A DNA stretch of 64,000 bases from Acidobacteria bacterium Ga0077534 (lineage in GTDB: Bacteria; Acidobacteriota; Blastocatellia; Pyrinomonadales; Pyrinomonadaceae), in NCBI GenBank assembly GCA_001464455.1, contig LNEI01000018.1:537343-601342 (forward strand), written 5' to 3'. The notes under the pieces are model-generated. The model made no database searches and was not told the DNA's origin. It worked only from the letters and a program-made list of their open reading frames with translations. This document shows positions 1 to 64,000 of the stretch, piece by piece; the first letter of the stretch is position 1, and every line of letters begins with the position of its first letter. Position numbers and translations under genes: made by a program.

Positions 1-2
1 AG

Positions 3-1097
3 ATCCAGGATCGAACGGCGTCCGAACTGCAAAATCTACTCGCCGCAGGCGTTGCTCAGGCATCCTTGTTCGGGGCTCCGCAGATAAATCTCGACTCGCA
101 GGCTCAGGTTTCGGCCGCACTGGTGAACCTTGGGGTTCCCATGCCCGAAACGACGCGAGCGTGGGAATTACAGCCGCTTGCCGAGCAATATCCGGTCGTG
201 GCGAAGCTGCTCGAATATCGCGGAGCGGCCAAAGCATCGTCAAGTTTTGGCGAGAATATCCTCGAATTTATCGAACCGGCAACCGGCCGCATCCACGCCG
301 ATTTTCGCCAGATCGGTGCTCCGACGGGCCGTTTTGCCTGCTCGAAGCCAAACCTCCAGCAGATACCGCACGAGGAAGAGTATCGCCGCTGCTTTCGAGC
401 CCCTGATGGCCGGCGGCTGATCATCGCGGACTATTCGCAGATCGAGCTGCGGATACTCGCGGACATTTCGCAGGACGCGAACTTCATCGCGGCTTTCGAA
501 TCCGGACAGGATTTCCATTCGGCGACCGCCGCACAGGTTTTTGGCGTGAAGGCCGAAGAAGTGACGCCTGACCAGCGTTCATTCGCAAAAAGGCTGAATT
601 TCGGCGTGGTTTACGGCCTCGGAGCTTCGCGGTTTGCGATGATGACGGGGATAACGAAGACCGAGGCCGAGAATACGCTTCGCCGCTATTTCGCGACCTA
701 TCCAAAGATGGACGAGTGGCTACGAACACAGTCGAAGAACGTCCTCACCGAACGCTCGGCCCGAACCGTTTCAGGAAGGATGGCACGAATGAACTTTGAC
801 GCCAGCGATCGCTCCTCGATCGGAGCCGCCCAGCGTTACGCCAAGAATATGCCGATCCAGGGCACGTCCGCTGATATCCTGAAACGGGCATTAACGCTCC
901 TTCACTCATCGATCCGCGACACCAACGCTAAACTTGTAAATATCGTTCACGACGAGATAGTCGTCGAATGCGACGCGAACGAGACCGAACAAACGATCGA
1001 AAAACTACAAAACGCTATGCAAAAAGCAGGAAGCGAATTCGTCACCCGCGTGCCTATCAAAGTCGATATTCACGCCGCGGATGAGTGGACGAAGTGA
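3..1097 (+). CDS. polA: DNA polymerase I family (family A), C-terminal polymerase part, 5' end outside window
   Basis: Template-directed DNA synthesis in repair and Okazaki-fragment processing. The reading frame is open to the left edge (codons run in frame from base 3), so only the polymerase fingers and palm are visible and the TTG at 66 is not a true start. Motif A is DYSQIELRILA with its metal-binding Asp near base 429. Motif B has R, K and the NFGVVYGL segment around bases 576-618. Motif C is VHDEIVVE, with the HDE triad near 948-956. The TGR and NLQQIP blocks before motif A fit the family. Whether the missing N-terminal part carries a 5' nuclease or only a 3'-5' exonuclease, as in the shorter bifunctional form common in some phyla, cannot be seen. 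The family assignment is firm; the exact subtype is not. Confidence 0.95.
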   Translation: MQDRTASELQNLLAAGVAQASLFGAPQINLDSQAQVSAALVNLGVPMPETTRAWELQPLAEQYPVVAKLLEYRGAAKASSSFGENILEFIEPATGRIHADFRQIGAPTGRFACSKPNLQQIPHEEEYRRCFRAPDGRRLIIADYSQIELRILADISQDANFIAAFESGQDFHSATAAQVFGVKAEEVTPDQRSFAKRLNFGVVYGLGASRFAMMTGITKTEAENTLRRYFATYPKMDEWLRTQSKNVLTERSARTVSGRMARMNFDASDRSSIGAAQRYAKNMPIQGTSADILKRALTLLHSSIRDTNAKLVNIVHDEIVVECDANETEQTIEKLQNAMQKAGSEFVTRVPIKVDIHAADEWTK

Positions 1098-1105
1098 CTA
1101 GGCTC

Positions 1106-1124
1106 AATAGACGAGTCTATTTTT
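1106..1124 (+). terminator. weak terminator-like hairpin after polA
   Basis: A short stem (ATAGA pairing with TCTAT) around a small loop is followed by TTTTT just after the polymerase stop codon. The stem is only five base pairs, so termination may be weak or absent. Confidence 0.3.
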
Positions 1125-1156
1125 CGAGCTGCATTTTATGATAATCTGAAGACCTT

Positions 1157-1399
1157 ATGTCTACACAAGTTTTAGAAGGCACTTGGGAAGAGATCGCGTC
1201 GCACTCCAAGAGTCTAATAGGTCGCAGGGTTCGGCTGACGGTGCTTGAAGACGAGACCGTACCGAAGCCAAACGACGCGATGCTGGAGGCCCTTCGCAAG
1301 GTCTCGGAACGGAGCAAAGTGATGCGGGGCAGTTCAGATAGGGACACGCAAAAGCTTCTTCGAGAGGCGCGTTCGGGGAGGATGTTTGGCCGCAAATAG
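1157..1399 (+). CDS. VapB-like antitoxin (putative)
   Basis: An 80-residue protein with the N-terminal segment GTWEEIASH followed by GRRVRLTVL, which looks like a small beta-rich DNA-binding or dimerisation region, and a charged, probably flexible C-terminal half ending RSGRMFGRK. I do not recognise a named antitoxin domain. The call rests on size and position: it lies directly upstream of a PIN-domain gene and overlaps it by 14 bases, the usual antitoxin-toxin layout with translational coupling. Known antitoxins of this type wrap and inhibit the PIN active site and repress the shared promoter. It could also be a simple accessory protein of the toxin. Confidence 0.6.
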   Translation: MSTQVLEGTWEEIASHSKSLIGRRVRLTVLEDETVPKPNDAMLEALRKVSERSKVMRGSSDRDTQKLLREARSGRMFGRK

Positions 1400-1862
1400 T
1401 CCACCAGTGGTTGCGGGCAGCGTTGTTGTCGATGCCAATATCCTGATCGCTCTTTGCGCGAAAGAGGCCAAACTAGCGACCGCCGAAAACGCCCTAGAGG
1501 TCTACGCAATCTCCGGTTGGGAGTTCTATGCTCCAGCCGTCTTGATCGCCGAGGTCCTTTATGTCCTCTGTCAAAAACACAAGAGTAACGATCTAAGCGA
1601 TGTAGATTATTCAGTAGCGATCGATAATTTTCAGGATCAAATAAAAGCTATCGCGATTGCCGATGACTCGTCGCTCATCGAAAGAGCGGTCGAAATTCAG
1701 CAAGGATACGGATGCAGCCGCACCTCGGACAGCATCTACATAGCGTTAGCGGAACATCTTGGACAAACCGGGTCGGTTGAGATACTCACATTTGATGACG
1801 GATTCGTCAACCAATCCGGGAAAAATGCTCCAACCGTTACTGTCAATCTCCTGCCGAACTAA
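1386..1862 (+). CDS. vapC: PIN-domain ribonuclease, VapC-like toxin
   Basis: A 158-residue PIN-domain protein, the usual VapC size. The acidic active site can be traced as D16 in VVVDANIL, E56 in LIAEVLYVL, D115 in SRTSDSIYIAL and D137/D138 in LTFDDGF. These residues coordinate Mg2+ or Mn2+ for RNA cleavage in the family. The start is a TTG at 1386, chosen because a strong GGGGAGG ribosome-binding site lies four bases upstream inside the end of the preceding gene. The 14-base overlap with that gene supports a two-gene toxin-antitoxin operon. The RNA target cannot be predicted. Confidence 0.85.
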   Translation: MAANSPPVVAGSVVVDANILIALCAKEAKLATAENALEVYAISGWEFYAPAVLIAEVLYVLCQKHKSNDLSDVDYSVAIDNFQDQIKAIAIADDSSLIERAVEIQQGYGCSRTSDSIYIALAEHLGQTGSVEILTFDDGFVNQSGKNAPTVTVNLLPN

Positions 1863-1865
1863 AAA

Positions 1866-2594
1866 CTACGCCGAGGCTTCAGACTGACGCGGGACGATGT
1901 ACATTATCCGCGTGCAGTTCTCACAGGTGATGATCTCGTCGCCTTTTTTCACATTTAGCTGTACTTGCGGCCGCAGCTGCATGTTGCAGGCTGAGCAGGA
2001 ACCGTTGACCACTTCGGCAACGGCGATACCATCGCGGCTGCGTTGGGCGAGCCGGTCGTAAACCATCGCCATCCGGCTCGGAAGGGTTGAAAATGCCTTG
2101 AGCCGGCGAGCCGTTTCGGTGTCAAACTCAGATTTGTGGCCAGCGACCTCTTTGTCAAACTCCTTCAGAGCCGCGTCGCGTTTTCCGTCGAGCGAGGCGA
2201 TCTCGTCGGCCCTTTCTGCGAGTTCTTTTTCGATGCCTTCGAGCTCATCCATGATCTCGACGATCTGAGTTTCAAACGCCAGGATCTGCTTCTGCAGAGC
2301 ATCGGTCTCGCGCATCGCGGTTTCGTACTCTTTCTGATTCTGTGCGTGCTTCAGATTTCGATCCGCTCGTTCGAGGTACTTTTTATTTTCCTCGATCTGA
2401 TTTTCCAGGTCAGCACGTTTCGTATTCAGCGAATCGCGCTTGTTCTGGATTTCGCGAATAGAAAAGGCGTGCTGTTCAAACTCCTGTTCGATCACCGCAC
2501 GCCTTTCTAAAGCTGTATCAATGGATTTCTTTAACTTTCTAAGGTTAGTATCCGTTTTCTGTAACTCTATCAGTTTATCAAGTTCTGCTATCAC
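1866..2594 (-). CDS. coiled-coil zinc-ribbon protein (COG1579/DUF164-like)
   Basis: A 242-residue protein. Residues about 1-170 form a long charged coiled coil, and the C-terminus carries a C4 zinc ribbon with cysteines near 200, 203, 224 and 227 (CSAC and CENC). This architecture matches the widespread COG1579 family, described as putative nucleic-acid-binding zinc-ribbon proteins and structurally related to Chlamydia CT398. The molecular role is unsettled. The start is a GTG at 2594. It converges with the vapC-like gene with only three bases between the stops. Both cysteine pairs are intact, so it is probably functional. Confidence 0.85.
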   Translation of the reverse strand: MIAELDKLIELQKTDTNLRKLKKSIDTALERRAVIEQEFEQHAFSIREIQNKRDSLNTKRADLENQIEENKKYLERADRNLKHAQNQKEYETAMRETDALQKQILAFETQIVEIMDELEGIEKELAERADEIASLDGKRDAALKEFDKEVAGHKSEFDTETARRLKAFSTLPSRMAMVYDRLAQRSRDGIAVAEVVNGSCSACNMQLRPQVQLNVKKGDEIITCENCTRIMYIVPRQSEASA

Positions 2595-2825
2595 TTTTTT
2601 CTATACCCCAGTTATGAAGACTAACTTCCAATATTATCGCGTTTTTCGTTATTCGACAATTAAGATCACTGTAATACTGAATTATTTTCGCTCCAAGACT
2701 TGACACCTTGTTGCTTTTCTAGTACACTGTTTCATACCTGCCGGTGGCTCGATCATTCGGCTTCAGATCTTTGAAATAAGAATAAAACAAGCGGAGGCAA
2801 GTAAACCTACCGCTCTCGAAATTGG

Positions 2826-3057
2826 CGTTCCACTTCGGTGATGAAACTATTTGCAAGTGGAACGATTTTCGGCCGTTAACTGTTGTATTTACAGCACTTA
2901 GCCGTTCCACTTTCAGCTGCGAAGTGGAACGATCGCGTAAAGCTATATTTCAGGATGAGACGGGCTTTTGTTATTTCGCATCCGAGACGGTTTATTGCCG
3001 TATCTTCACTTCTCACAACAGTTAACCCGTCTCACTTCCAGCAGCTATGTGAGACGG
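2826..3057. repeat. nested inverted repeats in a gene-free stretch (2595-3074)
   Basis: The 480-base gap between 2594 and 3075 has no convincing gene. It holds three perfect hairpins: CGTTCCACTT/AAGTGGAACG at 2826-2835 with 2855-2864, the same arms at 2903-2912 with 2922-2931, and CCGTCTCAC/GTGAGACGG at 3027-3035 with 3049-3057. A longer-range 12-bp inverted repeat, GTTAACTGTTGT at 2875-2886 with its complement at 3015-3026, encloses the second hairpin. GAGACGG recurs at 2957 and 2984, so TGAGACGGG (2956-2964) can also pair with 3026-3034 as an alternative fold. The second and third hairpins align along their length with paired compensatory stem differences. This may be a structured RNA or a decayed palindromic mobile repeat. 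Confidence 0.7.
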
Positions 3058-3074
3058 CTCTCGCGGCGATCTTT

Positions 3075-3578
3075 TTAGGCGAGCAGGAGCCGAAAATGCT
3101 TTGCGAGGTCGTCCGATGTTATCGAAAAGTTCTCCTCCGACTGCCACGTTGGCAGCGATTCGTCGTGAAACAGGCGAAATTCCTCGGTGGCACCGGGAAA
3201 GCCGAAATGCAGTAGCCGTGCAAAGGCAAGAGCTCCTTTCATCATTATCCCGTCTGACGGAGTTCGCACCCAACCCGCTTCGGCGGTAAGACATCTTACA
3301 CCCAGACGAATTTCGAGCCGGGAACCGACCATGTTTGAGTTGCCCCAGCGAAAATTATGCGGTTCATGGCGGTCGATGGTCAGGTTTTTGTAGTCTCGCA
3401 TCGCGGGCGAAGCCAGATCGATGAGGCTCGTAAAGAGCCATTCGACACCGGCGCGCCGTATTGCATCGTTCGAGGAGCGGAGCCGCAAATAGTCGGCAAC
3501 CTCGTCTCGGCCCGAAACTGCGGCTCCGTCAGCCGTTTCTAAGAGCATTTTTTGCCAAACGGCGTCGAGTTCCGTCAT
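3075..3578 (-). CDS. conserved-looking protein of unknown function
   Basis: A 167-residue soluble protein with no signal peptide or membrane segment. It begins MTELDAVWQKMLLETADG and has a mixed alpha/beta composition, with a segment LRLRSSNDAIRRAGVEWLF and a C-terminus DDLAKHFRLLLA. I do not recognise a domain. It is probably a real gene because the frame is long, the composition is protein-like, and neither adjacent stretch offers a better frame. It faces away from the large TPR gene, with a 66-base divergent gap between the two starts. No function is proposed. Confidence 0.6.
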   Translation of the reverse strand: MTELDAVWQKMLLETADGAAVSGRDEVADYLRLRSSNDAIRRAGVEWLFTSLIDLASPAMRDYKNLTIDRHEPHNFRWGNSNMVGSRLEIRLGVRCLTAEAGWVRTPSDGIMMKGALAFARLLHFGFPGATEEFRLFHDESLPTWQSEENFSITSDDLAKHFRLLLA

Positions 3579-3644
3579 AAGCGAACTTCCTGAGGCTTCG
3601 TGTTATTATTTTGACATCGACGGTCGGATTTCGCCATTGTTTTT

Positions 3645-6600
3645 ATGAGATTTAGCGGCATAGCACTTATATTTTGCCTCCTCGCGAGCGGCGTTTCGGC
3701 CCAGACGGTGAAGAAGGCGACGCCGACTGCGAAGCCAAAGGCCACCACATCTAAACAGGCCGACGACAAGAAAAAAACGACCGCGAAACCGAAAAAGCCC
3801 GACGCTAAAAGCACGGCCAAATCGGCTGCAAAACCACCTGCCAAGCCAAAGGCCCCGACCGCGGCAAAGGCAAAACCAAAGGCAGAGCCAAAACCCAAAC
3901 TACCCGAGCTCTCTGATGAGGAGATCGAGATAGAGTTTCAGAAATCAGCGGCTATCGAAAACCCTAACGAACGCATCGCTGCTCTCAAGAAGTTTATCGC
4001 GTCATATCCAAAGGCGAAGCAAGTCGCAGACGCGTCCGCTATGATCGTGACCGTTCACGCGCAGGTGGGAAACGATATGATCGCATCGGGCGATATCCTG
4101 GCGGCTCTGGAGAGTTTTGAGTTCGCGATCAAGGACGCTCCGACGCCCATGCCGGACGATCTGTACGCAAATACGCTCGCAAAATTCGCCCCAAACCTGT
4201 TTTTCCGTGGAGCTCGCAGTGAAAGTTTTCATATCGCGGGACTGATCGAGAAAAAGGTCAGCCGCAGCGTTCCGCAGCTCGTCGGCATTGCGAACTTTTA
4301 CATGAGCATCGAGAACGGCTCTGACGCTCGCCGCATTGCTCAAAAGGCTATCAAGCTCGATCCCGCGTCGAGCCTCGCCTACCAAACGCTCGGCCTCGCC
4401 AGCCGAATGGATTTCATGCTGGAGGAATCCGCGGCCGCCTACGTTAAGGCCGTAGAACTCGACCCGGAATCGCTGCCCGCTCGCCGCGGCCTGGCAGAAA
4501 TGAGACGGGCCCTTGGGCAGGCAGACGACGCGGTGCTTTTATACAAGAGCATTGTCGAAAAAGATCCCGCAGACCTCGCCTCCCAGACAGGTTTGGTTTT
4601 GGCACTTTTCGAAGCCGAAAAACGCACCGAAGCCGAAGCGGAACTCGCAAAATCGCTCGAGGCAAATCCTGGTAACGTGATCTTGAACGCCGGTGTCGCC
4701 TACTGGTACGCAACTCACGGAGAGGGCGACAAAGCGGTCGATCATGCTCAAAAGGCCATCGCGACCGACCCACGATTTATCTGGTCGCACGTCGCACTTG
4801 CACGCGGCCAGATCACGCAGGGCAACCCGATCGCTGCCGAAAGAACGCTGATCGCGGCACGGCGCTATGGGAACTTCCCGACCATTGAGTACGAGATCGC
4901 CTCGGCCCGGGCCGCTGCCGGCCTATATCGGGAAGCGGCTGAGGAACTCGCGAAAAGTTTTGTGGTCAAGGACGGCGTCGTCAAAACGAAGCTTGGCGGC
5001 CGTGTTGAACGAGGCGAGAAAAACCTGGCGGAACTAATAGGTTACGAGCGTAAAGCAAGCATCTTTGCTCCGGCACCGTCAGACCCGCTCGAGACCGGTG
5101 CCCAAATGACCGCTCTTCTCGCGTTCAAACAGGAACTCGATAAGCCCGAGCCTGATCCGGTGACGATCGGAAAACTTGCCGAAGATTTTGCGGCGGGAAG
5201 CGATAAGATGAGGGTTCATCGCCTGATCTATGCAGCGAGCAATCTGCTTGATAGAAAGGTGGCTCTTCCCAAGGTCGTGGAGCTGACCAAAGCCGCACCT
5301 ACCTCGCTCGATGCCGGGCTTGATGCTCCGGACCCTACTGCTGCAACGCTTGCCAGTGAGCTTTACGAGGGTCGTAAGCTGGCTGCGGCTCGTGGTCAGA
5401 TGGTCAACATTCCCTCCGTTCCGCGTACGACCTTGTCGGCTGTGCTTCGCGGACGTGTCGAGGAACTAAGCGGCTGGGCACACTATCAGATGGAAGACGC
5501 CCCGCAGGCATCGGTACATTTGCGAAGGGCCGTAAGTGTGCTGCCTGCCGACAGCGCCTGGTGGCGAACGAGCACCTGGCGGCTAGGGACCACGCTCGCA
5601 GTCGAGGGCAAAAACGCCGAAGCTCTCGATATGTACATCCGCAGCTACAAAAGCAGCCAGCCCGATGCACTGAAATACGGCGTGATCGAAGCTCTGTATC
5701 GAAGGGTGAACGGCCACACGATGGGCCTCGAACAGCGTGTAGGGCCCAATCCCTCGCCAACGCCGTCTACCCAGACAGTAGCCGAACGCCCTCAACCGTC
5801 GCCATCAATTCCGCTCCCGGTTGTGCAGCCGTCGCCCACGCCGGAATCTGCGGCACCAGTTCCGACGGCGACTCCAGTTCCATCTCCTACACCCGACCCC
5901 ACGCCGGAGTCAGTGAAATCCGAGGAAACACCAACACCCGAACCGGAACAGCCGACTCCTACTCCGACACCCGAGGCGAGTGAAAAGCCAGTTGAGACAC
6001 CGAGCCCGACGCCCGATCCGACTCCAACGCCAGAACCAACGGCAACACCAACGCCTGAGACGACCCCAACTCCGGAAGTTGCCGAGATGACGCCAGAGCC
6101 GACGCCAACGCCGACTCCGGAACCCACTCCAACCGCGACTCCCGAGACGACTCCAACGCCCGAGGTCATTGAGGTAAAGCCAGAACCCACCGCAACGCCC
6201 GAGCCAACGCCAACGCCGATTGAAATCTTGCCGACGCCTGAGCCAAGTAAGACACCTTCGGAAACGAGCGTCGCCAAAGAGACGGCTCCCCCGAAGCGGC
6301 TCACCGACAACTCGAACGGCCTTTTCCCGCCGATCGTGATCAATATACCTCCGCCGCCTAAGGTCATTCCAAAGGCATCACCGACTCCGAAGGACCCGGA
6401 ATCGACTTCTCCGGAAGAACCGAAGCCTTCGGATGAAAAGCCCAAGACTTCCGACGGGAGAGCTCGTGTAATTAGTGGAGTTCCCGCAAAAACTGAGGAT
6501 ATAGTTCCGTGCACTTTAACGCTCGATCAGGAAACGATCACGCTCCAGAGCGGAGGAAATGAACGGGCCGTCGTTGTAAGGCGAACGGACGATGGCGACG

Positions 6601-6782
6601 TCGAGACGATGACGGGGACATCGACTAGCCCCGAAGATGTGCTCATCCGCCGCGAATCGCTTCCCGGCGTTAAATGGACGGCGCTCTTTGTTTTGCGGTC
6701 AGCGAGTTCGAAAACGGGCCTTTTTCAGGTCAAATTTGAGACGCCGTGCGGTAAAAAAGAAGTTCCGGTCAGGGTGCAGTAG
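3645..6782 (+). CDS. large secreted TPR protein with Pro-Thr-rich stalk
   Basis: A 1045-residue exported protein. Residues 1-20 are a signal peptide ([20 protein letters not shown]). Residues 21-90 are a Lys/Ala/Pro-rich linker. From about 90 to 700 there are helical tetratricopeptide repeats; [17 protein letters not shown] and [15 protein letters not shown] are clear units. From about 705 to 890 runs a low-complexity stalk of PTPTPEPT-type units. The last 90 residues, with two cysteines, look like a small beta-sandwich. TPR arrays scaffold protein-protein contacts; the stalk suggests a cell-wall or outer-surface spacer. It converges with, and overlaps by 14 bases, the O-antigen ligase gene. 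Its role is unknown, but the position beside a polysaccharide locus suggests an envelope function. Confidence 0.85.
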
Positions 6783-8175
6783 AACGGCGGCGACGGCGTG
6801 GTGCGGCATCCTCGCTCTTTATCGCTACCGTTGCGACGGCACAGAGTAGGAGAAAGAAGAAAGCATTCGATGGCGTTCGGAGCGGAAAATCGAAAAAGCT
6901 GTGGAGCATCACCCCGAAGCAGCCAGCCAAAGCCCCAATGGCCGCATCGCGACGAAAGCCATCAGCTCCGGCGATGGTATTTAAGCCTTTTCTGAAGAGG
7001 ATCCCGATAAACGCCATCAGACATAAAAATCCCGCAATACCGGCATCGGCCAGAGTCTGCAGGTATTCGTTGTGGGCCTGTTCGACGCGAAATTGCCCGC
7101 TCCATGTATCGTGCCTGGTAAAGGCAACGCCGAAAGATTCGAGACCTGCCCCGATGATAGGATTTTCGAGAAAGATCTTCCAGGCGATCGGCCAGAAATG
7201 CAGTCGGCCGCTAGAAAGATCGGCATCGGCCTTTACGGCACCGACTCCGCGAAGAAGCGAGTCATTCCCACCGATCAGCAGGACAACGCCCAAAACAGCT
7301 ACTAGAATAGCGATGGTCGCCGCCGCGAGGGCGAAGCTGCGTTGTGAGGCAAATTTTGTCTCCTCCCGCTTCGACCAACGACCGCCGAGCAAATTAAGAA
7401 GCAAAACAAAAGCTACGACGCCGAGAAACCCGAGCAGCCCGCCACGCGAACTCGTCGAGACGGTCGCGACGCCCATGACAACCAGAGCCGCCGCGAGCAA
7501 GATCCGTCGCTCCTTCGACGCATCCGCCGAGAATAGCAGGCTGAGCGTCAGCCCCGCCGCCATCTGCATAAACGTCGCAAAATGGTGCTGGTTAACAAAT
7601 GGCCCGAATGGTATCGAACCGGCCGTTGTCCGGACACCGTAAATCCCTTCCGGCGTCGCAAGCCGCTGCAGGATCCCGTAAAACGCCATCCCGGCACTAA
7701 AGATCCCCACGAACCAAACAACCTTTTTCAGCCGCTTCTCGTTGTTGACGAATGCTAGACACGCGGCAAAGTACGTCAGGTAAACGATCAGTTTGAGGAC
7801 AAAAAACCGTGTAGAGTAAGGGTCGAGCGAGAGCGTGGTAGAAACGCCCAGTCCGTCCACGGTTCCGCCGAGCGGCAAAAGCTGTATCAGGCCGATCAGT
7901 AGAAAGCCGGCGACCGGTATTTGCAGCGAACTGCTATTTATTACAAAACCACCCGAGGTCCATGCGTCCGCCGCCCAAAGCGCAACGAGGCCGGCCCAAA
8001 ATACCGAGACAAATATCCATGTCGCGTTATCCACTCCGCCAAACAGTACAGTCAAAAATGCCGGAATAAAGCAAAGCATGAGAGCCATGAAACGGCTCGG
8101 CAAGGACGAGCTGTCGGCGAGAGCTACGTCGTCGATGGACACCAGGCTTCCGGAATGTTTTGTCGAACCGCTCAT
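6769..8175 (-). CDS. O-antigen ligase / polymerase family membrane protein
   Basis: A 468-residue polytopic inner-membrane protein with roughly ten to twelve hydrophobic segments. The central region around residues 200-360 contains [12 protein letters not shown] and a long outer loop with [11 protein letters not shown] and [16 protein letters not shown]. The HNEYL-type motif is typical of the Wzy_C/WaaL family, which joins or polymerises undecaprenyl-linked glycans on the periplasmic side. The C-terminus is Arg-rich. It is the last gene of the polysaccharide locus, two bases after the TPR gene. Ligase and polymerase members of this family cannot be told apart by sequence alone. Confidence 0.88.
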
Positions 8176-8177
8176 CC

Positions 8178-9467
8178 TTACAACTGCTTCAGCACAAGAT
8201 CATCAAACGAAAGCCGCCCCGTTATTCGGCAAGAAGAACCGGCACAACTGTCTCGTGTCAGGCGAATAATGATGCCGTCACTATTCTGCGGTGCCGTAAA
8301 TCTCAGCCGCAGCGTCGCCCAGTCGCCCGCCAGAGCAAGCGGCGGCGTTACGGCAATTGACGGGCCGGCCCCCGCATCGGCGATCTCGATCTTCAGCGGC
8401 GCCGCCGATCTCAGGTCAGATCGATAAAAGCCTTCAAACTCGTACGTTCTGCCGGGCTCGACCGGGATAGTCTGCGAGATCGTGCGAAAATCCGCCGCTT
8501 CGAACGAGTTAAATACGATGAACAGCCCATACTTACCCGATCTTTTTTGCGACTCGCTGAGCCCGATCTGCGGCTCCTTACCGTCCTGTATCTGCCATTC
8601 GAAGAGTTTTGCTCCACGCAGCTTTATGCCCGCTTCGAAACCGCCGTTTGAAATACTCCCGACCGCGATCTTTTCCGCGTCGCTCTCAGTTAGATCATTC
8701 ATTACGGAAGCCGCGAGGCGGAACTTTTTCGCGACGGTGAGAGTTTCGATAAGCTTTTCGCCTAGCGTTTTCTGGGTCGTCAGCTTGGCACCGCCGTCTA
8801 TCTTAGCCCACGAAACAACGGCCTCTTCGTAACGTTCGGTCGCCGCCAGCGACGTAACGAGGGCGGCATTTACAGACTCGCCGTCGCCGAGAATTCGCTG
8901 CACCTCGGCGATGTTCCCCTCAAAGATCTGGAGGGCGATCGAAACCGCACTTCTGGCAAAATCCGCATTTGATTTTGCAGACATTGCGGCGAGTCTGAAC
9001 CCCTCCTCCGTTTTTCCTTGTCGGATGAGGAAATTGCCATACGCCCACTGGACCTCTGCGTAGTTTGGGGCTAGTTCTAGAGCCTTTTTGAATGCCGCTT
9101 CCGCACCGGCCGAATCGCCGGAAAGGCTTCGTGCCCGACCCAGGTTGCCCCACATCTGGTAATTGTTTGGCGAGAGTGACGCCGCTTTCTCATACTCGCG
9201 GATCGAACGCTCGATATCGCCGGACTCGAAAGTCCTCTCGAAAATACCTGCCGCCGCGTAGTGAGTCTGCGGGTCCGAAGGGCCGAGATCGATGAGGCCG
9301 TCAATGACCAGCTTCGATTCAGGGCGTTCGAGATCGATCTTTGACGCGACGGCGTTGGCAAAATTCCAGCGAACGAAGAAGAACGCGGCGACAGCACTCA
9401 ACACGACGATCCCGACGAGGATCACCTTGGCGATGCGGGGTTCGATTTGTATGAGCTTTAGCGACAA
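8178..9467 (-). CDS. membrane-anchored TPR protein with C-terminal carbohydrate-binding-like domain
   Basis: A 429-residue protein with one N-terminal membrane anchor (ILVGIVVLSAVAAFFFV), so the rest is probably periplasmic. Residues about 50-260 are TPR units, for example YQMWGNLGRARSLSGDSAGAE. Residues about 270-429 form a beta-rich domain with GRTYEFEGFYRSD, resembling CBM-type sandwich domains. TPR proteins of this layout often occur beside Wzy-like polymerases. It lies two bases upstream of the ligase gene and 12 after the initiating transferase, so the three are likely co-transcribed. A role in glycan assembly or chain control is inferred from context only. Confidence 0.75.
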   Translation of the reverse strand: MSLKLIQIEPRIAKVILVGIVVLSAVAAFFFVRWNFANAVASKIDLERPESKLVIDGLIDLGPSDPQTHYAAAGIFERTFESGDIERSIREYEKAASLSPNNYQMWGNLGRARSLSGDSAGAEAAFKKALELAPNYAEVQWAYGNFLIRQGKTEEGFRLAAMSAKSNADFARSAVSIALQIFEGNIAEVQRILGDGESVNAALVTSLAATERYEEAVVSWAKIDGGAKLTTQKTLGEKLIETLTVAKKFRLAASVMNDLTESDAEKIAVGSISNGGFEAGIKLRGAKLFEWQIQDGKEPQIGLSESQKRSGKYGLFIVFNSFEAADFRTISQTIPVEPGRTYEFEGFYRSDLRSAAPLKIEIADAGAGPSIAVTPPLALAGDWATLRLRFTAPQNSDGIIIRLTRDSCAGSSCRITGRLSFDDLVLKQL

Positions 9468-9479
9468 ATTATTTCCAGT

Positions 9480-11339
9480 TTAGATCACATCTACCGGATC
9501 GATCGAAAAATGAGCTCGTTTTAGGATCACGTCCGCTTCGTCACAGGCGATCCTGATGGTTTTCATACGTTCCGCAGGTAGATTGCGGATCGAGATCAGC
9601 ATCTCCGACACTTCCCGCTCGCGACAGATGTCGGCAAGATCTCCGTTGCCGTCGTAAACTTTTAGCCCGTGTATAAGTTTATCGTGCTTTCGCGGATCGT
9701 CATCGACAAATCCGACCGGTTCGAAGCTCCACTCAGGATTATTCTTCAATTCGCGAAGCAACATCTCACCGCCGTCGCCCGCACCATAGATCAGGACCTT
9801 TGTCTTTTTATCGCCCGAGTTTGTCGCGGGCAGCACCTGCCGAATCAGGCGAAATGCCATTCGGCTGCCGACTACGGCTAAGAGTAACAGCACCGCGTCA
9901 AGAAAAAAGACCTTTCGCGAGAAGCCTTCGAATCGATAGATCGCCAGAACCGCCAGCATGCTGGCCGCCGAGCCTAGAACGACGCCTTTTGCAAACGTTA
10001 TGATATCGCTGACGCTAGTGTACCGCCATAGCCCGCGATACACGCCGACCGCTAAAAATGCAGCGAGTTTTATCAGCACCAGCAGCGGAACCGTCTGCAG
10101 GAACAAAGGCCAGCTCGATGATTCCTCGAAGTTTCGATAGAGCAAAGCCCACGCCGAATAATAGGCAAGCGTGATCAGGAACGCATCGAGAAACACCTCG
10201 AAGATGCGGCGTTTGTACGAGACGTTGACGAGAAAGGCGAAGACGGCATTTTCGTTCGCCGCCTGCTCTTCGTCCGTTCCTTCGTAGACCTTGACCTTCG
10301 AAAGATAGACGCCGACGATCACCAGAACTACGGTAAACACGCCGATCAGCCCAAAGCTGCGAAAAGGCCCGACCTGAGCGACGAGTACCGCCAAAGCACC
10401 CGCAACGACCGCAAAACCGTAAAGCATCAGAACCGCCGTTCGCTCAGACAATCCGAGTGCGACGAGTCGGTGCGATGTGTGGTCACGCCCGCCCTGCGAA
10501 GCCTTGCGGCCCCACAGTTTTCGGAGGACGGTGACGAATGTCGTGTCGAAGATCGGTACAAAAAGTATCAGCACCGGAACCGCTAGGATCGCTACGATCC
10601 CCCGCGAACGTCCGCCCACCTGATTGAGCAACACCGAGCCCGAGAGCAGAAAGCCAACAAACATTGACCCGCAGTCGCCCATGAAGATTGACGCCGGGTT
10701 GAAATTGAACACTAGAAAACCAACGAGAGCCCCGATAAATGCACTGGCTAGGAGAAGTTCGTTGGTAAGGCCGTTTGACGCGAAATTAAGCGCGAGTGAA
10801 ACGGCTGCGATCGCCGATATACCGGCCGCTAGCCCGTCCATGTTGTCCAGCAGGTTGATCGCGTTTGTAATACCGACGACCCAAAAGACCGTTATCCAAA
10901 TATCGACGATGTCATAGCCCGTCAGCGGTAGTTTCAGCCCCGAAATGATCAGGATTCCCGCCCCGATGAGCTGCCCTATCAGCTTTTGATACGGCCTGAT
11001 ATTGAGCAGATCGTCGACCAGTCCTACGAGAAAAAGAAAGGCACTCGCCCCAAACACAACCAGCGACTCACGAGTCGGCGGTACAAACGCAAAATAAGCG
11101 ATCGCCGTCGCGATAAAGATCCCAACCCCACCCAACATCGCCGTCGGCCGCTTATGCCAGCGGTCGGTCTTCGGCTTAGCCACGTACCCAAATTTATGAG
11201 CAAAAGCACGCACGCCAAGCGTACTAAGCACCGCAATAACCATCGCGGCCACACCGACAAATATTGGATTGGTAGTAAGTCCCTGCATCACAAAGTTCCG
11301 CTTTAGCTGACTGTTCGGCAGCTCAAAGCTGGAATTCAA
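9480..11339 (-). CDS. WecA/MraY-like sugar-phosphate transferase fused to the N-terminal half of a FlaA1/CapD-like protein
   Basis: A 619-residue fusion. Residues about 25-345 are a polytopic polyprenyl-phosphate HexNAc-1-phosphate transferase: D109/D110 in VGLVDDLL, D165 and D168 in LLDNMDGLAAG, D222 in FMGDCGSMF, and a histidine motif HTSHR at 287-291. This module starts lipid-linked glycans. Residues about 375-500 add the four-helix membrane region of FlaA1/WbpM-like proteins, and residues 510-619 a Rossmann domain with YGAGDGGEMLL. The second Rossmann (dehydratase) domain of that family is absent, so sugar-nucleotide dehydratase activity is not expected. The start at 11339 could instead be the internal Met18 at 11288. 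The initiating step of the locus is probably here. Confidence 0.85.
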   Translation of the reverse strand: MNSSFELPNSQLKRNFVMQGLTTNPIFVGVAAMVIAVLSTLGVRAFAHKFGYVAKPKTDRWHKRPTAMLGGVGIFIATAIAYFAFVPPTRESLVVFGASAFLFLVGLVDDLLNIRPYQKLIGQLIGAGILIISGLKLPLTGYDIVDIWITVFWVVGITNAINLLDNMDGLAAGISAIAAVSLALNFASNGLTNELLLASAFIGALVGFLVFNFNPASIFMGDCGSMFVGFLLSGSVLLNQVGGRSRGIVAILAVPVLILFVPIFDTTFVTVLRKLWGRKASQGGRDHTSHRLVALGLSERTAVLMLYGFAVVAGALAVLVAQVGPFRSFGLIGVFTVVLVIVGVYLSKVKVYEGTDEEQAANENAVFAFLVNVSYKRRIFEVFLDAFLITLAYYSAWALLYRNFEESSSWPLFLQTVPLLVLIKLAAFLAVGVYRGLWRYTSVSDIITFAKGVVLGSAASMLAVLAIYRFEGFSRKVFFLDAVLLLLAVVGSRMAFRLIRQVLPATNSGDKKTKVLIYGAGDGGEMLLRELKNNPEWSFEPVGFVDDDPRKHDKLIHGLKVYDGNGDLADICREREVSEMLISIRNLPAERMKTIRIACDEADVILKRAHFSIDPVDVI

Positions 11340-11392
11340 ACGGCTTTTGTAACGATTATCGCAAAAATCCGTTCAGTTTGCTTTTATTTGTG

Positions 11393-12619
11393 TTATTTCG
11401 CATCAAATGCAGCGACCTGCGATGCCTTTTTTGCGAGCAACATCTGGTAAACCTCAGCAATATCCGCGACCATTTTTTCGGTTCGGAAATTGGGGTCGAC
11501 GTGTTTGCGGCCGTTCTCACCTAGCTTTCTACGCAGATCTTCATCTTCTAACAAATGAGCGATGCGATCCGCTAAACCCACGTTATCGAAGGCTTTGACG
11601 AGGTAGCCGGTGTAGTCGTCGATGACGACCTCAGGGGCGCCGTCGATGTCGAAGGAGACGCAAGGTTTGCCCATCGCGAGCGACTGGGGAAGGACGCGAG
11701 CGAGGCCTTCGCGCAAGGATGTGTGGACGACGACGTCCATCGCGGAGATCATCTCGGGGATGCGTTCGCGGGGAATGAGGCCGGCGAAGACGAAATTGTC
11801 GAGAATGCCGTAGCCGCGTGCGCGTTCCTGCAAGTGTTCGAGCAAAACGCCGTCGCCGATGAGGAAGAAGCGGACGCTGGGCACGCGTTTGACGATCTCG
11901 GGCGCGGCGTCCATCAGCTCGTCATGGCCTTTTAGCGGGAACAGGCGAGCTATCTTGCCGACGACCGGAGCCTCGAGCGGGATGCCGAATTCCTCTTTGA
12001 CCTTATCTGCGTCGAACTTCGCGTTAAGGAACCAATCAAGCTCCATTCCGCTGTAGATCGTGCGATATCGCTCGGGTTCGGCAATGCCTGCGGCCAAGGC
12101 TTTCTTCACGATTATCTCAGAAACGCTGATGTAGAAATCGGTGACCGGAGCACAGATCTTCTTTACCAATCGCCAAGTTCGGTTGACGATCCACGGCTGG
12201 TAATCGTGAAAGACGAGGCTGTGCAGCGTGTGGACAATAATCGGGGTACCGGCGAGCCACGCCGCAAGACGTCCGAGCACACCGGCCTTTGACGAGTGGG
12301 TGTGGACGATGTGGTAACGGCCTTTTTTTATAAGCTTGTAGAGCTTCCAAAAGGCAACGACGTCCGAGAACGGATTGATCGAGCGTCCCATTTCAGGGAC
12401 GATGATCAGGTTGGTCGTCTCGCGGGCTTGGGTGAGAAGCTCGCCTTCTTTTCCCTTATCGATGCCGCTGATGAAATCGACCTCATATTCCGGCATCGCA
12501 TCAAGCCCGACAACCGACAGGAGGGTATTCTCCTGCGCACCGCCGACGATCATGCGGGTGATGATATGAAGGACGCGAGTTGGTCGTGTTTTTTCTGATT
12601 CAAACGCCATCGAGACCAA
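11393..12619 (-). CDS. glycosyltransferase family 4 (GT-B fold)
   Basis: A 408-residue retaining glycosyltransferase of the GT4 type. The N-terminal half holds the acceptor-side motif ITRMIVGGAQENTLL. The C-terminal half holds the donor site: VGKIARLFPLKGHDEL, the segment SLREGLARVLPQSLAMGKP with the E-x7-type acid pair, and DGAPEVVIDDYTG. It is expected to use a nucleotide sugar on the cytoplasmic face to extend the lipid-linked chain. It lies 53 bases upstream of the initiating transferase gene on the same strand. The start could be the second Met (MAFESEK). Sugar specificity is unknown. Confidence 0.92.
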   Translation of the reverse strand: MVSMAFESEKTRPTRVLHIITRMIVGGAQENTLLSVVGLDAMPEYEVDFISGIDKGKEGELLTQARETTNLIIVPEMGRSINPFSDVVAFWKLYKLIKKGRYHIVHTHSSKAGVLGRLAAWLAGTPIIVHTLHSLVFHDYQPWIVNRTWRLVKKICAPVTDFYISVSEIIVKKALAAGIAEPERYRTIYSGMELDWFLNAKFDADKVKEEFGIPLEAPVVGKIARLFPLKGHDELMDAAPEIVKRVPSVRFFLIGDGVLLEHLQERARGYGILDNFVFAGLIPRERIPEMISAMDVVVHTSLREGLARVLPQSLAMGKPCVSFDIDGAPEVVIDDYTGYLVKAFDNVGLADRIAHLLEDEDLRRKLGENGRKHVDPNFRTEKMVADIAEVYQMLLAKKASQVAAFDAK

Positions 12620-12671
12620 TTGCTAACCCACGAATCTAACGCTTCCTTCGCGTCTTGCCGCTAACGCACGG

Positions 12672-12872
12672 CGGTGAGGCTCGCCTCACCGACAACGCAT
12701 CAACCCCATACCCTTTCGGCCCGCGTCAGCGGGCCGAACGACTCCACACTACTTTATTGAGATCTACCGCTAAAGGCTCGTCATCTGATGCGAGTGGCGC
12801 TGAGCATGACGGATTGGAGGCAAAGCCTCGGGAAACTTTTTAGAACTGTTTTCGGTGAGGCAAGCCTCACCG
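12672..12872. repeat. cluster of short perfect palindromes in the 12620-12904 gap
   Basis: The 285-base gap between two polysaccharide genes holds three strong hairpins. CGGTGAGGC/GCCTCACCG occurs twice, at 12672-12691 (centre TC) and 12853-12872 (centre AA). TTCGGCCCGC/GCGGGCCGAA lies at 12715-12738 with a four-base loop. The AA-centred form shares its layout with palindromes at 53002-53072. No gene was recognised here. REP-like elements are the simplest reading; they may also affect transcript stability within the operon. Confidence 0.7.
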
Positions 12873-12904
12873 CAGTGCGTTCGTGGCAGATCCGCATACG
12901 CCTA

Positions 12905-13567
12905 TCACACATCCGCAACCACCAAATAATCCCTATCAAGATGAATAAACTCAAAATCAGTAACCCCGGCTTTTGCCAGGATGTCGCGGACCTGGGGTTC
13001 CGTGTATAGGAAGAGCGGCGTGCCTTTCATCCAGAAACGGAGGCGGCGTAGCGGTATGCGCCATTCGACAGCTTTTGGAAAACTCATGATCATGCGGCCT
13101 TTTGTAAGTTCGCGCATGGCGGCAATGATCGGTACGGGATTTTCAACATAGTCAAAGAACCCGTTGCCTGAACAGCCGTCAAATGGCCCTTCATTCGGAT
13201 CGATATCGTCTGGAAACGTGCCGACCACATACTCGCATCTGTCGCCGACTCCGGCCTCGTTCGCGAGCCGGTCAGCGATCTCGATCATGCCCGGCGCAAA
13301 ATCGATTCCAACTACCTTCTTCGCACCTTCGAGCGCATAGGCGATGCAAAAGCGCCCGGAACCACAGCCGACGTCAAGTATCTTTTTGCCCTCCAATGGT
13401 CGCAGTTTCTCTACATTGAGTTCGAGTCGCTTTTGCACGACTCCGCGCCAGTAGTTATCGATAAACGCAGCCAACGGGCCTTTTTTCTTCTCATAGATCG
13501 CATCAAAACGCGCCGCGTCGTCATGAAAATGATCGCGAACCTTCTCTTCAACAGTTGGTAAAGCCAT
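12905..13567 (-). CDS. class I SAM-dependent methyltransferase
   Basis: About 220 residues with a Rossmann methyltransferase fold. Motif I is KKILDVGCGSGRFCIAYA, followed by VVGIDFAPGMIEIADRLA, the acidic loop that binds the ribose of S-adenosylmethionine. The C-terminal TDFEFIHLDRDYLVVADV completes the sheet. I place the start at the ATG at 13567 (MALPTVEEKV) instead of the GTG at 13582, because the five extra codons derive from a REP-like hairpin that overlaps this position. Its place between the deacetylase and a GT4 gene suggests it methylates the glycan or a precursor. The acceptor is unknown. Confidence 0.85.
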   Translation of the reverse strand: MALPTVEEKVRDHFHDDAARFDAIYEKKKGPLAAFIDNYWRGVVQKRLELNVEKLRPLEGKKILDVGCGSGRFCIAYALEGAKKVVGIDFAPGMIEIADRLANEAGVGDRCEYVVGTFPDDIDPNEGPFDGCSGNGFFDYVENPVPIIAAMRELTKGRMIMSFPKAVEWRIPLRRLRFWMKGTPLFLYTEPQVRDILAKAGVTDFEFIHLDRDYLVVADV

Positions 13568-13571
13568 AAAA

Positions 13572-13599
13572 GTCAGAACCACCTGCGGTAGCCAGTGGT
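13572..13599. repeat. REP-like hairpin, TCAGnACC(A/G)CCTGC family
   Basis: The head TCAGAACCACCTGC followed by a GTGG arm resembles sequences at 33268-33293 and, on the other strand, at 32250-32279. Each can fold through CCRCC/GGYGG-type arms, with stem positions differing between copies. It sits immediately upstream of the methyltransferase start. Confidence 0.5.
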
Positions 13600-13645
13600 T
13601 AAGGTCAAATTTGTAACTATATATTAGGTTGAAAGACGACGGTGT

Positions 13646-14503
13646 TCAACCGCCCACTACCGCACGCGGTTCGGAATCAATACCCAAAACCTCGCCCATT
13701 GGGGCCATTTTGAAATCTCTGAGCAGCTTTTTCAGCCTCCGCTCGGTCGCTCCAAGGTTGAAATAATGCGTCAGGGCGATGCGTCGCGGCACGTCGATCC
13801 GCGGGTGATCAGGGTCTAGCTCCCACGGGTGCAGGTAGAATGTGACCGGCTGACCTTCACGGTTGACAGCCTTGATCGCTTGTTTTGTCACTTGATACGG
13901 GTAGATCCGAAAATACGCCCCGCCCGAGATCGGCATCGTGAAGCCCGGCAGTTTCAAGGTCGAGATCGGAAATTCGACAAATTCAAATTTCTCACGCTTT
14001 ATCGTGTATGGAAACCGCGGAGCGTCGGCGATGCCGTAGCGGTAATTGAGCACCGGAAAAATGCTCGAATCGTATTTGATACCAAGCTCGCCGAGGATAT
14101 CGAGTGCCCAGAGCGACTCCTTTGTGATCGAAAAGAACGGAGCACGATGGCCGAGCACTTTCTTGCCAGTCAGATCTTCGAGAAATCCGATCGCCCGCGT
14201 CAACTCTTCTTTGAATAGCGACGGTTCCTGCTTATATATCAGCGTATGGGAAAACCCGTGTGTCCCGATCTCATGCCCCTCGGCCTCGATGCGTTTTACG
14301 ATATCCGGATGCTTTTCGGCGACGTAACCGAGCATGAAGAACGTCGCTTTCGCTCCTCCGTCGTCGAGTATCTTGAGTAGTTTATCGCCGACCATCTCGA
14401 TCCGATCTTCGTACTTGTCCCAGTCCGAATACGGGATCTCGATGCCTTGATACCAGTCCTCAAAGTCGATCGTTAATGCATTTGTTATCGGTTCCTTCGC
14501 CAT
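13646..14503 (-). CDS. polysaccharide deacetylase (XrtA-system-like, with DUF3473-type C-terminus)
   Basis: About 285 residues. NodB-homology motifs are visible: TIDFEDWYQG with the metal-binding Asp, HEIGTHGFSH with two His ligands, and HRAPFFSI. The C-terminal segment (ISGGAYFRIYPY and VTFYLHPWELDPDHPRI) matches the extension typical of deacetylases in exosortase/EPS loci. It should remove N- or O-acetyl groups from the glycan. The start MAKEPITNALTIDFED at 14503 was preferred over an in-frame start at 14572, whose extra residues (MVRRRLIWKRK) do not look like family sequence. No exosortase gene was recognised in the window. Confidence 0.88.
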   Translation of the reverse strand: MAKEPITNALTIDFEDWYQGIEIPYSDWDKYEDRIEMVGDKLLKILDDGGAKATFFMLGYVAEKHPDIVKRIEAEGHEIGTHGFSHTLIYKQEPSLFKEELTRAIGFLEDLTGKKVLGHRAPFFSITKESLWALDILGELGIKYDSSIFPVLNYRYGIADAPRFPYTIKREKFEFVEFPISTLKLPGFTMPISGGAYFRIYPYQVTKQAIKAVNREGQPVTFYLHPWELDPDHPRIDVPRRIALTHYFNLGATERRLKKLLRDFKMAPMGEVLGIDSEPRAVVGG

Positions 14504-14635
14504 TAATTCAAATTGGCAACCGGCAGATCCGTCGCGACCTTTTCGTTTCCAGATCAGGCGGCGTCGAACCATACGACAGTGCGGGGAAGTCGCCGCCGGT
14601 TACCAAGCCTTTCTTAACATCATACCACGCAAAGC

Positions 14636-14750
14636 GATGCAGAAGCCCGCACGAAGTAAGGGCTCTGAAACGCAAAAAGCACTGCTCAGGTGATGGCTCT
14701 CGCTCGTTCGCACACCGACGGATCCCTTACTTCGTGCGGGCTTCCGCATC
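14636..14750. mobile_element. MITE-like element, copy 1 (about 115 bp, 27-bp terminal inverted repeats)
   Basis: The arms GATGCAGAAGCCCGCACGAA... (14636-14662) and ...TTCGTGCGGGCTTCCGCATC (14724-14750) pair over 27 positions with one mismatch. A near-identical pair of arms bounds a 118-bp element at 48819-48936. The interiors differ and contain no ORF. It occupies most of the gap between the deacetylase and amidotransferase genes. It has the form of a non-autonomous palindromic element; no transposase with matching ends is in the window. Confidence 0.75.
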
Positions 14751-14758
14751 TCGTTTCG

Positions 14759-16642
14759 TCAGTCGATAAACCTCTGAAACCACAGCTCCAGCATCAACAA
14801 AGTCCAGATCTGGAATGAATGATCGCGTAGCCCGGTCATGTGTTCCTCGACATAGCGTTCGATGATCTCGGGACGCATTATTCCGCGTTTGAGCGAGGTT
14901 TCGGACAGCAAAATATCTTTTACAAAACCTTTCATCTCGCCGCGGAACCACTTTCCGACCGGCACACCAAAGCCCATTTTTCGGCGGTAGATGACCTCTC
15001 GGGGGACAAGCCTTGCGGCGACTTTTTTCAACAGCGATTTGGTCGCGAAACCGCGCATTTTCAGGCTTTCGGGTAGGCTCGCGGCAAATTCGATCACTTT
15101 GTGGTCGAGAAACGGCGAGCGGGCCTCGAGCGAATTTGCCATCGACGCGATATCGACCTTTACGAGCAGATCGTTCGGCAGGTAGGTCATCTGGTCGGTA
15201 AACATAGTCGCGTCGACCGTTTTCGTTCCGTTCGCCTTCTCGAACCAGGCTTCGAGCAGGTCAGCGGGGTCGCTGCCGTTTAGCGTTTGGCGAAATTCGT
15301 TTGTGTAAAGCTCTTTTTTTGTATCGCGGTTGAAGGTCGAGACCCAACGCATATAGCGCTCGGTTCGCGGCAGATTGGCCGACCTCAAAAACCTTTTTGC
15401 ATCGCGAATGCGGCTGCGTTTCAGTTCATTCGACGGCAGAAGCCCGACCGGCGTTTCGATCAGCACCTTGCGAAGTGCTGCCGGAACCTTCGCGTATTTC
15501 TCAGCGATCCGCATCGCCGCATAACGCTCATAGCCCGCAAAACTCTCGTCACCGCCGTCGCCATTTAGGGCAACGGTCACGTGTTTTCGCGTTTCTTTTG
15601 AAACGTAATAGGTCGGGATCGCCGACGAATCAGCATAAGGCTCGCCGTAGTGATCGACGAGTAGCGGGATCACGTCGAGTGCGTTTGGCCGGACTATGAA
15701 CTCGTGATACTCAGCACCGACGTGTTCAGCGACGCGTTTGGCGTATTTCAATTCGCTGAAATCCTGCTCTTCGAATCCTATCGAGAAGGTTTTCACCGGC
15801 TGGCTGCTTTCCTGCGCCATCAGAGCAACCACCGCCGAAGAATCGACGCCCCCCGAAAGAAACGCACCGAGTGGAACCTCAGATATCATTCTAAGCCGAG
15901 TCGATTCGCGAAGGATCCGCGTCGTTTCCTCGATTGCCTCTTCCTCGGTGATCTTTATCTTTCTTGAAAAATCGGGCTGCCAATATCGCTTCGTCTCGAT
16001 CTCTCCCTCTTTCCAACGAAGCCAGTGTCCCGGTTCGAGCTTGCGGATCGACTTAAACGCCGTCATCGGGGCCGGAACGCAGAGGAACGAAAGATAGTTG
16101 TCGATCGCCTCAAAGTCGACTTCGCGGTTAACCAACGGATGTTTGAGAACAGCCTGAAACTCCGACCCGAAGATCAGATCGCCGTTTGGCTGGTGAGAAT
16201 ATAACATCGGCTTTTTGCCGACGCGGTCGCGAGCGAGAAAGAGCGACTGATCGACCTCGTCCCAGATCGCCAAAGCAAACATTCCTCGCAGATGCTGTAG
16301 GCCATCGACCCCATATTCGTCGTACAGGTGGATGACGACCTCGGTGTCTGACTTTGTGTAGAATTTGTGGCCGCGCTTGACGAGATCTTCGCGGAGTTCC
16401 TGATAATTGTAGATCTCGCCGTTGAAGACGATCGCCTTTGTTCGGTCTTCGTTATAGATCGGCTGCTGACCGCTTGCGAGATCGATGATCGAAAGGCGTC
16501 GCATCGCGAGAGCGACATTATCGTTGAGATAAAAACCATCCTCGTCCGGTCCTCGATGAATAATGGCGTGATTCATCGCTTCGAGGATCGAGCGGTCGGC
16601 CCGTTCACGATTCGCGTTTACAAATCCTGTAATACCGCACAT
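14759..16642 (-). CDS. asnB: asparagine synthase (glutamine-hydrolysing)-type amidotransferase
   Basis: A 627-residue class II amidotransferase. The N-terminal Ntn glutaminase has the catalytic Cys2 (MCGITGF), RGPDEDGFY at 30-38 and NGEIYNYQEL at 74-83. The C-terminal ATP-binding synthetase has the PPi loop SGGVDSS at 263-269 and LNGDGGDESFAGYERY. The length fits the family. In EPS loci such homologues are thought to amidate a sugar carboxylate or a precursor instead of making free asparagine. The next gene upstream ends two bases before this one starts, so the two are co-transcribed. Housekeeping asparagine synthesis cannot be excluded. Confidence 0.93.
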   Translation of the reverse strand: MCGITGFVNANRERADRSILEAMNHAIIHRGPDEDGFYLNDNVALAMRRLSIIDLASGQQPIYNEDRTKAIVFNGEIYNYQELREDLVKRGHKFYTKSDTEVVIHLYDEYGVDGLQHLRGMFALAIWDEVDQSLFLARDRVGKKPMLYSHQPNGDLIFGSEFQAVLKHPLVNREVDFEAIDNYLSFLCVPAPMTAFKSIRKLEPGHWLRWKEGEIETKRYWQPDFSRKIKITEEEAIEETTRILRESTRLRMISEVPLGAFLSGGVDSSAVVALMAQESSQPVKTFSIGFEEQDFSELKYAKRVAEHVGAEYHEFIVRPNALDVIPLLVDHYGEPYADSSAIPTYYVSKETRKHVTVALNGDGGDESFAGYERYAAMRIAEKYAKVPAALRKVLIETPVGLLPSNELKRSRIRDAKRFLRSANLPRTERYMRWVSTFNRDTKKELYTNEFRQTLNGSDPADLLEAWFEKANGTKTVDATMFTDQMTYLPNDLLVKVDIASMANSLEARSPFLDHKVIEFAASLPESLKMRGFATKSLLKKVAARLVPREVIYRRKMGFGVPVGKWFRGEMKGFVKDILLSETSLKRGIMRPEIIERYVEEHMTGLRDHSFQIWTLLMLELWFQRFID

Positions 16643-16644
16643 AA

Positions 16645-18036
16645 CTATCTGCTCTCGTCTTCGGGTTCCGGATCACGGGGCTTTACGTTCGCACGGATCT
16701 GATCTTCGACCCGCTTTTGGGCCGCGAGACGCATTAGATTCTTATTCTCGCGATTCTCTTTGAACACCGTCCAGCCCACGCCGACCAGAATAAACAAAAA
16801 GACCTGTATCTGGGTTCGCTGACGATAGGCTGTTCCCACATTCCCCTGAAACAGTGAGTAAGCGAGCGTCAACATCAGGCTGAACATCAGGATCGCAAAG
16901 GCATTTCTAAGCCGATTCCGTACCGTGTAAACGAGACCGATGATCAAAAACGGTATCGACGCCCACCAAACCAGAACCTCCGGGATCGTGATCGCCTGTC
17001 GCAAATTCCCGGCCTGCCACGGAAACGGAGCGAACATCAGGTAAGTAAATCCGACAGGTAAAGCCGCGATAGCTCCGCCTGCGGTTGATACATCGAGTTC
17101 CTCGCCGTAACCAGACTCTGCGGCCCGTGCAAGGTCACGACGGCTGCCTTCGATGCGCTCTAAGCGTGTAAAAACCGAAAGCTCAACGCTTGCTCGTTGT
17201 CCGACACCCAGGTAGGCGAGGCCAAAACCGAGAGCTGCGAGGATGACCGCATTTCTGACCAACGACCTCTGAGTACTGGACATCCCGACCACAAAGCTTC
17301 CGACCACGGCGACGGCGACCATGTAGAAAATGTAAAAGCGAAGTGAAAGGATGCCGAACATCGACATGATCAACGTAAGCAACGCAAGGTAGTTAAATCT
17401 CGCCTGGAGCTGCATTACCATTGTCATCGCGACGACAAGCAGGAAGATGATCAGTCCGTCCTTTAGAAGTTGTCCGGACCAGATCACAAATGAAGGGAAA
17501 ACGGCGATCGCAATGGCCGAAAAACGTGCGACCTTTAGATTGTTAAAGATCGTGCGAGCACAGAAATACACCATCGGGGCCGTCGCCGCCCCGATCACAG
17601 CGCAAAACGACTGAGCTGCAAAGATATTGCGGCCAAAGATCAAATAAATGGTCGCGGTGATGTAGTACATTCCCCACGCGATGCCGCTCCGCGGATCGAA
17701 CTCAAAGAACGATGTGTCGGGATTAATGGAAAGGCCGAGCCAATTATCAACCATCTGCGCGGCCTTTGCATCGTAGGCAAACGCGTCGCCGCCGAAAAAA
17801 TCGCGCAGTTCGTAGATGTGAATTAACAGCCCAAACGCCATCCTCAAAGCGAGCCCGACGAGGAAAACCGTAGTTATGAACTGTTTTTCTTCCGTAAATT
17901 TGCGAAAGAGGAGAATGAACCCCGCCGACATTGCCATCGCAAGTGCGATCGCCGCCGCACCGTCCGGAAACGGAACCAGCACGATGCCCATGGCTATCAC
18001 TAAAAGGCAGGCAAGTGTTAGGAACTGGTTCAGCAT
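16645..18036 (-). CDS. polytopic membrane protein, GT-C/Wzy-like, function not recognised
   Basis: A 463-residue hydrophobic protein with about ten to eleven transmembrane segments and a charged cytoplasmic tail rich in Arg, Glu and Asp (VKPRDPEPEDESR). After the first helices, an outer loop carries YELRDFFGGDAFAYDAKA, whose Asp-rich GGDxFxYD pattern recalls the catalytic loop of GT-C or oligosaccharide-polymerising enzymes. A second large loop lies around residues 275-330. It sits between the carbamoyltransferase and amidotransferase genes. A role as glycan polymerase or lipid-linked-sugar transferase is plausible but inferred. A flippase is less likely from the loop layout. Confidence 0.7.
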   Translation of the reverse strand: MLNQFLTLACLLVIAMGIVLVPFPDGAAAIALAMAMSAGFILLFRKFTEEKQFITTVFLVGLALRMAFGLLIHIYELRDFFGGDAFAYDAKAAQMVDNWLGLSINPDTSFFEFDPRSGIAWGMYYITATIYLIFGRNIFAAQSFCAVIGAATAPMVYFCARTIFNNLKVARFSAIAIAVFPSFVIWSGQLLKDGLIIFLLVVAMTMVMQLQARFNYLALLTLIMSMFGILSLRFYIFYMVAVAVVGSFVVGMSSTQRSLVRNAVILAALGFGLAYLGVGQRASVELSVFTRLERIEGSRRDLARAAESGYGEELDVSTAGGAIAALPVGFTYLMFAPFPWQAGNLRQAITIPEVLVWWASIPFLIIGLVYTVRNRLRNAFAILMFSLMLTLAYSLFQGNVGTAYRQRTQIQVFLFILVGVGWTVFKENRENKNLMRLAAQKRVEDQIRANVKPRDPEPEDESR

Positions 18037-18060
18037 CGGTCGGGTGAAGGAAAAGATCGG

Positions 18061-19773
18061 CTAATTATAGCTTCGCAGGACAAGGTTGTTCTCAAGAACT
18101 AGTGCATCAAAATTTGCGTTTCCAAAGGTCTTGATCGCATCCTGCGGTGTGCAGACGATCGGCTCCTGAACGTTGAACGAAGTATTTAGAAGCATCGGAA
18201 TGCCCGTAAGTTTCTTGAATTCGTTGATCAAGGCCCAATATCGCGGATTTACATCTCGATTGACCATTTGCGGACGCGCCGTTCCGTCAACGTGAACGAC
18301 AGCGGGGATCTTTTTCTTATAATCCTCAGCAACCTCGATCACGGTGATCATAAAAGGATCGTGATGCTCAACGCCGAAGACTTCAGTGCCGTGTTCCTCC
18401 AACATCGAGGGTGCCAGCGGCCGAAACCACTCGCGAAGTTTGACCTTGTGATTCAGGATCTCACGCATATCCGCACGTCGCGGATCGGCGAGGAAACTCC
18501 GAGCTCCGAGCGCCCGCGGCCCGAGTTCCATTCGTCCATTGAACCAACCGATGATCGCACCGTCCGAGATCATCTTCGCCACTCGCGGAAGTAGTTCCTC
18601 GTCAGCAATGGTCGTGTATTTCAAACCCGCATCGTCGAGAGCGGCCTGGCATTGTTCGTTAGTAAATCCGGGCCCCCAATATGCCGAGTTCATAACGAAC
18701 TTTCGCGGATTTCCTAATTTCTGATGCCAAACCATCATCGCCGCACCGAGCGAACACCCTGCATCGCCCGCCGCCGCCTGAACATAAAATCGCTTGAACG
18801 GCGTCTCGTGAAAAATGCGTCCGTTCATCACCGAATTGAACGCAACGCCCCCCGCCATACACAGATTCTCTTCGCCTGTGATCTCCTTCAGGTGCTTTAC
18901 GAGGTGGATCGCGGTATCTTCGAGAGCTTTTTGGGCTGAGCACGCTATGTCCCAATGATGCTCGGTCAAGTCTTCACCAGGTAGCCGCGGCGGGCCAAGC
19001 TCATTCTTAATTGCGTCTGGAAACTGATAATGCTTGGCTAGATGGTGGTCTAAAACGCGAATATTGAACCGGAAATCACCGTTCCCGTTCGTTGTCAGCA
19101 CCTTCTCACGAAAGAAATCGTAATGCTTCGGCTTGCCGTAAGCTGCGAGCCCCATTACTTTCCATTCGTCACCGGCAAACATGTCAAAGCCGATATAATT
19201 CGTGACCGCCGAATAGAACTGGCCGAGACTGTGCGGCAGCTTGATCCGCTTCAAGACCTCGATCTTATTTGCCCTTCCACGACAGAAAAGAGTCGTCGTA
19301 TCCTCGCCCGTCCCGTCCCAGGTCAGGATGGCCGCCGAATCGAACGGCGAAACGAAAAACGCTGACGCAGCGTGAGTCTGATGATGTTCGAGGTAATGGA
19401 ACTTGAAATTCGAAGGGCCGAAATGCTCGCGAAGCCGCTTTGGATGCTTGAACATCCCCAGATAGCTCTCGCTCACCTGAGCCACGCCGCGATCAACGCG
19501 CGTCTTGAACATGTCCTTCGAAATAAAGGCAACACGAGCCGCCTGCATCGCCTTATGCCGTAGTATCCACGGCTTCCAGTAATGCCCGACATGCTCGACA
19601 TCTTTCAAAGTTATACCCGCCTGATCCAAACAAAACTGGATAGCCTTGTACGGAAACCCCGCATGGTGCTTCTTCCGCGAAAACCGCTCTTCTTCAACAG
19701 CAGCAACAAGCTCGCCATCCTTGATAAGCGAAGCAGCGGAGTCGCCCAGAGTTGTAAGGCCCAAAATATACAT
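18061..19773 (-). CDS. carbamoyltransferase (NodU/CmcH family)
   Basis: A 570-residue protein of normal family length. The N-terminal Kae1-like half starts MYILGLTTLGDSAASLI, with VEEERFSRKKHHAGFP and the metal-binding cluster EHHQTHAASAF near 129-139, followed by LTWDGTGEDTT. The middle has CMAGGVAFNSVMNGRI. The C-terminal half holds LGPRALGARSFLADPR and WFRPLAPSMLEEH, the signature of O-carbamoyltransferases that move a carbamoyl group from carbamoyl phosphate through an adenylate to a hydroxyl. Here the likely acceptor is a sugar of the polysaccharide, as with carbamoylated Nod factors. Its start is adjacent to the stop of the DUF2442 gene. Confidence 0.93.
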   Translation of the reverse strand: MYILGLTTLGDSAASLIKDGELVAAVEEERFSRKKHHAGFPYKAIQFCLDQAGITLKDVEHVGHYWKPWILRHKAMQAARVAFISKDMFKTRVDRGVAQVSESYLGMFKHPKRLREHFGPSNFKFHYLEHHQTHAASAFFVSPFDSAAILTWDGTGEDTTTLFCRGRANKIEVLKRIKLPHSLGQFYSAVTNYIGFDMFAGDEWKVMGLAAYGKPKHYDFFREKVLTTNGNGDFRFNIRVLDHHLAKHYQFPDAIKNELGPPRLPGEDLTEHHWDIACSAQKALEDTAIHLVKHLKEITGEENLCMAGGVAFNSVMNGRIFHETPFKRFYVQAAAGDAGCSLGAAMMVWHQKLGNPRKFVMNSAYWGPGFTNEQCQAALDDAGLKYTTIADEELLPRVAKMISDGAIIGWFNGRMELGPRALGARSFLADPRRADMREILNHKVKLREWFRPLAPSMLEEHGTEVFGVEHHDPFMITVIEVAEDYKKKIPAVVHVDGTARPQMVNRDVNPRYWALINEFKKLTGIPMLLNTSFNVQEPIVCTPQDAIKTFGNANFDALVLENNLVLRSYN

Positions 19774-20016
19774 TTAGTCGGCTAGAGGCAGTCCGCCTTC
19801 ATACAAGGCTTCCGGATCAAAATCGGCATCATTTGCCCATGCAACACTGCTAAAAGAAACACGCGCGGTCTTGAAAAGCGATAGATCGCGAAGCTCTTGA
19901 AAGATCCCTCTATCCAGATAGGGCTTCATATCAAATAGCTTCCGTTTACCATCCTCAAAAGTCAGCTCAAGTGTGTAATCTTCACGAGCTTTAACCTGCT
20001 GAACGCTCCAGTACAT
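19774..20016 (-). CDS. DUF2442 domain protein
   Basis: An 80-residue protein matching the DUF2442 pattern: VKAREDYTLELTFEDGKRKLFDMKPYL, then GIFQELRDLSLFKTARVSF and ANDADFDPEALYEGG. The family is small, soluble and beta-rich, has no proven activity, and usually lies next to a DUF4160 gene, as here (ten bases downstream of it). Such pairs are often listed as toxin-antitoxin-like. The gene ends directly before the carbamoyltransferase start, so it is embedded in the polysaccharide operon, which is unusual for a mobile small pair. Confidence 0.85.
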   Translation of the reverse strand: MYWSVQQVKAREDYTLELTFEDGKRKLFDMKPYLDRGIFQELRDLSLFKTARVSFSSVAWANDADFDPEALYEGGLPLAD

Positions 20017-20026
20017 AGTTATCTCT

Positions 20027-20290
20027 CTACCTCAAAGGTTCTATCGGGAACGGTTTTTCACCGTTTTGGCACAATTCCCAGTTAGCCAGTAATTCTTCCT
20101 GGTGAATTTCAATCCAAGCTAACACTAACTTAGTTTGACGGGCCGGAAAATCTCCGGATATTGCTCCATCTGTTACCGAAAAAACTGCTTCCTGTCCCTG
20201 ATAAACAGCGTGAATATGAGGCGGATTGTGCTCTTTCGGCCCGTAGTACATGCGGATTACAATACCGAAAAACATTGACAGGGTCGGCAT
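20027..20290 (-). CDS. DUF4160 domain protein
   Basis: An 87-residue protein with the DUF4160 signature: LSMFFGIVIRMYYGPKEHNP, then PPHIHAVYQGQEAVF and the helical LVLAWIEIHQEELLANWELC. The conserved HNPPHIH motif with two His suggests a metal or nucleic-acid contact, but activity is unproven in the family. It lies eight bases after the epimerase gene and precedes the DUF2442 gene. Both belong to a frequent gene pair with toxin-antitoxin-like genomic behaviour. Here they share an operon with glycan enzymes. Confidence 0.85.
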   Translation of the reverse strand: MPTLSMFFGIVIRMYYGPKEHNPPHIHAVYQGQEAVFSVTDGAISGDFPARQTKLVLAWIEIHQEELLANWELCQNGEKPFPIEPLR

Positions 20291-20297
20291 ATAAATC

Positions 20298-21413
20298 CTA
20301 TTTCACCAAGCTCCTACTCGTTAGTTCCGCCGTCGCAGCTTCGACCTTATCTTCCGCTTCCTGTTCTCCAAGCCATTTCAGCAATTCGGCGAGGCCGTCT
20401 TCGAGAGCGACCTTTGGCTCGTATCCGAGCATTTTTCTAGCTTTTGAGATGTCAGCAACGCAGTGTCGAATATCGCCTTCGCGGTATTTGCCAACGATGA
20501 CGGGTGCGATGTCTTTGCCTAGGCCGGCGGCTAGGAGTTCGGATATCTTCTTGATCGATGTTGCTCGCCCGGTGCCGATGTTGAACGAATGATAATCGCC
20601 GCCGCTCGTCTCCATTGCGAGCAGGTTTGCCTGGACGATGTCTTTTACATTGACGAAATCCCGCGACTGCTCACCGTCTTCAAAGATCGTCGGTGCCTGA
20701 TCATTTAGAAGACGTGACGAAAAAATCGCACACACGCCGGTATACGGATTAGACAGAGCCTGCCGCGTGCCGTAAACATTAAAATATCGAAAAGCGACCG
20801 TCGGTATCTTATACGCACGACCGACCGCGAGGCAGTATTGCTCCTGATCCTGCTTGCTTACGGCATAGACCGACGTTGGATAGAGAGGCTTTTCCTCGGT
20901 TGTTCCAATGGTTTTTAACTGTCCGCCGCATTCTTCGCACTTAAACTCCCAATCATGTGCCGCAAGCTGCTCGCTGGGCCGCAAGAAAGGATTCACGGTC
21001 TTGTTGCAGGCCTCGCAGCGATAGGCTCCTTCGCCGTAGATGGACATTGAGGAGGCGACGATGACCTTCTTAAACTGCCCGGGCCGCTTGATGATCTCCT
21101 CGAGCAAAACGGCCGTGCCGAGGTCGTTCGCCTTCACGTACCGCACGATCTCGTACATGGACTGGCCGACGCCGACCTCAGCTGCCTGATGATAAATGAC
21201 GTCAATGTCACTGAGAGCCTTCGCCACCGCCTCAGCGTCACAAACATCGCCCTTGATAAATTCAGCCTGCGGATTTAAGTGCTGCGGAACCGTCTGCCCA
21301 TGCACCTGCTCAACCAGCGAGTCCAAAATGCGAACCGAATGGCCGCGCTCGACAAGAGCGTCAACAAGGTGAGAGCCAATAAAACCGGCACCGCCGGTAA
21401 CTAAAATTTTCAT
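20298..21413 (-). CDS. NAD-dependent sugar-nucleotide epimerase (extended SDR) with zinc-ribbon insert
   Basis: A 371-residue extended SDR. GGAGFIGSH at 7-15 binds NAD, and the catalytic Tyr183 and Lys187 are in SVYAVSKQ. ALRYFNVYG-type sequence (VAFRYFNVYGTRQALSNP) follows. Between residues 131 and 165 there is an insert with paired cysteines C133/C136 and C159/C162, suggesting a small zinc-binding knuckle. The same insert occurs in a subgroup that includes dTDP-L-rhamnose 4-epimerases, so that activity or UDP-glucose/GlcNAc 4-epimerisation is possible. It would supply a sugar donor for the cluster. Spacing to the DUF4160 gene is eight bases. Confidence 0.88.
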   Translation of the reverse strand: MKILVTGGAGFIGSHLVDALVERGHSVRILDSLVEQVHGQTVPQHLNPQAEFIKGDVCDAEAVAKALSDIDVIYHQAAEVGVGQSMYEIVRYVKANDLGTAVLLEEIIKRPGQFKKVIVASSMSIYGEGAYRCEACNKTVNPFLRPSEQLAAHDWEFKCEECGGQLKTIGTTEEKPLYPTSVYAVSKQDQEQYCLAVGRAYKIPTVAFRYFNVYGTRQALSNPYTGVCAIFSSRLLNDQAPTIFEDGEQSRDFVNVKDIVQANLLAMETSGGDYHSFNIGTGRATSIKKISELLAAGLGKDIAPVIVGKYREGDIRHCVADISKARKMLGYEPKVALEDGLAELLKWLGEQEAEDKVEAATAELTSRSLVK

Positions 21414-21514
21414 TTTCTTTCAGGAAGAAACTTCGGATTTCGCAGATTACACCTGCTGAGAATACGAACTCGTACCCTTCGCGAGATATACGAGCAGATC
21501 CGCGACGATTTGCG

Positions 21515-22606
21515 TTAGTCCGTTGTTAGACCTCTTTTCGCCGCGGCCCGAAAGACCTCTAAAACCCTAGGCGCGATCGCTTTAGCGGAATAATCCTTCT
21601 CCACCGTCTCGCGCCCCGCTCGGCCGAGCTTCTTCCTTAACTCAGCCGAATGCATCAAACTTTTGATCTTCTCGATCCATTCATCCTTGCCGTCGGCAAG
21701 AAAGCCGTTCACTCCGTCTTTAATGATTGTAGAGTTTACGCCGACCGGCGAGCAAATGGTCGGTATTCCGAGAGCCATGTATTGTAAGGCTTTCAGGCCG
21801 CATTTTCCCTTCGTCCAATCCTCGTCTGGCAACGGCATCAGGCCGATGTCGATCGCCCTTAGGTCGTCTAGCTCTGTCGATGACCGCCACTGCAAGGCCT
21901 CGGTATCGACGCCCGGGATCTTATAAACCGGCGAACCGATAACTCGCATTCGAAAATTCTCAGTCTCGGCGAGCCCCTGCAGAGCTTCCCGGATCGTGTC
22001 CAGATGCTGTATCGTGCTAAAACTGCCGCTCCAGCCGATGGTTATCGTCTGCGGCTCGACTTCCTTCTCAATAAACTCGTATTTGTCGGTGTCGATGGTC
22101 GTAGGGATTATCGTCACGTTCGCGTTTTCGTTGCGTGCGTAATCGGCCAGGTATTCGTTACCGGCCATGACGTGCGTCGACAAACGGCATATTTCTGCGG
22201 TCTTTGCAGGAAATTTTAAATAGCTAAGATAGCCGTTCGACGGGCTTTTGTAGGAGACGAACACCGCATCGTCAAAGTCGAAAACGACTGGAACGCCCGT
22301 CTTCGCCATCTTTCGCTCGAACCACGGCGGGCCGAGAAGCGCCGCTTCGCGAAAAAGATAGACGAGGTCAAAATCGCCCGCATTTGAAAGCTCGCGGCTG
22401 CGGCGACGCATGTTCCGCGTGACGGCCGCTACCTTTTTCGCAACCTCGCCGCCTTTGTACAGCACGGCCCGCAGCTCGTCATTTTCGAACGGGACATAGG
22501 TGATCTCCACGCCGCCCGTGGCAAGTATCGGTTCCCATTGTTCGATCCGAAATCTCTGACCGGGCGATGTGTCGTAAACTGAAGGAACTACGGCAAGAAC
22601 GCGCAT
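21515..22606 (-). CDS. glycosyltransferase family 4
   Basis: A 363-residue GT-B enzyme. The N-terminal half begins MRVLAVVPSVYDTSPGQRFRIEQWEP and contains PVVFDFDDAVF. The donor half has TIGWSGSFSTIQHLDTI, CGLKALQYMALGIP and SPVGVNSTIIKDGVNGFL. The usual E-x7-E pair is not obvious, as in some GT4 subgroups. It probably adds one sugar to the growing lipid-linked chain. The gene is separated from the upstream GT by a 207-base gap that contains an inverted repeat, so it may start a second transcription unit. Confidence 0.88.
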   Translation of the reverse strand: MRVLAVVPSVYDTSPGQRFRIEQWEPILATGGVEITYVPFENDELRAVLYKGGEVAKKVAAVTRNMRRRSRELSNAGDFDLVYLFREAALLGPPWFERKMAKTGVPVVFDFDDAVFVSYKSPSNGYLSYLKFPAKTAEICRLSTHVMAGNEYLADYARNENANVTIIPTTIDTDKYEFIEKEVEPQTITIGWSGSFSTIQHLDTIREALQGLAETENFRMRVIGSPVYKIPGVDTEALQWRSSTELDDLRAIDIGLMPLPDEDWTKGKCGLKALQYMALGIPTICSPVGVNSTIIKDGVNGFLADGKDEWIEKIKSLMHSAELRKKLGRAGRETVEKDYSAKAIAPRVLEVFRAAAKRGLTTD

Positions 22607-22683
22607 ACCAAAAATTTAGATGGTAACAATCGCAACAGGCCATTGCAATGCGATTAACAGGTAGGTAGTGCTTCAGTTTCAAT

Positions 22684-22756
22684 CCTTTGTGATCTCTGCG
22701 TCCTCACTTTGTGGTCTTTGTGTTTAGAAAAATGTTAAACACAGAGATCACAAAGG
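22684..22756. repeat. 15-bp inverted repeat element in the 22607-22813 gap
   Basis: CCTTTGTGATCTCTG at 22684-22698 pairs perfectly with 22742-22756. An inner stem TGTGTTTA/TAAACACA lies at 22719-22726 and 22736-22743. The wording, built on CTTTGTG and CTCTGCGTCC, resembles the degenerate repeat text at about 32810-32850. No gene lies in this gap. It may end or insulate the upstream half of the polysaccharide locus. Confidence 0.6.
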
Positions 22757-22813
22757 GATGACACAAAGGCCATTGAGAAAAAGACCCCTTCAATTTTTTA
22801 ACCTGATGCTCTA

Positions 22814-24064
22814 CTAATTGGTAAGCGAATCGTAGAGCCGCCGATACCGTTCGCCGCCGACCGTCTCAAGATCGAACCGCCTGATCGCAACCTCGCGACA
22901 ACGTGGCCCGACATCGAGACGAAACCGTCGTAAACGAAAAATTGCGTTCTGATACGCGTCCCGGTCAAAGCCATCGATCAGTATGCCGACATTCTCCGTG
23001 GTGATCAGTTCGTCGACATCGCCAACGCAGGCGTTTGCAATGATCGGCAGGCCAGAGGCGAGGTACTCCGGGATCTTGGTAGGCGAACGCGATTGCGTCG
23101 CGTAGGTAGCCTTGACGAACGACAACCCGACATCCGAGGCGGCGAGATATCGCGGTATCTCGGCAGGATCGACGCGGCCGACAAAGTAGTCCCTATCGGC
23201 AAACCCACGCTCCTTCAACAGCTTGACGATCTCTGACGGGTCAGACTGGGTAAGAAATAGTGCAAACGTTCGCGCATCGAACTCGCGGGCAACCGCTAAG
23301 AAGTCCGCCATCTCCTTCGTCAGGTAGAGCCCGCCGAGTGCCCCGATATGCGTATAAACCGTTCGCCCGGCAACGCCGAGATGCTCACGCATCTCATCGC
23401 GGAGGGACGAACTTGGCTCAGGAAAGCGGGCTTCGAAATCGACGCAGCAGGGGATCACTTCGACGGGCCGTTGATCTTTGGCCTTTGATCTTTGATCTTC
23501 GTCGCCGAATAGCAGTCCACGGGCTTTCTCCGTAAGGACGACAAAGCCGTCGGCCTGATCCATCAGCCATTTCTCGACCCGCTTGGCACCGCGGTAGAGC
23601 AGGCCATTTTCCGGCCAAACGCCAGCGTCCGTGTATTCCTCGGGAAAAAAGCCGCGAATATCAAAGATCAGCTTCGGCTTATGCGACGAAAATTTACGAG
23701 CCAATGCCCCCATCAAAGTCGCAACATGAATGCGCCCGTGAAGCACGTCGAGCTTCTTTTCACGGATCTTGTTGCGAATAAACCGCGTTCCGTTGAAGAT
23801 ATCGTACGCGGTCGCCAGTGCGGAAGGCGTTTTGTGATAGGCAAGCAGATCCCAGTCGATTCCCTGCTGTATAAGCCCGTGCTTCCGGGCGGCGATCTGC
23901 TCCTCATTCCATTTAGACGAAAAGTCAGGTTCGAACGTTACAAGACTCACCTCGATTCCGCCCTTTACGAGTTCTCGAAGGTAAGGCAGAACCTGAGTCT
24001 GCACGAGCGGTTCTCGCAGTCCGAAGTAGCAGATGTAGAGCGTTCGCTTTGCCGGTTCAGTCAT
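22814..24064 (-). CDS. glycosyltransferase family 4 with an in-frame heptamer-repeat insertion
   Basis: A 416-residue GT-B enzyme starting MTEPAKRTLYICYFGLREPL. Donor-side motifs are VYTHIGALGGLYL and IPEYLASGLPIIANACVGDV, with VEVIPCCVDF before them. Between FVVLTEKARGLLF and VEVIPCCVDF lies the peptide DQRSKAKDQRP, encoded by four heptamers of the TTGATCT type at 23471-23498. This looks like a repeat inserted in frame into a surface loop before the donor domain. The 3' neighbour is the GT4 gene across a 207-base gap; its start overlaps the upstream methyltransferase by eight bases. Function should be preserved because the core motifs are intact. Confidence 0.88.
   Translation of the reverse strand: MTEPAKRTLYICYFGLREPLVQTQVLPYLRELVKGGIEVSLVTFEPDFSSKWNEEQIAARKHGLIQQGIDWDLLAYHKTPSALATAYDIFNGTRFIRNKIREKKLDVLHGRIHVATLMGALARKFSSHKPKLIFDIRGFFPEEYTDAGVWPENGLLYRGAKRVEKWLMDQADGFVVLTEKARGLLFGDEDQRSKAKDQRPVEVIPCCVDFEARFPEPSSSLRDEMREHLGVAGRTVYTHIGALGGLYLTKEMADFLAVAREFDARTFALFLTQSDPSEIVKLLKERGFADRDYFVGRVDPAEIPRYLAASDVGLSFVKATYATQSRSPTKIPEYLASGLPIIANACVGDVDELITTENVGILIDGFDRDAYQNAIFRLRRFRLDVGPRCREVAIRRFDLETVGGERYRRLYDSLTN
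23471..23498. repeat. heptamer tandem repeat (TTGATCT x4, one variant) inside a gene
   Basis: Four 7-base units, TTGATCT, TTGGCCT, TTGATCT and TTGATCT, lie within the GT4 coding sequence. A similar four-unit heptamer tract lies at 36131-36158 in the decarboxylase gene. Confidence 0.85.
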
Positions 24065-24788
24065 TTGAAAAATCGGCGAGAATTATCGCACGGTACGCGT
24101 TGGTTTCGTTCGCTTTTGGCATTGCGGGCAATAAAATTCCCGTTGCCAGATTGGCAGGCACGTAAAGAAATTTCGAGAGCGACGAAGCACGCCGCAGAAA
24201 ACCAACGACGGAGATGTTCTCGGAATAACTGGTTTTGATCGCCACTCGGCGCCCCGTCTGTCTTGCTTCTCGCTCGATCATCGCGGCGATGTCGACCGCG
24301 GCGGGATATTCGCTCGAGAGATGTTCGACAAGCCAGTCGGGTCGCGGTTCTTTACGGGCGTCGAGTTCGCGGGCGTACTTTTCGTCCATTTCTCTTGCGA
24401 TCGGGCCGCTCGGAAATGCGATGACGACCGCTTTCTTCGCCGCTCGAACGAGTTGATTCACAGCATTTTCTCTAAGCTCCACCGGCAGGTGTTCGAGTAC
24501 ATCGACCGAGACAGCGATGTCGAATTGCCGCTCATCGATCGGCAGCGAAAGAATGCTGCCATGCACGAATTCGAACCCCTCGACCCGCGTATCAGTCGGC
24601 AAAATATCGACGCCGACGACGTTCTTTGCATCGATAAACGCGGCCACGCCGTATTCGCCGCAACCAGCATCGAGTACTGTTGTTTTGGTCGTAATGCGTG
24701 GCTTTAGAATACGTGCGACATCAACGTTGCGGCAACGCGTATCCCAGGCATAGCTGTAGAGGAATTTTCGGATCGACGAGTTCGGCAT
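24057..24788 (-). CDS. class I SAM-dependent methyltransferase
   Basis: A 243-residue methyltransferase. Motif I is TVLDAGCGEYGVAAFI and is followed by VVGVDILP. The acidic loop and FDIAVSVDVLEHLPVELREN are the post-I and motif IV regions of the Methyltransf_11 group. The C-terminus has a hydrophobic segment FLYVPANLATGILLPAMP, possibly a peripheral membrane contact. Its end overlaps the next GT start by eight bases, and the upstream GT2 ends one base before it. Tight packing with glycosyltransferases suggests it modifies a sugar of the chain. Confidence 0.85.
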   Translation of the reverse strand: MPNSSIRKFLYSYAWDTRCRNVDVARILKPRITTKTTVLDAGCGEYGVAAFIDAKNVVGVDILPTDTRVEGFEFVHGSILSLPIDERQFDIAVSVDVLEHLPVELRENAVNQLVRAAKKAVVIAFPSGPIAREMDEKYARELDARKEPRPDWLVEHLSSEYPAAVDIAAMIEREARQTGRRVAIKTSYSENISVVGFLRRASSLSKFLYVPANLATGILLPAMPKANETNAYRAIILADFSND

Positions 24789-24789
24789 T

Positions 24790-25686
24790 CTATTCCGCTT
24801 TTACTCCTCTTCGATTTGCGGTTCGGCGGCCGAACGGAAGAAAGTGACGAATGTTGCCCGGCTCGCGAGCCAAGCTTTTGAAAGAATTCGCGGCAAATCC
24901 GGCGTACTGCCCCGCGTGATAATACGACCCGGCAAGGATCTGATAAAGATTGCCGTACGCCTTTTGTTTTACCGCTGCGATCTCGGGGCTTGGCGATGAA
25001 AAGGCTTTCTCGAATGCAAGCAGCATATCGTGTTCGAATACCGCGACATTAGTATGCATGTTCGAACCGTGAACTCGATATTTGACAAGTAATTCCGGAA
25101 CGAAACCGACCTCGTAACGCTCGCTGACCCTAAAGAACGTATCCCAGTCTGCCGAAGTCGAAAGCCGCTCGTCAACGCCGCCGATCTCGTCGAAAACGCT
25201 TCGCCGCAGCATCGCTCCGCTGCCGCCGCCGAGCACGCCTTCGCGGCCGAGCATTAGAAGGGTGGCAGAAACTTTACCTGCTGCTCCTTCGAGACGATGA
25301 ACGAGAGAATTGCCGTCGGGATCGACCTCGTCGACGCCGACATGGACCAGGCCAAAGTTGGGGTTTTCGTCGAATTTGGTGATCTGTTTTTCGACCTTGG
25401 TCGGAAGCCAGGCATCGTCGGCATCAAGGAAAGCGATGTATTCACCTGCGGCAGCATCGGCGCCATTATTACGGGCCGCGGCAACGCCCTGATTCTGCTG
25501 AAAGATCACAGTGATCTTTTCGCCATAACTTTCGAGGACCGCTCGCGAATCATCCTTTGAACCATCGTCGACGACTATGATCTCAATGTCCTTGTAAGTC
25601 TGATCGAGGACGCCGTCTATCGCCTCGCGCAGGTAATGTGCGTAGTTATAGTTGGGAATGATAACGCTGACGAGGCCTGATCTCAT
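24790..25686 (-). CDS. glycosyltransferase family 2 (GT-A fold)
   Basis: A 298-residue inverting-type transferase. SVIIPNYNYAHYLREAI opens the Rossmann-like nucleotide-binding half, IIVVDDGSKDDS supplies the first Asp pair, and YIAFLDADDAW holds the DxD-like metal site. GGSGAMLRRSVFDEIGG and ADWDTFFRVSERY complete the GT2 pattern. The C-terminus has no membrane helix, so it is likely a soluble cytoplasmic enzyme adding one sugar. Its start overlaps the upstream methyltransferase stop by four bases (ATGA), a strong sign of translational coupling. Confidence 0.92.
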   Translation of the reverse strand: MRSGLVSVIIPNYNYAHYLREAIDGVLDQTYKDIEIIVVDDGSKDDSRAVLESYGEKITVIFQQNQGVAAARNNGADAAAGEYIAFLDADDAWLPTKVEKQITKFDENPNFGLVHVGVDEVDPDGNSLVHRLEGAAGKVSATLLMLGREGVLGGGSGAMLRRSVFDEIGGVDERLSTSADWDTFFRVSERYEVGFVPELLVKYRVHGSNMHTNVAVFEHDMLLAFEKAFSSPSPEIAAVKQKAYGNLYQILAGSYYHAGQYAGFAANSFKSLAREPGNIRHFLPFGRRTANRRGVKAE

Positions 25687-26468
25687 TTGACTTTTCGAGC
25701 AATGACAAGAAGCGTCGGAGCTGTTTCCGTCTGACTTTGGTCAAAAACGTAGTCCGTTTCAGTCGGATAGAACGGCTTGTTCCAGATCGCTTCGCTCAAC
25801 CGTTCGCGCGCGGCAACGGGGATCTTGTTGAACATTTTCCAGGCTAGGAGCTGAGCCTGCGTGCCAGGATCCTTAGGTAAACGCTTCTGCCCTTCGAAAA
25901 AAGGTGATATCCGGAACGAACGATTAAGGTCCTGGCCAACAAAGCTCTCGATCTCAAAATGCCCTTCGATCTCGGCTCTCAGTTCGCCGGGCTCGTACTC
26001 ATGAATATGGAACGGATTAGCAGGAATACCATTCACCGGTTTCGAATAAAGTGCGTTCGGCGTGGAAAGGAGCAGCTTTCCACCCGGCGTCAGCACGCGT
26101 CGAAGCTCGGCGAGAAATTCCCGACGGGAATGCAGATGTTCGAGCGTCTCAAAGGATGTGACCGTATCAAAAGTATCATCCGCGAAAGGAAGCCCAAGCC
26201 CATCGGCGAGCATGACGGCACCGTTGTCGCCAGTTTCTTTCTTAGCTTCCTGAGCGGCTGAAGCATCTATGTCAACGCCGACGACGTAACTCGCGTGTTT
26301 CCTCAGAAGCCCGATGCCATAGCCCGTTCCACAGGCGATATCAAGAACTCGTTTTCCGCCTACAAATGGAAGGGCATACACGTACCGAGCGGCGTGCTCA
26401 CCCCAATATGGCGAGAGTCGGCCCGCATCGACAACATTTGCACCCTGAAATCTTTCCGAAACCGCCAT
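25683..26468 (-). CDS. class I SAM-dependent methyltransferase
   Basis: A 261-residue methyltransferase. KRVLDIACGTGYGIGLL is motif I, VVGVDIDASAAQEAKKE the ribose-binding acidic strand, and FDTVTSFETLEHLHSRREF motif IV. The N-terminus (FQGANVVDAGRLSPYWGEHAARYVYA) is like that of sugar or lipid methyltransferases found in glycan clusters. The stop overlaps the GT2 start by four bases, and the next gene upstream is a GT4 34 bases away. The acceptor is unknown. Confidence 0.87.
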   Translation of the reverse strand: MAVSERFQGANVVDAGRLSPYWGEHAARYVYALPFVGGKRVLDIACGTGYGIGLLRKHASYVVGVDIDASAAQEAKKETGDNGAVMLADGLGLPFADDTFDTVTSFETLEHLHSRREFLAELRRVLTPGGKLLLSTPNALYSKPVNGIPANPFHIHEYEPGELRAEIEGHFEIESFVGQDLNRSFRISPFFEGQKRLPKDPGTQAQLLAWKMFNKIPVAARERLSEAIWNKPFYPTETDYVFDQSQTETAPTLLVIARKVK

Positions 26469-26501
26469 TAACTAAACTATCGACTACGAGGCTATCAACT
26501 A

Positions 26502-27626
26502 TCAACCTTTGGGATAGTTATTTCTATGAATAAAATCGCGATAAAGTTCCAGGTGCCGCTCGACCATCCGGTCAGCAGAAAATCGTTCACGAACCGAATT
26601 CATTCCGTTTTCAGCGAGCGCGGTACGTAGTTGCTTGCTATGGATAAGCGAGAGGACTTGCTCCGCGATAGCGCGCGGATCGTCGGGTTCGATAAGGATT
26701 CCGTTCGACCCGTTCTCGATAACCTCGGCTGCACCGCCAACATTGGTTGCAACAACCGGGAGACCGCATCCCATTGCTTCGATCAGAACTTGTGAAAACG
26801 CTTCGCTCAGGCTCGGCTGAACGAAAATGTCCATTGCGTTGTACACCGCCGCCACATCGTCATGCCAGCCAGCAAAGGTTATCCTGCGGCCGAGCCCCAG
26901 ACGTCCGACGGTATCATCGACTTCTTGCAGCTTTCCGCGGCCGACAAGTATGAGCTTAGCATTTGGAACTTCAGCCTTGATCGCGTCGAATGCATTGATC
27001 AACTGCACGTGGCCTTTTCCGGCGGCAAAATTCCCGACGTAGCCGATCACGATATCGTCATCCGCAAATCCATACTCGGCCCGTGTGACCGCTCGCTTTT
27101 TCGCGTTTGGCGACATCTGATCGAAATCGAAACCGAGATACGCTACCTCGATATCGTCGCGGCGGATGCCGTCGACATCGATCATGTAACGCTTCGCGGC
27201 CTCGGACACCGTCATCACGTAGTCCGCTTTTTCTGCCATCCACTTATCTGCTGCTACATGAAATCGCGAACCGAGCATACGTACAACGCCCGTATGGTGC
27301 CGCATCAAAGCGAAGATCGTTTTGCCGAACTTCTTCCGCGCAAACGCAGCCGCGAGGCCTGAGTAGAAAAGATGGGTGTGGAGAATGTCGATGTTTTCGG
27401 TCGCAACCAGTTCGGCCAATTTTCGCCTTGCCGCGAATATCTTTCGGCTCCCGCTCGCGTCGAGCGATCTGTAGGTAACGCCCGGAAATTTCGCTAGCCA
27501 TGTCGGCGCGGTTCCGCTGCCGAGTTCGACTAGCAAAACTTCGACGCCTTTAGCCGTCAAACCGGCAGTAATATTTCTGAAATAATCGCCCGCGACCGAA
27601 CCGTCGCACAGGTGGCAGACTCGCAT
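26502..27626 (-). CDS. glycosyltransferase family 4
   Basis: A 374-residue GT-B transferase. The acceptor half begins MRVCHLCDGSVAGDYFRNITAG and has ILHTHLFYSGLAAAFA. The donor half has VIGYVGNFAAGKGHVQLI, then SEAFSQVLIEAMGCGLP with the E-x7-E pair, and GGAAEVIENGSNGILI. These are the standard GT4 donor-site motifs. Its start coincides with the stop of the FkbM gene at 27626. The enzyme should extend the lipid-linked glycan on the cytoplasmic side. Confidence 0.92.
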   Translation of the reverse strand: MRVCHLCDGSVAGDYFRNITAGLTAKGVEVLLVELGSGTAPTWLAKFPGVTYRSLDASGSRKIFAARRKLAELVATENIDILHTHLFYSGLAAAFARKKFGKTIFALMRHHTGVVRMLGSRFHVAADKWMAEKADYVMTVSEAAKRYMIDVDGIRRDDIEVAYLGFDFDQMSPNAKKRAVTRAEYGFADDDIVIGYVGNFAAGKGHVQLINAFDAIKAEVPNAKLILVGRGKLQEVDDTVGRLGLGRRITFAGWHDDVAAVYNAMDIFVQPSLSEAFSQVLIEAMGCGLPVVATNVGGAAEVIENGSNGILIEPDDPRAIAEQVLSLIHSKQLRTALAENGMNSVRERFSADRMVERHLELYRDFIHRNNYPKG

Positions 27627-28393
27627 TATCTAGACGGTATCAGATTCACGTCAAAAAGGTTATCCTGGCCACAAAACCAATCCTTCCCGACCGGATCTCC
27701 GTCGTACACAACGTCAACGTCATATTCATCGAGCACATCCCAGATCTCCGCAAGCGACTGCCCGTTCTGCATAATAAACGGGGGATGCAGACCGAGTCGC
27801 ACGACGGGGCGAAGCTCGAGAAACGTTTTTCGCGCACCGCGAAGCACATCAAGCTCGACCCCCTCGACATCTATCTTCATACAATCGACTTTAAGGCCTT
27901 TTTCCTCGACAAACTCGTCGACGCTGATAAGACTAATCGGAATCTCGGTCCGGCTTCGCTCAGTCCGCACTAAAGAATTGGCATTCGATATGGTATCGCC
28001 CGTGTCATAAAAGACTGTACTCCCACGTTTGCTGGAAACCGCTTCCGAACGCACTTCGACAATGCCCGAAACACCGTTCAAAGCGACGACTTCCTCTAGA
28101 ACTCCGCGGGTAAACGGCGTCGGCTCAAAGGAAAATACCTTGCCGCTTTCTCCGACCAGCCGAGCAGTCGTAACGGCAAAAAGGCCGATATGTCCGCCGA
28201 TATCCAGAACGGTATCACCCTCATTCAGATTCTCTCGAAAAAAGCGAAACGTTTCCGGCTCATAATCGCTCTCGTAATATCGGCTCCACCTCGCAGGAAA
28301 GCGTATCGTCTCGCCGCTGATGCGCCGGGAAACACCGCGCCCAAACGTAACGGCGTTCAAAACGGAATATGCGATCTCTTTTACCTGTGACAT
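27626..28393 (-). CDS. FkbM-family methyltransferase
   Basis: A 255-residue protein with the FkbM pattern: DTVLDIGGHIGLFAVTTA, VFSFEPTPFTRGVLEEVVA, and KVDCMKIDVEGVELDVLRGA. FkbM-type enzymes O-methylate hydroxyls of polyketides and of sugars in surface glycans. It is the first gene of the polysaccharide locus on the minus strand, 81 bases after the M1-like gene, and its stop overlaps the GT4 start by one base. A sugar O-methyltransferase role is the best inference. Confidence 0.87.
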   Translation of the reverse strand: MSQVKEIAYSVLNAVTFGRGVSRRISGETIRFPARWSRYYESDYEPETFRFFRENLNEGDTVLDIGGHIGLFAVTTARLVGESGKVFSFEPTPFTRGVLEEVVALNGVSGIVEVRSEAVSSKRGSTVFYDTGDTISNANSLVRTERSRTEIPISLISVDEFVEEKGLKVDCMKIDVEGVELDVLRGARKTFLELRPVVRLGLHPPFIMQNGQSLAEIWDVLDEYDVDVVYDGDPVGKDWFCGQDNLFDVNLIPSR

Positions 28394-28412
28394 CGATCAA
28401 CCCAAACAAGCA

Positions 28413-28459
28413 GAACCGGCAGAACGTGCCGGCTGGAAGCCGCACGTGCTTACCGGTTC
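28413..28459. promoter_or_regulatory. hairpin between the M1-like gene and the polysaccharide locus
   Basis: The outer arms GAACCGG (28413-28419) and CCGGTTC (28453-28459) enclose a GC-rich inner stem (ACGTGC and GCACGT, each near a GGC/GCC pair). No T-run follows on the minus strand, so it is not a clear intrinsic terminator. It may be a processing or stability element in front of FkbM. Confidence 0.45.
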
Positions 28460-28474
28460 CCTTTTAAGCCTAAT

Positions 28475-30568
28475 CTATCTAACGGCCGTCGTCGACTTCT
28501 CTCGCGGGTCGTACGGGTTTGCCATAAATTTCTTCACGGCTTCCTGCGCGTTGTCGTAATTGTCACCGATCGCCTCGGCACGTTTATACGCCGCAACCGC
28601 ACGCGTACGGTCGCCCTTGCCATCGTAAGCATTACCCATCTTTACGTTGGACCAAACCGACAACCAAGCAGGGTTTAGGTTTCCACCCAGCGCAGCCTTG
28701 AAATTGTCGATCGCCAGGTCGAAGTTCCGCTGTTCGAGGAAAAGCAAGCCTAGGTGGTAATAGATCCAAGAATTCGAGCGGTCGAGTTTCAAGGCCGCCT
28801 CGAACTGCACCTGAGCTTCGGCATAATTCCCTTCCTTAAACTGCTCGATACCGCGTCGAGCAATAGAAGATACGCGAAGGTCAGGCGATATCCGCAAAAG
28901 CTTGTAGCCCGGGTCGATGATCACAGCGATCGGCTTGCCGTCTGATTCAATATTGAAGTCCGCGCTTGATTCTTCCATGTCCAGCTTGACCGTCGTCAGG
29001 CCCTGATCGCCTTCGGAACGAAGCTGGATCTCGACCGGCAGCCGGAGATTATCGTAGTTTTGCTTTACCGTTCCACGTGTTACGAACTTACCGCCGCGGG
29101 TTCGAATGATCAGGTAGTCGCTTGTAAATTCCGGAACACCAGTGCCCTCGACCCAGCGAGCAAAAAAGTATCGCATCGGCTGTCCCGCCAACTGCGAGGT
29201 AAGCCTCTCGAAATCATCGATCGACGCCGCCTTGCCGCGGTACTGCTGCAGGTAAGTTCGCAGCAACTGATCAAACTTCTGATCCCCCAGCGTCTGGCGC
29301 AGCAGCTTGTAAACAAAGGCTCCTTTGCCGTACATCAAATACTGATAAGCACTGCTCTGGTCATCGAGATTTGCCGGAGCACGCAGTATCGACGCGGTCT
29401 GCTCGAAGGTCAGCGACTTTTCCAAAAGTTCGCGTCGAAGCGAATCGAGTTTCGCACCGTCCATTTCCGATTCACGAAGAGAAAAGGCACTGTACTCCGC
29501 AAGTCCCTGCGACAGCCATACGTCGTCAAACGATTTAAGGCCGACGGTCAGGCCCCACCATTGATACGCAGCTTCGCGCTGGAGCCGCGTAAACGTCACA
29601 TCCCGAGCCTCTTCGAACGGACGAGTCGCAACGAAGAGCATGCCTTTCGATGAATAAAAATCCAGGCTCTCATCGTCGATCTGGGCGACGAGCATCTTTT
29701 TACCATAATCCGCAGGCCCAAAGCGCTTTGTGTAGTCAACAAGAGCCTTGCCAAGCGTCTCGCCGTATCTTGCGGTTTGATCTTCGGTTCCCGGCTTTGT
29801 AAAGAACTGGATCTCCTGATCGCCGATCCGCAGAGTTCGCGGCGTGTACTTGCCATAGGCAAAATTCCCGATCAGAGCGGGTGTCGCCTGGACGAATCTG
29901 GTCTTACCTCCAACATTAGCAACCGGAGCATCGCTATAACCAACAAGCTGATAGCCTGCAGGCAGCGAGATACTTACGTCAGACGTAGCTGGGTCAGCCG
30001 CGTAGTCGTGAAACGGAAACCAGCGAGCCGCGTACATCAGATACCCGTCATTTGCCCCGACCGACGCAAGCCGTTTCGAAAGAAGCGGGCCGCCGGCCGG
30101 CGTCTCGAGAATGCCGCTGTATTTGAATCGAAGAGTGACGGGCGTTCCCTTTGCAATGCTCTCGCCCAGATCAATTCGAACGTGAGGCCCGAGATCACTG
30201 GAATTCGACTGATCCTGCACAAACGTAACGATGGACTGCGGTGTCGGGGCCGGCCTCGGCGCCGTTGAACGAGCGGTGGGTGGGTTTACAACCGTCGCGG
30301 CAATGCCGGGCCGGTCTTGCCGAACGATGCTGTCGACTTTTAACGACCCGTTCAATTCGAATGAAACCGAGCGGGCGCCCTCGAGCGGAGTAAATGTGAC
30401 GTCGACCGTCGCATCGAGCTTGCGCTCCGTCGGCGAGAGGGTGACATCCATCACATAGTTCGTTACGTCGAAAGGAGTTCGCTTCACTGCCTGTGCCAGA
30501 ACCGGCACGCTCAGAAGTATCGTGAAAAATGCTAACTTAAGCCCGCTTTGTAGAATCTTTGTCATCAT
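28475..30568 (-). CDS. secreted M1-aminopeptidase-like protein lacking the zinc site, with C-terminal TPR
   Basis: A 697-residue exported protein with a signal peptide ending VPVLAQA near residue 27. Residues about 30-230 resemble the M1 N-terminal beta domain, and residues about 240-500 the gluzincin-type catalytic domain, with WWGLTVGLKSFDDVWLSQG and YGKGAFVYKLLRQTLG. The zinc motif HExxH-x18-E reads R331-E-A-A-Y335 ... Q354, so both His and the distal Glu are replaced and catalysis is not expected. The last 130 residues are TPR units (NSWIYYHLGLLFLEQRNF). It may be a binding or scaffold protein of the periplasm or outer surface. Next on the strand is the FkbM gene, 81 bases away. Confidence 0.85.
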   Translation of the reverse strand: MMTKILQSGLKLAFFTILLSVPVLAQAVKRTPFDVTNYVMDVTLSPTERKLDATVDVTFTPLEGARSVSFELNGSLKVDSIVRQDRPGIAATVVNPPTARSTAPRPAPTPQSIVTFVQDQSNSSDLGPHVRIDLGESIAKGTPVTLRFKYSGILETPAGGPLLSKRLASVGANDGYLMYAARWFPFHDYAADPATSDVSISLPAGYQLVGYSDAPVANVGGKTRFVQATPALIGNFAYGKYTPRTLRIGDQEIQFFTKPGTEDQTARYGETLGKALVDYTKRFGPADYGKKMLVAQIDDESLDFYSSKGMLFVATRPFEEARDVTFTRLQREAAYQWWGLTVGLKSFDDVWLSQGLAEYSAFSLRESEMDGAKLDSLRRELLEKSLTFEQTASILRAPANLDDQSSAYQYLMYGKGAFVYKLLRQTLGDQKFDQLLRTYLQQYRGKAASIDDFERLTSQLAGQPMRYFFARWVEGTGVPEFTSDYLIIRTRGGKFVTRGTVKQNYDNLRLPVEIQLRSEGDQGLTTVKLDMEESSADFNIESDGKPIAVIIDPGYKLLRISPDLRVSSIARRGIEQFKEGNYAEAQVQFEAALKLDRSNSWIYYHLGLLFLEQRNFDLAIDNFKAALGGNLNPAWLSVWSNVKMGNAYDGKGDRTRAVAAYKRAEAIGDNYDNAQEAVKKFMANPYDPREKSTTAVR

Positions 30569-30653
30569 CGGTATCCCGCAAAAATCAGATCAGATAAATA
30601 TTGCTCTTCTATGATGTACACCTTTTAGTATTCGTTTGCCGAGTGACTTCAGA

Positions 30654-30953
30654 TCAGCTCCGTTCACTAATAAAATCGACCGATACGACTTTTTCCGCTA
30701 TTCCACGGCCGATCGCGGCTACAGCTTGATGCTCCGGATGAGCATCATATTCGTCAAGCCCACCCCGATCGTCAAACTCAACGACCAGCCCGGTATCGAA
30801 AGACCGTTCAAGTGAAAGCAAATCCGCCCCGACGTCCAGCCTGCGAACCGAAGGGATGAGTGAGGCAAGGGCAGCGAGGCGTGCACGATGGTCATTTCGC
30901 ACCTCGTCACTAACGTCGGGCCCGTATTTCCAGCAAACTATGTGAATCAGCAT
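30654..30953 (-). CDS. Dabb-domain (stress-responsive alpha/beta barrel) protein
   Basis: A 99-residue protein with the dimeric alpha/beta-barrel pattern: MLIHIVCWKYG, then LASLIPSVRRLDVGADLL, TGLVVEFDDRGGLDEYDAHPEHQAV and VVSVDF. Homologues form small homodimers that can bind or act on hydrophobic ligands, but most have no assigned role. It is divergent from the lipocalin-like gene, with 121 bases between the starts. The function here is unknown. Confidence 0.85.
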   Translation of the reverse strand: MLIHIVCWKYGPDVSDEVRNDHRARLAALASLIPSVRRLDVGADLLSLERSFDTGLVVEFDDRGGLDEYDAHPEHQAVAAIGRGIAEKVVSVDFISERS

Positions 30954-31074
30954 AAACGCTATTTTCGCACGGATTTGCGGCGGAGTTTAGTTTTCGCGAA
31001 GGATTTTGCAAAATCTGAAAAGCAGACGAATATTTGCTCATCCAAAAACCGTCTGAAAACGAAAGATATCCCTT

Positions 31075-32244
31075 ATGAGTCAAAACTTTTTCAAACCTCT
31101 CGAATATTACGCATCAACGGCTCTCGACGGGGTAGCATCTATCCTCGGCTACGGCGGCGGGAAACTGGACGACGCTCCGATGGACGGAACAGTTACGCTC
31201 CCGGACGACCTCTTCGCACAAAAGAACGCACAGACCGAATGGTGGTATTACACCGGCCACTGCGAGACGGCGACCGGACGAGAATTCGGATTTGAGCTCG
31301 TCTTCTTCAAACGCCGGACCGACCTCGATCGTCTCGGCGTTGTCCCCATGACGGCTCTCGCTAACCCGATGTACTTCGCCCACTTTGCGATCTCGGATAT
31401 AACTCGGGGTAAATTCACCTACGATCACATGCGAAGTTTTGATAAGCCGTTCGACAATCCTGTCTCGATGAGCGAAACGGCGTGTGACATCCGCCTGGGC
31501 GACTGGACGCTGCGTGAAGTAGCCGGTAAACACCTGCTTCACGCGACGCTTTCGGACGGAACCGTTTTCGATGCGGTACTTGAATCCGAAAAGCCGATCG
31601 TCATGAACGGCGAAGGCGGCAGCGGCATCACCCTCAAGAAATCAGGAGCATCGAAGCATTTTTCGTACACACGAATGCGTGTCGACGGACAGTTGAATGA
31701 GAACGGTTCTGTCGAGCGATTCACCGGCAAAGCATGGATGGATCGCGAGTACGGCATTTGGGAACAAGGCGAATGGGATTGGTTCTCGATACAGTTTGAC
31801 GACGAAAGCGAGCTGATGATCTACCAGTTTGACGATGCCGGCGGCCATGTAAAAGGCGATTCAACCGGAACCTATGTCATGCCAGACGGAACCTGCGAAT
31901 CTCTAAAACGAGCGGATTTCGAGATCGAAGCGACAGACTTTTGGACTAGCGAACGAACCGGGGCCGAGTATCCTAGCGGCTGGAACGTAAAGGTAGCGAA
32001 ACTGGGCATCGACATCCACATCGAGCCATATATCGAGGATCAGGAACTAGACACCCGCGGCTCCACGATGATCGTCTATTGGGAAGGAGCCTGCTCGGTA
32101 AACGGTACCAAGGCCGGCACCCCGGTAAAAGGCCGTGCCTACGTCGAACTAGTCGGCTACGACCGCTCGCATGAGACGGCGGGGATCGCTGATTTTCTTT
32201 TTGGCGGTTCGATCAAGGAGATCAAGGAATGGCTTCCTTTATAG
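31075..32244 (+). CDS. CrtC/AttH-like lipocalin-domain protein
   Basis: A 389-residue protein with the double-lipocalin fold of hydroxyneurosporene synthase (carotenoid 1,2-hydratase)/AttH. The signature is KNAQTEWWYYTGHCETATGR followed by FGFELVFFKRR. KAWMDREYGIWEQGEWDWFS and SGWNVKVAKLGIDIHIEP mark the second barrel. No signal peptide is visible, unlike many AttH homologues. CrtC members add water to a carotenoid end; the function of others is unknown. No carotenoid genes are nearby, so a hydratase role is not supported by context. A GC hairpin follows the stop. Confidence 0.82.
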   Translation: MSQNFFKPLEYYASTALDGVASILGYGGGKLDDAPMDGTVTLPDDLFAQKNAQTEWWYYTGHCETATGREFGFELVFFKRRTDLDRLGVVPMTALANPMYFAHFAISDITRGKFTYDHMRSFDKPFDNPVSMSETACDIRLGDWTLREVAGKHLLHATLSDGTVFDAVLESEKPIVMNGEGGSGITLKKSGASKHFSYTRMRVDGQLNENGSVERFTGKAWMDREYGIWEQGEWDWFSIQFDDESELMIYQFDDAGGHVKGDSTGTYVMPDGTCESLKRADFEIEATDFWTSERTGAEYPSGWNVKVAKLGIDIHIEPYIEDQELDTRGSTMIVYWEGACSVNGTKAGTPVKGRAYVELVGYDRSHETAGIADFLFGGSIKEIKEWLPL

Positions 32245-32250
32245 GGGGCG

Positions 32251-32276
32251 GTACCGCCTGCCGACGCAGGCGGTAC
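32251..32276. repeat. GC-rich hairpin between convergent genes
   Basis: GTACCGCCTGC (32251-32261) pairs perfectly with GCAGGCGGTAC (32266-32276) around a four-base loop. There is no T-run, so termination is unproven. On the minus strand it starts TCAGTACCGCCTGC and so matches the REP-like heads at 13573 and 33268. Confidence 0.65.
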
Positions 32277-32280
32277 TGAT

Positions 32281-32739
32281 CTAGGTTTCGCTCTCACTCT
32301 CACACCACTCTTTCGTCATTCGATGCCGATACTCGAACATCTTCTCGATCCTCGGCAGGATAAAGAGCGGCGCGGCTAGGTCACCGATGAACGACATTGG
32401 CGGTTCAAAGTCGATCTCGTCTCTCAGCACCGCCCCCTCTGCATGCGGATCAATAAAATGCCCATGCTTCCAGCTAGCAAACGGCCCTGAGACCTGAATA
32501 TCCTCAAAATATCGCGGCGGATCGTACGCAGTATGCTCCGCGACCCACTTCGCAGGGATCAGTCCGAAGATCTTTGTTTCAATGATCGCCCGCGAGCCGA
32601 TAACAGAAATATCCGCCTTCTGAATGACCTTTGCATCCTCAAAAGGCGGCACCAGCCGCTCAAACGCATCCGGCAGTTGATGAAACGCAAAAACCCGCTC
32701 CGGCGACGCTTTTATTACTGTCTCTTTTTTATACTTCAC
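32281..32739 (-). CDS. SRPBCC (START-like) ligand-binding protein
   Basis: A 152-residue single-domain protein with the helix-grip pattern: ETVIKASPERVFAFHQLPDAFERLVPP, then an Arg/Glu-rich beta sheet including YDPPRYFEDIQVSGPFASW and HAEGAVLRDEIDFEPP, and a C-terminal helix ending KMFEYRHRMTKEW. SRPBCC proteins bind hydrophobic ligands or act as cyclases. It has no signal peptide. It converges with the CrtC-like gene across a hairpin, and a 1.3-kb repeat-rich gap lies upstream. The ligand is unknown. Confidence 0.82.
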   Translation of the reverse strand: MKYKKETVIKASPERVFAFHQLPDAFERLVPPFEDAKVIQKADISVIGSRAIIETKIFGLIPAKWVAEHTAYDPPRYFEDIQVSGPFASWKHGHFIDPHAEGAVLRDEIDFEPPMSFIGDLAAPLFILPRIEKMFEYRHRMTKEWCESESET

Positions 32740-33191
32740 GATGTCTTGTGAGCACAGTTTAACACGAAGATTCGTAACCGCGCCTCATTAGCCCTTATAG
32801 ACCGTACCTTTGCGTCTCCTTTGCGGCCTTTGCTGCTTTGCGTGAGAACATTTCTCTAAGTGGACCGCCGCTAAGAAGGCAAAAACTATTTCACGCATTT
32901 TGCGTCATTCTGTGCGTTATTGGCCATTTCGTGCGGAATAGCATTTCAATTTCATACAAGTTCGTGTAGCGTCTTATGTATGAACACGTGTACTATCTGC
33001 AATTCCCGCTCGAATATCTCGGTCAAACTCCCGCAATTCGCTCCCGACAAAAAGCTAGCATTTGTCGAAAGCGTCTGCGAAGAACTGATCCGAGACCGCT
33101 TCGGGCCGTGGTACATGTTTGAGTCGTCAGCGACCGCTCACGATGCAGTGCCATCTGCGGCAGTGGGCTGGGATCTGGGATTAACTACGCC

Positions 33192-33308
33192 GCGAGGCCG
33201 CCGCTCCGGGTCAGCCTTAGGTAGCGTGGCTTTGGGACGCACTGCATTGCGAGGCAGCCGCTGCGGGTCAGTACCACCTGCCGTAGCGGGTGGGGCTTTG
33301 GGACGCAC
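33192..33308. repeat. imperfect tandem repeat of period about 57
   Basis: Two units start GCGAGGC at 33192 and 33249, share CGGGTCAG and GTAGCG, and both end CTTTGGGACGCAC. The second contains the REP-like head TCAGTACCACCTGC. Confidence 0.65.
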
Positions 33309-33620
33309 GGCTAGATTCCCGCTGCACGGCATTTACGTCGTCCCGACTTCTCGTCGCGATCTTGAGCCTTCAAGAGCCCCGGTCACTATCGTTCCCGGTA
33401 CCGGCCCCAGATCTCTCCTCGCCCAACCACGCGGATCACCACGTTTAGCCCTCGCTTTTTGACTTTCTAATTTCGAATTCTTAATTGACGATCTTGATCT
33501 TTGACAATCCGACATCCTGGGACGCATCCATGCAAGCCCCGAACGAAAACAGACATGACGAAAATTTGGGACGCAAACGACGACCGCCCCGACTAAATCC
33601 TAAATCCCTATCATCTCAAT

Positions 33621-33885
33621 CACCCCGTCAGCCCAAAGCGGCTGCCACCCCTCCTGTCCAGGAGGGGAACCATAGCGACAATTCCCCTCCTGGACAGGAG
33701 GGGTGCCCGCTTCGGGCGGGGTGGTTGAAAGGGTTAGGCACCGCGAACTAAAGCAGGAACCGCGAACTCTGGGACGCAAAGCGACGACGCCGAGATACTT
33801 CGTACAGTTCAAAATGCTCAACCCCCAACCCCTCAACCACCCCGTCAGCCCAAAGCGGCTGCCATCCCTCCTGTACACGAGGGGA
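33621..33885. repeat. large palindrome (33621-33720) and a partial second copy (33837-33885)
   Basis: A 24-base arm at 33646-33669, containing the smaller palindrome CCCCTCCTG/CAGGAGGGG, pairs perfectly with 33682-33705 around a 12-base loop. Flanking CACCCCG and CGGGGTG extend the stem imperfectly. The left half, beginning CACCCCGTCAGCCC, recurs at about 33839 with few changes, but the right half is missing there. The first copy could form a cruciform or a very stable RNA hairpin. Confidence 0.8.
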
Positions 33886-34030
33886 GTTGCGCTCGAAACG
33901 CGATGACACATTACAAATTTGATGTGTTAGAACGGCCGCGAAAATAACATAGCAGGACCACCTTTGAAACCGTGTCGAAAACTGTTTTAATACTCAAAAA
34001 CCGCTTAACTAGGAAAGGAAAGATATTTTT

Positions 34031-35545
34031 ATGGCTGAAACCAGTGGCGATCTCGGTGCGATGTACAACGACCAGGTCTCGAAGGGAAAGATCTGGCAGG
34101 TGATCGGGGCGTCGTCGCTTGGGACGGTTATCGAATGGTACGACTTTTACATTTTCGGCAGCCTAGCCCCGATCATCGCGCCGCTTTTCTATCCGCCGGG
34201 TAATGACACATTTGCCTACATAGCATATCTCGCAACGTTTGCGGTCGGCTTTATCGTTCGGCCCTTCGGAGCTTTGTTCTTTGGCAGGATCGGTGATGTT
34301 GTGGGACGCAAATATGCGTTTCTCGTCACGCTGCTGATCATGGGCTGCGCAACCGCGATCATTGGATTCCTGCCGACGTTTGCCGTTATCGGCTATGCGG
34401 CTCCAATAATTTTGCTGCTTGTCCGCGTACTGCAGGGGCTCGCACTCGGTGGTGAATATGGCGGAGCGGCAGTTTACGTAGCGGAGCATGTGCCGGACAA
34501 TCGACGTGGATTTTACACGTCGTTTATCCAGATCACCGCGACGCTTGGCCTATTCATGTCGCTTGCTGTGATCCTGATCGTGCAGAATATGATGTCGGCC
34601 GATCAGTTCTCAGGCAAGGCTCCCGATGGCATAGCGGGCTGGCGAATACCGTTTCTAGTCTCCATCCTCCTCGTCGTTGTCTCGCTCTACATCCGATTGA
34701 AAATGGAAGAATCGCCCATCTTCCAGCAGGTAAAATCCAGCGGAATGACCTCGGCCAACCCACTGATCGAAGCGTTTACGAAGTGGAAAAATCTCAAGAC
34801 CGTCCTGATCTCGCTCTTCGGGGCGACCGCCGGACAGGGCGTTGTATGGTATGCCGGGCAGTTTTTTGCTCTCTTCTATTTGCAGACTATCCTAAACGTA
34901 AACGCGACCTCGTCGATCTACATCGTCGCCATCGCTCTGTTGATGGCGATGCCATTCTTTGTATTTTTCGGCGCTTTGAGCGACCGCATCGGCCGGAAGT
35001 GGATCATCCTCGCCGGCTGTCTGCTCGCGATGCTGACGTACATCCCGATCTATACGGCAATGCAGTCTGCTGCAGGATCAAACGTCGTAACCGCTAGCTC
35101 GCAAAAAGATCCGGTAACGGGAGCCATAAAGTTAACTCCGCAAACCTCGGGTCCAGACGGCACACTCATCACAGCCGAGAAAGTACTGCCGTATACCTCG
35201 CTCAGCGACCTGCTCTCACAATCCGCCGCATGGAAGTTGATCCTGCTGATCTTCGTCCAGGTCTTTTGGGTGACAATGGTCTACGGCCCCATTGCCGCGT
35301 ATTTGGTAGAGGCATTCCCGGCAAAGATACGATACACGGCGCTGTCGCTGCCCTATCACATCGGCAACGGCGTCTTCGGCGGCCTGCTGCCGCTGATCGG
35401 CGTCTCCCTGATCGCCCAAACCGGCGATATTTACGCGGGCCTGTACTATCCAATGGCCATCGCTGGTATCACCTTCGTAGTTGGAGCGATCCTACTAAAG
35501 GAAACTCATGGGCATAAGATTTGGGATGAGGTGGATCAAAAGTAA
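34031..35545 (+). CDS. MFS transporter, metabolite:H+ symporter (MHS/ProP-ShiA) type
   Basis: A 504-residue twelve-helix transporter of the MHS subgroup. The first helix region reads SLGTVIEWYDFYIFGSLAPI, loop 2-3 is FFGRIGDVVGRKYAFLV, helix 4-5 has VRVLQGLALGGEYGGAAVYVAEHVP, and loop 8-9 GALSDRIGRKWII. Members carry organic acids, betaine, shikimate or dicarboxylates with protons. An extra 60-residue hydrophilic loop lies between helices 9 and 10 (about residues 345-400). A GGAAAGG-type ribosome-binding site precedes the ATG. It converges with the decarboxylase gene with no intergenic bases. The substrate is unknown. Confidence 0.9.
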   Translation: MAETSGDLGAMYNDQVSKGKIWQVIGASSLGTVIEWYDFYIFGSLAPIIAPLFYPPGNDTFAYIAYLATFAVGFIVRPFGALFFGRIGDVVGRKYAFLVTLLIMGCATAIIGFLPTFAVIGYAAPIILLLVRVLQGLALGGEYGGAAVYVAEHVPDNRRGFYTSFIQITATLGLFMSLAVILIVQNMMSADQFSGKAPDGIAGWRIPFLVSILLVVVSLYIRLKMEESPIFQQVKSSGMTSANPLIEAFTKWKNLKTVLISLFGATAGQGVVWYAGQFFALFYLQTILNVNATSSIYIVAIALLMAMPFFVFFGALSDRIGRKWIILAGCLLAMLTYIPIYTAMQSAAGSNVVTASSQKDPVTGAIKLTPQTSGPDGTLITAEKVLPYTSLSDLLSQSAAWKLILLIFVQVFWVTMVYGPIAAYLVEAFPAKIRYTALSLPYHIGNGVFGGLLPLIGVSLIAQTGDIYAGLYYPMAIAGITFVVGAILLKETHGHKIWDEVDQK

Positions 35546-37054
35546 CTATGATCGCGGTGGGGCGATATGCTCGTTGAGCAGTCGCCACACTTTCTCGATG
35601 TGCCGCTCTTCGACGCGGATGCTGCCCACTGACAGCCTCAGCGTGTATTGCCCGTTAAGCTTTGTGTGAGATAGGTACGCCTCGCCGGAAGCGTTGATAT
35701 CGTTCATGATCCGCTCATTCAGGGCGTTGAGCTGGTCCGGATCGAACCCCGCGGGATGGAGCCGGAAGCAGACCAGAGCAAACGGAACCGGTGCCATCAT
35801 TTCAAAGTTTGGCGATCCTTCGACCCACGACGCGAAAAGTCGAGCAAGGCGGCAATGTTCACGAAGCCTGGCGATCATGCCTTCAACGCCGAAATAGCGG
35901 ATTATGAACCATAGTTTCAAGGCTCGAAACCGCCGGCCGAGCTGAATGCCGTAGTCCATTCCGTTCTTGACCGTCTGTTCATCGCTTGTCTTTAGGTATT
36001 CGGCCACGAGCGAGAACGCCTCTTTTAGAACGCTCAGGTCTTTGCAATAGAGTACCGAAAGGTCAAAGGGGGTGAACAGCCATTTATGAGGATTTACGAC
36101 TATGGAATCAGCTCGCTCCCAGCCCATCGATTTTGGATTTTGGATTTTAGATTTTGGATCGTCCGGATCACGTCCGGTGAAATGGTGTCGGAACTCCGGG
36201 ATAATGGCGGTCGAGCCGGCATAAGCGGTGTCAACGTGGAGCCAGATGCCGTATTTCTTGCAAATATCAGCGATCTGATCGACCGGATCGACGCTCGACG
36301 TCGAAGTCGTACCGATGGTTGGGATAACGCACAACGGCAGAAAACCTGCCGCGAGATCTTCTTGGATCGCCTCATCGAGCTTTTCGGGAATCATCTCAAA
36401 ACGTTCATTGCATTCGATCTTTCGCAACGATCGAAGCCCGAGGCCGAGCGTGATGACGCCCTTATCTATCGAAGAATGAACATGTTCCGAACAGTAAACC
36501 CGCATCAGCGGCACATCGTCACGGCCGGTCAAACCCTGATCGCGAACGCCCAAACCGGCCTTTTCGCGGGCAGCAGCAATGGCGTGCATGGTCGAGACCG
36601 AGGCCGTGTCGTAGATGATCCCCTCAAAATGTTCGGGCAGGTCCATCATCTGGCGGAGCCAATCGAGCACGACGTCTTCGAGTTCAGTCGACGCCGGCGA
36701 GGTTCGCCAGAGCATGGCCTTCATATCAAAGGCGGCTGTAAGCATCTCGCCAAAAACACCGACGCTGCTCGTCGATGTCGAAAAAAGCCCGTGAAAATTC
36801 GGATGGTTCCAATGGGTAACGGCAGGCAGGATCAACCGGTCTACATCCTTCAGCACCTCACCAAAATCCTCGCCCTGCTGAGGCGGCGAGGCTGGGATCT
36901 GCCCCTTCAGCCAGTTCGGTTCGACCTGAGAGAGTACCGGATAGTCGCCGATGTTATCAAAGTAGTCTGCGATCCATTCCACCAATTGGTGGCCGTGCTT
37001 TCGAAACTCGTCCGAGGGCATGTCGCCAAACGGCGGCGGGGTTGGCTTTTCCAT
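35546..37054 (-). CDS. PLP-dependent group II decarboxylase (aromatic-L-amino-acid decarboxylase type), with an in-frame repeat insertion
   Basis: A 502-residue fold-type I enzyme. Substrate- and PLP-site blocks are HPNFHGLFSTSTSSVGVFGE, GIIYDTASVSTMHAIAAARE, LHVDTAYAGSTAIIPEF and the Schiff-base lysine in VVNPHKWLFTPFDLSVLY. The family decarboxylates DOPA, 5-HTP, tyrosine, phenylalanine or tryptophan. Between AIIPEFRHHFTG and ERADSIVVNPHK, where homologues are short, lies DPKSKIQNPKS, encoded by a heptamer tract at 36131-36158. It is divergent from the AGCS symporter gene and close to amino-acid permeases. The substrate is uncertain. Confidence 0.92.
   Translation of the reverse strand: MEKPTPPPFGDMPSDEFRKHGHQLVEWIADYFDNIGDYPVLSQVEPNWLKGQIPASPPQQGEDFGEVLKDVDRLILPAVTHWNHPNFHGLFSTSTSSVGVFGEMLTAAFDMKAMLWRTSPASTELEDVVLDWLRQMMDLPEHFEGIIYDTASVSTMHAIAAAREKAGLGVRDQGLTGRDDVPLMRVYCSEHVHSSIDKGVITLGLGLRSLRKIECNERFEMIPEKLDEAIQEDLAAGFLPLCVIPTIGTTSTSSVDPVDQIADICKKYGIWLHVDTAYAGSTAIIPEFRHHFTGRDPDDPKSKIQNPKSMGWERADSIVVNPHKWLFTPFDLSVLYCKDLSVLKEAFSLVAEYLKTSDEQTVKNGMDYGIQLGRRFRALKLWFIIRYFGVEGMIARLREHCRLARLFASWVEGSPNFEMMAPVPFALVCFRLHPAGFDPDQLNALNERIMNDINASGEAYLSHTKLNGQYTLRLSVGSIRVEERHIEKVWRLLNEHIAPPRS
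36131..36158. repeat. heptamer tandem repeat (TTTTGGA x4, one variant) inside a gene
   Basis: Units TTTTGGA, TTTTGGA, TTTTAGA and TTTTGGA lie in frame in the decarboxylase gene, giving PKSKIQNPKS. This kind of short tandem repeated repetitive sequence is known in cyanobacterial genomes. Confidence 0.88.
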
Positions 37055-37095
37055 ATAGGCTTTTCTCTATCAATTCGGATTTTAGCCGATGCACG

Positions 37096-37124
37096 TTCGA
37101 CAAGCCAACATATTGGGGTATAAT
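37096..37124 (+). promoter_or_regulatory. sigma70-like promoter for the AGCS symporter
   Basis: The -35 box TTCGAC (37096-37101) and a consensus -10 box TATAAT (37119-37124) are separated by 17 bases. It lies in the divergent gap between the decarboxylase and symporter genes, about 115 bases before the symporter start. Confidence 0.65.
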
Positions 37125-37239
37125 GCCGAATATAACATTTACAACGTTTGCGACGTATCTCCTCCGCAAGCCAATTCCTGTTCCCGGCGCCAATTGGCCC
37201 AAATGTAAATAAAATTCCGATCTTCTTTTTGAGGTGAAA

Positions 37240-38874
37240 ATGAATCACAGAGTCTCTAGATGTTTATTTGCGACTTTAGCTGTCCTTGTTCTTCCTTTAA
37301 TGTCTTTCGCCCAGGAAAGGGGCCTTGACGAGAGGATCGATGCGGCGTTCAAACCGATAGCCGATGCGTTTGAAGCACTTGTTTTCTACCCCGCTCCGCT
37401 GCCTGCTCCGTTTAATATTCCAATAGTTTTGCTGCTTCTGATCGGCGGTGCGACATTCTTTACTATCGCTTTTGGATTTATCAACCTCCGCCGATTTCCC
37501 TTAGCGATACAGGTCGTTCGAGGAAAATATGACGATATCGAGATGGTTGGCGATGCTGACCATCACGACCCTCACGTCGAGAAATCCGAGGTCAATATCG
37601 TTGACGGCGATATTCCTGAAACGATCAAGGATGAAAGCCATCACGGCGAAGTAAACCATTTTCAGGCTCTGGCAACTGCTGTGTCGGGAACGGTCGGGCT
37701 GGGCAACATCGCCGGCGTCGCGGTGGCGATCGGTATCGGCGGACCAGGCGCAACGTTCTGGATGATCGTCGCTGGATTGCTCGGGATGTCGTCGAAATTT
37801 GTTGAGTGTACGCTGGGTGTTAAATACCGCGATATCGACAAAGACGGAACCGTTCACGGCGGCCCAATGTATTACCTCTCAAAGGGGTTTGCCGATATCA
37901 AAATGGGGCCGATTGGTAAGGTGCTGGCAATAATCTTCGCAGTTTTCTGCGTTGGCGGCTCATTTGGCGGCGGAAACGCATTTCAGGCGAATCAGGCTAC
38001 CTCGCAGATAACGACTCTTTTAGGGCTTGAGGGTGGTGCCGTCAGAACTGTCATCGGCCTGATCTTGGCTATCATCACCGCTGTGGTCATCATCGGCGGT
38101 ATCAAGCGTATTGCTACGGTGACCGAAAAGCTGGTTCCGGTAATGGCGATCATTTACATCATCGCTTCGCTAATTATTATCGGGGCCCATTTTAGTGAGG
38201 TTCCCGCCGCAATAGGGCAGATCATCTCAGGTGCTTTCACCCCGACGGCCGCAGTTGGCGGTATTGCCGGCGTTATTATACAGGGTTTCAGACGAGCAGC
38301 TTTCTCAAATGAGGCTGGTGCCGGTTCGGCTGCAATCGCTCACTCAGCCGTACGTACCAAGTACCCCGCCAGTGAGGGAATCGTTGCCCTGCTTGAACCA
38401 TTTATTGACACGGTCATTATCTGCACTATGACTGCCATCGTGATCGTGCTTTTCAACATGGATGGCTTTTTCCAGTATGGCGGCATCAACGGCAACATCA
38501 TGATCGGCAACGAGGTCGTTAACGGCGTAGACCTGACTGCTCGTGCCTATAATGATGTGATCCCCGGGTTTAATGCGGTTCTTACGGTTGCTATCGTCCT
38601 GTTCGCCTTCTCAACGCTGATCTCGTGGTCCTACTACGGATTGCAGTCGTGGAAGTATCTCTTCGGCCGCTCGTTTGCCGCTGACATCTCGTACAAAGTG
38701 CTGTTTTGCATCTTTGTTGTTATCGGCTCGGCAGCCTCGCTCGGTTCGGTACTCGCATTCTCCGACGCGATGATCCTAGCTATGGTCTTTCCTAACATGA
38801 TCGGACTACTCTTTCTGTTCCCGAAAGTCAGAGAAGAATTGTCGAGATACCTCAAGGCGATCGGTAAGGCCTGA
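37240..38874 (+). CDS. alanine/glycine:cation symporter (AGCS family)
   Basis: About 544 residues. The AGCS core is clear: VSGTVGLGNIAGVAVAIGIG, then GLLGMSSKFVECTLGVKYRD, GGPMYYLSKGF, and FRRAAFSNEAGAGSAAIAHS. Known members import alanine or glycine with Na+ or H+. The N-terminus is unusual: a cleavable-looking signal (FATLAVLVLPLMSFAQE) and an amphipathic stretch precede the first core helix. A His/Asp-rich insert with several HH pairs lies at about residues 105-140. The start is taken at the ATG at 37240, five bases after GAGG; a GTG at 37234 is less likely. A 13-bp hairpin follows the stop. Confidence 0.92.
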   Translation: MNHRVSRCLFATLAVLVLPLMSFAQERGLDERIDAAFKPIADAFEALVFYPAPLPAPFNIPIVLLLLIGGATFFTIAFGFINLRRFPLAIQVVRGKYDDIEMVGDADHHDPHVEKSEVNIVDGDIPETIKDESHHGEVNHFQALATAVSGTVGLGNIAGVAVAIGIGGPGATFWMIVAGLLGMSSKFVECTLGVKYRDIDKDGTVHGGPMYYLSKGFADIKMGPIGKVLAIIFAVFCVGGSFGGGNAFQANQATSQITTLLGLEGGAVRTVIGLILAIITAVVIIGGIKRIATVTEKLVPVMAIIYIIASLIIIGAHFSEVPAAIGQIISGAFTPTAAVGGIAGVIIQGFRRAAFSNEAGAGSAAIAHSAVRTKYPASEGIVALLEPFIDTVIICTMTAIVIVLFNMDGFFQYGGINGNIMIGNEVVNGVDLTARAYNDVIPGFNAVLTVAIVLFAFSTLISWSYYGLQSWKYLFGRSFAADISYKVLFCIFVVIGSAASLGSVLAFSDAMILAMVFPNMIGLLFLFPKVREELSRYLKAIGKA

Positions 38875-38901
38875 TTCCGACGGACAATGACTTAAACAAC
38901 C

Positions 38902-38940
38902 TAAAGGCGATATGGAGTGAAAACCCTCATATCGCCTTTA
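38902..38940. terminator. strong hairpin after the AGCS gene
   Basis: TAAAGGCGATATG (38902-38914) pairs perfectly with CATATCGCCTTTA (38928-38940) around a 13-base loop. The T-run is only three bases, so it may terminate poorly on its own. Confidence 0.6.
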
Positions 38941-39000
38941 CTGATGAAACGGAAAATATTGATAATGTATCGATAAATAGCTACTCATAAACACCGTTAT

Positions 39001-39714
39001 ATGGAATCTATGGTTGAGTTTTTATACTGGATGAAGGATTACGTTCTGAATCCGAAAGTGTTGATCGATACGATGCTCGGCACGATGGGCGGTTATGTTT
39101 ACGTGGGCCTATTCTTGATCGTTTTCGCCGAAACTGGCCTTGCCATCGGCTTCTTTCTACCTGGAGATTCACTATTGGTTGTAGCGGGGCTGTTTGCGGC
39201 TGCTGGAAAGCTGGATTTGATGATTCTGATGGTGACGCTCTTTGTTGCGGCTGTCATTGGCGACACGGTCGGTTATTACACTGGTCGAAAGATGGGGCGC
39301 ACACTTTTCACAAGACCGAAGTCCCGGTTTTTTAATCCGAAACATATTCAAAAAGCACACGCCTTTTATGAGAAGCATGGCGGAAAAACCATCGTTATCG
39401 CACGGTTTGTCCCCATAGTACGCACTTTTGCACCGTTAGTCGCGGGTGCTGCGGAAATGACTTATCGCAGCTTCATCTTCTATAACGTTTTCGGTGGGCT
39501 TTTGTGGATCGTCTCGATGCTGTTGGCAGGATATTATCTCGGCGGTCTGGTCGAACAGCTTATGCGAAACGTCTTCGGCATCGAAGGATTTCTGCTCGAA
39601 GAGCACATCGATAAGGTAGTGATCGTCGTGGTTTTGCTTTCGATCATGCCAATCCTAATCGAATTCGTCAAAGCTCGCCGCGAGGGCAAATCGGAGGCGA
39701 TCCGCGAGAGGTAA
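39001..39714 (+). CDS. DedA-family membrane protein
   Basis: A 237-residue membrane protein with the DedA core: FAETGLAIGFFLPGDSLLVVAGLFAAAG, then GDTVGYYTGRKMG, FYEKHGGKTIVIARFVPIVRTFAPLVAG and FIFYNVFGGLLWI. DedA proteins are proposed lipid scramblases/flippases, including for undecaprenyl phosphate, coupled to membrane potential. The conserved Glu, Asp and Arg residues of the family (FAETG, PGDS, RFVPIVRT) are present. If it recycles undecaprenyl phosphate, it could support the polysaccharide locus, but it is 10 kb away and sits among transporter genes. Confidence 0.92.
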   Translation: MESMVEFLYWMKDYVLNPKVLIDTMLGTMGGYVYVGLFLIVFAETGLAIGFFLPGDSLLVVAGLFAAAGKLDLMILMVTLFVAAVIGDTVGYYTGRKMGRTLFTRPKSRFFNPKHIQKAHAFYEKHGGKTIVIARFVPIVRTFAPLVAGAAEMTYRSFIFYNVFGGLLWIVSMLLAGYYLGGLVEQLMRNVFGIEGFLLEEHIDKVVIVVVLLSIMPILIEFVKARREGKSEAIRER

Positions 39715-39818
39715 GATCGTTCCCGTACTGGCTCACTTCCGATTTACCGGGTTCCGGCATTTCTCATTGAGGTCGAGCGTCGATTGTTTATGCTTGACTT
39801 TGTCGTTTATCAGGCTTA

Positions 39819-39863
39819 ATGTTCCTTAGCGTCAGCAAAACATCTTATTTTTATTTATTGTGA
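39819..39863 (+). CDS. candidate leader peptide, 14 codons, before the APC permease
   Basis: ATG at 39819 opens MFLSVSKTSYFYLL and a TGA at 39861-39863. An AGG lies five bases upstream. The tail carries Tyr-Phe-Tyr-Leu-Leu in a row, with an earlier Phe and Leu, as in leader peptides that sense charged-tRNA supply. A terminator-like hairpin follows before the amino-acid permease start. Short ORFs of this kind also arise by chance, so the call is an inference from position. Confidence 0.35.
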   Translation: MFLSVSKTSYFYLL

Positions 39864-39881
39864 GGGTTCCTCTTAGGTTGT

Positions 39882-39933
39882 GATGCATTTGCATCCGTGC
39901 AGTTCCGGATCTGATGCGAATGCTTTCTTTTTT
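39882..39933 (+). promoter_or_regulatory. candidate transcription attenuator before the APC permease
   Basis: GCATTTGCATC (39885-39895) pairs with GATGCGAATGC (39913-39923), ten of eleven positions, directly followed by TTTCTTTTTT (39924-39933) and ending 14 bases before the permease ATG. The left arm is also part of the self-complementary GATGCA-TT-TGCATC (39882-39895), so two mutually exclusive folds exist. This fits an intrinsic terminator that can be prevented by an upstream hairpin. Confidence 0.5.
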
Positions 39934-39947
39934 GGACAGTTCGAGCT

Positions 39948-41462
39948 ATGGCGGAAAGCCAGGTAGTCACAGAAGAATCGAACGAAGGATTCATACGCGG
40001 CCTCAGCCTGCTCGATTCGACGATGATTGTCGCCGGGTCGATGATCGGCTCGGGAATTTTCATCGTTTCGGCTGATATCGCCCGCCAGGTCGGCTCGCCC
40101 GGTTGGCTGCTCGTGGTGTGGCTCGTCACGGGATTTTTGACGATCGGCGCTGCTCTTTCCTATGGCGAGCTGGCAGCGATGATGCCGCGTGCGGGTGGAA
40201 TGTACGTGTACTTAAAAGAGGCGTACGGGCCGCTATGGGGGTTTCTATACGGTTGGACGCACTTTTTGGTAATTCAGACCGCCACGATCGCAGCTGTTTC
40301 CATCGCTTTTGCCCGATTCCTGGGCATCCTCGTTCCTTCCGTTTCTGAAACTAACTATTTAATGGCCCCGGTTCGCTTCGGGTCTTCGAGTTACGCATTT
40401 TCGCTTTCGACTGCACAGCTAGTCGGGGTCGTGATGATCGTCTTTTTGACGTTCATGAATACCCGCGGCTTAAAGCTAGGAAAGCTCGTCCAGAATGTCT
40501 TCACATTTGCAAAGACCGGTTCTCTGATCGCTCTTATTGTTCTCGGCATCGTTGTCGGTGTGGTCTATTACCCAGAGATCGGCAAGTCGAATTTCGGTGA
40601 CCTCTGGACAGTTCGCGGAAGTTTGCAGGATGTCGGCCATGGGCTCACCGCCACTGTTGCCATGGGCTTGTTCGTCGGTATATGTGTCGCGCAAACCAAT
40701 TCGCTGTTCTCAGCCGATGCATGGCATAACGTGACATTTACCGCGGGCGAGGTGAAAGATCCTAAACGAAACCTGCCGCTTTCGCTTCTGCTCGGAACAG
40801 GCGGCGTGATCGCACTTTACTTGCTCGCAAACGTTGCATATCTCTTAACTCTACGATTCGAAGATATCCAGAACGTAGCCAGCGACCGCGTCGGATCGGC
40901 GACCGCTGAAGTTATTTTTCCCGGTTTCGGTGCGACGCTGATGGCGATCGCGATCATGATCTCGACCTTTGGATGCAACAACGGGCTTATCATTGCCGGC
41001 CCTCGTGCTTACTACACGATGGCGAAAGACGGGCTCTTCTTTAAGGCCGCTGGACATCTCAATAAGTTCCACGTGCCGGCATGGGCGATCGTAATTCAGG
41101 GTATTTGGGCGGTATTCTACGTTTTCCCTAAAACTGTAAAGGAAAACCCCGACGGCACACTAGCGTACGGCAATCTTTACGGCGATCTACTCACCTACGT
41201 CATCTCGTCGGCACTGATCTTTTATATTCTCGCGATTTTGGCAGTTTTTGTGCTCAGGGCGAAACAACCTGATGCCGAACGCCCGTATAAAGCATTTGGA
41301 TACCCGATAATTCCGGCTCTCTACATTATTGGAGCCTCGATCATCCTTGTTGTATTGTTTGTTTACCAAACGACTGCAACCTGGCCAGGACTTGTTATCG
41401 TTCTTACCGGCGTACCGGTTTACTTTATTTGGAAGGGCATGTCCGCGAAGGCGGCAGCCTAA
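39948..41462 (+). CDS. APC-family amino-acid permease
   Basis: A 504-residue permease with about twelve helices. The first helix is broken as in LeuT-fold APC proteins: VAGSMIGSGIFIVSADIARQVGSP. Further family blocks are YGELAAMMPRAGGMYVYLKEAYGP, the proline- and glycine-rich helix 8 region, and PRAYYTMAKDGLFFKAAGHLN. The best-known relatives are exchangers and symporters for neutral or aromatic amino acids. The region upstream carries a candidate leader peptide and attenuator. It is followed after 35 bases by a second permease with a strong AGGAGG site, so both are likely one operon. Confidence 0.92.
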   Translation: MAESQVVTEESNEGFIRGLSLLDSTMIVAGSMIGSGIFIVSADIARQVGSPGWLLVVWLVTGFLTIGAALSYGELAAMMPRAGGMYVYLKEAYGPLWGFLYGWTHFLVIQTATIAAVSIAFARFLGILVPSVSETNYLMAPVRFGSSSYAFSLSTAQLVGVVMIVFLTFMNTRGLKLGKLVQNVFTFAKTGSLIALIVLGIVVGVVYYPEIGKSNFGDLWTVRGSLQDVGHGLTATVAMGLFVGICVAQTNSLFSADAWHNVTFTAGEVKDPKRNLPLSLLLGTGGVIALYLLANVAYLLTLRFEDIQNVASDRVGSATAEVIFPGFGATLMAIAIMISTFGCNNGLIIAGPRAYYTMAKDGLFFKAAGHLNKFHVPAWAIVIQGIWAVFYVFPKTVKENPDGTLAYGNLYGDLLTYVISSALIFYILAILAVFVLRAKQPDAERPYKAFGYPIIPALYIIGASIILVVLFVYQTTATWPGLVIVLTGVPVYFIWKGMSAKAAA

Positions 41463-41497
41463 CGTACTCTCTGTTATTTAAACTTTAGGAGGTTTTC

Positions 41498-43309
41498 ATG
41501 TCACTTTTTGCGACAAAACCAATTTCCCGGATCATTGCCGAGGCGCAGGAGACGGGCGAACATACTTTTAAGAAGTCGTTGAGTTCCCTGGATCTAACGA
41601 TGCTTGGCATCGGAGCGATCATCGGAACGGGAATCTTCGTTCTTACCGGCCAGGCTGCCGGAAAGCATGCCGGGCCTGCGGTTATCATTTCAATGGTTCT
41701 CGCCGGTATCGTCAGCGCTTTCGCTGCTCTCTGCTATTCAGAATTCGCCGCCAGCGTGCCCATCTCAGGTTCGGCATACGCATATGGCTATGGAACTCTA
41801 GGTGAATTCATCGCCTGGATCATCGGCTGGGATCTGATCCTCGAATACGCCTTTGGAGCGGCGACTGTCGCCGTTGGCTGGTCGGGGTATGTTGTCAGCC
41901 TTTTCAGAGATACTCTCGGCATTAATTTTCCGCTCGAACTTAGTGCTCCGCCCGGAACTGCGCTAAAGGACGCTGCCGGCAATGTGGTGGCGACTGGTGT
42001 CTTTAACTTGCCAGCCGCCTTGATCGCCGTTGCTGTAACACTTCTGCTCATCCGCGGTATCAAGGAATCAGCGAGCTTTAACTCGCTGATCGTGATCGTC
42101 AAAGTCGTGGTAGTAGTTCTGTTTATCGTCGCGGGCGTCGGTTACGTTAACCCATCCAATATCGGCATCGGCTGCACCGTTGGCTCTCCCGGCTGTGCCG
42201 AATTCATGCCATTCGGTTTTAGCGGCGTGGTTACGGGTGCTGCCGTTATCTTCTTTGCCTACATTGGCTTTGACGCGGTTTCGACCGCAGCTCAAGAGGC
42301 AAAGAATCCGCAGCGTGACATGCCTATAGGCATACTCGGCTCGCTCGCGATATGTACGGTTTTGTATATCCTCGTCGCGGGTATCATGGTCGGATTGGTC
42401 GACTATAAGCTTCTGACAAACGCAGCCGCTCCGATCGCAGTCGCTATCGACGCGGCTTTGCAGAAGGCCGAGGGCACGACCATGGGAACGATCCTTTTCG
42501 TTTTCCCGACGATCATCAAGGTTGGAGCCGTGCTCGGACTCAGTTCGACAATGGTCGTCATGACGATGGGCCAGCCGCGCGTGTTCTATTCGATGTCTAA
42601 GGATGGCCTGCTTCCAGCCTGGGCTGCGAAGATCCATCCGAAGTATCAGACACCGCACATCACTACGGCGATCACAGGCGTGATCGTGGCTATCCTTGCG
42701 GGCTTTGTTCCTATCAGCTTGCTTGGCGAACTGGTTAGCATCGGAACCTTGTTTGCATTCGTGATCGTGGGCGTTGGTATCATCATCCTGCGTTCGTCGA
42801 ATCCGGCCCTGCATCGTCCGTTCAAGGTGCCGCTCTCGCCTTTCATCCCGATCGCAACGGTTTTATCGGCAGCCTACCTGATGAACAGCCTTCCGCTCGA
42901 CACGTGGATCCGGCTGATCGTCTGGATGTCTATCGGCCTGGTGATCTACTTTGCCTATAGCTATAACCACAGCAAGATCGGTATTGACGAGCATCGTGAA
43001 GGGGACGAAGGCGAATCCAACTATAAGCCTCCGATCGCTGCAGCAATAGCCATCGTACTGGCAATGGCGTTAACTGTCTGGCAGGTTTCACATTTGGTCT
43101 GGATCGAAATGGCAGTCCGACTGTTCGCTTGGGGTGTGACTGGTGTATTGGTCATCGTCTTGATGTACGGTAAGCGTGACGGGAATGCCGCTCGTAACGC
43201 GACAACGCGAAACGTGGGTCTGGCTGCAACGCTGATCAACTTAGCGATCTGGATAGGGATCACGTACTGGTTCTTTGTCCATTACGCTGAACTGCACGCT
43301 CCTAAGTAA
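41498..43309 (+). CDS. APC-family amino-acid permease (CAT-like, 14 helices)
   Basis: A 603-residue permease longer than the upstream paralogue. The first helix reads IGAIIGTGIFVLTGQAAGKH, then LCYSEFAASVPISGSAYAYGY, the segment FFAYIGFDAVSTAAQEAKNP, and GQPRVFYSMSKDGLLPAWAAKIHPK. This pattern is that of the cationic-amino-acid transporter (CAT/YfnA-like) branch. The C-terminal extension has about two extra helices. An AGGAGG ribosome-binding site lies before the ATG. A bidirectional terminator ends the unit. The substrate is probably basic or broad-range amino acids. Confidence 0.92.
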   Translation: MSLFATKPISRIIAEAQETGEHTFKKSLSSLDLTMLGIGAIIGTGIFVLTGQAAGKHAGPAVIISMVLAGIVSAFAALCYSEFAASVPISGSAYAYGYGTLGEFIAWIIGWDLILEYAFGAATVAVGWSGYVVSLFRDTLGINFPLELSAPPGTALKDAAGNVVATGVFNLPAALIAVAVTLLLIRGIKESASFNSLIVIVKVVVVVLFIVAGVGYVNPSNIGIGCTVGSPGCAEFMPFGFSGVVTGAAVIFFAYIGFDAVSTAAQEAKNPQRDMPIGILGSLAICTVLYILVAGIMVGLVDYKLLTNAAAPIAVAIDAALQKAEGTTMGTILFVFPTIIKVGAVLGLSSTMVVMTMGQPRVFYSMSKDGLLPAWAAKIHPKYQTPHITTAITGVIVAILAGFVPISLLGELVSIGTLFAFVIVGVGIIILRSSNPALHRPFKVPLSPFIPIATVLSAAYLMNSLPLDTWIRLIVWMSIGLVIYFAYSYNHSKIGIDEHREGDEGESNYKPPIAAAIAIVLAMALTVWQVSHLVWIEMAVRLFAWGVTGVLVIVLMYGKRDGNAARNATTRNVGLAATLINLAIWIGITYWFFVHYAELHAPK

Positions 43310-43331
43310 TCCGGAGTCGCTGGTAAAATAG

Positions 43332-43364
43332 AAAAAGCCCACGGTTTCGGCCGCGGGCTTTTTT
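43332..43364. terminator. bidirectional intrinsic terminator
   Basis: AAAAAGCCCACGG (43332-43344) pairs with CCGCGGGCTTTTT (43351-43363) with one internal mismatch. An A-run on the left and a T-run on the right let it serve both the APC operon and the convergent foldase gene. Confidence 0.9.
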
Positions 43365-43381
43365 CATTAAAGGGTTGGTCC

Positions 43382-45367
43382 TTATGCAGGCGGTGCGAGA
43401 GGAGTTGCTCCCGGGATCGGAGCGTCGATCTTATCGAGGGCTTCCTTGTAGATCTTGATGCTGCCGTTTGATTCGAGTTTTCGCTTCGTTGCGGCAAGAT
43501 AATCACCGAAAACAGCCGAACGCTTTCTCGCAAGCATCGACTCAAGCAGGCTGCTGCGCTGAGCCGCAAAATCGGCGGTGTTTGCATCCTCACGTTTGGT
43601 CAGACCCACTACGTACCAGTTGTCACCAACCTTGATCGGCGTTTTGCTGACTTCTCCGACCTTCATTGCGAAAAGGGCATCCTCAAGAGCTTCGCTGGTG
43701 CCCGCCGTCGGGCCTTCACCGAGCGGTGAGCCAAGGATGAGGTTCTTCTGCTCTTTCGATGTCAAGCCTTTAGCCGAAGCCGCTCCGCTGAGGGCAGATG
43801 CACTGTCGGCACCGGCTGCGATAGCCTTGGCGATCTCCTCGACCTGAGTCCGGGCACGTTCGAGTTTAACGACATCGACGATCTGGGCCTTGACCTCGTC
43901 AAATTCCGCATCACGCGGATCCTTCTTATCAGCAAGCATCGGGATCGCGAAACCGTTCTGTATCGGCGTTTTCTCACCGACATCTCCGACGTTCGCAAGC
44001 GGTGCGATCCCCTCTTCAAACTGCGGTGAGATACCTATATTTGCTACATCATCGCCCGGTTTGACGAAATCGGTTTCCTTGACCATATCGGCGGCTGACA
44101 TGTTGGCCTCGGCCGCAAAAGCCTGAGCCGTTTGCACCGGATCCTTGGTCTGCTTGAGCGAATCTACAACCTTTTGAGCAAGCTCGGCAGCAACCGAATA
44201 AGCACGGCGGTTACGCAGGCTGACCTCGATCTCTTTCTTGGCCTGCTCGTATGATTTAGGCACATCTTCGCCGCGACGGAGGATGAAGTATCGGCCCTGA
44301 TAGCTGATCGGCTCCGAAACCTCGCCTGGCTGCATCTTCAGCAGACGCTGGTACGGGTCATCCGGCTTATTTGGATTCTCACGCACCGGGCCGACGAGTT
44401 TTCCGCCGTTCTGGGCAGTAGCTGGATTTTCAGAAAATCCCTTCGCAAGCGTCGCAAAAGCCTCCTCGGTGACCGTTGTCCCGTCCTTGCGTGCTTGCTG
44501 AACAAGGTCAGCAGCTTTGATCGAAACCTGCGTCTCGAGATCAGGGTTGGGCACTCGCAGCACGATCTCCTGCCCGTTTACGCCCGCACGTTTTTTATCA
44601 GGTGCGAGAGCATCATACTCGGCCTTCAGGTCGGCTTCCGCGATCTGTAGTTTTTCTCCTAATTTCGCGGTGTTAACAAAGACGTACTTGATCTTTTTCT
44701 GCGGAACGCTGATGTAGTAGCTGGTCTTGTTCTTTTCGAAATATTCGCGAAGTTCAGCATCAGTCGGTGTGATCGTTTTGGCGAGTTCTGTGCTGTTAAC
44801 CGCAACGTAGTTTACATCAAACTTGCTGTTCTTTCGCTGAAAATCCTTGAGGACTTCGTCTTCAGAAACAGTTACTCCCGAGGTTAGGAAAGCCTGCAGT
44901 TTCTGTGCACTTATATCGTCGCGAACGCTCTGCTCGTAGGTGGCGATGCTGCCGAACTGCTCGGTCACATTCTGCTCGTAGACGGCCTGGTCAAATGGCC
45001 TGCCGTCGGTCGGCTTGTTGATCTCACGCAGTTTCGCCGCAACCTCAGCATCGCTCGCGGTAAAGCCGAGACGTTCTGCCTCGACCCGCGTGATGCGGCT
45101 GCCGATCAACCCGTCGAGCATCGTTTTGGTCGGAAACGTCTGCCCACGGCCAAACTGAGCGAAGTTCTCTTTCTGCCGGACAACCTCGCCGACCGAGATC
45201 GCATGACCCGCAACGCTCGCGACCGTTTCATCGCTCTGAGCGAGATTGGCCTGCACCGCGTTTTGCGATGGAGCATAAAACAGAACAAGGCTGACCACCA
45301 TCACGATGGCGAATAGCAAAAGCAAAAAATTTCGCGTCTTTTCAAGACGGGTAAAGAACTTTAACAT
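43382..45367 (-). CDS. membrane-anchored peptidyl-prolyl isomerase/chaperone (PpiD/SurA-like)
   Basis: A 661-residue protein with one N-terminal anchor (NFLLLLFAIVMVVSLVLFYA) and a large periplasmic part. Residues about 45-190 form a SurA-N-like helical chaperone region (VASVAGHAISVGEVVRQKE). A parvulin-type PPIase domain lies around residues 270-375 (FATLAKGFSENPATAQNGGK and PGEVSEPISYQGRYFILRR). A second parvulin-like segment is near residues 520-630. PpiD/SurA proteins assist outer-membrane and periplasmic protein folding. The C-terminal Ala/Pro tail is short. It is a single gene ended by the shared terminator. Confidence 0.87.
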   Translation of the reverse strand: MLKFFTRLEKTRNFLLLLFAIVMVVSLVLFYAPSQNAVQANLAQSDETVASVAGHAISVGEVVRQKENFAQFGRGQTFPTKTMLDGLIGSRITRVEAERLGFTASDAEVAAKLREINKPTDGRPFDQAVYEQNVTEQFGSIATYEQSVRDDISAQKLQAFLTSGVTVSEDEVLKDFQRKNSKFDVNYVAVNSTELAKTITPTDAELREYFEKNKTSYYISVPQKKIKYVFVNTAKLGEKLQIAEADLKAEYDALAPDKKRAGVNGQEIVLRVPNPDLETQVSIKAADLVQQARKDGTTVTEEAFATLAKGFSENPATAQNGGKLVGPVRENPNKPDDPYQRLLKMQPGEVSEPISYQGRYFILRRGEDVPKSYEQAKKEIEVSLRNRRAYSVAAELAQKVVDSLKQTKDPVQTAQAFAAEANMSAADMVKETDFVKPGDDVANIGISPQFEEGIAPLANVGDVGEKTPIQNGFAIPMLADKKDPRDAEFDEVKAQIVDVVKLERARTQVEEIAKAIAAGADSASALSGAASAKGLTSKEQKNLILGSPLGEGPTAGTSEALEDALFAMKVGEVSKTPIKVGDNWYVVGLTKREDANTADFAAQRSSLLESMLARKRSAVFGDYLAATKRKLESNGSIKIYKEALDKIDAPIPGATPLAPPA

Positions 45368-45479
45368 CGAAATACACCTACACCGTTAAATATACTGACT
45401 TCTACGTCGATAGAGACAATCTCTGAGTTTAGCAAATGCGCGATTGAAAGCCAATCAAAGCCCCGAATCCTCGCTCAAT

Positions 45480-46115
45480 TCAGTCAACGGGGTATTGCGC
45501 TCCGAACGGAACTAACCAAACAGTTGTCTGATCATTACGCTTCGCCGATTCGCGAAGAATTATTTGGTACTTTGTCCCGTCGGGGCTAAGACCTAAGCGC
45601 GAACGCAAGGAGTCGCTCTTGACCCGGAACGAGCCGCCTTTGCCCGGAGAAACATATGCGAAGAGGATCGAGTGAGGATTCTCCGCCATGGCCTTTCTGA
45701 TCGTCAAAACATCGGACTTTGACACTTTAGGGATCGAACCCGAGATCGTCAAAACCTTAAAGGCCTTTTCGTGGGTCGTGAAGCCCACTACTTCTGAAGC
45801 AGTGTTTGGGCAGCCCTCGGGCAGGCCGATGACTTCGACGGTGGCGGTCGTATTGTTATAGCTGAATGGAACTTCTATCTGCTTCGTACCCTGACCTCGA
45901 ACCATGCCCACCTGGCCGTCTGCTGAATGAACGGTCCATAGATATGACAAGCCAACCTCTTTCTCGGGCGGAACGATGCTTAGAGTGTAGGTAATATTTT
46001 CGCCCGGGGAAACGATACCCGCCGGGCCGTAAACTACAACTCGAGGACAGCCGGTCTGCCCGAAACCGAGGTTCGAAAAGGCCAGCATTATTGCGATTAG
46101 CGAGAGTCTCCTCAT
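45480..46115 (-). CDS. secreted protein with PKD-like domain, function unknown
   Basis: A 211-residue exported protein with a short signal peptide (LSLIAIMLAFSNLGFGQ). Residues about 25-115 resemble a PKD or Ig-like beta sandwich (SPGENITYTLSIVPPEKE, GLSYLWTVHSADGQ). The C-terminal half, with VLTISGSIPKVSKSDVLTIRK and RSRLGLSPDGTKYQIILRES, is a different, alpha/beta region that I do not recognise. It is probably a single-gene unit. An envelope or extracellular location is likely from the signal peptide; no function is proposed. Confidence 0.7.
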   Translation of the reverse strand: MRRLSLIAIMLAFSNLGFGQTGCPRVVVYGPAGIVSPGENITYTLSIVPPEKEVGLSYLWTVHSADGQVGMVRGQGTKQIEVPFSYNNTTATVEVIGLPEGCPNTASEVVGFTTHEKAFKVLTISGSIPKVSKSDVLTIRKAMAENPHSILFAYVSPGKGGSFRVKSDSLRSRLGLSPDGTKYQIILRESAKRNDQTTVWLVPFGAQYPVD

Positions 46116-46151
46116 GCCCTCAATTTACAACAGTTCCATCTGAAATAAAAC

Positions 46152-46181
46152 GAAAAAAGGGCGGTCATACGAAGGCCGCCC
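46152..46181 (-). terminator. intrinsic terminator of the sigma-factor operon
   Basis: On the minus strand GGGCGG (46181-46176) pairs with CCGCCC (46164-46159) and is followed by six T. It lies about 135 bases after the stop of the last gene of the operon. Confidence 0.8.
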
Positions 46182-46315
46182 GTAAGGAGTCGATCAACAA
46201 AGTGGGAACGCGGTTCGGCGGCGATGATCGGATCACTGTCCGAAGAAAAGTTATTTCTGGTGTTGAACGGGTGAGCGGCCCGTGGATGCGAGCCGCTCAA
46301 GTGTGGTCTAAGACG

Positions 46316-47353
46316 TTACGGACGGGCGGCTTTTGCGGGCGAGGATACGTTAACCGCCTTTGCCGGAGCCGATGGCTTCACTGCCCTCGGTTCACCGACG
46401 CGATAGTAGGTCCCCGTTTCGCTCACTTTTTTGTAGTGGGTCGGAATGCTGAAGAGCGAGGGGTCGGGCTCGGCCCTGACGATATTGGTGAGCTTGTAGG
46501 TCTGCTCGCCCATTCGCGGGTCGGTGTTCCTGGAATAGACCACCATTCCGAGTTCCTTCGAGTACCACCGTTCGTAGACGACCTCGATCGGCCTTTCGTT
46601 TCCTATGGCTCCTGCAGGGATGGTCGTTGTGCGACGAGTGCCTTCGGCCGAGACGCCTTCGAAATCTCGAGTGCCAAGTTCTTCGGTCCGGGTTTCGTAC
46701 TTGCTGTTAGTAGCACTCGGAATAGTTGTATATGCAAAACTGCCCTGTGCCATCGGAGCGGTCGAGAATGTAACTCCCGGTGTCCCGCCAGCCCTCTGAA
46801 GCATCTCAACGGCTCTCTTTTCCGCATCAACCATCGCCTGCGGCGACGTTTCTGCGTTGCTCCGCAACTTGGCCGCGAGGTTTGAACTGCCGGCGATCGC
46901 CAGATTCTGGCCTTCCAATTCGATCACTCTGGCTGTTTTCAGATTAGAATCCAGCAGATACTTACTTCCTAGGTCCGGGCTAACGATCGAAACACCCTGG
47001 CCGTACATAAACGTCGTGCCAAAAACACCGCCGGTGCCGCCGCTCGATTCGCGACGGATGCGGCCTTCGCTGTTGCGGTAAAACTTGCCGGTCGAATTGC
47101 GAACGATACGGTTGCCGTCAGCGAGGGTTTGAACGCTTTCGTTAACTTCTTCTGCGGAGAACGGCACGCCCTTGACACCGCCTCTAGCACCAGCCGCCGA
47201 AGCCAGTTCGGCGATGACCTTGGCCCGGACTTCGGGAGCAACTCTGACCGCATCTACGGGTTCGTTCGCTTGCTGACCAGAAACCACGGCGGCTGCCGAA
47301 GCTAAAACTACTGTTGATAAAAAAATCCTCATCTCACTCTCCTTAATGAACAA
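46316..47353 (-). CDS. secreted protein of unknown function in the ECF-sigma operon
   Basis: A 345-residue protein with a signal peptide (FLSTVVLASAAAVVSGQQ). The middle contains QTLADGNRIVRNSTGKFYRNSEGR, a motif that recurs in acidobacterial secreted proteins found in sigma/anti-sigma operons. The rest, with RTEELGTRDFEGVSAEGTRRTTTIP and VYERWYSKELGMVVYSRNTDPR, is beta-rich. It follows the anti-sigma-like gene by six bases, so all three genes probably share one transcript. A role as the regulated envelope product or as a sensor partner is inferred. Confidence 0.72.
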   Translation of the reverse strand: MFIKESEMRIFLSTVVLASAAAVVSGQQANEPVDAVRVAPEVRAKVIAELASAAGARGGVKGVPFSAEEVNESVQTLADGNRIVRNSTGKFYRNSEGRIRRESSGGTGGVFGTTFMYGQGVSIVSPDLGSKYLLDSNLKTARVIELEGQNLAIAGSSNLAAKLRSNAETSPQAMVDAEKRAVEMLQRAGGTPGVTFSTAPMAQGSFAYTTIPSATNSKYETRTEELGTRDFEGVSAEGTRRTTTIPAGAIGNERPIEVVYERWYSKELGMVVYSRNTDPRMGEQTYKLTNIVRAEPDPSLFSIPTHYKKVSETGTYYRVGEPRAVKPSAPAKAVNVSSPAKAARP

Positions 47354-47359
47354 AAAACT

Positions 47360-48043
47360 TTAATCGACGAGACGAACGGCCCGTGTCACGCCGTCTCGTC
47401 CGACGATAAGGTCGGCTTTGACAACCGGGTCGTCATTCTCAAGCGGGAGATCGACTCCAAGTGCAAAAAGCGAAGATCGCTTCAATTCAACTCTGATAAC
47501 CTGGCCGCCGCCCGCCGTTTCCGCCGGGTCGCCGGTATAGGAAACCGGATAAAAACTATTTTCAGGTGCCGCATACTCGGTCTCGGGCCGTCGCCTGGAG
47601 CTGGTGGTGCGAACTATCGCCTGTTCGTAACGCGGTTGATCTTTGGTCGCACGGATCGCCGAAAGTTTACCAGTGTTCGGTTGAGGAGGAACCTCGACCC
47701 GTGCGACCTTTTCCGGAACGGCATCCGGAACCTGATCTAAAACTGCAATCTGAACCGGTGCCTTTCGCGGCTCTTCTTTAGTATTAAGAACCGCGAGTGC
47801 CGCCGCGGCGGCAAAAGTCATTGCCATGCCCGACCACGCAAGAACATACCTGCGAGCCGGTAAAACGCGTGCCGGAACAGGTGCGGCGGTTGCCGGAGCA
47901 TTTTGAATTCGCTTCTGGATCAGCGAAAAAAGCTCGGGTTTCGCAACGATCTGGTCGATCTCAGCCAGCGGCAGCGGTTCGCTCTTAAAGACCGCTTTGC
48001 CGATCGACTCCAGTGCCGTGTTGTTTAATTTGCGTTTTATCAT
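47360..48043 (-). CDS. single-pass membrane protein, possible anti-sigma factor
   Basis: A 227-residue protein with a cytoplasmic N-terminus (residues 1-65, MIKRKLNNTALESIGKAVFK), one membrane helix at about 66-85 (VLAWSGMAMTFAAAAALAVL) and a periplasmic C-terminus ending in a beta-rich segment (KADLIVGRDGVTRAVRLVD). No ZAS/zinc-finger anti-sigma motif is visible. The size, topology and the position 37 bases after the sigma gene suggest it holds the sigma factor at the membrane. It could instead be an unrelated membrane protein. Confidence 0.6.
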   Translation of the reverse strand: MIKRKLNNTALESIGKAVFKSEPLPLAEIDQIVAKPELFSLIQKRIQNAPATAAPVPARVLPARRYVLAWSGMAMTFAAAAALAVLNTKEEPRKAPVQIAVLDQVPDAVPEKVARVEVPPQPNTGKLSAIRATKDQPRYEQAIVRTTSSRRRPETEYAAPENSFYPVSYTGDPAETAGGGQVIRVELKRSSLFALGVDLPLENDDPVVKADLIVGRDGVTRAVRLVD

Positions 48044-48079
48044 TGCTCAATACAAAGGACGCCGGCCGCGCCCGCGTGG

Positions 48080-48724
48080 TTACAAAAGCCTTTTCAAAAC
48101 CTTTTTCATCGTTGCCCTAGCCCGCCATGCACGAACCTTAACATTTGCCCGCGACAGGCCCAGGACTTCCGCTATGTCCGCCGTCGTCATATCTTCGGCA
48201 TAGAGCATCTGCAGCAGCAGCCGGTCGTCCTCGGGCACCATCGCCATCAGCTTATCGGCAAGATCGCGGTCGAGCAGGTTCTTTTCGGGAGCGAGAGAGG
48301 CATCGGCGGTCACGGTAAGCAGAATGTCGGCTTCGGATTCGGAAAGGTCGCAGTTCAGCCGCTCGGGTTTACGTTTCTGCGTGCGAAGCACATCGAAACA
48401 TGCGTTGCAGGTGATCTTGACGAGCCAGCTCGACAGCGAACGGTCGTATTTGCCGCGAAAAGATTCGAGTTCGGAAAATGCCTTGGTAAAAGCGATCTGA
48501 ACTATCTCCTCGATCTCCTCATGCCGCCGAAAATACCGGCTCGCCACCACCGCGACCAGCCGTTTGTGCCGGTCAAAGATCTCCTCAAAAGCATACGCAT
48601 CGCCCGCCAAAACCAGGTCGACGAGCTGCCTGTCCGTACGCTCGGCATGAACGTACGCCTCAGGCGCAGCCTCGTCAACTCGGTGTAAGATCTCCTCTTT
48701 CTGCAATGCGGTATAACTACTCAT
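48080..48724 (-). CDS. ECF-type RNA polymerase sigma-70 factor
   Basis: About 214 residues. Region 2 spans YAFEEIFDRHKRLVAVVASR, IEEIVQIAFTKAF and SSWLVKITCNACFDVLR. Region 4 holds PEDDRLLLQMLYAEDMTTADIAEVLGLSRANVKVRAWRAR, shown here as a helix-turn-helix. The start is placed at the ATG at 48724 (MSSYTALQKEEIL): the longer frame reaches 48871 but runs through a MITE-like element. The sigma factor should direct polymerase to a cognate promoter set and be controlled by the membrane protein encoded next. The element upstream may affect its own expression. Confidence 0.92.
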   Translation of the reverse strand: MSSYTALQKEEILHRVDEAAPEAYVHAERTDRQLVDLVLAGDAYAFEEIFDRHKRLVAVVASRYFRRHEEIEEIVQIAFTKAFSELESFRGKYDRSLSSWLVKITCNACFDVLRTQKRKPERLNCDLSESEADILLTVTADASLAPEKNLLDRDLADKLMAMVPEDDRLLLQMLYAEDMTTADIAEVLGLSRANVKVRAWRARATMKKVLKRLL

Positions 48725-48818
48725 GCAAGATGCGGCCGTTGAAATCAATGACGCAGAGTCGTGTTCGCTGGTTACAGAATAAATACACCGCGAGGCTAAG
48801 AAATCGGACAATCTCTGC

Positions 48819-48936
48819 ATGCAGAAGCCCGCACGAAGTAAGGGCTCTGAGTAAGAACTCAGAAACGCCATGTACGTGAAGACCTCAACGTCGAATGCCT
48901 TCCAAGAGAGCCCTTACTTCGTGCGGGCTTCCGCAT
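48819..48936. mobile_element. MITE-like element, copy 2 (118 bp, 30-bp inverted repeats)
   Basis: The arms at 48819-48848 and 48907-48936 pair over 30 positions with one mismatch, the same A-versus-G difference near the outer end seen in copy 1 at 14636-14750. It lies between the sigma gene and the VWA gene. Confidence 0.75.
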
Positions 48937-48966
48937 CCGGCATTCCACCGATAGTCCGCCCGCGAA

Positions 48967-50130
48967 TCAGTCATTCGACTTATCTATCAGCAACTTCCGT
49001 CTTGCCTGCACGACCAATCCCGGGCGTCGCGAGGTTACGTCGATCGTTCGTTCGGCGATGCCTCGGGTTTCGGCTACGGGGACTTTGGGGGTGTAGGTGA
49101 CGACGTAGGATGAGTCGATCATACGGGCAACGAGGGCGGATTTTTCTTTCATTTCGTCGACGCCGGCGGGCAGGATGAACTCGCCGTTGGTGCTGACGGC
49201 GAGCTTTTCGAGCTGCTCCTCGGCGGTTTTGAGGTCTGTTTTGCGGGCCTTCATTTTGTTTATCAGCGTGCGGTCAAGATTGATCGTGGGGCCTATTTTG
49301 ACGCCTTTATCCTTGACCCCGTTTGGGAGCGTGGCCTGGATCTCGTCGGGCATGGCCTTGGGCGGCGGCGTGTTTGAGATGCCTTTTGTACGCGGTTCGA
49401 TATCGGCGGCTTCCATGCTGGTGTAGCTGAGGACGTGGACGGTGATATCGGTCGTCAAAAGCCGCTGCATCACGTCAAACTTCTCGCTCGAGCGGCCAAA
49501 GCTGTCGGTACCATCGGTGATGAGGACGAGGTGTTTGTTGTCGAGTCCGGCCTTAGTCAAATAGTCCGTCGCCAGTTTGAGAGCTTCGACAAACGCTGAG
49601 CGGCGGCCGAATTTTGTTTTCTTGATCGCGTCGATCGTCGCCCCGCGATCCTCGGTCCATTCCGAGACGATCTCGGCCTTGTCGCTGTACTGCAGCAGCG
49701 AAACCGAATCGCCCGGCCGCAGGGCATTGACCAGCCCGAAAGCCGTTTTTCGAGTGGTATCGAGCGATTTCATACTGCGAAGCTCTCCGCCCGTGTCCAT
49801 TACGATGAGGACATTCGCCGGAATGCGGCGGACGCTTTCGGGCAGGTGGATGATGTTGTTTTCGGTGATGACGAGGTCCTTTGCCGTGACATCGCGAAAG
49901 AAATCGCCCTTCTCATCAAATGCTAGAACGTTCAGCTTGATCTCTTCGGTTTCAACGCGGATCGTATCGCTAGCAGGTGTGGGCGTCGGAGTCGGCTGTA
50001 TCCGCCCGCTCTGCGCGACAGCAGCGGTGGCGAATACCAAAAACAAGAACGATATGCGAGCAAAGTAGGCCATTTTCTGTGTGATGCCGCAGGAGCAGGA
50101 AACTTTGTCCGGGGCAGTGGCTTGCGCCAT
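48967..50130 (-). CDS. secreted VWA-domain protein of acidobacterial type
   Basis: A 387-residue exported protein. The signal peptide is MAYFARISFLFLVFATAAVAQ, so translation may begin at the internal ATG at 50073 instead of 50130. After a short PTPTPTP linker and an N-terminal beta domain (residues about 50-100), a von Willebrand A domain follows: VLIVMDTGGELRSM carries a MIDAS-like DxGGxxRS variant in which the usual DxSxS is DTGGE, and HLVLITDGTDSFG holds the second loop. VWA domains bind proteins, often through a metal; the altered MIDAS may lower metal binding. Similar proteins are multiplied in Acidobacteriota. The target is unknown. Confidence 0.82.
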   Translation of the reverse strand: MAQATAPDKVSCSCGITQKMAYFARISFLFLVFATAAVAQSGRIQPTPTPTPASDTIRVETEEIKLNVLAFDEKGDFFRDVTAKDLVITENNIIHLPESVRRIPANVLIVMDTGGELRSMKSLDTTRKTAFGLVNALRPGDSVSLLQYSDKAEIVSEWTEDRGATIDAIKKTKFGRRSAFVEALKLATDYLTKAGLDNKHLVLITDGTDSFGRSSEKFDVMQRLLTTDITVHVLSYTSMEAADIEPRTKGISNTPPPKAMPDEIQATLPNGVKDKGVKIGPTINLDRTLINKMKARKTDLKTAEEQLEKLAVSTNGEFILPAGVDEMKEKSALVARMIDSSYVVTYTPKVPVAETRGIAERTIDVTSRRPGLVVQARRKLLIDKSND

Positions 50131-50134
50131 CGCC

Positions 50135-51235
50135 CTACGCGGGCAAGCGGGACGCTTGCGGTCCAGTCAGGGTTGGATTCTCTTCGACAAAATCTACGAT
50201 GTTGCTTACATAATCAGGAAAACGCGGGCAGGCGATGCCGTGCGGGGTTAGCAGGTCGTCGGCCAGGGCGGTGTCGTAGGTTTGCGAGATAAAGAAATAC
50301 GGCACGCCGTGATGCGGCAGGCCGGTGACCGAGGGCGAGATGCCGGTGTGCAGAAACCATTCGGCGACACGCTGTGGCAATTGGAATTCGGACTTTCGGC
50401 CGCAGAGGTCTTTGGCGAGCACGTCGAATATCTCGGAGGTCGTCAGCGGCGACGGATCGGCGAGGGCCAGAGTTCGGCCGACGGCGTTTCGATCACGAGA
50501 AAGCTCGTAAATGCTCTCGACCACAAAATCGACCGGCACGAGATTGAGCCGCACCGAAGGGTTGCCGATGTTCAGCAGCCGAAGTATCTGCGGGGCCCTT
50601 CGCAGATAATTCAGCAGGTAGTAGATGCCGTCATACTTCGCCGTCTCACCCGTTTCGCTATCGCCGACGACGACCGACGGGCGATAGATCGTGAGCGGTA
50701 CGTGACTCTTCAAACGGTCGACCTCGATCTCGGCGAGATACTTGGTCTCTTCGTAAAAATTGCGAAAGCCTTCTTTGTGTTCCAGCTCGGTCTCAAGGAT
50801 CCGGCCCGTTCGTTTGCCTGCCACGTAGCAGGTCGAGATGTAGTTGTAACGGTGCAGATTCTTGATCGACAAGGCGAGGTCGTTGACGTGTTTGGTGCCC
50901 TCGAGATTTACTTTGAACGCGGTGTCTTTGCCCACGCCCAGATCATAAGCGGCGGCGAGGTGAAAGACGTCGGTGGTTTCGTACTGGATGGTCTCGAGAT
51001 CGGCGTTTGGAAGGCCGAGGTTTGGCAAGGTAATGTCGCCCTCGACGATGACAAACGCGTCGAGGTCTACCTGATGCACCTCCGCGATCTCCTCGATCCG
51101 CGTCATCGCCAGCCGAACAAACTGCGGCTGGACCAGCAAAAAATACTGCGTCTCAGGCTTGATCAGCCGTTCGAGCAGCCGCCCGGCAATAAATCCGGGA
51201 AAGCCGGTGATGAAGATCGATTCTCGGTAAAGCAT
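50135..51235 (-). CDS. NAD-dependent epimerase/thioester-reductase-like SDR
   Basis: About 366 residues. SIFITGFPGFIAGRLLERLI near the N-terminus is the nucleotide-binding GxxGxxA-type loop. DVFHLAAAYDLGVGKDTAF, RYNYISTCYVAGKR and the YxxxK-type FYEETKYLAEIEV complete an extended SDR of the male-sterility/thioester-reductase (NAD_binding_4) class. Such enzymes reduce acyl thioesters or act on sugar or lipid substrates. The start at 51235 (MLYRESIF) is preferred over a TTG at 51247. It ends five bases before the VWA gene stretch, so they may be one unit. The substrate is unknown. Confidence 0.8.
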   Translation of the reverse strand: MLYRESIFITGFPGFIAGRLLERLIKPETQYFLLVQPQFVRLAMTRIEEIAEVHQVDLDAFVIVEGDITLPNLGLPNADLETIQYETTDVFHLAAAYDLGVGKDTAFKVNLEGTKHVNDLALSIKNLHRYNYISTCYVAGKRTGRILETELEHKEGFRNFYEETKYLAEIEVDRLKSHVPLTIYRPSVVVGDSETGETAKYDGIYYLLNYLRRAPQILRLLNIGNPSVRLNLVPVDFVVESIYELSRDRNAVGRTLALADPSPLTTSEIFDVLAKDLCGRKSEFQLPQRVAEWFLHTGISPSVTGLPHHGVPYFFISQTYDTALADDLLTPHGIACPRFPDYVSNIVDFVEENPTLTGPQASRLPA

Positions 51236-51349
51236 TAGTATGGGCAAAAGAATAGTTTATCAAGTTCGGCGCTATTTCAGCCATAAGGTTTCTAGCGGAA
51301 AATCCGCATGAAAGCCAGAACGGTCTATCCGCCCCGCGACAGAAAAGTA

Positions 51350-51378
51350 TTTACATCGCCTATCCACTATGTTAAATT
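51350..51378 (+). promoter_or_regulatory. sigma70-like promoter before the 98-residue gene
   Basis: TTTACA (51350-51355) and TAAATT (51373-51378) are spaced by 17 bases, 22 bases before the ATG at 51400. This implies a very short leader. Confidence 0.55.
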
Positions 51379-51399
51379 CACTTTCGCGCTCGTAAGTGT

Positions 51400-51696
51400 A
51401 TGAAAATTCAGGAAATGCGTTCCGGCTCGCGCCATTTTGGGCGTCGGGAGGAGCCTAAATTTATCAACAACGTTTTTGAGATCCGTTCGCTTGGCGAGCC
51501 GATCTTTGACGACGCGTTTCCTGAGGCGATCGAGAGTGAGTTGGATAAACCCATGTGGTCGGTCGTTTCTTTTGACCAGCGTCAGGCGGGCGGGCTTACT
51601 TACAAACAGGCGGTTACGCTGCTCTCCGAACTCGACGCTTACGACATTCCAGGGCTCTGCATCATTACTGATGAGGCGGCTGACCGACTCGCCTAA
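51400..51696 (+). CDS. small protein of unknown function
   Basis: A 98-residue soluble protein starting MKIQEMRSGSRHFGRREEPKF. It has a central FPEAIESELDKPMWSVVSFD and a C-terminal helix-strand pair, KQAVTLLSELDAYDIPGLCI, ending in an acidic segment. No domain is recognised. A promoter-like pair of boxes lies just upstream. Its stop overlaps the convergent quinone oxidoreductase stop by four bases. It is probably real, but its role is open. Confidence 0.65.
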   Translation: MKIQEMRSGSRHFGRREEPKFINNVFEIRSLGEPIFDDAFPEAIESELDKPMWSVVSFDQRQAGGLTYKQAVTLLSELDAYDIPGLCIITDEAADRLA

Positions 51697-52679
51697 AACT
51701 CCAGCACGACCTTTCCAAAACTCTCATTCGACGCCAGATAATTGTATGCGTCCCAGACTTCTGCGGCTGGGAATGCTCGGTCGAGGTTTGGCTTGAGGCC
51801 CGTTGAAAAAAGCGGCAGGATCTGGCCAGCAAATACGCGCGTCGCTGCTATTTTTTCTTCCGCGGGCCGTGACCGCAGAACGGTGCCGATGATACGCGCA
51901 CGTTTTTGCAGGATCAGCCCGAGGTCGATCTCAGCCTTTCGTCCAGCGGTCAGGCCGACGAGGATTATGCGTCCCAGAACTCCGACGCACTTTAGATCCT
52001 CGGCAACGTATGGCCCGCCCGCCAGGTCAACGATAACGTCAACTCCTTTGCCGTGAGTAGCTTCCAAAACTTGCGTCCCAAAATCTAAATCGCCGCTGAC
52101 GACTATCCCGCGATCAAGGCCCAACGACGCGCAGCGTTCGAGCTTTGACTCGGTCCGCGATGTCCCGATGATAAACGCGTCCCAAGCTTTTGCGATCTGC
52201 ATCGCTGCCAACCCGACGCCTGACCCAACGGCGTGGATCAGAACGCGAGAATGCGTCCCAAGACCGCCGAGCGTCAAAAGCGCGTCGCTGGCGGTTATGA
52301 AAGCCTCGGGAATGCAGGCCGCCTCGGTGAAGCTGAGATGCTCTGGGATCTCGGCGATCATCTGCGATGTGGTCAGAACGTATTCGGCCTGAGCCTCGCC
52401 CGCCGTTATCCCGAAAACGCGCGTCCCCGGTTTCCAGTCCGTAACCTCCTCGCCGATAGCCGCGATCTCACCCGCGAATTCCAGGCCCGGAATATTTGGT
52501 GAGTACCCCGGCGGCGGCGGATAAGCCCCGCGAACCTGCAGCAGATCAGCCCGATTCAAACCCGCCGCCCGAACCCGCACCAACACCTTATCACCCACCG
52601 GCCGCCGAGGCTCCCCAACCTCAACCAGCGACAAGTTATCGATCGATCCTAATTCGTTAATGTAAACCGCTTTCATCAT
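51693..52679 (-). CDS. NAD(P)H:quinone oxidoreductase, zinc-independent MDR family
   Basis: About 328 residues of the medium-chain dehydrogenase/reductase superfamily, quinone oxidoreductase/PIG3-like. It starts MMKAVYINELGS at 52679 (or the next Met); the long frame extends to 52856 but its extra 59 codons overlap a transposase remnant. AAGLNRADLLQVRGAYPPPP and PNIPGLEFAGEIAAIG form the catalytic GroES-like domain. VLIHAVGSGVGLAAMQIAKA is the NADP-binding Rossmann loop. No zinc-ligand cysteine cluster is visible. The gene contains four copies of the 9-mer TGCGTCCCA, each in a different protein context. Confidence 0.9.
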   Translation of the reverse strand: MMKAVYINELGSIDNLSLVEVGEPRRPVGDKVLVRVRAAGLNRADLLQVRGAYPPPPGYSPNIPGLEFAGEIAAIGEEVTDWKPGTRVFGITAGEAQAEYVLTTSQMIAEIPEHLSFTEAACIPEAFITASDALLTLGGLGTHSRVLIHAVGSGVGLAAMQIAKAWDAFIIGTSRTESKLERCASLGLDRGIVVSGDLDFGTQVLEATHGKGVDVIVDLAGGPYVAEDLKCVGVLGRIILVGLTAGRKAEIDLGLILQKRARIIGTVLRSRPAEEKIAATRVFAGQILPLFSTGLKPNLDRAFPAAEVWDAYNYLASNESFGKVVLEF

Positions 52680-52758
52680 TTTTCCCAGCGAAATCCCACG
52701 CATCGAACACCTTACCCGAAAATTTGTAAAAAGTATGTAGCAAACCGCGTGGATCGTA

Positions 52759-52793
52759 CAATAACGCACAAAACGCAGCAAAATGCGTGAAAT
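52759..52793. repeat. 35-base repeat also present inverted at 32888-32923
   Basis: The sequence begins CAATAACGCACA and ends GCAAAATGCGTGAAAT. Read on the other strand, it matches 32888-32923 except for a central block of about seven bases. It lies just before the transposase remnant. Confidence 0.65.
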
Positions 52794-52824
52794 GAGCTTA
52801 AATGCCCGGAACGCATTTCGAATA

Positions 52825-52997
52825 ACCGGCGAGGACGCTTCCATGCAAAAGGTCAACTACATTCATATGAATCCCGCTAGGGCTGGATTGGCTGATCATA
52901 CCGATGAGTATCTATTTTCAAGCGCCGACAGTGGAATCGGAAAGATGAGGTTGATGCTCCGCTTTTGACTGACCATCTTCAGATCGATTGGCGTTAG
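52825..52997 (+). pseudogene. frameshifted C-terminal remnant of a REP-associated (RAYT, IS200-like Y1) transposase
   Basis: The translation has KVNYIHMNPARAGLADHTDE followed by YLFSSA, the conserved C-terminal signature of RAYT transposases (family form Yxxx-NPVRAGL...WxxSSA). After about base 52934 the frame shifts: the next frame reads WNRKDEVDAPLLTDHLQID and ends WR at a TAG at 52995-52997, which continues the family's tail. The N-terminal catalytic HUH and Tyr part is missing upstream. It is therefore a decayed fragment. REP-like palindromes follow within ten bases, as expected near RAYT genes. Confidence 0.75.
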
Positions 52998-53001
52998 GGC
53001 G

Positions 53002-53072
53002 GCGGCAAGCCGCAAGATTTATACAAACTTAACGGAGAAGCAAGCTTCTCCGCAAATAGAGCGGCAAGCCGC
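53002..53072. repeat. three REP-like palindromes with GC-AA-GC centres
   Basis: GCGGC-AA-GCCGC lies at 53002-53013 and again at 53061-53072. CGGAGAAGC-AA-GCTTCTCCG lies at 53033-53052. All are perfect with a two-base AA centre, the same form as CGGTGAGGC-AA-GCCTCACCG at 12853-12872. They directly follow the RAYT remnant and lie before the tolC stop, so they could also affect read-through into this region. Confidence 0.75.
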
Positions 53073-53098
53073 AAAATAATCAGCCGACCAGCGTGATC

Positions 53099-54835
53099 TT
53101 ATTTCTTCACTTTAGGGACGATATCATTGGCTTTTAGCGAACTGCCGGTGACGCGTTCTAGTTCGGCGATGGCTTTGTTTAGGTCGGTGCGGGCTCGGAG
53201 TTCGTTGCTTCGTGCGACGGTTAGAGCGGTTTGGCGTTCAAGGACCTTGTAGACATCGGACTGGCCTTCGTTCAGTTTTCGCTGCTCGGACTCGTACTGT
53301 TTTATTGAGTTTTCACGGGCAATCGCCGCCGAGCGAAGGCGAGCTTCGTTCGTGCGGATGGCCTGCAGAGCGTTGCGGACGTCTACCTGGATCGACTGTT
53401 CAACCTGTTCACGCTGCGTCTCAATGCGCTCGGCCTCGACGAGAGCTTTGCCAAGCTGGGCCTCAGCCGTCTTGTCGCCAAAGAGCGGCAGACTGAAATT
53501 AATACCAAACCGGAGCACCGGATAACGCTGGGCAAAAAGCCCTGAAAACGGGTTGCCGGTCAGTAGAGCGAGATTCGCTTGCTGCTGCTGACACGCGGGC
53601 GATCCGGGGTCGGTCGAGCACGGCGTCGGAAAATTGGGGCTGAAGTTCGGGTTCTGGCCACCGCCAATGCCCGATGTGCCGTAACTTGCAACGAAGTCGA
53701 TCTGCGGCTTCGATTGCTCTTTGTAGAAACGCTGATCGACGGCGTTCAGCTCACGCTGGGCTTTGTTTATCTCGATCTCAGGCCGATTTTCGATCGCCAT
53801 ATTGATCGCCTCGGTCAAAGTGGTTCGCGGAGCCGCGACCTCGACCGGTTCAACGGGCGTTATCGCCTCAGCCCAGAGGGCTCCGTTGCGATTTGGCGAG
53901 ACGAGGTTTTTCAGTGCGTTTTCTGCGGTATTTACTATATTCAGAGCGTCGTAAACGGCCTGCTCAAAATTTGCCACCTGCGTTTCGGACGCGATGATAT
54001 CGATCGGAGCAAGCTGGCCTTCGGCGACGAGACGGCGATTGTGTTCGAGTTGATCTTTAGCATCGCGGACCGCGTCGCGCTGGACTTGCAGGTTGCGCAG
54101 GGCAAATGTCAGGTCCCAATACGCGCGCTCGACACCGGCGACGACCTCGATCGAGCGCTGACGAAATTGGGTATCGGTGAGCGAAATATTGCGTTTTGCG
54201 ATCTCGATGGTTCGCCGCTGCTGGTCAAACTTACGTCCGCGAAAGATCGGTTGCGTGATCGAGAACGTCAGGCCAGTATTGTATTGCGGGCTGAGGATCG
54301 AGATCGGGTTATCGGTCGTGACTCGGGAATTATTGAATCCGCCCGTAAAGACCGTGCCGTAGTTTGGCGCAAACGCCTGCACCTGCGCATTTCCAACAAG
54401 TGTGCCGACCGTAGTTTCCTGATTATTGCTAAAAATACTGACGTTCGGCGTGGTCGAGCGGTCATAGTACGTCTGGCCGGAAAGCCTCGGCTGATAAAAT
54501 CCGCGGGCTGCTGCAAGGTCGAATTCGGCGCTTCGCACGGTCGTTCTCGAGACCTCGATGTCCTTGTTGTTCTCCATCGCGAGTTCGATCGCCTCTTTCA
54601 GGGTCATCGTTCGCTGGCGAAGCATGTCGACACCGACGCGTCCCAGATCAGGCAGGCCGCGTTCGTCCGAGCGGAATGCCGGAGCGATATCGGGAACTCC
54701 CTTAATATTTTCGGGCTCCGTCGATTGCTTGTCGATAACGACTGGCGTTGGGCTCGGCGTCGGGTCCTGAGCAAGAAGCTCCGCCGCGCCGCCGAGACAC
54801 AACAATATTACTAAGACGTATAAATACCGATACAT
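53099..54835 (-). CDS. TolC-family outer-membrane efflux protein
   Basis: A 578-residue outer-membrane channel protein with a signal peptide (LYVLVILLCLGGAAELLAQ) and a short PTPSPTP linker. Two OEP repeats follow: residues about 90-330 (MTLKEAIELAMENNKDIEVSR, VAGVERAYWDLTFALRNLQVQRDAV) and about 340-570 (TLTEAINMAIENRPEIEINKA, VRNALQAIRTNEARL). Trimeric TolC proteins form the exit duct for RND pumps. It is the last gene of the four-gene efflux unit, 12 bases after the RND gene. The Gly/Pro/Cys-rich loop around residue 410 (SPNFPTPCSTDPGSPAC) may be an extracellular loop. Confidence 0.92.
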   Translation of the reverse strand: MYRYLYVLVILLCLGGAAELLAQDPTPSPTPVVIDKQSTEPENIKGVPDIAPAFRSDERGLPDLGRVGVDMLRQRTMTLKEAIELAMENNKDIEVSRTTVRSAEFDLAAARGFYQPRLSGQTYYDRSTTPNVSIFSNNQETTVGTLVGNAQVQAFAPNYGTVFTGGFNNSRVTTDNPISILSPQYNTGLTFSITQPIFRGRKFDQQRRTIEIAKRNISLTDTQFRQRSIEVVAGVERAYWDLTFALRNLQVQRDAVRDAKDQLEHNRRLVAEGQLAPIDIIASETQVANFEQAVYDALNIVNTAENALKNLVSPNRNGALWAEAITPVEPVEVAAPRTTLTEAINMAIENRPEIEINKAQRELNAVDQRFYKEQSKPQIDFVASYGTSGIGGGQNPNFSPNFPTPCSTDPGSPACQQQQANLALLTGNPFSGLFAQRYPVLRFGINFSLPLFGDKTAEAQLGKALVEAERIETQREQVEQSIQVDVRNALQAIRTNEARLRSAAIARENSIKQYESEQRKLNEGQSDVYKVLERQTALTVARSNELRARTDLNKAIAELERVTGSSLKANDIVPKVKK

Positions 54836-54847
54836 ATAAAATGAGAG

Positions 54848-57800
54848 CTATTGCTTGCTCACAAGCGAACTCGCCGCCGTCGCAACACGCCGTTTCATAC
54901 CGCCAAACAGCCACGACGCAAATCGATTGGCCTTGCTGAACAGACGCATTTCAGCCATGTCGTCAAATATGGAATAAAACACCGGAACCGCGAGCAGCGT
55001 CAGCAGCAGACACAGCGACTGGCCGCCGACGACAAGCACGCCGATCGAACGGTTCGTTCCAGCCCCCGGACCGGTCGAGATGACAAGCGGGATCATACCC
55101 GCGACCAGTGCGATCGTCGTCATCAGGATCGGACGCAGACGGTCGCGGTTTGCCTGAATGATCGCCTCGTACCGGTTGAGCCCCTGCGAACGCAGGTGAC
55201 TCGTGTGATCGATCTGTAGAATTGCGTTCTTTTTGACCACGCCAAAGAGCAGCAGCAGCCCGAGGCCCGAAAAGATGTTTACGGTCTGGCCCATCACCAG
55301 CAGGCTCAAAATGCCAAATGGTATCGAGAGCGGCAGCGTAAGCAGGATCGTCACCGGATGGATGAACGACTCAAACTGAGCCGCCAGTACGATGTACATG
55401 AAGACGAACGACAGCCCGATCGCTATCAGGAAGTACATACCGGCCTTGCCCATTTCTTTCGACTGGCCGATGTATCCGACCGTGTACCCAACTGGCAGTT
55501 TTAGTTCTGCGACTGCGGCGTTGATGCCGTCCTGGATCTTTTGAGCTGAGCCGCCCGGACGAGTGTTTGCAAGCAGGGTCACCTGTCGCTGGCGGTTGAC
55601 GCGTTCGATCGAGCTCGGGCCGGAACCGGGGCTCGACGTCACGAGATTGTCGAGCGAAACCAGGCCGAGCTTTGTCGACGGAACGACCATTCTGTTAAGG
55701 CCCTCGATGCTTGAGCGAAACTGGTTATTCGCCCGCACCCAAACCTCGTATTGATCCGTACCCTGATTAAACGTCGTCGCTTCCTGCCCTGCGACCAGGA
55801 TATTCAGAGCCTGCGAAACATCACCCACCTGCACACCGAGATCCGCCGCCTTGGTCCGATCGACCAAAAGCTGCACCTCGGGCTTACCGCTGATGAGCGT
55901 CGAATCGACGTCGACGGCATCGGGTATGTCCTTCATCTTTGCAAGGATCGCTTCGGAAAAGACCTCGAGCTGCTTTAGATCCGGACCGGCTATCATGAAC
56001 TGAACATTGGCGTTACGAAAACCGCCGCCCGAAAATGCCTGAACCGGCTGAACACCGGTACGCAGGCCGGGGAACTGCTTTAGAACTTCGCGGGTGTCGG
56101 ACATCATCTGTTCCTGAGACTTGTCGCGATCGCTGATCTCGGAGAGTTTTACGTAGATCGTGCCGTTATTTACAACGCCCTGATCTCCGCCGCCGACCGT
56201 GACGAGCGTATCGGTCACGCCTGCCTGTTTGCGGATCTCGGTCGCTATGCGTTCGAGCGTCAGCGACGTCTCCGACAGCGAACTACCCTCAGGAGCACGT
56301 GCCGAAACTTCGTATTGAGACTGGTCGTCGACGGGAAGAAAGTTCTTACCGACATAGGTAAACAGCGGGATGATGCTCAGGAAAACTCCGATGCAGAGCA
56401 CGACGATCAACCATCGATGGCCCATCGAAAACTTGAGCATCGAGGTGTAGGCACCATCGATGTACTTGTAAAAGCCGCGGTCTTTCGCACTCTTTGGACG
56501 CGCCGCTTCTTCCACCATTCCGTCGCCAGATATCTGTTCGCCATCGCCCTCTGGTTCATGGGGTTTTGGCTTGATCATCCGTGCGGCGAGCATCGGCGTT
56601 AGCGTAAACGAAACCAGCAACGAAACGCCCACGGCAAATGCCGCCGTCAGGCCAAAGCTCGACATGAATCGTCCGACGATGCCCTGCATAAAGCCGATCG
56701 GGACGAACACTGCCATCAGCGAAAGTGTAGTTGCGAGAACGGCGAGACCGATCTCTTTCGTACCCTCGATCGCCGCCTGAAAGGGATGCATTCCCTTTTC
56801 CTCGACAAAGCGAAAGATATTTTCGAGCACGACGATCGCGTCGTCGATCACGATGCCGACCATCAGGGTCAGCGAAAGCATTGTGATCGAATTAAGCGTG
56901 TAGCCCATCGCGTAAACAAGGGCAAATGTTGAAATGATCGATGTCGGAATAGCGATCGCCGCGATGAACGTCGAGCGAATATTCCACAAAAACAGAAAAA
57001 CGACGATACACGCGAAGATCGATCCGACGATCAAGTGCTCTTCAATTGCACCGAGTGAGGCCTCGATAAACCGCGAGTTATCCGCGACGATCTTCAGCTC
57101 AAATCCCTTTGGAAGAGTCGGCTGGATCTCCGCGAGTCGTTCTTTTAGGGCGTTAGCGACCGCTACCGTGTTTTGACCAGATTGCTTTGCGACGATCAGC
57201 GTGACGGCGGGCTGCCCGTTCAACCTGGCCTCGGAACGTAGCTCTTCAGCTCCGTCCTCGACCGTGCCAAGGTCTTTGACCTTGACCTGATATGTGCCGC
57301 GTGCCGCGACGACGATCTCATTAAAGTCCTCGACCTTCTTGATCTTGCCGAGCGTTCGGACGCTTGTTTCCGTTTGCCCTTCGTCGAGACGGCCGCTTGG
57401 GAATTCGAGATTCTGCACACGCAGAGCATTTGAAACGAGGCCGGGCGTGATGTTGTAGGAGCGCATCTTGTCCGGGTCGACCCAGACATTTACCTGCCGC
57501 TCGCGTCCCCCAATGATCGTCACCTGGCCGACGCCGTTGATCGATTCGATGCGTTCCTTGACCTGTTTTCTAGCAACCTCGGTCACCTCGCGGATATTGG
57601 TCGGAGCAGAAACAACGATGCGAAGTACCGGAGCAGCATCGGAATCTAATTTCTGAACCGTCGGCTGTTGGGCGGTGACAGGAAGATTTGGGATCGCCGT
57701 TTGAACGCGGTTCTCGACCTCTTGTGCCGCGACGTTAACGTCCTTTTCCAGTACGAACTGCACGAAAACACGCGAGACGCCTTCGATCGATGACGAACGC

Positions 57801-58042
57801 AGTTCGTCGATACCGCTAATGGTGTTGACGGCTTCCTCGATCTTTTCGGTGATCTCGGTCTCGATCTCCTGGGGCGACGAACCCAGGTTCACAACCGTGA
57901 CTGTAACCGTTGGGAAGTCTACCTTTGGAAAAAGATCGACACCGAGACTGAAGAAGGAATAGGCGCCGACGACCACCAGCGACAAGATCAACATCGTCGC
58001 AAAAACAGGCCGTTTAACACAAACTTCTGCTAACCACTGCAT
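54848..58042 (-). CDS. RND multidrug/solute efflux permease (AcrB/HAE1 type)
   Basis: A 1064-residue inner-membrane pump with twelve helices and two large periplasmic loops. It starts WLAEVCVKRPVFATMLIL, the usual RND first helix. The proton-relay pair is in LMVGIVIDDAIVVLENIFR, in helix 4. GQNTVAVANALKERLAEIQP and PEGSSLSETSLTLERIATEI mark porter-domain parts, and VLAAQFESFIHPVTILLTLPLS the second helix bundle. It would export drugs, metabolites or lipids in exchange for protons, with the adaptor and TolC encoded beside it. A hydrophilic insert near residue 500 (EPEGDGEQISGDGMVEEA) is longer than in E. coli AcrB. The substrate is unknown. Confidence 0.94.
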   Translation of the reverse strand: MQWLAEVCVKRPVFATMLILSLVVVGAYSFFSLGVDLFPKVDFPTVTVTVVNLGSSPQEIETEITEKIEEAVNTISGIDELRSSSIEGVSRVFVQFVLEKDVNVAAQEVENRVQTAIPNLPVTAQQPTVQKLDSDAAPVLRIVVSAPTNIREVTEVARKQVKERIESINGVGQVTIIGGRERQVNVWVDPDKMRSYNITPGLVSNALRVQNLEFPSGRLDEGQTETSVRTLGKIKKVEDFNEIVVAARGTYQVKVKDLGTVEDGAEELRSEARLNGQPAVTLIVAKQSGQNTVAVANALKERLAEIQPTLPKGFELKIVADNSRFIEASLGAIEEHLIVGSIFACIVVFLFLWNIRSTFIAAIAIPTSIISTFALVYAMGYTLNSITMLSLTLMVGIVIDDAIVVLENIFRFVEEKGMHPFQAAIEGTKEIGLAVLATTLSLMAVFVPIGFMQGIVGRFMSSFGLTAAFAVGVSLLVSFTLTPMLAARMIKPKPHEPEGDGEQISGDGMVEEAARPKSAKDRGFYKYIDGAYTSMLKFSMGHRWLIVVLCIGVFLSIIPLFTYVGKNFLPVDDQSQYEVSARAPEGSSLSETSLTLERIATEIRKQAGVTDTLVTVGGGDQGVVNNGTIYVKLSEISDRDKSQEQMMSDTREVLKQFPGLRTGVQPVQAFSGGGFRNANVQFMIAGPDLKQLEVFSEAILAKMKDIPDAVDVDSTLISGKPEVQLLVDRTKAADLGVQVGDVSQALNILVAGQEATTFNQGTDQYEVWVRANNQFRSSIEGLNRMVVPSTKLGLVSLDNLVTSSPGSGPSSIERVNRQRQVTLLANTRPGGSAQKIQDGINAAVAELKLPVGYTVGYIGQSKEMGKAGMYFLIAIGLSFVFMYIVLAAQFESFIHPVTILLTLPLSIPFGILSLLVMGQTVNIFSGLGLLLLFGVVKKNAILQIDHTSHLRSQGLNRYEAIIQANRDRLRPILMTTIALVAGMIPLVISTGPGAGTNRSIGVLVVGGQSLCLLLTLLAVPVFYSIFDDMAEMRLFSKANRFASWLFGGMKRRVATAASSLVSKQ

Positions 58043-58069
58043 AAACTTCTACCCTGATACGCCTTAGGT

Positions 58070-59365
58070 TCAGTTGGCTCTGACCATCACTCCATCCGTT
58101 ACCGCCGCGACATTTCCCGTCACGACCATATCGCCTTCGTTGACTCCCTGCTTGATCTGGATCGTCTGACCCTCGAGCAGGCCGGTTTGTACAAACTGTT
58201 CACGTGCGACGCCGTCCTTCACAATGAAGACCGAGTTAACATCGCCGACAGTTTTGACCGCAGAAACGGGAACGACTATCGCGTTCTCCGCCTTTGCCTG
58301 CGTGATGCGGACGGTGGCGAACTGGCCTGGCTTTAGCAGGCCATCGCCGTTTGGCACCTCGGCCTCGACTGTAAGTGTTCTCGCGGTTGCGTTGAGGCTA
58401 GGTAGAATGCGGGCGACCGTGCCGGCAAAATTGCGGTCAGGATACGCACTGGTCTGCATCGAGATTCCCTGCCCGACCGAAACCTTGCCGATCGATGCCT
58501 CTGGAACGTCGATGCGAAGTCGGAGTGTCGATGTCCGGACGATCGTGGCGATCTTGGTGTTCGGGGCCGAAGGGCTTATGTATTCTCCGAGATCAGCGAC
58601 GCGTTCCGAGATATAGCCGCTGAACGGAGCGTAAACGACCGTGTCAGCAAGCGCCTTTCGGGCTTGATCCACCTGTGTTTCGGCGGTTTGAACCGCGGCA
58701 CGGGCGGAATTGACAGCACTTCGAGCCGTATCGATCGCTCTGATCGCGACGGCGGCATTCGAACGAGCTTCATCGAGATTTCCGAATAGAGCATCTCGTT
58801 GAGAACGGCGTTGCTCGAGTATCTGTCGTGAAATGTCGCCCGTCGCATGCAGTTTTTCAGCACGCGCCAGTTCTTTCTCTGCTAATACAAGATTCGCTCG
58901 TACAGTTTTCACCTGAGAAAAGTCTTCGATCGGAAAGGTTTCGCCGTCCTTGATGCCGAGCCGAACCTGGGTCTGCCGCAGATTAGCGATGGCCTGTTCG
59001 ACGGCCTTTCGCTGCTGTTCGACCTGTGCCTCGGCCTGTTCGACGCGGATGCGTGCATCACGATCGTCGAGCCGCAGCATTACGCTTCCTTTGTTAACGT
59101 AGGTGCCGACATCGAAATTAACCTCGACGATCTTGCCCGCGATCGCAGGCCCAACGTCCGTCTGCGCGTCGCTCGCCAGATTACCTGTCGCCTCGAAATA
59201 GGTAGGTATCTGCTTCACGACCGCCTGCGTCGTCTGGACGTCAATGGTCGGCGGCCCGGCCGATGTGTTCGCATTGGAATTGGCAGACTGCGAACCGCAT
59301 CCCCACGTCGCAAGCGAGATAAGTGCTATGAATACAAGAGTTTTAAGGCTTCGTTTCTCTCTCAT
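58070..59365 (-). CDS. RND efflux periplasmic adaptor (MFP)
   Basis: A 431-residue adaptor. The N-terminus (LVFIALISLATWGCGSQS) resembles a lipoprotein signal with Cys at about 23, though the residue before Gly is Trp and the lipobox is imperfect. The biotinyl-lipoyl-like region is split around a long coiled coil (residues about 90-230, VEQAEAQVEQQRKAVEQAI). The beta-barrel portion includes VYAPFSGYISERVADLGEYI and PNGDGLLKPGQFATVRI. It links the RND pump to TolC. Its start codon is adjacent to the stop of the TetR gene at 59366, so translation is probably coupled. Confidence 0.92.
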   Translation of the reverse strand: MREKRSLKTLVFIALISLATWGCGSQSANSNANTSAGPPTIDVQTTQAVVKQIPTYFEATGNLASDAQTDVGPAIAGKIVEVNFDVGTYVNKGSVMLRLDDRDARIRVEQAEAQVEQQRKAVEQAIANLRQTQVRLGIKDGETFPIEDFSQVKTVRANLVLAEKELARAEKLHATGDISRQILEQRRSQRDALFGNLDEARSNAAVAIRAIDTARSAVNSARAAVQTAETQVDQARKALADTVVYAPFSGYISERVADLGEYISPSAPNTKIATIVRTSTLRLRIDVPEASIGKVSVGQGISMQTSAYPDRNFAGTVARILPSLNATARTLTVEAEVPNGDGLLKPGQFATVRITQAKAENAIVVPVSAVKTVGDVNSVFIVKDGVAREQFVQTGLLEGQTIQIKQGVNEGDMVVTGNVAAVTDGVMVRAN

Positions 59366-60034
59366 TTAATTGTTAACGTCCTGGGATCGGATCCCGTTCA
59401 GTAAAATTCGGGCAAAATTCGCCGCGGCTTCTTCGTTTGTCATGTCGAGGATCACGCGTTTTTTGTCCCACAGAATGTTATTCAACGAATGATGGATCAT
59501 CATCCCGACAAATGACCGGACCGCGATACGCGGGTCGAGTTCGCGGATCGCCCCGTCTTTTTGCCGTTCGGCGATGTAGCCGCCGATAAACTTATAGACC
59601 TGGCTGATAAATTCCTGAAAAAATCGCTCCGCCAGTTCATGCTCCTCAAGAGCCGAATAAAACAGGAGCCGCATGAACGGAACGTCTTCGTGATGCTTAT
59701 TCATCGCTGCGAGAGCGATGTTGTAAAAGACCCCGAAATCATCTTTCTCGGCAACTGCTTTTAGCAGAAGATCGTTGCCTTCCCACGGAAACATGTGCGT
59801 TCCGTCGATGCACGCCTTGGCATCCAGGATCGCGGCGTAAAGATCGTCCTTCGTGGCGAAATGGCGAAAAACCATCGCCTCAGAAACGCCCGCCGCAGCC
59901 GCTATCTCTTTGGTCGTCGTCCCCTTAAACCCTTTCCTTGAAAAGAGATCGACCGCCGTTTGCAGTATCTGCTCACGCCTCTCATCACCCGTCATCCTGG
60001 CCGGATGGTCACATTTGAACAAGTTTCGTATCAA
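59366..60034 (-). CDS. TetR-family transcriptional regulator of the efflux operon
   Basis: A 222-residue regulator. The N-terminal HTH reads RREQILQTAVDLFSRKGFKG, then TTTKEIAAAAGVSEAMVFRHFATKDDLYAAIL. The C-terminal ligand-binding domain is helical (residues about 70-215). It is the first gene of the TetR-MFP-RND-TolC unit. A TTG start at 60034 is supported by a GGGAG site six bases upstream; an ATG at 59995 is an alternative. A perfect palindrome upstream is the likely operator, so it probably represses its own operon until an inducer binds. Confidence 0.92.
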   Translation of the reverse strand: MIRNLFKCDHPARMTGDERREQILQTAVDLFSRKGFKGTTTKEIAAAAGVSEAMVFRHFATKDDLYAAILDAKACIDGTHMFPWEGNDLLLKAVAEKDDFGVFYNIALAAMNKHHEDVPFMRLLFYSALEEHELAERFFQEFISQVYKFIGGYIAERQKDGAIRELDPRIAVRSFVGMMIHHSLNNILWDKKRVILDMTNEEAAANFARILLNGIRSQDVNN

Positions 60035-60053
60035 AAATATCTCCCGATCTCAT

Positions 60054-60077
60054 CGGTAAGTAACCACTTACTTACCG
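60054..60077. promoter_or_regulatory. TetR-type operator, perfect 24-bp palindrome
   Basis: Arms CGGTAAGTAA (60054-60063) and TTACTTACCG (60068-60077) are perfect inverted repeats around CCAC. The site lies just downstream of a -10-like box on the minus strand and 20 bases before the TetR start, so a bound repressor would block initiation or early elongation. Confidence 0.85.
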
Positions 60078-60087
60078 AAATCGTAAG

Positions 60088-60115
60088 ATTCTCATTTTCG
60101 GATTCGCTCTGTCAA
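60088..60115 (-). promoter_or_regulatory. sigma70-like promoter of the efflux operon
   Basis: On the minus strand TTGACA (60115-60110) and GAGAAT (60093-60088) are spaced by 16 bases. The -35 box is perfect; the -10 box matches four of six. Start of transcription would be near 60081, next to the operator. Confidence 0.55.
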
Positions 60116-60153
60116 CTAAAACTTGTGTTAACTTTTTCAACCGTCAATTATTT

Positions 60154-60180
60154 GGAACAAAACCCGGTGAAAAATCGTTA
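60154..60180 (+). promoter_or_regulatory. possible ECF-type promoter before the DUF883-like gene
   Basis: GGAAC (60154-60158) and CGTTA (60176-60180) are 17 bases apart, like many ECF -35/-10 pairs, 92 bases before the start. The link to the sigma factor at 48.1-48.7 kb is only a guess. Confidence 0.3.
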
Positions 60181-60271
60181 CAACTGTATGGCGTAAGAAT
60201 TCATCCGAAAGGAGCAATTCACGCAGGATAGCGGCAAAAATTGTCGCCACTTTATTTGAGGAGGATTAATA

Positions 60272-60622
60272 ATGTCGGAATTTGAAGCAGAAGTTAAGAA
60301 AGCAGAACAAGAATTGAACCAGAGCCTTATCCCGGTCGACTCGCCGGAAAAGGTTACAGATGACGAGTTTTTAGGAGATCTCAAGATGCAGGCACAGGAA
60401 TACGGACAGAAAATTCAGGACGCGGCCGCGAAAGCCAAAGATTTTGCCAGCGATAAATTCGCGGTAGCTGGCGACAAGTTCAAAGAACTCTCGGCCAAGG
60501 ACCCCAAAGAACTGGTCGAAGACGCCAAAGAATTCGCCCGCCAAAAACCAGGCCAAACCATCCTCATCTCAGCCGCCATAGGCCTGATCGTAGGCCTGAT
60601 CCTGAAGAGCGGACGCAGGTAG
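60272..60622 (+). CDS. DUF883/ElaB-YqjD-like small membrane protein
   Basis: A 116-residue protein. Residues 1-85 are a charged, helical region (VKKAEQELNQSL, KIQDAAAKAKDFASDKFAVA). The C-terminus is a typical DUF883 tail: ARQKPGQTILISAAIGLIVG with one membrane helix, then LILKSGRR. ElaB/YqjD-type proteins bind ribosomes at the inner membrane in stationary phase or stress. A strong GAGGAGG site precedes the ATG. A possible ECF-type promoter lies upstream, and an intrinsic terminator follows. The long N-terminal extension differs from the usual size, so a different role is possible. Confidence 0.8.
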   Translation: MSEFEAEVKKAEQELNQSLIPVDSPEKVTDDEFLGDLKMQAQEYGQKIQDAAAKAKDFASDKFAVAGDKFKELSAKDPKELVEDAKEFARQKPGQTILISAAIGLIVGLILKSGRR

Positions 60623-60663
60623 TAAAGAAGTAGACTGAGCAGTTTGAGCGAGACCTCACAGAT

Positions 60664-60692
60664 GGCCGTCCAAGATTTGGCGGCCTTTTTTT
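60664..60692 (+). terminator. intrinsic terminator after the DUF883-like gene
   Basis: GGCCGTCC pairs with GGCGGCC (one bulged T) around AAGATTT and is followed by seven T at 60686-60692. Confidence 0.85.
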
Positions 60693-60701
60693 GCGTGCTG
60701 G

Positions 60702-61724
60702 CTAGTACCAACTCACCACGCGCTCGTGGATCAAATTCAACTTGAACGTTGTCTCCCCGGACTTACGTTCTTTCCAAATCTCAGTTATACACTCACCGCC
60801 CTTGTCGAAAGTGCATTCGCGAAGCTCCTCGGTGTCCGGAAGCCATTTGACGGCGCCATCGTCGCTTATTGAAGCAGAAAATGTCTTACGTGAGATCTCA
60901 CGGTCGCCTTTAGAAACAATCATCAGCCGCTGAGTTGGGGTTCCGTCGTCTCTGAAGATAAACCAATCGAGATCTAACCGGTCTCCAATATAACTCCGTA
61001 CCGATCTGCCCGTGAGCAAGGGTTTGCCTTGAACTGATAAGGGGTAACGAAACACCTCGTCAAGGATTATCCGATATTTTTCGTCGTTGCTAGTTATGTT
61101 CTTAACAATCGTGCCGTCCATCTGACGACTCGAACTCTCACATCGACGTCCGTCGGAACTGCACCGTCTTTGGGTCTCCTGACCTATGAGAGTTCCCTTA
61201 GCGTTCGTCCGTCGATAAAGCGTCATGTTGCCGTACCGGTCGAAATCACGAGTAACCCGCTCTTTCAAAATTCCATCGCCGTCCGTAGTTTGTTCCTCAA
61301 TATCCTGATCGCGGTCATTGTACTTTGAGAGTTTGATCTCAAGCAGCTTGTCGCTTACGGTTGGCACGACTCTTACACCGGTTGAGGAGCGTTCGACCTT
61401 AAACCATTCATTTTCGCCAAGGCGAGTCGACTCATATATGAGATCTGCCGAAGTGCGACCCCTTCGATCACGGCTGAAAACGTGTCGTCTGTAGTAGTTG
61501 CCCAAGAAATCCCACCGTTCCACAATCTTATTGGCAGCGTCATAGAAATAGAGATACTCGATTCGTCGAGTGGCAGTCTTGGGGTTTGCCTGATATTCCG
61601 CCGTATTTAAACTGTACTGCTCCAAAACCTTTAAAGGTCGCTGCCCGCGAGCGATATTGCTTGAGGAAACGACAATTAGAATTGTTGCCGCAAGGGCGAT
61701 CGCTTTTAGGTAGGTAACGCTCAT
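60702..61724 (-). CDS. secreted protein of unknown function
   Basis: A 340-residue exported protein with a signal peptide (AIALAATILIVVSSSNIARG). The body is rich in Asp, Arg and Tyr with recurring turns such as FYDAANKIVERWDFLGNYYR, RDFDRYGNMTLYRRTNAKG and VIVSKGDREIS-like strands, giving a YD-repeat-like feel, but no canonical YD/Rhs repeat array is present. Four cysteines occur. It converges with the DUF883-like gene across a terminator. No function can be assigned. Confidence 0.7.
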   Translation of the reverse strand: MSVTYLKAIALAATILIVVSSSNIARGQRPLKVLEQYSLNTAEYQANPKTATRRIEYLYFYDAANKIVERWDFLGNYYRRHVFSRDRRGRTSADLIYESTRLGENEWFKVERSSTGVRVVPTVSDKLLEIKLSKYNDRDQDIEEQTTDGDGILKERVTRDFDRYGNMTLYRRTNAKGTLIGQETQRRCSSDGRRCESSSRQMDGTIVKNITSNDEKYRIILDEVFRYPLSVQGKPLLTGRSVRSYIGDRLDLDWFIFRDDGTPTQRLMIVSKGDREISRKTFSASISDDGAVKWLPDTEELRECTFDKGGECITEIWKERKSGETTFKLNLIHERVVSWY

Positions 61725-61815
61725 ATTAGATTCGATGCGGCATACTCAATAAGGTAGCCTTGCGCGGTTTATGATAAGTATGACCAAACTGGTTACAAAA
61801 AAGGGTACAACCAAA

Positions 61816-61992
61816 TCACAATTTCAGCCTCTCGTACTGTGCGAATAGAGTCATGATCTCGGCGTTCAACTTTTTCTTGGCTGCCAGATCTTTCTCTTGA
61901 TCACGGACTTTCACGAGTTCCTCGATCTTTGCCTGGAGGATCTCGATCTTGGTTTCAGGTTTTCGTTTGGAGATGTTGAATTTGTCGTCCAT
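61816..61992 (-). CDS. small coiled-coil protein, 58 residues
   Basis: A short frame from ATG at 61992 to TGA at 61816. The protein begins MDDKFNISKRKPETKIEILQ and continues as an uninterrupted charged helix with heptad-like Leu/Ile/Val spacing (IEILQAKIEELVKV), ending AQYERLKL. It lies between a secreted-protein gene and a terminator, and the coding potential looks protein-like. No clear ribosome-binding site is seen, so expression is uncertain. No function is proposed. Confidence 0.55.
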   Translation of the reverse strand: MDDKFNISKRKPETKIEILQAKIEELVKVRDQEKDLAAKKKLNAEIMTLFAQYERLKL

Positions 61993-62037
61993 TAGAAGAC
62001 TATAACAGCCGTTGCTCGCAGGCCGCTCAACAAAAAC

Positions 62038-62079
62038 AAAAAGGCTCTCCGGAACTTTTCAGTTTCGGACAGCCTTTTT
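62038..62079 (-). terminator. intrinsic terminator of the DEAD-box operon
   Basis: AAAAAGGCT (62038-62046) pairs with AGCCTTTTT (62071-62079), with an inner TCCGGAA/TTTCGGA-type extension. It is symmetric in its A- and T-runs and lies 59 bases after the stop of the last minus-strand gene. Confidence 0.8.
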
Positions 62080-62137
62080 GATCTTAGTGGTTCGGCCAAA
62101 AGAACCCAGTCACTATCGTTCCCGGTTCCGACCTGAA

Positions 62138-62491
62138 TTAGACCTGCGAATGTATCAAGCGTCGGACCTGGTCACCGAAGAGGACGTCGATCTTTTGGGG
62201 TTCGATGACGGCTGTTACTTCGCCGCGGCCAAATTTGTCGTGGGTCATGGCCTGGCCCTTCTTGTATTTTCGCGAGCGGTCGTAAGGCGAGGCGTTTTTG
62301 CCTGTGCCCATTGAGACCGAGGTTTTTTGGCCTCGGGTAAAGGTGCTCGCGGTTTCGCAAGTTTCGCAGACTGCCTTGGTAATGACGCCTTGTTTAGTGA
62401 CGGTCATCACCTTATGCATCTGTTCGATATCGCAAGCGGAACACATCATTTCTGTCGTGTCACCGATCGCAAATGCAGGTTTCTTGATCAT
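62138..62491 (-). CDS. small zinc-finger-like protein beside a DEAD-box helicase
   Basis: A 117-residue protein. Cysteine pairs MMCSACDIE and VCETCETAS suggest a C4 zinc ribbon in the N-terminal 50 residues. A basic linker follows (YDRSRKYKKGQAM). The C-terminal region KFGRGEVTAVIEPQKIDVLF plus GDQVRRLIHSQV looks like a small beta barrel of the kind seen in nucleic-acid-binding domains. It lies 12 bases after the helicase gene, so they are probably one transcript. An RNA-related helper role is inferred. Confidence 0.7.
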   Translation of the reverse strand: MIKKPAFAIGDTTEMMCSACDIEQMHKVMTVTKQGVITKAVCETCETASTFTRGQKTSVSMGTGKNASPYDRSRKYKKGQAMTHDKFGRGEVTAVIEPQKIDVLFGDQVRRLIHSQV

Positions 62492-62503
62492 TTTATTATC
62501 CTC

Positions 62504-63721
62504 TTAGCGTCCCCGACCGGAGCCAAAACGTTTGAAACTACGCTTTGGTGCCGCCGATCCGGTATTTTTTCTTGCAACCGGGCCGGGCACGAATGCCGGC
62601 TGGCCGCCAAATTCCGGATGAACGACGCGTTCGACCTTTTCGCCCGTCAGTCGCTCAATAGCACGCATGTTATGTTCTTCAGCGATCGTAAAGATCGTTA
62701 TCGCACGTCCCTTGTTTCCGGCACGTCCGGTTCTGCCAATGCGATGAACATAATCCTCCGGTGCCTCCGGTATATCATAGTTTATCACGTGTTGGACCGA
62801 ATCGATATCAATACCGCGTGCCGCGACGTCAGTCGCTACCAGGATGTTCGTATGGCCGGCCTTAAAGGCCTTGAGGGCCGAATCACGCTGCGACTGCGAA
62901 CGGTCGCCGTGGATGCGGTTTGAGCTGTGCTGGCGTTTTTCGAGCACGTGAGCGAGCCTGTCGGCACCGCGTTTGGTCCTGGTGAAAACCAGAACACGCT
63001 GAAGATCGTCTTTCTCGAGCAATTCGAGCAAAAGGACCATCTTCGACTGCGGATTTACCGAATACGCCGTCTGCGTGATCAACTGCCCGGCACGCCCACG
63101 CGGGCTGACCTCGATCATTTCTGGATCGGTCAGCATTTTGTAGGCGATGGTCTCGATCTCACGCGACATCGTTGCCGAGAAGAAGAGAGTCTGACGCTTT
63201 GCCGGGATGACCTTTTCGATACGGCGGATCGACGGCAAAAAGCCCATGTCGAGCATACGATCGGCCTCGTCGAGGACGAGAGTGGTCAGGCCGCGAAAAT
63301 CGATCAAGCCCTGATCCATAAAGTCGATAAGACGGCCGGGCGTCGCGATGATGATATTTGCACCGTTTCGGAGCGAATCCATCTGACGCTTGTAGCCGCT
63401 GCCGCCGATGATCGCCGTGCAAGTAATACCTTTCGGGGCAAACTTGCGGCAAAACTCTTCGGTCTGATTGGCTAGCTCACGCGTTGGCGACAGCACCAGA
63501 ACCTTAGTTCCGGGGCGTTTTGGCCCTTCGATGAGCTTGTTAAGAATTGGAAGCAGGAAAGCAGCGGTCTTACCGGTGCCTGTCTCGGCACACGCAAGAA
63601 TGTCACGGCCCTGCAAAAGAAACGGAATAGCCTGTTTTTGAATAGGTGTAGGCTCGGTGTAACCCATAGCGACGCATTTGTCCGTCAAAACGGGCAAAAG
63701 GCCTAGATCTTTAAAAGTCAT
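62504..63721 (-). CDS. rhlE: DEAD-box ATP-dependent RNA helicase (RhlE-like)
   Basis: A 405-residue helicase. Q motif region GYTEPTPIQKQAIP; motif I AETGTGKT at 45-52; Ia PTRELANQ; GG and TPGRLIDFM; motif II VLDEADRM; motif III FFSATMS; motif V ATDVAARGIDID; motif VI HRIGRTGRAG. The C-terminal tail is short and basic (APKRSFKRFGSGRGR), as in RhlE-type proteins. It unwinds structured RNA in ribosome assembly and mRNA decay, often at low temperature. The symbol is by similarity only. Its upstream region is AT-rich and structured. Confidence 0.93.
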   Translation of the reverse strand: MTFKDLGLLPVLTDKCVAMGYTEPTPIQKQAIPFLLQGRDILACAETGTGKTAAFLLPILNKLIEGPKRPGTKVLVLSPTRELANQTEEFCRKFAPKGITCTAIIGGSGYKRQMDSLRNGANIIIATPGRLIDFMDQGLIDFRGLTTLVLDEADRMLDMGFLPSIRRIEKVIPAKRQTLFFSATMSREIETIAYKMLTDPEMIEVSPRGRAGQLITQTAYSVNPQSKMVLLLELLEKDDLQRVLVFTRTKRGADRLAHVLEKRQHSSNRIHGDRSQSQRDSALKAFKAGHTNILVATDVAARGIDIDSVQHVINYDIPEAPEDYVHRIGRTGRAGNKGRAITIFTIAEEHNMRAIERLTGEKVERVVHPEFGGQPAFVPGPVARKNTGSAAPKRSFKRFGSGRGR

Positions 63722-63911
63722 TAAAATTATATATCTATATCTACTGAAGAACCGTTCACTTCTCTAACAGGCATAAATTCGCCCTATTATTCCGTCCCCG
63801 CACTCCAACAAATGGGGTGCAAAACGGTGGTGGAACATTTCTTCGGGATGTAATAAGAAGTTACTAACGTGGAATGATCTTCAGTGTAACGGTGGCAAGG
63901 AAGGAACCTAC

Positions 63912-63974
63912 GTTCGAGGCTTCGCGCAAAACGCGAAACTCTTCTAACAGTAATAAACGAACCGTGCCTCGAAC
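63912..63974 (-). promoter_or_regulatory. structured region upstream of the DEAD-box helicase gene
   Basis: GTTCGAGGC (63912-63920) pairs with GCCTCGAAC (63966-63974), enclosing a second hairpin TTCGCG/CGCGAA (63921-63926 with 63932-63937). The 63722-64000 stretch has no gene I can support. It may be a long 5' leader, as known for some cold-induced RNA helicase genes, or the end of another transcript cut by the window edge. Confidence 0.45.
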
Positions 63975-64000
63975 TATCCATAACGCTTTTCTCACAATGA

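Follow-up and report, generated by a model that had tools for sequence, protein, structure and literature searches.

The gene at positions 28475 to 30568 of the window, the whole 64,000-nucleotide stretch of acidobacterial DNA analysed here, encodes a protein of M1 aminopeptidase descent, and there is strong evidence that this protein (the pseudo-M1 protein) is a pseudoenzyme, with its zinc site broken and its fold and gene kept by selection. A pseudoenzyme retaining the M1 fold was what the original prediction had proposed for this gene, and the proposal is upheld by the lack of intact ligands in all of 160 family members compared, by their grouping in one clade, by low dN/dS, and by structure models with the M1 fold. 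The features referred to below are as follows.

28475..30568, minus strand: pseudo-M1/TPR gene, 697 amino acids from ATG to stop with no internal stop; orthologous frames occur in relatives.
30491..30568, minus strand: signal-peptide-like N-terminus, residues 1-26, a hydrophobic core followed by LAQA; no lipobox seen.
28913..30472, minus strand: M1-like part, residues 33-552, consisting of an N-terminal saddle, a catalytic-type domain and a beta-sandwich, from the AlphaFold model and its ERAP1 and LTA4H matches.
29651..29662, minus strand: place of the G-x-M-E of GAMEN, residues 303-306, here D-F-Y-S with the Glu absent, from alignment.
29564..29578, minus strand: place of HExxH, here R331-E-A-A-Y335, from the sequence and the states of the family.
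29507..29509, minus strand: place of the distal zinc Glu, here Q354, from the sequence.
29330..29332, minus strand: Y413, at the presumed place of the transition-state Tyr, from alignment; the position is not conserved as Tyr, being F in 52 and Y in 49 of 103 Blastocatellia rows.
28520..28885, minus strand: C-terminal TPR domain, residues 562-683, from Pfam and the model; the best conserved part in members outside the class.
30654..30953, minus strand: neighbouring upstream gene with a Dabb domain (Pfam PF07876), 85 nt away.

The sequence features first reported for the gene were all found where they had been placed: the unbroken frame of 697 codons, R331-E-A-A-Y335 and Q354 at the zinc positions, the WWG, DDVWL and KGA regions (retained as W337-W338-G339, an FDDVWL block and Y413-G-K-G-A), and the added C-terminal TPR units. 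A Pfam scan of the protein matched Peptidase_M1 (PF01433) to residues 302-472 with 63.7 bits, the cut-off being 27.7. TPR_1, TPR_2 and TPR_16 also exceeded their cut-offs, the TPR models spanning residues 571-667; the 14 Pfam families reported at E values up to 0.1 comprised M1, TPR and three weak others, with no M48. All four family members scanned exceed the Pfam M1 cut-off, so that an annotation based solely on family membership would label them as aminopeptidases. In the alignment with M1 members that had been proposed as a check, for which M1 proteins from the same phylum with an intact zinc site were used, R331, E332 and Y335 stand opposite the H, E and H of HExxH and Q354 opposite the distal Glu, so that the three lost ligands pair with H, H and E. 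The general-base residue E332 and Y413, which we take to occupy the position of the transition-state Tyr of M1 enzymes, are still present in the window protein.

The glutamate of GAMEN aligns with S306 in all 10 GxME-bearing homologues of a joint alignment, and in none of the 160 family members was there a Glu at 306 or a GxME within the 60 residues preceding 331. G309-M-L-F was considered as the GAMEN place and rejected, because the joint alignment puts the motif at residues 303-307 and its Glu at S306. A GxME-type motif is also missing from several HExxH-bearing homologues (L003, L205, L209, L212, L214, L215 and L217), so its loss is not special to the family and is a weak criterion of membership. 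Given that several HExxH-bearing homologues of the sister groups in the tree are among those without the motif, GAMEN may have been lost before zinc binding was.

Ligand states were tabulated for 146 distinct members, later extended to 160. Position 331 is R in 124, N in 29, K in 5, and S and L in one each; it is His in none. His is found at position 335 in 27 members and Glu at position 354 in 11, never both together, so that at most one canonical zinc ligand survives in any member. Glu at position 332 is found in 102 of the 160, every one of them among the 103 Blastocatellia rows. At the zinc and general-base positions the Blastocatellia pattern is R-E..Y/F/L..Q; that of the largest family outside Blastocatellia (f15, which we guess to be the Acidobacteriaceae) is N-T/A..H..N/D; and the remaining groups are mostly R/K-R/K..variable..D/E. 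The same substitutions recur throughout the window's class, beyond what chance would give: in 38 aligned sequences, its own included, R331 is found in 38, E332 in 37 and Q354 in 36, and in the 103 Blastocatellia rows the counts are 103, 102 and 101 respectively, with D, N or E at position 354 in the others. W337, W338, G339, F347, D348, W351 and G355 are each present in all 103. Members of f15 that are linked to lpxB (L157, L159, L160, L161, L164, L168 and similar) retain N331, H335 and D or N at 354, which may possibly form a residual metal site, one without the general-base Glu.

Of 247 Acidobacteriota genomes that were 90% complete or better, 86 gave a match at E ≤1e-67, which in three of them was partial or split. 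The carriers comprise all 29 genomes of the window's class, its own included (the Pyrinomonadaceae belong to the class Blastocatellia), and 57 of the 218 outside it. The other matches listed score no higher than 182 bits, and those that were read are ordinary HExxH-bearing M1 proteins. In a search of 40 genomes, again with its own included, 39 gave a match at E ≤1e-90, some of these being fragments at contig ends, and only G036 gave none at that threshold. A scan of contigs, using patterns drawn from the window's class and limited to the best 80 of 171 loci, found the gene in records from Pyrinomonadaceae, Chloracidobacterium, Aridibacter, Blastocatellia and other Acidobacteriota. In genome G002 the orthologue at L029 is broken by an in-frame stop near residue 90, through either decay or assembly error.

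Nei-Gojobori estimates of dN/dS in 19 close pairs, which are not independent of each other, were 0.028-0.097 over the whole gene and 0.011-0.082 over residues 305-480. Close relatives with intact ligands had been named at the outset as the sign of a sequence error or recent decay; none was found among the 160 members, and full-length frames recur. With R at position 331 in every one of the Blastocatellia rows and dN/dS so low, the idea of an active enzyme that has been misread or has only lately decayed was rejected, and the chance that it is correct is negligible. Sequence comparison shows that the loss of the zinc site is old and shared, and that the gene is under strong purifying selection.

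HExxH and the distal Glu are intact in all 23 of the other M1 homologues examined, five of which are from the window's own genome. These 23 were drawn from 26 loci, of which L007, below the cut-off, showed no motif, and L223 and L224 proved to be members of the family. The own genome has seven M1 loci, a number that includes the pseudo-M1 gene and one locus below the cut-off. In a tree of 67 rows, 45 of them family rows picked from the 146 and with L006, L007, L223 and L224 omitted, the family lies on one side of a branch with SH-aLRT 98 and the zinc-competent M1 proteins on the other; within the family, Blastocatellia (SH-aLRT 100) and the rest (95) form two parts. The tree was built by a quick method with SH-aLRT as its sole measure of support, and M1_L205, M1_L001 and M1_L005 were flagged as long branches. 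The simplest history would be that the first His was lost once, ahead of the split between these groups, and that the other residues then drifted separately. The nearest architecture met outside the family is that of L205:1023-3017 (minus strand, genome G090), which has C-terminal TPR matches below cut-off; it differs in having HEIAH...E intact, in the weakness of its TPR, and in its long branch outside the family clade. It is possible that L205 may serve as a model of an active ancestor. An M1-like flank ORF at L106:663-2573 (plus strand), also outside the family, has HVVAH...EG, in which the zinc ligands are kept and the general-base Glu is replaced, and it is a candidate for another pseudo-M1.

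A structure model had been suggested as a further check, and it returned the M1 fold, at a Z score of about 26 for the window protein and about 34 for a relative. The AlphaFold2 model of the window protein, built on a 31-row alignment, has a mean pLDDT of 85.4 and a pTM of 0.82, and it matches ERAP1 (3qnf; Z 26.1, 484 residues, 4.4 Å) and LTA4H (4gaa; Z 26.0, 410 residues, 2.8 Å). The model of the lpxB-linked member L176 (pLDDT 89.2, pTM 0.85) matches LTA4H (3fts; Z 34.5, 416 residues, 3.1 Å), and in both models the C-terminal TPR region contains seven helices. The predicted arrangement is thus an M1 fold with a TPR solenoid after the beta-sandwich, at the place taken by domain IV in full-length M1 enzymes. 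Judged solely from the matching of folds, the groove would be kept and the metal site empty. The top 50 Foldseek matches include the TFIID entry 7edx_B, a chain which is presumably TAF2.

The distribution of conservation along the protein also differs from that of active M1 enzymes. Averaged over pairs among 43 members outside Blastocatellia, identity rises from 0.36 in the core through 0.48 in the beta-sandwich to 0.53 in the TPR part, whereas in five groups of zinc-competent M1 proteins, three of which are single pairs, it is the core that shows the highest conservation among these parts. In nine Blastocatellia rows the values are 0.494 for the core, 0.515 for the TPR and 0.442 for the sandwich. 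Conservation has therefore shifted from the core toward the TPR and sandwich outside the class. In Blastocatellia the shift is slight and toward the TPR only, and this tells against any strong form of the argument from the TPR domain.

Gene neighbourhoods were compared at 110 loci, the window and 109 others, with median flanks of about 6.4 and 5.4 kb and a match defined as E < 1e-15 over 60% of the length. The original prediction had suggested that the protein is a partner of the adjacent polysaccharide locus, and the gene for an FkbM-type methyltransferase at 27626-28393, on the same strand and 81 nt away, would be in keeping with this. For none of the eight genes at 20298-28393, however, did the flanks at the other 109 loci yield a match, and in relatives of the same genus the neighbours differ from those in the window. 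Homologues with the same substitutions do exist, but within the flanks compared none lies beside these polysaccharide genes, and a role tied to this particular locus is most improbable.

Outside the class, the recurrent neighbour is lpxB, for lipid A disaccharide synthase, found upstream in the same orientation in 54 of the 57 carriers. In 41 of 43 of these genomes it is present with 400 nt or less between the matches (39 genomes) or about 1.5-1.6 kb (2 genomes), and it is upstream in 13 of a further 14, L233 showing a piece of lpxB at the contig start. The three genomes in which it was not seen upstream are G053, G256 and G109, the last of which has a contig that stops about 0.5 kb before the gene. 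The gap between lpxB and the pseudo-M1 ORF is -4 nt in L169 and L175, for ORFs as called, the larger overlaps at other loci being a product of choosing the longest ORF. An mnmA-like gene, named by eye, often lies upstream of lpxB. In Blastocatellia, lpxB is on another contig or more than 300 kb away in all 25 carriers with visible coordinates. The window's own genome (G000) gave no match to LpxB, which all 10 other members of the genus searched possess; it does have LpxC and LpxI, and the absence reflects an assembly gap or a loss. At least one of the lpxI-, lpxA-, fabZ-, ompH- and bamA-type genes (named from Pfam, except fabZ, which was recognised by eye) is present in the flank of 18 Blastocatellia loci out of the best 80 of 171. 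In one group of these loci the lpxI-bamA-type cluster lies on the opposite strand, facing the pseudo-M1 gene, so that the two are not co-transcribed; this neighbourhood may represent one ancestral event.

The linkage to lpxB, together with the lpxI-lpxA-fabZ-ompH-bamA cluster of one group, points to a process in the biogenesis of the outer membrane or LPS, and we tentatively favour the view, at somewhat less than an even chance, that the protein is an exported pseudopeptidase of M1 origin acting there as a client-binding scaffold. An ancestral M1 aminopeptidase would have become a metal-free exported pseudopeptidase, whose place would be the periplasm or the outer membrane if a crude scan of N-termini is a guide to export: an AxA lies within 25 residues before the domain in 100 of 146 members, and a lipobox-like pattern is found in five. 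The dead M1 groove might then grip a peptide in extended form, or an unfolded stretch of protein, and leave it uncut, while the TPR face might dock onto a conserved partner, the whole serving as a chaperone-like or scaffold factor, as the linkage would suggest. Its mode of working would resemble the non-proteolytic activity of BepA, reached independently. That the clients are those of LPS export or of BAM, the family having arrived by an independent metallopeptidase-TPR route with catalysis discarded in its ancestor, is possible but doubtful. LpxB is a cytoplasmic enzyme, so co-transcription with lpxB need not mean physical partnership. Against an outer-membrane role stand the Blastocatellia carriers without lpxB linkage and the G000 genome without an LpxB match; against the metal-free reading, the f15 members with N331, H335 and D or N at 354, which could still bind metal.

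It might be argued instead that the work is done by the TPR domain, with the dead M1 body serving only as a structural platform and no client in its groove. The superior conservation of the TPR and beta-sandwich outside Blastocatellia, and the variation of position 331 between classes (R, N, K, S or L), are as this would have it, but the near invariance of the pseudo-active site in Blastocatellia suggests a selected role there, and on balance a pure scaffold is rather unlikely. The near invariance of the substituted residues in 103 sequences could also be taken to mean that the R331/E332/Q354 set of Blastocatellia performs some new, metal-independent chemistry. This seems very unlikely, as outside the class the corresponding residues are N/T/H/N, R/R/Y/D and others; the set is not common to those members, so that any such activity would be clade-specific.

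If the protein regulated an active M1 paralogue or served as its decoy, binding the same substrates or pairing with the enzyme, it would find five HExxH-bearing homologues in its own genome, and a review notes, in the excerpts available, that inactive homologues sometimes regulate their active cousins (PMC11266112). The flanks compared at the 110 loci showed no M1 gene with HExxH, their one M1-like ORF being that of L106 with HVVAH, and the linkage that recurs is to lpxB; such a function is unlikely. The signal-peptide-like N-terminus and the retained M1 fold would also suit an exported protein that captures extracellular peptides for nutrition or signalling. The absence of the GAMEN Glu, the recurrence of lpxB as the neighbour outside the class, and the lack of any peptide transporter or sensor among the annotated neighbour families, most families being unannotated, make this decidedly unlikely.

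The favoured scaffold in outer-membrane or LPS biogenesis has partial precedents. With the M1 aminopeptidases (PF01433; PepN, LTA4H, ERAP1, tricorn factor F3) the pseudo-M1 protein shares the fold and the WWG, DDVWL and KGA blocks; it differs from them in lacking both zinc His residues, the distal Glu and the GAMEN Glu, and in having a C-terminal TPR domain. Metallopeptidase pseudoenzymes have, to our knowledge, mostly been described in eukaryotes. TAF2 of TFIID, a zinc-free, nuclear, eukaryotic protein, is likewise an M1-like scaffold. A review of pseudometallopeptidases names, in the parts accessible, the yeast M1 homologue Tma108 as the M1 case: it keeps all its active-site residues but one, binds nascent chains at the ribosome, and may act non-catalytically with nascent proteins in its substrate pocket (PMC11266112). 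Unlike Tma108, the pseudo-M1 protein has lost its zinc site and appears to be exported. BepA of Escherichia coli has a metallopeptidase-type domain followed by TPR, as here, and excerpts of two papers describe it as periplasmic and, beside its proteolysis, chaperone-like on LptD at BAM (PMC8423444, PMC7950410). BepA is nevertheless a zinc-active M48 enzyme, and the likeness is one of analogy, with no homology shown. According to the same excerpts, the protease-dead BepA E137Q, in the assays quoted, fails to complement and behaves as a dominant negative (PMC7950410), and it only partly relieves LptD-C accumulation (PMC8423444); this impairment counts against a simple transfer of the BepA mode to the pseudo-M1 protein. 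A non-peptidase described in an excerpt of PMC4242634 was considered for comparison and set aside because it belongs to M13, not M1. No paper recognised as describing the pseudo-M1 family was found in the literature covered, which left out most subscription journals. The family is a bacterial M1 pseudopeptidase, retained in several classes of a phylum that is abundant in soil and linked to lpxB, and this linkage provides a testable hypothesis on the assembly of the acidobacterial outer membrane.

Other genes also recur upstream of the pseudo-M1 gene. Among relatives' loci, taking the best 80 of 171, a Dabb gene is found upstream in 30, and a gene for a CehA/McbA-like PHP metallohydrolase, for example L056:4560-5765, in 31. 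The CehA/McbA-like protein scores 69.6 bits where the NCBIfam cut-off is 80; its gene is absent from the window, and a search run without a positive control gave no match in the own genome. Further upstream in the window are a CrtC/lipocalin-type gene at 31075-32244 on the plus strand, whose family is represented in 10 of the 110 loci, and a polyketide-cyclase-like gene at 32281-32739 on the minus strand, whose family is represented in 21, the window being included in both counts.
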